Source: a virus. Taken from it: 21,024 nucleotides of DNA. The notes beneath the pieces are model-generated. The model was not told where the DNA came from. It worked only from the letters and a program-made list of their open reading frames with translations, and made no database searches. Where the stretch lies: positions 1 through 21,024 of the IMG/VR virus record IMGVR_UViG_3300044621_002150. One strand, written 5' to 3'. The position numbers and the translations under genes were made by a program. This document shows positions 1 through 21,024 of the stretch, piece by piece. Within the stretch, counting starts at the first letter, position 1. Each line of letters opens with the position of its first letter.

Positions 1-3000
1 TTCCGAAAGGCCCCAAATTCTCAGGCCGGTATTCAACCATTTGATTGGATTGGAAATGCCCAGAAAAGATTAGCCCAAGGTGGAAAATTTGATGTTGCTG
101 GAGCGGCATCTCAAGGTAGTAGAAGAGCACTTGTTATTGGTAAGAATTTTAGAGGAGAAACAAGAACTCTTGAAATTGTAAATGGCAATACTATTAGAAT
201 CGATGGTCTCCACTGGAGAACCGGGGATCTGGCTCTATTGACCAAATATGTTCCCGCAGATGTTGCAAATCAATTTATAAACAGAATGCAGGCTGGGGGA
301 TTTGCAGGAAGAGGTGGAGCACTGGAATTCACCCCACCAACAATCGCAGAAACCAGAAAGACTTCAACTACAACAAAGAGCACTTCCAATACTATTACCA
401 CCGTTACCCCAGAAAGAATAGTTGAGCGCGAGACTCAGACATCTTCACTGTCTCACTATACTGAGCCAGTAAGATACCTAAGAAACCGAAACATAGAATT
501 TGTTTCTAAAGGTCTAAAACCAAGAACACGATTTTATCCATTCTTCCAGGGAGTAGATATCAGCAACTATGTAACTCCTAAGTTACTTGAAGTTGAAATG
601 GTTTCTGGTAAGTTTGTTGTTGGTGAGACTGTTGTTTCTGATCCGACTTTTACCAGCCAAAATGTTTCATTTAGACTTTGTACTCCCAATCACAAAGAAG
701 GTAGATTTAACAACCCAACTGAAACATTCAGGTTTAATCCTTATAATCAACAATCATTTGAACGATCATATAGTGAAACTTCTGCTGTTCTTAATGTAGA
801 TACTAGATCTATGGAACTTGCATCAGAGACTCGATTTTTTGGGCAGGTTGCTCCAAGAATGAGAATTATTGGAAGAACCTCCGGTGCAGTTGCTACCATT
901 CGACGAATTAGACTTCTTTCTGACAATAGCGGAACCCTAATTGGTTCGTTTAATGTTCCTGATCCAAATGTAAGAGGAAATCCCCGTTGGATTAATGGTG
1001 AAAATAATTTTATATTAATTGATACTCCTTCACTTGATCAAATAAAATTAGTCGAATTTATTCCTAATTCAAGAATCAATGAAAGTAGTGCCGAGGCTGA
1101 ATTTACTTCTAGTGCTATAACTAATATTGCAGAGACAAATATTCTCACTACAAGAAACATTAAAATTATTCCACCAAGAAATATTAATACAACAACTATT
1201 ACTAATGTAACAACCAATACAACGACAGTTTCTCAAAATGTTGTCCCTAGTTCTGTTCAAATTCAACAACCTTATGATCCTCTGGCCCAATCATTCTATG
1301 TGTTTGAAGATACAGGTGTATTCCTAACTTCTGTTGATGTCTATTTTGAAACTAGTGATTCGGATAATGTTCCAGTAACTCTTCAAATTAGACCACTTCT
1401 TGCTGGGGTTCCTAGTAATATTGTAGTACCTTTCTCTGAGGTTACTCTTACTCCGGATCAGATTAATCTTTCTATTAATGGCTCAGTTCCAACCAAATTT
1501 ACATTCCCATCTCCTGTTTATTTACAAGGTCCTCAACAACAAACAGTAAGACAGGCGCCAATTGCAAGCGAATCTTCAGCAGAATATGCAATTGTTTTGA
1601 TTTCAAACAGCCCAAATTATAGGGTATTTGTTACTGAGCTTGGTCAAAATGATATTCAAAGTAGAATTAGAATAACCAAACAGCCTACACTGGGAAGTAT
1701 GTTTAAGTCCCAGAATGGAACTGTGTGGACACCCTCTCAATTGGAGGATCTAAAATACAAAATTTATAGGGCACAGTTTAAAAATGAAGGTATTTTAAAA
1801 TTCTTTAATCCAAAACTTGATATTGGAAATGGTAAGAAAACCGTCACCGGCCCTAATCAATTTGAATTCCTATCAAAGAGAATTATTGTTGGTCTAGGTT
1901 CAACTGGTTATTCTTCTGTGGTTCAAGAAGGTGTCACTATTACTCAGGGTAGTGCTTCGGCTACTCTAATTGGAATTTCTGGTAGAATCACAACTGGCGC
2001 AGGAGCCGGAACAACCATAAGCAATGTTGGTTTTGGTTATACTAATGGGACCTTTACTAATGTTAATCTGGTTACAGAGACTGGATTTGGTCTAGGTGCA
2101 GTTGCAACTGTTGGTGTAGCTAATAGTGTTATTGGTTCTATTAATATTACTAATGGTGGGATTGGTTATAAGGTGGGCGATTCTCTTCTGATTCCACCTC
2201 TTGGACAAGGCCTAGGAATTAATGGTCGAATTACCGTTACCAATATTGCATCGCCTAACACATTTGTTCTCGATGAAGTACAAGGAACCTTTAATGTTGG
2301 GGTATCAACGGTCAACTTTATAAATTCTTCTGGAATATCAAGTGCAATTGGAGCAGGTATTACAGTAACTTCCATTACTGAGGATCAATTCTTTGATGGT
2401 CTTCATATGAAGGTCTATCAACAAAATCATGGTATGCATTCATTTGAAAATTATGTAGAAATTAATGATTTTAGACCACTTAATTCTGATACTAATTCTA
2501 CAACATCATCTGAAATTACATCAACCCAAAATACAATTCCACTTCAATCATCAGCTGGATTCAATATTTTTGAAGGGGTGACAGTAAGTCCAATAAATCC
2601 TGGTTATGCAATTATCGGTAATGAGGTCATCAGATACACTGCAATTTCCGGGAATACATTAACTGGTGTTACAAGAGCAGTTGATGGAACTCAGGCAATT
2701 GCATATGCGAATAATACTTTTGTTTATAAGTATGAATTTAATGGAGTATCACTGAGAAGAATTAATAAAATTCACAATTTTGCGGAAGTAGATTCAGCCA
2801 ATACTGGAAAATTCCCGATTGATTTGAATAGTTACTTCATTAAGATTGACATGAGTGATACCGATTTTGATGGAAAATCAATTGGAACTAACAGAGAAAA
2901 CAATCTCTATTTCAGGCAGCATGTACAAGGTGGACAAAGCGGAACTGTTATTTCTAATAACATCCAGTACGAATCAATTACTCCAAATATTGCAAGTATT

Positions 3001-3783
3001 ATTCCGGCAAAAACAAATATTTCAACCAAAATTAGGACCTTCACTGGTTCTAGTGTTGGTGGAAATGAAAAGCCATTTATAGACAGAGGATTTGAAATTA
3101 TTCCCCTTGATACGCAAACCTATTTCACGGAGCCAAAATTAATTTGCTCTTCTGTAAATGAAGAAAGATTTATTACTAACTCTCCTGGAAATAGATCATT
3201 GTCTTTTGAAATGCTATTTACAACCGATGATACTAGGGTTTCTCCGGTTGTTGATACAATTAATACCTCTGTTGCTCTAACATCAAACTTGATTAATAAT
3301 TCAAATGGAATTGGCGAATTAGCAACGTATTCAACCGATACTTTAGTGAGAGGAGATAATGATTCTCATGAGGCTATCTACATTTCAAAACCAACTCGTC
3401 TGAAAATCCCCGCCAATGCGATCAAGGTGATCTTAAGTGCAAGTCGCAATGATTTAAATGATGTTCGGGTTCTTTATCAAATTTTCCGAGATGATGAATC
3501 CAATGTTAATCCTTCCTTTGAACTATTTCCTGGTTATAAAAATTATGTAGTCGATGGGTTTGGAATTAAGAGAGTTATTGATGTTTCTAAGAATGATGGA
3601 TCTTCAGATTCGTTTGTCAAAGAAACTTCAGATAGAACATTTAAGGATTATGAATATTCAGTGGATGATCTTCCTGATTTCAATGCATTTGCCATCAAAA
3701 TTGTCATGGCAAGTAGTAACCAGGCGACACCCCCTCTGATTCGCCAACTCAGGGCAATCGCAACCATTAAACCGAGGATTTAA
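1..3783 (+). CDS. Large virion structural protein (tail/baseplate associated), 5'-truncated by the window
   Basis: The reading frame is open from base 1, so the gene starts upstream and at least 1260 residues are visible. The TTG at 238 is internal: upstream codons encode phage-like sequence (GIQPFDWIGNAQKRLAQGG) in the same frame. The protein is rich in beta-strand, Asn, Thr and Ile, without signal peptide or membrane segment. Recognisable blocks are: a YLRNRNIEF...LKPRTRFYPFF block near base 475; a DPLAQSFYVFED...GVFLTSVDVYFE block near base 1275, which I know from large structural proteins of cyanomyoviruses; Gly-rich repeats with GFGY and GIGY near 2025-2180; and an NEVIRYTAISGNTLTGVTRAVDGT module near 2620-2690. 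Its position just before gp13 fits a tail or baseplate component in cyanophage gene order. I cannot assign a T4 gene number. The next gene starts three bases after the stop, indicating one late operon. Confidence 0.85.
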   Translation, partial: FRKAPNSQAGIQPFDWIGNAQKRLAQGGKFDVAGAASQGSRRALVIGKNFRGETRTLEIVNGNTIRIDGLHWRTGDLALLTKYVPADVANQFINRMQAGGFAGRGGALEFTPPTIAETRKTSTTTKSTSNTITTVTPERIVERETQTSSLSHYTEPVRYLRNRNIEFVSKGLKPRTRFYPFFQGVDISNYVTPKLLEVEMVSGKFVVGETVVSDPTFTSQNVSFRLCTPNHKEGRFNNPTETFRFNPYNQQSFERSYSETSAVLNVDTRSMELASETRFFGQVAPRMRIIGRTSGAVATIRRIRLLSDNSGTLIGSFNVPDPNVRGNPRWINGENNFILIDTPSLDQIKLVEFIPNSRINESSAEAEFTSSAITNIAETNILTTRNIKIIPPRNINTTTITNVTTNTTTVSQNVVPSSVQIQQPYDPLAQSFYVFEDTGVFLTSVDVYFETSDSDNVPVTLQIRPLLAGVPSNIVVPFSEVTLTPDQINLSINGSVPTKFTFPSPVYLQGPQQQTVRQAPIASESSAEYAIVLISNSPNYRVFVTELGQNDIQSRIRITKQPTLGSMFKSQNGTVWTPSQLEDLKYKIYRAQFKNEGILKFFNPKLDIGNGKKTVTGPNQFEFLSKRIIVGLGSTGYSSVVQEGVTITQGSASATLIGISGRITTGAGAGTTISNVGFGYTNGTFTNVNLVTETGFGLGAVATVGVANSVIGSINITNGGIGYKVGDSLLIPPLGQGLGINGRITVTNIASPNTFVLDEVQGTFNVGVSTVNFINSSGISSAIGAGITVTSITEDQFFDGLHMKVYQQNHGMHSFENYVEINDFRPLNSDTNSTTSSEITSTQNTIPLQSSAGFNIFEGVTVSPINPGYAIIGNEVIRYTAISGNTLTGVTRAVDGTQAIAYANNTFVYKYEFNGVSLRRINKIHNFAEVDSANTGKFPIDLNSYFIKIDMSDTDFDGKSIGTNRENNLYFRQHVQGGQSGTVISNNIQYESITPNIASIIPAKTNISTKIRTFTGSSVGGNEKPFIDRGFEIIPLDTQTYFTEPKLICSSVNEERFITNSPGNRSLSFEMLFTTDDTRVSPVVDTINTSVALTSNLINNSNGIGELATYSTDTLVRGDNDSHEAIYISKPTRLKIPANAIKVILSASRNDLNDVRVLYQIFRDDESNVNPSFELFPGYKNYVVDGFGIKRVIDVSKNDGSSDSFVKETSDRTFKDYEYSVDDLPDFNAFAIKIVMASSNQATPPLIRQLRAIATIKPRI

Positions 3784-3785
3784 TT

Positions 3786-4007
3786 ATGTCTTATATCAAG
3801 GTAAAGGATAATGAACATCTTCTAAGAGATGTAGATTCTAATGGTATTATTAATAACAATACCGAAGAATATAAAAATTATGTTAATGCCTACATCAGGC
3901 AGATGAGTTCAAAGGCCAGAATAGAAGAATTGCAAAGTCAGGTTGATGATATTAGAAGTGATGTTAAAGAAATCAAAGAACTAATTTTAAAACTATTAAA
4001 TAGTTAA
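3786..4007 (+). CDS. Small coiled-coil protein of the structural cluster, function unknown
   Basis: A 73-residue acidic protein. Residues about 40-71 (SSKARIEELQSQVDDIRSDV and onward) have heptad spacing typical of a coiled coil. The N-terminal half contains a polar stretch, VDSNGIINNNTEEYKNYVNA. The start is supported by a CGAGGA Shine-Dalgarno-like sequence at 3773-3778, inside the end of the preceding gene, at normal spacing. The stop of the large virion gene lies only two bases before this ATG, so the genes are probably translationally coupled. Short proteins of this kind occur beside gp13 in T4-like cyanophages and are usually left as hypothetical or minor virion proteins. An oligomeric virion or assembly role is inference from position and coiled coil only. 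Confidence 0.75.
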   Translation: MSYIKVKDNEHLLRDVDSNGIINNNTEEYKNYVNAYIRQMSSKARIEELQSQVDDIRSDVKEIKELILKLLNS

Positions 4008-4012
4008 AAAAA

Positions 4013-4831
4013 ATGGCAAAACCATCTTCTAGACAAGAACTTGTAGATTATTGCAAAAGAAAACTGGGAGCACCGGTTTTGGAAATAAATGTTGCTGAAG
4101 AGCAAATTGATGATCTGGTTGATGATGCAGTTCAATTCTTCCAAGAAAGACACTTTGATGGAGTTTCTCAGACTATTCTAAAATATGAGATAACCCAAGA
4201 AGATATTGACCGCGCCAGAGGAAGAACCGGAGAAGGTACATACACCCAAGTTGGTATTGCAAAAACCTATACATATAAAGAAAATTCCAATTATATTGAA
4301 ATTCCAGATCATATTATAGGTATTAATAAGGTCTTTAAATTATTTGGAAGTCAGAGTCTTGGTTATGGAATGTTCAATTTTAAATATCAACTGTTTCTTA
4401 ATGACATTTATTACTGGGGATCTACTGATATTTTAACCTATTTTATGACCAAGAGATATCTTGAAGACATGGACTGGATTTTAAGTCCAGATGCTATGGT
4501 TAGATTTAATAAAAGAGACTCTAAACTTTATATCGATGTTGACTGGGCAACGGTTTCTCCTGGAAATATTTTACTTATTGATTGTTATAGAGTCCTGGAT
4601 CCAACTGATTCAACAAAAGTATGGAATGATAGTTTTCTTAAACCATACTTAACGGCCCTCATAAAAAGGCAATGGGGACAGAATCTTATTAAGTTTAGAG
4701 GTGTAAAACTTCCTGGTGGGGTTGAATTAAATGGTCGGGAAATTTATGATGATGCCCAAAGAGAAATTGATATAATTATTGAACGCATGAGTTCCTCGTA
4801 TGAGATGCCATGTTTCGATTTAGTTGGATAA
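4013..4831 (+). CDS. 13: Neck (head completion) protein gp13
   Basis: A 272-residue protein matching the cyanomyovirus gp13 family. The N-terminus MAKPSSRQELVDYCKRKLGA, followed by PVLEINVAEEQIDDLVDDAV and QFFQERHFDG, is the conserved start of this family. In T4, gp13 and gp14 form the neck that seals the filled head below the portal and provides the surface to which the completed tail binds. The length is near that of T4 gp13 (about 300 residues). The middle (IEIPDHIIGINKVFKLFGS, then the DILTYFMTKRYLEDMDWIL region) and the C-terminus (LIKRQWGQNLIKF, ending REIDIIIERMSSSYEMP) are also characteristic. The start follows the preceding stop by five bases in an A-run with no clear Shine-Dalgarno sequence, suggesting coupled translation. 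Confidence 0.9.
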   Translation: MAKPSSRQELVDYCKRKLGAPVLEINVAEEQIDDLVDDAVQFFQERHFDGVSQTILKYEITQEDIDRARGRTGEGTYTQVGIAKTYTYKENSNYIEIPDHIIGINKVFKLFGSQSLGYGMFNFKYQLFLNDIYYWGSTDILTYFMTKRYLEDMDWILSPDAMVRFNKRDSKLYIDVDWATVSPGNILLIDCYRVLDPTDSTKVWNDSFLKPYLTALIKRQWGQNLIKFRGVKLPGGVELNGREIYDDAQREIDIIIERMSSSYEMPCFDLVG

Positions 4832-4840
4832 TTTATGTTT

Positions 4841-4848
4841 TATAAATC
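4841..4848 (+). promoter_or_regulatory. Candidate T4-type late promoter upstream of gp14
   Basis: TATAAATC matches the T4 late (gp55-dependent) consensus TATAAATA at seven of eight positions. It lies in the largest intergenic gap of the window (70 bases, 4832-4901), 53 bases before the gp14 ATG. No hairpin-plus-U terminator is visible in this gap. The assignment rests on sequence match and location only. Confidence 0.4.
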
Positions 4849-4901
4849 TCTTTATTCTTTAGTCTCTCAGTAGTTTACCTAAATTAAGAATTCAGTAAAA
4901 A

Positions 4902-6308
4902 ATGTTAAATCCATTCTTTCTTCAGGGCTCAAAAACCGAGCAGGGTCTCATAAACGACCTAATAAAAGAAACGATCCAAATTCACGGGATAGATATTTAT
5001 TATCTTCCTAGAGAATATGTCACAAAAAGAACTGTAATTAGAGAGGTTATAGAATCTAAATTTTCTTCTGCATATCCAATCGAGGCCTATATTGACACCT
5101 ATGAAGGTTATGAAGGAGCCGGGGTTCTTCTCAGTAAGTTTGGAATTCAGCCTAATACGGACCTAAATTTGATTATTTCAAAAGAAAGATACGAAACCTA
5201 TATTACTCCACTTTCAAAGACTAATCCAAAAATACCACTCCCAGAAAGACCAAAAGAGGGCGATTTGATTTGGTTTCCATTAGGAGATAGATTATTTGAA
5301 ATTAAATTTGTTGAACATGAGACACCATTTTATCAGTTACAGAAAAATTATGTTTACAACCTAAGGTGTGAACTCTTTAGGTATCAAGATGAAATTATTG
5401 ATACTGGATTTATCAATATTGACGATAATATAAAGGATTCTGGATTCATTGAGGTTTATACAATGATTGGAATTGGATCCCAAGCATCTGCATCGGCAAC
5501 TATTGTAAATGGTGGAGTTCGGTTTGTAACAATTACAAATAGAGGGGATGGGTATTCTTCCGCTCCTCTGGTTGTATTCGGGGATCCTCCACCGGGAGGT
5601 CAAACAGCAACTGGTATTGCAACCATGATTTCTGGTATTGTTGATCTTTGTGAACCTGACGAAACTTTACAGAGAGTTCAGGGAGTTCAAATTACAAATG
5701 CCGGGTTTGGTTACACTGTTGCGCCTAGAGTAACTTTTATTGGTGGGGGTGGTGCCGGAGCCGAAGGATTTGCAACAATTGGCGATGGTATTGTTGGAAT
5801 TGTAACAATCATCAATGGTGGATCTGGATACTCTTCCTCCCCACTAGTTACTTTTGTCGGAGCCGCAACAAGTACTGCTTCTGCAACTTCAGTATTGAAT
5901 AATGGAGTTGTTTCACAAATACTTGTAAGCCATGCTGGTCTTGGCTATACCACAATTCCACAAGTTGTAATAGGGTCTCCATTTAGTTCTGGTTTTGGAA
6001 CCTACATTTTCAATGAAGAAGTAGTTGGAAGTGCCTCCAGTATGACAGCAAGGGTCAGAGACTGGAACGCAACTACTTTACAGCTCCAGCTTGGAAATTC
6101 ATCTGGAGAATTTTTACCAGGAGAATTAATTGTTGGTCAAGAATCTGGCGCATCTTATCAGATCCGCCAGTCTCCAGAATTGTTGACAGTAGATGAGAGA
6201 GAAGAGCAAGGATTAATTGTTGATAAATATAAACAAAATGACGATATTCAAATTGCGGCAAATGAAATTCTAGATTTTAGTGAAAGAAACCCCTTTGGTA
6301 CACCATAA
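4902..6308 (+). CDS. 14: Neck protein gp14, enlarged by an internal beta-repeat block
   Basis: A 468-residue neck protein. Residues 1-190 match the cyanomyovirus gp14 core: MLNPFFLQGSKTEQGLINDL, IHGIDIYYLPREYVTKR, then PKEGDLIWFPLGDRLFEIKF and FYQLQKNYVYNLRCELFRYQ. T4 gp14 is about 256 residues and joins gp13 at the neck. The excess length here comes from residues about 196-360, four degenerate repeats centred on GYSSAP (217), GYTVAP (270), GYSSSP (309) and GYTTIP (348). After them, the C-terminus resumes with a VGSASSMTARVRDWNATT stretch and DEREEQGLIVDKYKQNDDIQ. The repeats are probably a surface-exposed beta domain decorating the neck. The stop codon overlaps the gp15 start by one base (TAATG). 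Confidence 0.88.
   Translation: MLNPFFLQGSKTEQGLINDLIKETIQIHGIDIYYLPREYVTKRTVIREVIESKFSSAYPIEAYIDTYEGYEGAGVLLSKFGIQPNTDLNLIISKERYETYITPLSKTNPKIPLPERPKEGDLIWFPLGDRLFEIKFVEHETPFYQLQKNYVYNLRCELFRYQDEIIDTGFINIDDNIKDSGFIEVYTMIGIGSQASASATIVNGGVRFVTITNRGDGYSSAPLVVFGDPPPGGQTATGIATMISGIVDLCEPDETLQRVQGVQITNAGFGYTVAPRVTFIGGGGAGAEGFATIGDGIVGIVTIINGGSGYSSSPLVTFVGAATSTASATSVLNNGVVSQILVSHAGLGYTTIPQVVIGSPFSSGFGTYIFNEEVVGSASSMTARVRDWNATTLQLQLGNSSGEFLPGELIVGQESGASYQIRQSPELLTVDEREEQGLIVDKYKQNDDIQIAANEILDFSERNPFGTP
5487..5981 (+). repeat. Four degenerate GY-x3-P beta repeats inside gp14
   Basis: Residues 196-360 of gp14 contain four units of roughly 35-50 residues following the pattern V-x-I-x-N-x-G-x-GY-S/T-x-x-P-x-V-x-F/I, then a Gly/Ala/Thr-rich linker. 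Examples are ITNRGDGYSSAPLVVFG, ITNAGFGYTVAPRVTFIG, IINGGSGYSSSPLVTFVG and VSHAGLGYTTIPQVVIG. The units are protein-level repeats; at DNA level they have diverged. A similar unit (INITNGGIGYKVGD) occurs in the large virion protein near base 2140. Confidence 0.8.
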
Positions 6309-7309
6309 TGTTTGAGCACTTTTATTACGAGGCCATAAGAAAAACTGTAATTGCTTTTGGCACTCTATTTAATAATATCTATATAAAGCACAAAAATGAT
6401 GAAGGAAATGTTGTATCAACTCAAAGGGTTCCCTTTGCTTATGGTCCCACCCAAAAATTTCTGGCAAGGCTTGAGCAATCGCCCGATTTAAGTAAGCCAA
6501 TTCAAATTACAACCCCAAGAATGTCAATGGAGATTGTTGGGCTTTCTTATGATTCCCAACGAAAAGGAAATACCATGAGGGGATTTACCGCAAAAGATGA
6601 ACAAGATAAGCCAAGAAAATCATATCTCCCGGTTCCCTATAATGTAAATTTTGAATTAAGTATTTTTACTAAGTTAGAGGATGATATGTTTCAAATTGTG
6701 GAACAAATTCTTCCTTATTTTCAACCACATTATACAATTACAATCGTTGCAATAGAAGAAATTCAAGAGAAAAAAGATATCAAGTTTAATCTTGATAATA
6801 TCTCAATTACTGATAATTATGAAGGAAACTTTGAGGATAGAAGGGCTCTTATCTGGACTTTGAAGTTCACCGCAAAGACCTATATGTTTCTTCCAGTCTC
6901 TTCGGACTCGATTGAATCCAGTATTATTAATAGAGTTTCTATTGGATTTGCTGCTGGAAGTGATTCTTCTACTATTTCTAATGATATCAGAATTGCAGTA
7001 ACACCAAGAGCAACTCAAAATTATACAGGAACGGTGGTTACTAAAGTTTCTAAAGATGTTTTGTCTGGTGATCAGTTTATTGATGTAGAGGAATCTGTAA
7101 ATCTTACAAAAGATACTCTTATTCAAATTAATAATGAGACTCTTTATATCGAAGAAATTACAGGGACAACAATTAGAGTTCAAAGAGGAATTTTTGATAC
7201 AAAACCCCAATTACATGTTCTTGGCTCCGATTTATTAAATATAACTACAGTAGATAACATACTCATTCCTCCAAATTCTAATTTTGGATTTCTCTCTGTT
7301 TTTAATTAA
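6308..7309 (+). CDS. 15: Tail sheath stabiliser / tail completion protein gp15
   Basis: A 333-residue protein whose first 200 residues match cyanomyovirus gp15: MFEHFYYEAIRKTVIAFGTL, RVPFAYGPTQKFLARLEQ, RMSMEIVGLSYDSQRKGN and a NYEGNFEDRRALIWTLKFT block. In T4, gp15 forms the hexameric ring that caps the tail tube and sheath and joins the tail to the neck. T4 gp15 is about 270 residues. Here the C-terminus carries an extra module at about residues 249-312 (DQFIDVEESVNLTKDTLIQI, NNETLYIEEITGTTIRVQRG), which resembles a beta module of the large virion protein. The start overlaps the gp14 stop (TAATG), implying translational coupling; no strong Shine-Dalgarno sequence is seen. Confidence 0.9.
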   Translation: MFEHFYYEAIRKTVIAFGTLFNNIYIKHKNDEGNVVSTQRVPFAYGPTQKFLARLEQSPDLSKPIQITTPRMSMEIVGLSYDSQRKGNTMRGFTAKDEQDKPRKSYLPVPYNVNFELSIFTKLEDDMFQIVEQILPYFQPHYTITIVAIEEIQEKKDIKFNLDNISITDNYEGNFEDRRALIWTLKFTAKTYMFLPVSSDSIESSIINRVSIGFAAGSDSSTISNDIRIAVTPRATQNYTGTVVTKVSKDVLSGDQFIDVEESVNLTKDTLIQINNETLYIEEITGTTIRVQRGIFDTKPQLHVLGSDLLNITTVDNILIPPNSNFGFLSVFN

Positions 7310-7311
7310 TT

Positions 7312-7767
7312 ATGGCAACTAAAAAATTCCAGGCTCTTAATGACACTTTTGAAATTGAAAGCGAGGTTGTTTCAACAGAAATTGAAAAGGTAGAACCCAA
7401 GTCAATAGTCAAGGGTTCTTCTGATATTACAGCAGACTATGAGTATTCTAGGGCCACATTAATGTCCCTAGTCGAAAAGGGACAAGAAGCGATTAATAGT
7501 GTTTTAGAATTAGCACAAGAAACTGATTCGGCAAGATCTTTTGAAGTGGTTGGACAATTAATCAAAACTGTTGCGGATGCTACAGAAAAACTTATGGAAA
7601 ACCAGAAGAAACTTCGTGATCTTGAAGAGGAGAAAACTTCTGGAAATGTAACCAATAATGCACTTTTTGTTGGAACAACAAGTGAAGTATTGAATTTATT
7701 AAAAAATGAATTGAAAATTAAGCCTAATAAAACCATAAATAATAAGAAGAACAAGGATCAACAATGA
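7312..7767 (+). CDS. 16: Small terminase subunit gp16
   Basis: A 151-residue protein, close to the length of T4 gp16 (164 residues). It has the typical layout: a polar N-terminal tail (1-45), a helical central region predicted to form coiled coils (YEYSRATLMSLVEKGQEAIN, then VLELAQETDSARSFEVVGQL, TVADATEKLMENQKKLRDLE), and a basic C-terminus (KIKPNKTINNKKNKDQQ). Small terminases form rings that recognise phage DNA and regulate the large terminase during packaging. The helical region and the ARSFEVVGQLIKTVADATEK stretch are conserved in cyanophage gp16. The start follows the gp15 stop after two bases (TAATTATG). The end overlaps the next gene by ATGA. In most T4-like phages gp17 follows directly; here a 1.25-kb gene intervenes. 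Confidence 0.87.
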   Translation: MATKKFQALNDTFEIESEVVSTEIEKVEPKSIVKGSSDITADYEYSRATLMSLVEKGQEAINSVLELAQETDSARSFEVVGQLIKTVADATEKLMENQKKLRDLEEEKTSGNVTNNALFVGTTSEVLNLLKNELKIKPNKTINNKKNKDQQ

Positions 7768-9020
7768 AAAATCTTTCAGAAGACCATAAAGAAATTCAGT
7801 CAGGAAAAAAATTAGATGATGAAGGGTATATGGTTAAAGTGGAGATGGATAAAATAGAGCAATCTTTAGAAAAACTTCGGAAGATTATTAAAAAACCGGA
7901 TATGCAACTTCCAGCCTGGGTGCAGATGAAACTCACAAAATCGAGTGATTATTTGGATATTATTGCTGATTATTTGGCTTCTGATGTAAAAATGGAAGAG
8001 AATACTTCATTCACTATTAATAAAGAAAAGCATGAAAAAGTAAAATCTAGCGCAAACAGGACAAAAAAAATAGAAGGACTAACACGATCTCCAAATCCTA
8101 ATGAAGCTAAAGTGGCCAAAGGAAAATTGGGAACTCAACTTCCACCGATTGTCAAAGAAGAAACATCTCTTGTAGATAAAATCCTTTCTGAAATGCTAGG
8201 CGATAAGCCTGGAATAGATATCAAGAAAACAAAATCCTTAGATAAAATTGCAAAAAAACATAAAGTATCTGTTGAATACCTTGAAAAGCAATTAAAAAAA
8301 GGAATCAAAATTGAAATGGAGCACACCACTGATAAGGGGGAGGCCGAAATTATTGCTCTTCATCACTTAGAAGAAATTCCTGATTATTATACCCATCTCA
8401 ATAAGATGGAAAAAAGTGTTGAGATGGAAGAGGCTAAGAAATACATGACCAAAGATGAGGATCCTTGTTGGAAAGGTTATGAAATGGTCGGATTTAAAAA
8501 GAAAAGGGGTAAAAAAGTTCCTAATTGTGTTCCGGTGAGTGAAGCGACAACTCGCCTTCCAATGCAAACTGGTCAGCTTCTTAGAGTTTTGGTCAATTGG
8601 CGAGGAAAGCATCTATCGGTTCAAATGTTCTTCCCACAACTTGGAACTCCAAAAAGAAATGAGATTGATTATGCGGTAAATCAGATTTATCCAGAAGCTA
8701 GAGTAATTTCTTATGTTCCTTGTGAGATGGATTCTAGTACTCCGATTGTTCAGGTTAAGGAAGACTGGCAGAAAGTTAATAAAAAAGACAGAGTTGATGG
8801 AATGAGTCAGAAAGCCGTAAATACTTACCGTAGAGAAAATCCAGGTTCTAAATTACAAACTGCTGTTACAGAAAAAAATCCAACTGGTAAAAGAATGCAG
8901 AGAAGGACTAATTATTGCACAAGATCCAAAGGTCAGCAAGAAATGCATAATATTAGTTGCTCTAAAACTCAAGATAAACCAATTTGTAAAGCAAGACGCC
9001 GCTGGAATTGTAAAAATTAA
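7764..9020 (+). CDS. Multidomain mosaic protein inserted between gp16 and gp17, function unknown
   Basis: A 418-residue, highly charged protein built of several recognisable phage segments. Residues about 18-72 (DDEGYMVKVEMDKIEQSL, then LPAWVQMKLTKSSDYLD) resemble a short helical domain that recurs in T4-like phage head and scaffold proteins. Residues about 155-216 (SLDKIAKKHKVSVEYLEKQL, MEHTTDKGEAEIIALHHLEE, IPDYYTHLNKME) resemble DUF5661. Residues 232-257 are a short Cys motif (DPCWKGYEMVGFKKKRGKKV, then PNCVP). Residues 265-332 form a separate globular-looking segment (QLLRVLVNWRGKHLSVQMFF). Residues 334-418 (DRVDGMSQKAVNTYRRENPG, a Cys-containing basic tail ending KARRRWNCKN) resemble DUF6321. 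The start overlaps the gp16 stop (ATGA) and has AAGGA at 7753-7757. Family names are from memory. A DNA- or head-associated role is inference from charge and position. Confidence 0.85.
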   Translation: MKNLSEDHKEIQSGKKLDDEGYMVKVEMDKIEQSLEKLRKIIKKPDMQLPAWVQMKLTKSSDYLDIIADYLASDVKMEENTSFTINKEKHEKVKSSANRTKKIEGLTRSPNPNEAKVAKGKLGTQLPPIVKEETSLVDKILSEMLGDKPGIDIKKTKSLDKIAKKHKVSVEYLEKQLKKGIKIEMEHTTDKGEAEIIALHHLEEIPDYYTHLNKMEKSVEMEEAKKYMTKDEDPCWKGYEMVGFKKKRGKKVPNCVPVSEATTRLPMQTGQLLRVLVNWRGKHLSVQMFFPQLGTPKRNEIDYAVNQIYPEARVISYVPCEMDSSTPIVQVKEDWQKVNKKDRVDGMSQKAVNTYRRENPGSKLQTAVTEKNPTGKRMQRRTNYCTRSKGQQEMHNISCSKTQDKPICKARRRWNCKN

Positions 9021-9029
9021 TTAATTATT

Positions 9030-11135
9030 ATGTCTGATAAACATTATATGGGTAATCCGCTCTTAAAAAGAGCGAATGTTGCCAATGAGTTTTCTCAAGA
9101 ACAATTATTTGAATTAGCAAAATGTGCGGTTGATCCAGTTTATTTTGCCAAAAATTATATAAAAATTGTTAACGTTGATGATGGCCTTGTACCATTTGAT
9201 ATGTGGCCTTTTCAAGAAAAGATGCTCAGAACTTTTCATGAGAACCGTTTTACCATTTGTAAACTACCTAGACAACCATTAGAAAATAATACCCCAATTC
9301 CAACACCAAATGGTTATACCAAAATTAAGGACCTAAAAATAGGGGATGTTGTTTATGATCTAAGTGGAAATAAAACAAAAGTATTAAACAAAGTAAGTTA
9401 TAAAAACACAGAAAAGTGCTATAAATTATCCTTTAAAGGTCAACATTTTGAGGAAGATATTGTTTGTGACAAGGATCATTTCTGGCGAGTTTATATAAAT
9501 GAAAAACCAATTGTATTAACTGCTGAGCAGATTTCTTGTATTAAAGAAAAAATCACTCTACAAAGAACAAAATTTAATACATTAGTAAATAATTGGAATG
9601 AAAATATTGAATTAAAATCAATAAAAGAAGTTAAACCAACTAGTGTTTCCTGTATTGAAGTAGAAAATAAAGACCACTCTTTTTTATGTGGAAAGAATTT
9701 TATTCCAACTATTAATTCTGGGAAAAGTACTACTAGCGTTTCTTTCCTACTTCATTATGCTATTTTTAATGAAAAAGTATCCATAGCCATTCTTGCAAAC
9801 AAAGCATCATCAGCAAAGGATATTCTCTCTAGGCTTCAAGTATCATTTGAAAATTTACCAAACTGGATGCAACCTGGAGTTAAGTCCTGGAATAAAACAT
9901 CATTGGAATTAGATAATGGTTCTAAGATCATCACAGCCTCTACCTCAGCATCATCGGTTCGTGGTGGTTCTTATAATATTATTTTTCTAGACGAATTTGC
10001 TTTCGTTCCAAATAATATAGCTGTCAATTTTATGAATTCCGTATATCCTACTATTTCTTCTGGTAAAGAAACTAAAGTTATCATATGCAGCACTCCCCAG
10101 GGATTAAATTATTTCTATAAAATGTGGGATGAGGCAATAAAAAAATTAAACGATTATGTTCCTCTTGAAATTAATTGGAATGATGTTCCTGGAAGAGATG
10201 AAAAATGGAAAATAAAAACCATCGCAAACTTGGGTGGTGGAGAAGTAGGGGCAAGAGCCTTTGATCAAGAATTTTCATGTTCTTTCCTGGGATCATCAAA
10301 TACCCTCGTTTCAGCATCAAAACTGTCATCAATGACTCATAAATCCCCAATAAGATCTAAAAAAGGTCTGGATATTTATGAAGATCCCATAGAAGGCCAT
10401 CAATATATGATTAATGTTGACGTAGCAAGAGGAGTTGATCTTGATTATTCTGTATTTACAGTTATTGACATAACGAAAATGTCTTATAAATTAGTAGCAA
10501 AATATAGAGACAATCAAATTAAACCAATTATGTTTCCATATATCATTAAAGATGCTGGTTTACATTATAATAAGGCATTTGTACTTTGTGAAACAAATGA
10601 TGTGGGTGATCAGATCGCAACTGGACTTCATTATGATCTTGAGTATCCAAATCTATTGACTTGTTTTATTAAAGGAAGAAAGGGACAGGTTTTGGGGCAG
10701 GGATTTGGTGGAGACAGAGTTGATTATGGTGTAAAAATGTCCGCTAATGTGAAGAAAATCGGATCTCTCAATTTAAAAATGTTACTTGAATCAGATAAAT
10801 TAATCATTGAAGATTATGACACGATCAGCGAACTCTTCACCTTTGTCCAAAAATCAAATACCTTTAAGGCCGAAGAAGGGAAAAATGACGACTTGGTTGA
10901 TTGTCTTGTTACTTTTTCCTGGGCTTCCACCCAAGAATACTTCCGAGAAATCACTGATGACGATATAAGAAAAAGATTATTTAAAGAAAATGAAGAGCGT
11001 GAAGAAGATGACAGTATTTTACCAATAGGTTTTATAGAAACCGGAATAGAGCCCGAGACCTTTGTTGAAAAAGATTTACTCTGGAATGTAGTTTCTCCGG
11101 ATGAACTTGTTTCTTTGTGGGATTATAGTTATTAA
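9030..11135 (+). CDS. 17: Large terminase gp17 precursor, interrupted by an intein
   Basis: A 701-residue precursor of the DNA-packaging motor, an ATPase plus a nuclease that cuts headful DNA. Extein motifs are all present. An adenine-binding region (FDMWPFQEKML, residues 56-66) precedes RQ at 81-82. After a 147-residue insert, SGKST at 230-234 completes Walker A. Walker B is IIFLDEFAF with Asp321 and Glu322, and the coupling motif is CSTPQG (353-358). The RNase H-fold nuclease has Asp464 (INVDVARG), Glu521 (VLCETND) and Asp620/621 (KNDDLVD). The Asp464-Glu521 spacing of 57 equals that of T4 Asp401-Glu458. Without the insert the protein is 554 residues, typical of cyanophage gp17. An upstream C-rich Shine-Dalgarno is lacking; the start lies nine bases after the preceding stop. 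Confidence 0.95.
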   Translation: MSDKHYMGNPLLKRANVANEFSQEQLFELAKCAVDPVYFAKNYIKIVNVDDGLVPFDMWPFQEKMLRTFHENRFTICKLPRQPLENNTPIPTPNGYTKIKDLKIGDVVYDLSGNKTKVLNKVSYKNTEKCYKLSFKGQHFEEDIVCDKDHFWRVYINEKPIVLTAEQISCIKEKITLQRTKFNTLVNNWNENIELKSIKEVKPTSVSCIEVENKDHSFLCGKNFIPTINSGKSTTSVSFLLHYAIFNEKVSIAILANKASSAKDILSRLQVSFENLPNWMQPGVKSWNKTSLELDNGSKIITASTSASSVRGGSYNIIFLDEFAFVPNNIAVNFMNSVYPTISSGKETKVIICSTPQGLNYFYKMWDEAIKKLNDYVPLEINWNDVPGRDEKWKIKTIANLGGGEVGARAFDQEFSCSFLGSSNTLVSASKLSSMTHKSPIRSKKGLDIYEDPIEGHQYMINVDVARGVDLDYSVFTVIDITKMSYKLVAKYRDNQIKPIMFPYIIKDAGLHYNKAFVLCETNDVGDQIATGLHYDLEYPNLLTCFIKGRKGQVLGQGFGGDRVDYGVKMSANVKKIGSLNLKMLLESDKLIIEDYDTISELFTFVQKSNTFKAEEGKNDDLVDCLVTFSWASTQEYFREITDDDIRKRLFKENEEREEDDSILPIGFIETGIEPETFVEKDLLWNVVSPDELVSLWDYSY
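9276..9716 (+). other. Class 3-type mini-intein in the Walker A motif of gp17
   Basis: Residues 83-229 of the precursor (147 residues) sit between extein Gln82 and Ser230. Splicing blocks are visible. Block A is PLENNTPIPTPNGYTKIKDL, with Thr6 and Ile8 as usual and KIGDVVYD following. Block B is IVCDKDHFWRV, with His68 at B:10 and Trp70 at B:12. Block F is VSCIEVENKDHSF, with Cys126 at F:4. Block G is FIPTIN followed by extein Ser, with Thr145 at G:5 and terminal Asn147. Trp/Cys/Thr at B:12, F:4 and G:5 is the signature of class 3 inteins, in which the block F Cys replaces the N-terminal nucleophile; Pro1 here fits that. There is no LAGLIDADG or HNH segment, so it is a mini-intein without homing endonuclease. 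The 3' half is very AT-rich (12/60 GC at 9541-9600). Confidence 0.9.
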
Positions 11136-11148
11136 GCTCTCCTTTTTT

Positions 11149-11155
11149 CTAAATA
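11149..11155 (+). promoter_or_regulatory. Candidate late promoter (CTAAATA) before gp18
   Basis: CTAAATA lies in the 50-base gap between gp17 and gp18, 30 bases before the gp18 start. The same heptamer recurs before gp20, before the 49-residue gene and before the 111-residue gene. It shares TAAATA with the T4 late consensus TATAAATA. gp18 is usually among the most abundant late proteins, so a dedicated promoter is plausible. Confidence 0.4.
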
Positions 11156-11173
11156 ATTAATAGCAAGTATATA

Positions 11174-11180
11174 AAGGGAG
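11174..11180 (+). promoter_or_regulatory. Ribosome binding site of gp18
   Basis: AAGGGAG sits five bases before the gp18 ATG at 11186. It is one of the strongest Shine-Dalgarno sequences in the AT-rich part of the window, fitting high expression of the sheath protein, and it decides this start. Confidence 0.6.
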
Positions 11181-11185
11181 TACAA

Positions 11186-13366
11186 ATGGCTACACCTCAA
11201 TTATCTCCTGGGGTTCTAATTAGGGAAGTTGATCTCACAGTAGGTCGTGTTGACAATATTTTAGATAATATTGGCGCTATTGCTGGACCTTTTCCAATTG
11301 GTCCTGTCGAAGAAGCAGTAGACATCACCACAGAACAGGAACTTATCAACGTTTTTGGTAAACCAAAAAATGAAGACTCTCAATATGAATATTGGATTTC
11401 AGCATCCTCTTATCTATCTTATGGCGGTATTCTTAAAGTAGCCAGAGTTGATGACGACAATCTGGTTACTGCGAATGCAATTCGCAATGCTGCTGGTGTT
11501 TCTACTGCCGGAGAACCGACTCTAAAAATCAAAAACTTTGATGATTATGAACTAAATTATGATGATGATCTGGCCAACTACGTCTTTGCTGCCAAGACTC
11601 CTGGTACTTGGGCAAATGGCCTAAAAGTTTGTGTGATTGATGACAAAGCTGACCAAATTCTGACTGTAAACTCTTCTACCAGATCTGCCGCATCAGTTGG
11701 TTTTGGTGTAACAGTTGCTCTTACTAATCAGGTCATTGCCGGAGCCGGGTCAACTAGCCTCTTTAATGGCCACCTGAAGGGTATTATTACCGGAGTTGGG
11801 GCTTCCACTCTTGACGTAAAAATCACCTCGGTTGTTGCCTCTGGTACTACTGTAGATATCCCAGTAACTTATCAGCAAAGAAATCAGGCGGCTTCTATTC
11901 TGGCTGGCAATACCATTTCAGTTGTAAACAGCTCAGGTTCTGCTACCACTACTCATACTCTTGCTGCTAGTTCAGTAAAAGACTGGTATGATGAGCAATT
12001 CCTTGAGCTGGATAATAGCCGAATTCTATGGAGTTCTATTGCTCCTAAACCAACCACTACTCAGTTTGCCCTAGAGCGTAGTGCCAAAAATGATTCCATT
12101 CATGTTGCCATTGTTGACGATAGCGGTAGCGTAACCGGAATTCAAGGTAATCTGATAGAGAAGCATCTGTTCCTCTCCAAGGCATCTGATGCAATTTCTG
12201 CAGTAAATCCTGCGCAGAAGAATTTCTGGAAGATTTACATCGCCCAGTTCTCCAATTATGTTTATGCTGGCGATAACCCTTCAGACAATTCTAATCCAAA
12301 TGAAGTAGTAGTACAAACTGGATTTGCCTCTGGTTTTACTGGTCTTTCCACTTCACAGGGTCAATGGAATCTTCCTGCCCAAGACAAGACCTTCAGTGCC
12401 CTAGGAAACGTTACTTACAATCTCTCTGGTGGTAAGAACTACACACCAACTGATGGCTACACCGCAACTCTGGGTGGTCTTGTTAGTGCATATCGCCTCT
12501 TCTCTAACCGAGATGAAATTGAGGTTGATTATCTAATTATGGGTCCTGGTCTTGGTAATAAATTTGAATCACAGGCAAAGGCCCAAGAACTGATTTCAAT
12601 TGCGAATAATCGTAAGGATTGTATTGCAGTGATTTCTCCTCATCGGGGCGATGTAGTAGACATCAGTGACTCAAATCAGCAAACCGATGAGATTATTGAG
12701 TTCTTCTCCCCATTGAGTTCTTCTTCCTATGCTGTTTTTGATAGCGGTTATAAGTACACCTTTGATCGTTTCAATAACAAGTTCCGTTACATTCCTTGCA
12801 ATGCTGACGTTGCAGGTCTAATGGTAAGAACCGCGATTGAACTTTATCCTTGGTTCTCTCCTGCTGGTCAGCAAAGAGGTATCCTAAACAATGCTATCAA
12901 ACTGGCCTACAATCCAAACAAGGCCCAGAGAGATCGTTTGTATCCTCTACGGATCAATTCCATTGTAAATCAGCCTGGTATCGGGGCTCTTCTGTTTGGT
13001 GACAGAACTGCTCTTGGATTTGCCTCAGCATTTGATCGTATCAATGTCAGAAAGCTATTCCTTACTGTTGAACAGGCTCTTGAAAGAACTGCTCAGGCTC
13101 AACTCTTTGAGCTGAATGATGCCATTACCAGAGCAAACTTTATCAACATTGTTGAGCCCTATCTAAGGGATGTTCAGGCAAAACGAGGTCTGATTGATTT
13201 CCGGGTGATCTGTGACGAAACTAATAACACTCCAGATGTTATTGATAATAATGAATTTAGAGCAGACATTTTCCTAAAGCCCACCAAGTCTATCAACTAT
13301 GTAACTCTTACATTCGTTGCTACTAGAACTGGGGTTAGCTTTGAAGAAGTGACTGGACGAGTTTAA
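11186..13366 (+). CDS. 18: Contractile tail sheath protein gp18
   Basis: A 726-residue sheath protein (T4 gp18 is 659). The N-terminus PQLSPGVLIREVDLTVGRVD with AGPFPIGPVEEAVDI and SSYLSYGGILKVARVDD is the conserved entry strand of phage sheath proteins, which threads into the neighbouring subunit. A variable, probably surface-exposed region lies at about residues 140-300. The C-terminal domain is well conserved: WFSPAGQQRGILNNAIKLAY, RDRLYPLRINSIVNQPGIGA, RINVRKLFLTVEQALERTAQ and FRVICDETNNTPDVIDNNEF. This domain packs around the tube and carries the strand exchanged between subunits. Codon usage and translation signals suggest high expression: it has a strong Shine-Dalgarno sequence and its own candidate promoter. 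gp19 follows after 35 bases. Confidence 0.97.
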   Translation: MATPQLSPGVLIREVDLTVGRVDNILDNIGAIAGPFPIGPVEEAVDITTEQELINVFGKPKNEDSQYEYWISASSYLSYGGILKVARVDDDNLVTANAIRNAAGVSTAGEPTLKIKNFDDYELNYDDDLANYVFAAKTPGTWANGLKVCVIDDKADQILTVNSSTRSAASVGFGVTVALTNQVIAGAGSTSLFNGHLKGIITGVGASTLDVKITSVVASGTTVDIPVTYQQRNQAASILAGNTISVVNSSGSATTTHTLAASSVKDWYDEQFLELDNSRILWSSIAPKPTTTQFALERSAKNDSIHVAIVDDSGSVTGIQGNLIEKHLFLSKASDAISAVNPAQKNFWKIYIAQFSNYVYAGDNPSDNSNPNEVVVQTGFASGFTGLSTSQGQWNLPAQDKTFSALGNVTYNLSGGKNYTPTDGYTATLGGLVSAYRLFSNRDEIEVDYLIMGPGLGNKFESQAKAQELISIANNRKDCIAVISPHRGDVVDISDSNQQTDEIIEFFSPLSSSSYAVFDSGYKYTFDRFNNKFRYIPCNADVAGLMVRTAIELYPWFSPAGQQRGILNNAIKLAYNPNKAQRDRLYPLRINSIVNQPGIGALLFGDRTALGFASAFDRINVRKLFLTVEQALERTAQAQLFELNDAITRANFINIVEPYLRDVQAKRGLIDFRVICDETNNTPDVIDNNEFRADIFLKPTKSINYVTLTFVATRTGVSFEEVTGRV

Positions 13367-13384
13367 TTATAAACCCATTAACTT

Positions 13385-13391
13385 AAGGAGG
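13385..13391 (+). promoter_or_regulatory. Ribosome binding site of gp19
   Basis: AAGGAGG is a perfect Shine-Dalgarno heptamer ten bases before the gp19 ATG at 13402. It confirms that start and fits the high copy number of the tail tube protein. Confidence 0.65.
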
Positions 13392-13401
13392 ATTTTCTAA
13401 A

Positions 13402-14022
13402 ATGTCTACTTTACGCACAATCAACGGTTTTAAATCAGCCCTAAAAGGTGGTGGTGCTCGCCCTAATCTGTTTGAGGTTGAAATTCCAAGTTTTCCAAAT
13501 TCCCTTAGTGGTATTTGGGGAACAGAGGAAAAAACATCCTTTAAATTTCTTTGTGATGCAACCTCAATGCCAGCATCAAATATTGATCCAATCAATATTC
13601 CTTTCAGGGGTCGTATTATGAAAGTGGCCGGAGACCGTACTATTGATATCTGGTCAGTAACCGTAATCAACGATGAGGACTTCAGGCTCCGTTCTGCATT
13701 TGAACTCTGGGCTAATCTAATCAACAAACTTGAAAATGCAACTGGTGCTACTTCACCAAATGCTTATATGGTTGATGCCTTGGTCCATCAACTTGGTCGG
13801 GGTTCTACTAGTTTTTCTGATACTGCTAGTACTGCCCAAAATAATAGTTCTCTTACTCCACTAAGAACCTATAAAATGTATGATATTTGGCCTTCCAATG
13901 TATCAGCAATTGATCTATCTTATGGAACCAACAATGAAATCGAGCGGTTTACTGTCGATTTCCAAGTAAACTGGTGGGAAGCCGGTAGTCCAGCAGATCA
14001 GGCAAACAGGCCAATTAAGTAA
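13402..14022 (+). CDS. 19: Tail tube protein gp19
   Basis: A 206-residue tube protein (T4 gp19 is 163; cyanophage versions are near 200). It starts MSTLRTINGFKSALKGGGAR followed by PNLFEVEIPSFP, the hallmark of the family. The conserved core continues with FLCDATSMPASNIDPINIPF, RGRIMKVAGDRTIDIWSVTV and DEDFRLRSAFELWANLINKL. The C-terminal half has YKMYDIWPSNVSAIDLSYGT and FTVDFQVNWWE, the last strand of the tube fold shared with Hcp and gpV-type proteins. Hexameric rings stack to form the channel for DNA delivery. A Ser/Thr-rich loop at about residues 131-150 (GRGSTSFSDTASTAQNNSSL) accounts for the extra length. It lies downstream of gp18 with its own strong Shine-Dalgarno sequence, as expected for gp18-gp19 pairs. 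Confidence 0.96.
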   Translation: MSTLRTINGFKSALKGGGARPNLFEVEIPSFPNSLSGIWGTEEKTSFKFLCDATSMPASNIDPINIPFRGRIMKVAGDRTIDIWSVTVINDEDFRLRSAFELWANLINKLENATGATSPNAYMVDALVHQLGRGSTSFSDTASTAQNNSSLTPLRTYKMYDIWPSNVSAIDLSYGTNNEIERFTVDFQVNWWEAGSPADQANRPIK

Positions 14023-14023
14023 C

Positions 14024-14030
14024 CTAAATA
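14024..14030 (+). promoter_or_regulatory. Candidate late promoter (CTAAATA) before gp20
   Basis: CTAAATA begins one base after the gp19 stop and ends 22 bases before the gp20 ATG. It is identical to the heptamer before gp18. If active it would give a leader of roughly 15 bases. Confidence 0.4.
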
Positions 14031-14052
14031 GGGTGATCTTAAAATTTAAATT

Positions 14053-15732
14053 ATGGCAAAGTTATTTGGTTTCTCAATTAATGATCGCACCGAATTAACC
14101 CCAAGTACAATCTCCCCCGTTCCTCAAAATGCCGAGGACGGGGCAGATTATTATCTAACGTCTGGGTTTTTTGGCTCTTATGTTGATATTGAGGGTGTTT
14201 ATAGAAACGAATTTGAATTAATCAAACGTTATCGAGAAATGGCACTTCACCCAGAGGTGGACGAGGCCATTGAAGATATTGTAAATGAGGCAATTGTTTC
14301 TGATACTTATGACAGTCCGGTTCAGATTGAATTGTCTAATCTAAATGCTAGTGATGGTATTAAGACAAAAATCAGAGAGGAATTTAAACACGTTCTAAAA
14401 CTTCTTGATTTTGATAAAAAATGTCACGAGATTTATAGAAATTGGTATGTTGATGGTAGACTTTATTACCATAAGGTTATTGATCTTAAAAAACCAGAAC
14501 TAGGAATTCAAGAACTTCGGTATATTGACAGCCTGAAGATGAGGTATATCCGAAAGGCCAAGCAAGATAAGAGTAATAATAGAATTCTTCAACACGATCC
14601 TAGAAATAATGATCCAATGACTTATAAGTTCCCCGAAATGGAGGAATATTTTCTTTATAGTCCAAGACCATCTTATCCAAATTCTGGAACCAATATTTCT
14701 TCAGCAAGAAATGATAATGATGGTGAAATTAAACTAGCCAAAGATAGTGTAACTTTTTGTACTTCTGGTCTGATTGATCGCAATAAAAATATTACTCTTT
14801 CTTATCTCAATAAGGCAATTAAATCTCTTAATCAACTTAGAATGATTGAGGATAGTATTGTAATTTATCGAATGGTTAGAGGGACCGAGAGAAGAATTTT
14901 CTATATTGATGTGGGTAATATGCCCAAAGTCAAGGCCGAGCAGTATCTCAGAGAAACAATGATGAGATACCGAAATAAGATGAATTATAATATTGAAACC
15001 GGAGAAGTTTCAAACGACAGAAGATTCCAGAGTCTTATGGATGATTATTGGCTTCCAAGACGAGAAGGTGGAAGAGGAACTGAGGTAACTACTCTCCCTG
15101 GATCACAGAATCTTGGAGAACTAACTGACCTTAATTATTTCCAGAGAAAACTTTATAAGTCATTGAATGTTCCGTCCTCAAGAATTGATGGTGAAAGTGG
15201 TTTTAACCTAGGTAGGTCTTCAGAAATTCTCAGAGACGAAGTTAAGTTTTCAAAGTTTGTGGGGAGACTTAGAAAACGATTCTCTAGGTTGTTTGTGGAC
15301 CTCCTAAGAACTCAATTGATTCTTAAGAATATTATTACTCCAGAAGATTGGGCCGAGATGAGTGAGCATATTCAATTTGATTTCCTTTATGATAATCATT
15401 TTGCAGAACTCAAAGAATCTGAGCTTCTCACCGAAAGACTGAATATGGTCTCAATGGCCGAGCCTTATATTGGAAGATTTTATTCCCAGGATTATGTTAG
15501 AAGGAAAGTTCTTAGACAGACTGATGAAGAAATTGTTGAACAAGATGCTCTGATTCAAAAGGAAATTGAGACCGGAGTTATCCCAGATCCTTCTATTCCT
15601 ATTGATCCAGAAACCGGGCAGCCTCTCGCAGAACCACCACCAGAGGAAATTGAAGGTGATATGGGTAAGGTTCCAACAGAACCAGAAGTCAAAACAAAGG
15701 CAGTAGAAATGCCAAAAGGTGGCGACATCTAA
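14053..15732 (+). CDS. 20: Portal vertex protein gp20
   Basis: A 559-residue portal protein (T4 gp20 is 524). The dodecameric portal occupies one capsid vertex, starts head assembly and is the channel through which gp17 pumps DNA. Conserved segments are: ADYYLTSGFFGSYVDIEG (about 31-48), YREMALHPEVDEAIEDIVNE, RNWYVDGRLYYHKVIDLKKP, RYIDSLKMRYIRKAKQ, IVIYRMVRGTERRIFYIDVG, NMPKVKAEQYLRETMMRYRN, and the strongly conserved GEVSNDRRFQSLMDDYWLPR with EGGRGTEVTTLPGSQNLGEL. A helical C-terminal region (KFVGRLRKRFSRLFVDLLRT) follows. The final 60 residues are Pro/Glu-rich and probably flexible (IDPETGQPLAEPPPEEIEGD). gp20 is the classical T4-like phage marker gene, so identity is secure. Its stop codon overlaps a CTAAATA motif. 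Confidence 0.97.
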   Translation: MAKLFGFSINDRTELTPSTISPVPQNAEDGADYYLTSGFFGSYVDIEGVYRNEFELIKRYREMALHPEVDEAIEDIVNEAIVSDTYDSPVQIELSNLNASDGIKTKIREEFKHVLKLLDFDKKCHEIYRNWYVDGRLYYHKVIDLKKPELGIQELRYIDSLKMRYIRKAKQDKSNNRILQHDPRNNDPMTYKFPEMEEYFLYSPRPSYPNSGTNISSARNDNDGEIKLAKDSVTFCTSGLIDRNKNITLSYLNKAIKSLNQLRMIEDSIVIYRMVRGTERRIFYIDVGNMPKVKAEQYLRETMMRYRNKMNYNIETGEVSNDRRFQSLMDDYWLPRREGGRGTEVTTLPGSQNLGELTDLNYFQRKLYKSLNVPSSRIDGESGFNLGRSSEILRDEVKFSKFVGRLRKRFSRLFVDLLRTQLILKNIITPEDWAEMSEHIQFDFLYDNHFAELKESELLTERLNMVSMAEPYIGRFYSQDYVRRKVLRQTDEEIVEQDALIQKEIETGVIPDPSIPIDPETGQPLAEPPPEEIEGDMGKVPTEPEVKTKAVEMPKGGDI

Positions 15733-15735
15733 ATA
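15729..15735 (+). promoter_or_regulatory. Candidate late promoter (CTAAATA) overlapping the gp20 stop
   Basis: CTAAATA includes the gp20 TAA stop codon and ends 23 bases before the ATG of the 49-residue gene, the same arrangement as upstream of gp20 itself. Confidence 0.38.
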
Positions 15736-15758
15736 GTAGCAGTTCATTATAAACAACC

Positions 15759-15908
15759 ATGGAAGAACTAATTAATGCCATTATTGAGGATGAATCTCCT
15801 TCTGCTATCAGCGATGCAATCAAAAATATTCTTTCTGTCAAGGCAGTAGAAAAAATTGATGAATACCGGCCAGAAGTTGCTGCTAGTATGTTTAACGTAA
15901 ATGAGTGA
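15759..15908 (+). CDS. Small head-type protein in the gp67 position
   Basis: A 49-residue reading frame beginning MEELINAIIEDESPSAISDA, then AIKNILSVKAVEKIDEYRPE, ending VAASMFNVNE. It is acidic and predicted helical. The C-terminal pattern KA-x-EKID-x-x-x-x-x-VAASMF resembles small head or prohead-core proteins that lie directly downstream of the portal gene in cyanomyoviruses, in the place of T4 gene 67. The gp67 link is by position and pattern, not clear homology. A candidate late promoter lies 23 bases upstream, and the stop overlaps the start of the next gene by eight bases (ATGAGTGA), so both are likely co-translated. No clear Shine-Dalgarno sequence is seen. Confidence 0.65.
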   Translation: MEELINAIIEDESPSAISDAIKNILSVKAVEKIDEYRPEVAASMFNVNE

Positions 15909-16560
15909 TCTTTCAGATTTCTTTAAACTAGTATCTGAAGAAAAAAGAAAGGCCAAGGAGGAATTGGATGAATTAATATCCAATTCCTTTGAAGAATCTT
16001 TTGTTAAACCCCTAATCGAACAGAAATCTAGACCAAAAAAGAAGAAAAAAGAAGAGACATCTTTTGGTCAACCAACTCTCATTCAAAAATCCCTGGGGCT
16101 TCTTGCGGAACCAATTAAAACAAATAATTCTGATCCGTTAACTCCTCTTAATCAAAACTTTCTTACTCTAGAAGAATTCCAAAAGCACTATAAGATCTTT
16201 ATTGATCGGGTTCAACAACAGCTCTCTACCCTAGGTGGGGGTGGTGAAACTAATCTGACTTTTATGGATGTTCCAATGACATCCGTAACTTCTTCTTTTT
16301 ATCAAATAGTTCCACAAGACTATTATATTGGAGTAAATTTCTCAGGTGCAGTAACAATTGTACTTCCTAAAGCCGAAAGAGAGGGGAAGATTTTTGTTGT
16401 AAAGGACGAGTTAGGAGAAGCATCCAAAGGAACCAATCGATACATCACTATTTTACCATCAAGTTCAGATTTAATTGATGGAAGAGATCGGGCAATTCTT
16501 GCTTATAATTTTGGATCTCTTACCTTCATTTGGAGAAATAATTCTTGGAGAGTCATCTAA
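15901..16560 (+). CDS. Virion structural protein, cyanophage type (219 residues)
   Basis: Residues 1-60 are helical and highly charged (SDFFKLVSEEKRKAKEELDE, then a Lys run RPKKKKKEE at 44-52). A linker follows with PLTPLNQNFLTLEEFQKHYK and a glycine hinge LGGGGE near 114. The C-terminal half is a beta domain: YQIVPQDYYIGVNFSGAVTI, VLPKAEREGKIFVVKDELGE and a final SLTFIWRNNSWRVI. This last domain recurs at the ends of structural proteins in cyanomyoviruses and probably forms a small trimeric or capping beta fold. The start overlaps the 49-residue gene by eight bases; the stop abuts the next ATG directly. A coiled stalk with a beta tip suggests a fibre- or spike-like virion component, but exact location is unknown. 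Confidence 0.78.
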   Translation: MSDLSDFFKLVSEEKRKAKEELDELISNSFEESFVKPLIEQKSRPKKKKKEETSFGQPTLIQKSLGLLAEPIKTNNSDPLTPLNQNFLTLEEFQKHYKIFIDRVQQQLSTLGGGGETNLTFMDVPMTSVTSSFYQIVPQDYYIGVNFSGAVTIVLPKAEREGKIFVVKDELGEASKGTNRYITILPSSSDLIDGRDRAILAYNFGSLTFIWRNNSWRVI

Positions 16561-17817
16561 ATGTCACACCTTTATGAACCATATAAACCTCAAGATGATG
16601 CTTTTGGTAGGGCAAGAGTTTCTGAGCCATTTACCCTAGGTGATTATAAACATCTTTATTCAATTGATCCAGATTTTATTGATGTTTATTCTGGAATCGG
16701 CGCCACATTGACTTTTAACGTCAACCAGGCAGCCGCGAATCTTCAATCTGGTATTTCTACTAATGGTTATACAATTCATCAGACAAAAAGATATCATCAT
16801 TATATGCCAGGTAAATCTCAATTGATTTACTCCTCTTTTAACTTTGGACAACCTCAACAAAATGTAATCAAGAGGACCGGTTATTTTGATGATAGGGACG
16901 GAATTTATTTTGAACAGGATCAAAATGGAAATCTTAATTTTGTAATTCGTTCTTTTGTTAATGCCGGTATTGGTAATTCGGAAAGAAGAATTCCACAATC
17001 TCAATGGAACAAAGATCAACTTGATGGAAGTGGCGTCTCTGGATTTGATTTAGACATTACAAAAACTCAACTTTTCTTTACCGATTTTGAATGGCTTGGT
17101 GTTGGTAGAGTTCGTTGTGGATTTAGTCTTGATGGTAAGAATATTGTTGCACATGAATTTTATAATTCTAATAATGTTGATACCGTTTACATGTCAAATC
17201 CCAATCTCCCAGTAAGATGTGAAATTAGAAACACTGGAACTCAAGTTGGTGCTGGGGGGTCTTTTATCCAAATTTGCTCTACTGTGATGAGTGAGGGTGG
17301 TTATACAGAGGCTGGAAGAGAATTTTCTCATGCAACTTCTTTAAGATCTGTTGGTGTTGGATCAACAGTTCCTGTTCTGGCAATTAAACTTAAAAATTCT
17401 TTTAAAGGTTATCCAAATAGAGCTACGGTAAAATTAGAGGATATTTCAGTTTTTAGTGTTGGATCAAATATAAAGTATGAGGTAGTAAAAATTAATAGTG
17501 CCGTGGGTTTGAGTACAACCGGGACCTGGATTTCTGAACACCCCGAATCTGTTGTTGAATACAACCAAACTGCAACCGGAGTTGGAACAACTCTATTTGA
17601 GGATTTTATGAGTGGATATGCTTCTGGTGACAGTCAAAATGTAAATAAACCAGCCGCAACTTTTTCTAACATTCAATCTGGCCCCACATCAAAGAAAAAT
17701 TTCTTGTCTCAGAACTATAATTCAACCAATTCTGAGATTTTTTCTGTAATAGTTACCAATATTGGTTCTAATTCAACAAATGTTGGTGTTTCTTTGAGGT
17801 GGAAAGAGATTTATTGA
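16561..17817 (+). CDS. Virion structural protein (418 residues), tail/adhesion type
   Basis: The N-terminus contains DAFGRARVSEPFTLGDYKHL and the segment YTIHQTKRYHHYMPGKSQLI, a motif pair I know from structural proteins of many tailed phages (FGR-x-RVS...R-x-PGKS-x-x). The rest is beta-rich: VIKRTGYFDDRDGIYFEQDQ, TDFEWLGVGRVRCGFSLDGK, NNVDTVYMSNPNLPVRCEIR and GGSFIQICSTVMSEGGYTEA. It ends VTNIGSNSTNVGVSLRWKEIY. There is no signal peptide or membrane segment. The start directly follows the previous stop (TAAATG) with TGGAGAG at 16546-16552 as the Shine-Dalgarno sequence. The family is generally annotated as virion structural protein; a lectin-like or tail-decorating role is inferred from the beta-rich sequence. 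Confidence 0.8.
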   Translation: MSHLYEPYKPQDDAFGRARVSEPFTLGDYKHLYSIDPDFIDVYSGIGATLTFNVNQAAANLQSGISTNGYTIHQTKRYHHYMPGKSQLIYSSFNFGQPQQNVIKRTGYFDDRDGIYFEQDQNGNLNFVIRSFVNAGIGNSERRIPQSQWNKDQLDGSGVSGFDLDITKTQLFFTDFEWLGVGRVRCGFSLDGKNIVAHEFYNSNNVDTVYMSNPNLPVRCEIRNTGTQVGAGGSFIQICSTVMSEGGYTEAGREFSHATSLRSVGVGSTVPVLAIKLKNSFKGYPNRATVKLEDISVFSVGSNIKYEVVKINSAVGLSTTGTWISEHPESVVEYNQTATGVGTTLFEDFMSGYASGDSQNVNKPAATFSNIQSGPTSKKNFLSQNYNSTNSEIFSVIVTNIGSNSTNVGVSLRWKEIY

Positions 17818-17837
17818 CTAAATAGTTTTAATAAATA
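17818..17837 (+). promoter_or_regulatory. Two overlapping late-promoter-like motifs before the 111-residue gene
   Basis: CTAAATA at 17818-17824 directly follows the stop of the 418-residue gene, and AATAAATA at 17830-17837 matches the T4 late consensus TATAAATA at seven of eight positions. The 41-base gap has no visible Shine-Dalgarno sequence or terminator hairpin. The following ATG is at 17859. Confidence 0.4.
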
Positions 17838-17858
17838 ACTAAAGAAACCCCGTTAAAA

Positions 17859-18194
17859 ATGTCGCTTCTTGATAAAAAATCCTCAGTAAAATTAAATTCT
17901 GGACAACTTGTTCAGGGAGTTGCTGTAGTTGATAGTGACGGAAATCAAGTTACTTCATTTGGGGGTAGTGGAGGTGGTTCTACAACTGTCGGGGTAGTAA
18001 CAGTTTCTAATACCGTTTCTAATCCAGTTCCGGTTATTTCTGGACTAAATATTCCAAACCACAATAGAGTATCCCTTGCATATTCGGGATCTAATTTAGT
18101 TGGTGTCGCATACAGTTTTAATAATGTCGGTGTTGCTACTTTAACTCTTTCTTATGATGGGAGTAATAACCTTATTTCGGTCGTTAGGAGCTGA
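17859..18194 (+). CDS. Small beta-rich virion-type protein (111 residues)
   Basis: It begins MSLLDKKSSVKLNSGQLVQG and has a Gly/Ser linker (FGGSGGGSTT, residues about 34-43). The C-terminal beta segment includes GLNIPNHNRVSLAYSGSNLV and ATLTLSYDGSNNLISVVRS. Phage fibre-associated proteins with the same 'IP-x-H-x-x-V-x-L-x-Y-x-GSNL' end occur next to tail fibre genes. It is the last gene of the AT-rich block and is followed after five bases by the first gene of the GC-rich block, whose Shine-Dalgarno sequence lies inside its final codons. A tail-fibre accessory or adaptor role is inference from neighbours. No catalytic motif is visible. Confidence 0.7.
   Translation: MSLLDKKSSVKLNSGQLVQGVAVVDSDGNQVTSFGGSGGGSTTVGVVTVSNTVSNPVPVISGLNIPNHNRVSLAYSGSNLVGVAYSFNNVGVATLTLSYDGSNNLISVVRS
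18185..18190 (+). promoter_or_regulatory. Ribosome binding site of the 365-residue fibre gene
   Basis: TAGGAG lies nine bases before the ATG at 18200 and inside the last codons of the 111-residue gene. This places the signal for the GC-rich gene within the AT-rich gene, so the composition junction falls almost exactly at the gene boundary. Confidence 0.5.
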
Positions 18195-18199
18195 TTTTT

Positions 18200-19297
18200 A
18201 TGCAATATAAGTTCAACCCATTTACTGGAACCCTGGATGCGGCTGGCGGCGGCAACCCTGCTGGAAACAGTGGCGACATTCAGCTAAACCTGGATGGCGC
18301 CTTCGGTGCTGTTTCCAGTTTTCGCTGGATCACTGGTGAATTGCAGGTTCCGGGTGACATCAAACTTGATGACGGCGGCGGCTTCACTACAACAATTCAG
18401 TGTGTAACGCCGACCAGGAACAACACCATCTCATTCCCTGATCAGACGGGGACTGTGGCCTTGGTGGGCGGCTCTACTGGGCAGCTTGTCTACAACCTGG
18501 ATGGTTCGTATCAAGGCGTCAGCACGATGACGTTTGATGGCACGTCAGTTACTCTGGCTGGCCGTTTGATCAACAGCTATACAAGTCTGGCTAGTGCTCC
18601 AGCCAAACATTTCACCGGCTCGTGGTTCACGGGCGGCACCAGCACAACCACCAAGCCGCACTTCCTGATCGAGCCTGCGGGCACTACGTCTACCGCCTGG
18701 AGCGCGTCTGGCACAGGCCTGGGGGTGAATGCGCCGAGTGGGTTTACCGGAAACCTGCTAGATCTGCAGTTGAATGGGAGTAGCTCTTTTGTTGTTAATC
18801 GCCAAGGAAGTGTAACTTGGAATGGTGTTCTTGTCACTAGCGCCGCTGAAGTCTCTTTGGCTGTTGCTGGCTCAAATCGCCTAAGGATATTCAGCAGCAG
18901 TTTTCGTTTCCGCTCTCCAGATATAACGCATTTTGGATGGGCGACGGATGGCGGTTTTGGAACTATGAAAACTGCTTTTTGGGATGAAGGCGCTGGCATA
19001 TTCGCCCAGCGCAACAGTACCAATGCCCAATCCTCTCGCATCTACAACACCTTCACCACCGACACCAACTTTGAGCGGGCGAAGATTGAATGGGCCAGCA
19101 ACATCCTGCGCATCGGCACCGAAAAAGGCGCAGACGGCGGCACTGCCCGAGATATGGAGTTTCAAACTGATGGCGTAACAAGGATCACGCTCAAAGCAAA
19201 CGGCGCGATCCTGTTCTCTGGCATACCAACGACGAATCCCAACGTCGCGGGCCAGTTATGGAACGACGGCGGAACCCTGAAAATCTCTGCCGGTTGA
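18200..19297 (+). CDS. Tail fibre-like protein, first gene of the GC-rich cassette
   Basis: A 365-residue protein starting MQYKFNPFTGTLDAAGGG, a 'NPFTG-x-LD' opening seen in phage tail fibre and fibre-adaptor proteins. A repeat-like fibrous region follows (GDIQLNLDGAFGAVSS, QTGTVALVGGSTGQLVYNLD, GVSTMTFDGTSVTLAG). The middle (FLIEPAGTTSTAWSASGTGL) and the end (AKIEWASNILRIGTEKGADG; TTNPNVAGQLWNDGGTLKIS) match the stalk and terminal segments of fibres from phages and prophages of diverse bacteria. There is no intramolecular-chaperone motif. The DNA is clearly GC-richer than the preceding genes, except for a dip near 18780-18840 (24/60 GC). The start is supported by TAGGAG at 18185-18190. A role in host attachment is inferred from the family and neighbours. 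Confidence 0.8.
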   Translation: MQYKFNPFTGTLDAAGGGNPAGNSGDIQLNLDGAFGAVSSFRWITGELQVPGDIKLDDGGGFTTTIQCVTPTRNNTISFPDQTGTVALVGGSTGQLVYNLDGSYQGVSTMTFDGTSVTLAGRLINSYTSLASAPAKHFTGSWFTGGTSTTTKPHFLIEPAGTTSTAWSASGTGLGVNAPSGFTGNLLDLQLNGSSSFVVNRQGSVTWNGVLVTSAAEVSLAVAGSNRLRIFSSSFRFRSPDITHFGWATDGGFGTMKTAFWDEGAGIFAQRNSTNAQSSRIYNTFTTDTNFERAKIEWASNILRIGTEKGADGGTARDMEFQTDGVTRITLKANGAILFSGIPTTNPNVAGQLWNDGGTLKISAG

Positions 19298-19302
19298 TCA
19301 CC

Positions 19303-19887
19303 ATGCCCCTTTCCTCTCTTACAATCACCCTCACCGACACCCGCCTAATTGATGGCTGGGTAGAGGCCTCCAATCGTAACGGCACCACGCCTGAGCAGCT
19401 CGCGCTGGAGTTTCTACAGCATCAAGGCCGAGTCTATGCCGACCTGAATCGCATCGGGTTGATCACCAGCTCTGGATTTATTCGCCGGTTCTCAGCCGCT
19501 GAGTACGGAGCGATTCTTGCTGCTGCCGAGCAGTCCCCGCAGGTGGCCGCCCTGGTAGATGAGTTGACCAACTCTCCCACAGTGGCGCTTGACGACCCCC
19601 GCCTTGAGCCTGGCCTGCAGGCATTGGCAGCCGCTGGCCTGATCGCTGCCGAACGCATCCCGGTGATTTTGGCGTATGCGCGTCCTGAGCCCGGAGGCCA
19701 GCGCCCTACCAATCCGCAGCGGTTTGACCTGTTCACAGCCCTGGACGGCAGCGAGTGGATCTACGACCAGCCCCGCGCCGCTGACGGCACCTACGCCCAG
19801 GACGACCCTGCCACCGAGGCCGTGGAATCGGCTATGCGCTGGGTGCGCGTCACAGAGGACGACGAAGATGGAGGTGGCGACGGATGA
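19303..19887 (+). CDS. Small conserved fibre-cassette protein (194 residues), function unknown
   Basis: I place the start at the ATG at 19303, five bases after the previous stop, giving MPLSSLTITLTDTRLIDGWV; a longer frame from 19258 would add 15 unrelated residues and overlap the fibre gene by 40 bases. The core includes GTTPEQLALEFLQHQGRVYA, LNRIGLITSSGFIRRFSAAE and EYGAILAAAEQSPQVAALVD, followed by a segment VALDDPRLEPGLQALAAAGL. The 'aFl-x-RF-x-x-xEY-x-aI-x-aA' pattern occurs in small proteins next to fibre genes in other phages, with no known function. It ends with an acidic tail (EDDEDGGGDG). GC content is very high (43/60 at 19741-19800). It overlaps the next gene by ATGA. A fibre assembly or connector role is inferred from position only. 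Confidence 0.72.
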   Translation: MPLSSLTITLTDTRLIDGWVEASNRNGTTPEQLALEFLQHQGRVYADLNRIGLITSSGFIRRFSAAEYGAILAAAEQSPQVAALVDELTNSPTVALDDPRLEPGLQALAAAGLIAAERIPVILAYARPEPGGQRPTNPQRFDLFTALDGSEWIYDQPRAADGTYAQDDPATEAVESAMRWVRVTEDDEDGGGDG

Positions 19888-20648
19888 CGTTGATATGGCG
19901 CCCAGGCTACATAACAACATTTGCCGATCCTGATGTTCAGTCGTATTTGACAAGGGTAGAGGAGGCCGATAATCAGGGATTGGAATACCCCGTAGCGGTG
20001 GCGATTGATGAGTTTATTAGGGGCTGTAAGGCTGATGGGATCTGGAGCGCTATCAAGGCGAGTTGCATCATGGCCGGCGCCCGCACGCTGGCTGGTGCGC
20101 TGGTGCCGCTGGTGGGGCCTGCGCCGACGAATTTCAATTTTGTGGCGGGGGATTACAACCGCAAGACGGGGCTGGTGGGGAATGGAAGCACGAAGTATCT
20201 GGACAGCGGCAGGAATAACAATGCTGATCCGCAGAACAGCAAGCATTTAAGCGTTTACGGAAATGCGTTCACCTCTGGCGGCTTGATTGGGTCAAGCCCG
20301 TCAGCCACAGCGGCTTCTTTTATTCTTGCACAGTTTCAAAACTATCGAGTCAACACTGGGAATAGTGTGTCGGCTTCCCCTAACTATCCTAGTGCTGGAT
20401 TTATAGGTATTTCCCGAAACTCATCTACTTTATCCAGCAGAAGATACTCCGGGGTGACTTATGTTGACTCTAGCGATTCTTCTGTCCCTTCAAATGCAAC
20501 CATTGATGTTTTTAGAGCTGCGACCAATGCTGCACCTCCTACCAACGCCCGCCTAGCCTTCTACAGCATAGGCGAATCCCTCAACCTCGCCCTACTCGAT
20601 GCCCGCATCACCACCCTAATCAACAGATTCGCAGTCGTAATACCATGA
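19884..20648 (+). CDS. Adhesin-like tail protein, paralogue A
   Basis: A 254-residue protein with two parts. Residues about 13-85 are a helical N-terminal domain (FADPDVQSYLTRVEEADNQG, then AIDEFIRGCKADGIWSAIKA and CIMAGARTLAGALVPLVGPA). Residues about 88-254 are beta-rich (GDYNRKTGLVGNGSTKYLDS, STLSSRRYSGVTYVDSSDSS, ARLAFYSIGESLNLALLDAR), resembling a concanavalin/LamG-like lectin domain ending with the helix ARITTLINRFAVVIP. The start overlaps the previous stop (ATGA) and has a strong Shine-Dalgarno GGAGGTG at 19870-19876. The N-terminal domain is nearly repeated in the next gene. GC content falls in the beta domain (25/60 at 20401-20460). A receptor- or polysaccharide-binding role is inferred from fold resemblance and context; I do not recognise a characterised homologue. 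Confidence 0.78.
   Translation: MTLIWRPGYITTFADPDVQSYLTRVEEADNQGLEYPVAVAIDEFIRGCKADGIWSAIKASCIMAGARTLAGALVPLVGPAPTNFNFVAGDYNRKTGLVGNGSTKYLDSGRNNNADPQNSKHLSVYGNAFTSGGLIGSSPSATAASFILAQFQNYRVNTGNSVSASPNYPSAGFIGISRNSSTLSSRRYSGVTYVDSSDSSVPSNATIDVFRAATNAAPPTNARLAFYSIGESLNLALLDARITTLINRFAVVIP
20032..20118 (+). repeat. Imperfect direct repeat, copy 1 (N-terminal domain of paralogue A)
   Basis: This segment encodes ADGIWSAIKASCIMAGARTL and the following AGALVPLVG. It aligns without gaps to 20811-20897 in the next gene (offset 779 bases), with long identical stretches such as the segment encoding IMAGARTL. A second aligned block, 20152-20243 against 20934-21024, encodes YNRKTGL...DPQNSK and is more diverged. 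Confidence 0.8.
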
Positions 20649-21024
20649 GCCCAATTTACACTCCAGGAAAGTTAATACTTCGCCAGACGTATATTGGCCT
20701 GGACGACCCTGACGCTGCGGCATACATCACAGCGGTCGAGACCGCCGATGGCCAGGCACTGGAAACCGCAGTGCGCGATGCGATCAATGCGTTTGTGGTG
20801 GGCTGCAAAGCTGATGGTATCTGGAACGCGATCAAAGCCTGCTGCATCATGGCCGGCGCCCGCACACTGGCCGGTGCGTTGGTGCCGCTGGTGGGGGCGG
20901 CGCCGACACGGTTTGGCACGGCTGGCGGGTGGAATTACAACCGAAAGACGGGGTTACAGGCGAATGGGACCAATAACTATTTAGATAGCAATAGGAGTAA
21001 TAGCGCTGACCCACAAAATAGCAA
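20645..21024 (+). CDS. Adhesin-like tail protein, paralogue B, 3'-truncated by the window
   Basis: The ATG at 20645 overlaps the stop of paralogue A (ATGA) and the frame stays open to the window end (126 codons). It begins MSPIYTPGKLILRQTYIGLD, then DPDAAAYITAVETADGQALE, INAFVVGCKADGIWNAIKAC, CIMAGARTLAGALVPLVGAA and NYNRKTGLQANGTNNYLDSN. From about residue 21 it aligns collinearly with paralogue A, with one extra residue at the domain junction (FGTAGGWNYN against NFVAGDYN). It therefore has the same helical domain plus the start of the same beta domain. The first 20 residues differ. No Shine-Dalgarno sequence is seen, so translation probably depends on coupling to paralogue A. Function is inferred as for paralogue A. 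Confidence 0.8.
   Translation, partial: MSPIYTPGKLILRQTYIGLDDPDAAAYITAVETADGQALETAVRDAINAFVVGCKADGIWNAIKACCIMAGARTLAGALVPLVGAAPTRFGTAGGWNYNRKTGLQANGTNNYLDSNRSNSADPQNS
20811..20897 (+). repeat. Imperfect direct repeat, copy 2 (N-terminal domain of paralogue B)
   Basis: This is the partner of 20032-20118. It encodes ADGIWNAIKACCIMAGARTL and the following AGALVPLVG. Most differences are synonymous or conservative, consistent with a gene duplication or with gene conversion between the tandem copies. Confidence 0.8.

Follow-up and report, generated by a model that had tools for sequence, protein, structure and literature searches.

The gp17-like large terminase of a T4-type phage, encoded on a stretch of virus DNA of 21,024 bases (the window, meaning the whole stretch that was analysed), carries in its P-loop an insert that we regard, with a probability of about 0.9, as a class 3 intein without a homing endonuclease domain, whose proposed splicing would restore a 554-residue terminase. 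The original prediction had read this insert as a class 3 mini-intein, and that reading is supported by sequence, predicted fold, catalytic residues, empty alleles in relatives, and selection. It is of interest because it adds to a presumably essential phage motor a class 3 lineage distinct from the others, whose C-terminal catalytic residues are unusual in that the penultimate His is missing.

The gene order of the window resembles a T4-type structural block and consists of connector proteins, tail sheath stabiliser, small terminase, an unknown protein, gp17, tail sheath, tail tube, and portal. In tblastn searches, the nearest named relative of the window gp17 is that of Synechococcus phage B23 (67% identity), followed by other cyanophages at about 58%, and the window phage is therefore likely a cyanophage. 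The insert corresponds to gp17 residues 83-229 (441 nt, 147 aa) and splits the Walker A motif exactly between RQ and SGKST. Its terminal residues (P, N) differ from the adjacent extein residues (S, Q), so the junction is unambiguous. The G+C content is 26.5% in the insert and 34.0% in the exteins. The coordinates, length, and flanks first given for the insert, along with W70, C126, T145, and N147, are all correct in the sequence, and the spliced product of 554 aa from the 701-aa precursor is computed from these coordinates. The features are as follows, with row counts referring to an alignment of 46 inteins described below.

9030..11135 (stop included), plus strand: gp17-like terminase large subunit precursor, 701 aa; open reading frame with Terminase_6N and Terminase_6C, tblastn to cyanophage gp17
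9030..9275, plus strand: N-extein, 82 aa, C-terminal LPRQ; aligned with intein-free gp17
9276..9716, plus strand: putative class 3 mini-intein, 147 aa, without homing endonuclease domain; phmmer, Foldseek/VIA, AF2, empty alleles, G+C
9276..9278, plus strand: Pro1, N-junction without nucleophile; Pro in 5/5 complete mini-inteins
9417..9419, plus strand: Cys48; aligns with the redox-partner Cys48 of M. smegmatis DnaBi1
9468..9485, plus strand: block B core with Asp65, His68 (DxxH), and Trp70 (B:12); His and Trp in 46/46 rows, Asp65 in 35/46
9651..9653, plus strand: Cys126, block F position 4, expected branch-point nucleophile; 46/46 rows, aligned to the block F Cys of MchDnaB1
9708..9716, plus strand: Thr145 (G:5), Ile146 (penultimate, normally His), and Asn147 (cyclising Asn); Thr and Asn in 46/46 rows
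9717..11132, plus strand: C-extein, 472 aa, starting SGKST with Ser+1 (Cys+1 in relatives L017-L022)

Sequence, predicted fold, and catalytic residues

Profile searches and structure prediction, two checks proposed with the original prediction, gave a divided outcome: a Hint fold was predicted, but matches to the curated Pfam and NCBIfam models are weak and below cut-off (Hint_2, E 0.0057; TIGR01445, E 0.025). When solved proteins were searched with phmmer, the top five matches were all inteins. These are the class 3 DnaB1 intein of M. chimaera (6rix, E 1.2e-10; also 6riy) and the class 3 DnaBi1 intein of M. smegmatis (6bs8, 2.8e-10), followed by gp41-1 as a WCT-grafted variant (6riz) and as the wild type (6qaz, E 1.1e-4). 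The best AF2 model of the window intein, built from 11 sequences, has a pLDDT of 87.7, with the five models spanning 46.8-87.7. With this model, Foldseek placed chains of three class 3 DnaB intein entries at ranks 1-7 (E 1.2e-9), and VIA-align gave Z 20.9 to 6rix (1.9 A over 130 residues) and Z 20.6 to 6bs8. Lower scores were obtained for Prp8, the next family (Z 18.6), for gp41-1 (17.2), and for the class 3 split intein AceL NrdHF (6zgq, 16.2). The AF2 model and VIA-align thus place the window intein in the Hint fold expected of class 3; the fold alone cannot settle the class, because AceL NrdHF is itself class 3 and scores below several other inteins such as Prp8. No Pfam match to a LAGLIDADG or HNH domain was found in the 147-aa window intein or in the mini-inteins of L017 and L021.

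The residues were compared in an alignment of 46 inteins comprising five complete mini-inteins, 27 gp17 inteins inserted right after the Walker A Lys, between GK and S/T (GK-site inteins), and 14 others including the two solved ones, from both of which residue 1 is absent. His68, Trp70, Cys126, Thr145, and Asn147 are invariant in all 46. The window intein has no Cys or Ser at residue 1, and it combines Cys at F:4 with Trp at B:12 and Thr at G:5 (the WCT triplet), the block B His, a terminal Asn, and Ser+1, as is characteristic of class 3. In each of the five complete mini-inteins, no stop codon interrupts the frame of the insert and the catalytic residues are retained. The Cys48 position is occupied by Cys in 35 of the 46 inteins (5/5 mini-inteins, 20/27 GK-site inteins, and 10/14 others).

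Two further positions set the mini-inteins apart to different degrees. Among the aligned rows, Pro1 is confined to the mini-inteins, but Pro also starts four of the GK-site inteins at the best 80 loci of an IMG/VR scan (Ala 70, Ser 4, Pro 4, Met 2), and the view of Pro1 as a unique oddity was dropped. The penultimate His, which is usual though not class-defining, is replaced by Ile in the window and by Met in L017, L019, L020, and L021, while it is present in 41/41 non-mini aligned rows and in 80/80 GK-site inteins at the same best loci. Within the compared set, Pro1 thus has precedent and the missing penultimate His has none. Given this absence, Asn cyclisation could be slow in the mini-inteins.

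The same residues bear on whether the insert might be a class 1 or class 2 intein, in which the +1 residue (class 2) or another residue would attack the N-junction directly and Cys126 would not be the branch point. Class 2 inteins likewise have no nucleophile at residue 1, and block F position 4 is Cys in some class 1 inteins. Class 1 is nevertheless excluded by definition, since residue 1 is Pro and neither Cys nor Ser; the WCT triplet is complete, and the class 3 DnaB inteins outscore the class 1 gp41-1 both in phmmer bits (45 vs 25.7) and in fold comparison (Z 20.9 vs 17.2). We therefore consider a class 1 or 2 mechanism hardly credible and retain the class 3 assignment.

Alleles of the Walker A motif in related phages

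The Walker A motif was read in cyanophage-like gp17 genes from the best 80 loci of one scan, of which 74 were readable and six unread. It is uninterrupted in 73 of the 74 (RQ, then T, S, or C, then GKST), and the remaining gene, L045, carries the same element. The close relatives L031 and L046, with C-exteins 79% and 76% identical to that of the window, respectively, have an empty site with the motif RQCGKST. The alignment to intein-free homologues that had been suggested as a check thus found the insert absent from 73/74 readable genes, including L046, and from L031. On these empty alleles and the predicted fold, an ordinary terminase domain was rejected. Such a structural domain of this terminase branch, retained in the mature protein, would agree with an insert that is in frame and under selection; it would, however, leave the Walker A loop broken, and it is at odds with the 73 of 74 cyanophage-like genes and L031 that do without it and with an intein's predicted fold and active site. 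Its probability is practically nil, and the insert is treated below as an intein.

At the insertion site, residue +1 is Thr, Ser, or Cys, each a usable nucleophile, in 73/73 intein-free genes read among the best 80 loci. This does not extend to every gp17. The same residue is Val, Ala, Leu, or Gln in six of the best 80 genes bearing a GK-site intein, Met in phage RaK2, and Leu in phage ECD7. The proposal that a usable nucleophile is always present at the RQ site was accordingly dropped, since only some gp17 genes have a site compatible with splicing.

The first scan for relatives returned 15 loci, and the mini-intein is present in 13 of them (L011-L023), of which L022 and L023 are cut by contig ends; L024 and L025 hold other inteins. 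The mini-bearing relatives are metagenomic contigs. The mini-inteins of L011-L016 match that of the window at 98% identity or more, and these six loci may represent one phage population. Five of the 13 loci (L017, L018, L019, L020, and L022) are tandem alleles in which the mini-intein, the three residues CGK, a 327-residue class 3 intein, and STT follow one another in a single open frame. The second intein of L020 matches LAGLIDADG_3 (E 1.8e-7). Four of the five tandem loci (L017, L018, L019, and L022) have a third intein of 439 residues in the STPNG motif of gp17, which is class 1-like, with Cys1, a terminal Gln, and Thr+1; in L019 it shows a splicing-domain match just under cut-off and a LAGLIDADG match. 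L021 has the mini-intein alone with Cys+1, and B23, L162, and L163 have a GK-site intein only. Near relatives therefore hold empty, mini, GK-site-only, tandem, and triple alleles.

An endonuclease-bearing intein at the RQ site was found in none of the 13 mini loci read, a count outside which 15 weaker loci (L125-L139) stand. One scan of GTDB genome contigs for the mini-intein in bacteria and archaea confirmed 0 of 77 pattern matches. The tandem arrangement poses a chemical question, namely, whether two class 3 inteins can excise around a three-residue extein. In the open-access literature searched, we found no description of such tandem alleles. The predicted structure of the tandem L020 precursor has a mean pLDDT of 43.8 and was set aside as evidence.

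Neighbouring and previously described inteins

Class 3 inteins at the GK site are frequent in T4-like environmental phages. In the IMG/VR scan, 354 of 390 pattern matches encode a relative of the query, and all of the best 80 loci have full-length class 3 inteins immediately behind the Walker A Lys; the flanks of those inspected are mostly gp17-like. The WCT triplet is present in 80/80 of these, a count made by simple pattern matching close to the ends and over residues 50-85 and not from a full alignment. Among named phages, B23, RaK2, and ECD7 have a class 3 intein right after GK in a T4-type gp17, and that of cyanophage B23 is full-length, lies between GK and T three residues past the mini-intein site, and is annotated only as 'terminase'. 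Hint/LAGLIDADG inserts in the RaK2 and K64-1 terminases are already in print (PMC5259590). The original prediction had known of no described example in a cyanomyovirus-like gp17; that statement is qualified by B23 and the common GK-site inteins, and what is new is the lineage at the RQ site.

The GK-site inteins (B23, RaK2, fENko-Kae01, ECD7, and the best 80 IMG/VR loci) resemble the mini-intein in residing in the Walker A motif of a T4-type gp17 and in having WCT and a terminal Asn. They differ in being inserted three residues downstream, in a length of about 320-340 aa where measured, in a mostly Ala residue 1, in the penultimate His, in the presence of an endonuclease domain (LAGLIDADG match in L020) that the mini-inteins lack, and in forming a separate branch of the tree. 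The window intein, inserted three residues earlier between RQ and SGK, is not one of them.

The M. smegmatis DnaBi1 (6bs8) and M. chimaera DnaB1 (6rix) inteins are class 3 like the window mini-intein, with chains of 139 and 145 aa, respectively, and share its fold, catalytic set, and Cys48. According to PMC6195587, DnaBi1 also has no endonuclease and also resides in a P-loop. Unlike the window intein, both have DnaB helicase as the host protein and keep the penultimate His, and identity is about 27%; DnaBi1, as described, has Ala1 in place of Pro1. Among the mycobacteriophage terminase inteins TerL1-a to -e, -a and -b are in the P-loop and the other three, -c, -d, and -e, are assigned to class 3, but they belong to the Terminase_1 family and are inserted at other positions, with -a separating the invariant Lys from Thr and -b lying one residue away (PMC5050341). 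All five terminase inteins tested in that study spliced. AceL-TerL and GOS-TerL are also metagenomic terminase inteins, but are split, class 1, and start with Cys1 or Ser1 (PMC11766414). Two inteins in one ATPase gene are likewise reported for Haloferax, where MCM-a occupies Walker A and MCM-d a position along the DNA channel (PMC10643990), so that separate motifs are occupied, unlike the gp17 tandems, in which a single Walker A motif holds both inteins at a distance of three residues. Already known, then, are terminase P-loop inteins and class 3 terminase inteins, both from what PMC5050341 reports, as well as class 3 inteins in T4-type gp17. What appears to be new, as read from sequence, is a distinct class 3 lineage that lacks an endonuclease, is inserted three residues before the common GK site, and has a changed C-terminal catalytic residue and tandem alleles.

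Small class 3 inteins of such size are of interest as ligation tools.

Selection, origin, and the proposed splicing route

The mini-inteins of the window and L020 share 73% protein identity, and their third-position identity of 0.585 is close to the 0.575 expected at synonymous saturation. The protein is thus conserved despite saturated synonymous sites, which indicates purifying selection; for six pairs among L017, L019, L020, and L021, dN/dS is 0.105-0.24 at dS 0.12-0.45. As gp17 is expected to be essential in T4-type phages, an insert in its P-loop that does not splice should be lost. The insert could nonetheless be a degenerate class 3 intein that does not splice or only cleaves at its junctions, with gp17 working as fragments or the phage defective. 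The change of the penultimate His to Ile or Met in all mini-inteins compared and the weak scores with curated intein models speak for this; purifying selection at saturated synonymous sites and the kept catalytic residues speak against it. In addition, several inteins without the conserved His are reported to splice (PMC7664689), and the class 3 intein AceL NrdHF is described as splicing well although its C1:6 His is missing (PMC7891396). Degeneration is accordingly very improbable, and a splicing class 3 intein is the reading that we pursue.

Splicing by the following route is proposed here by homology to MchDnaB1 and M. smegmatis DnaBi1. The Hint domain would fold after translation of the gp17 precursor, and Cys126, activated by His68 and Thr145, would attack the bond between Gln and Pro1 and take over the N-extein as a thioester. 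The N-extein would then pass from Cys126 to Ser+1, cyclisation of Asn147 would release the intein, and an acyl shift would yield the continuous 554-residue terminase with RQSGKST. This class 3 route of block F Cys attack, transfer, and Asn cyclisation is described in PMC6195587 and PMC5050341. Before splicing, the ATP-binding loop is broken and the motor should be inactive. The precursor should fail as an ATPase because the insertion splits the P-loop; a P-loop intein in RadA is reported to disrupt ATPase function (PMC6195587). By this analogy, it is reasonable to suppose that packaging depends on splicing. In M. smegmatis DnaBi1, Cys48, called non-conserved in the same source, forms an inhibitory disulfide with the catalytic Cys118 (PMC6195587). 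The counterparts of this pair, Cys48 and Cys126, are both present in the window intein, so a redox gate on gp17 splicing is possible.

The history of the mini-intein was traced by third-position identity. Between L020 and L019 it is 0.86 in the mini-intein and 0.85 in the second intein, 0.78/0.77 in the flanks, and 0.57 (saturated) in the far C-extein, a pattern compatible with joint transfer of both inteins. L031, which has no intein, resembles L020 to about the same degree in these flanks (0.74/0.78). Much of the pattern is therefore explained by ordinary recombination in the first gp17 half, and given this flank similarity endonuclease-driven co-homing was not upheld as proven. In L029, a longer locus of L023 on the same contig, the last 32 codons of the mini-intein are nearest the window's (0.78 vs 0.66-0.72 to others) and the end of gp17 is L020-like (0.92-0.96), which makes this gp17 a mosaic. 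The mosaic, together with L020 and L019, whose inteins are alike and flanks less so, shows recombination of gp17 with inteins on board. Since it has no endonuclease of its own, the mini-intein is probably maintained by inheritance and by recombination in the first gp17 half, in some phages along with the endonuclease-bearing class 3 intein downstream.

In the tree, the mini-inteins group together on a long branch with full support (ultrafast bootstrap 100), and they fall outside the clade of GK-site inteins (78). An origin in which the neighbouring GK-site intein was duplicated within Walker A and the copy then lost its endonuclease would fit two inteins lying three codons apart with 42-44% identity over aligned columns, and a tree with the mini-inteins sister to their neighbours in the tandems narrowly escapes rejection (p-AU 0.0503). 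The best tree, however, sets them apart from the GK-site clade, and we consider this origin unlikely. Speculative, and less likely than not, is a joint reading in which the mini-intein is a passenger lineage that moves between phages when an empty gp17 is cut by the endonuclease of the downstream intein and both inteins are copied in during repair. The two Hint domains, with CGK between them, would then have to splice twice in one ATP-binding loop, and the splicing step at Cys48/Cys126 could delay packaging while the photosynthetic host is oxidised.

Other intein-like genes were seen in these phages. A replicative helicase frame of the DnaB type in the phage record of L020 (L239:1895-3211, minus strand) ends in an intein-like N-terminal fragment with sub-threshold Pfam scores. 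The C-terminal part is absent, and the arrangement resembles a split intein or a helicase gene that has been fractured. A nicotinamide phosphoribosyltransferase-like protein of 787 aa in the L016 phage record (L237:400-2760, minus strand) has an internal intein-like stretch, also sub-threshold in Pfam. The late sigma factor of phage B23 (L240:1482-2996, plus strand; PHROG late sigma transcription factor) contains a weak intein-like stretch of about 250 residues. The L015 phage record encodes a ThyX-type thymidylate synthase (L238:1267-2994, plus strand) with an intein splicing domain above the Pfam cut-off and an HNH endonuclease domain.
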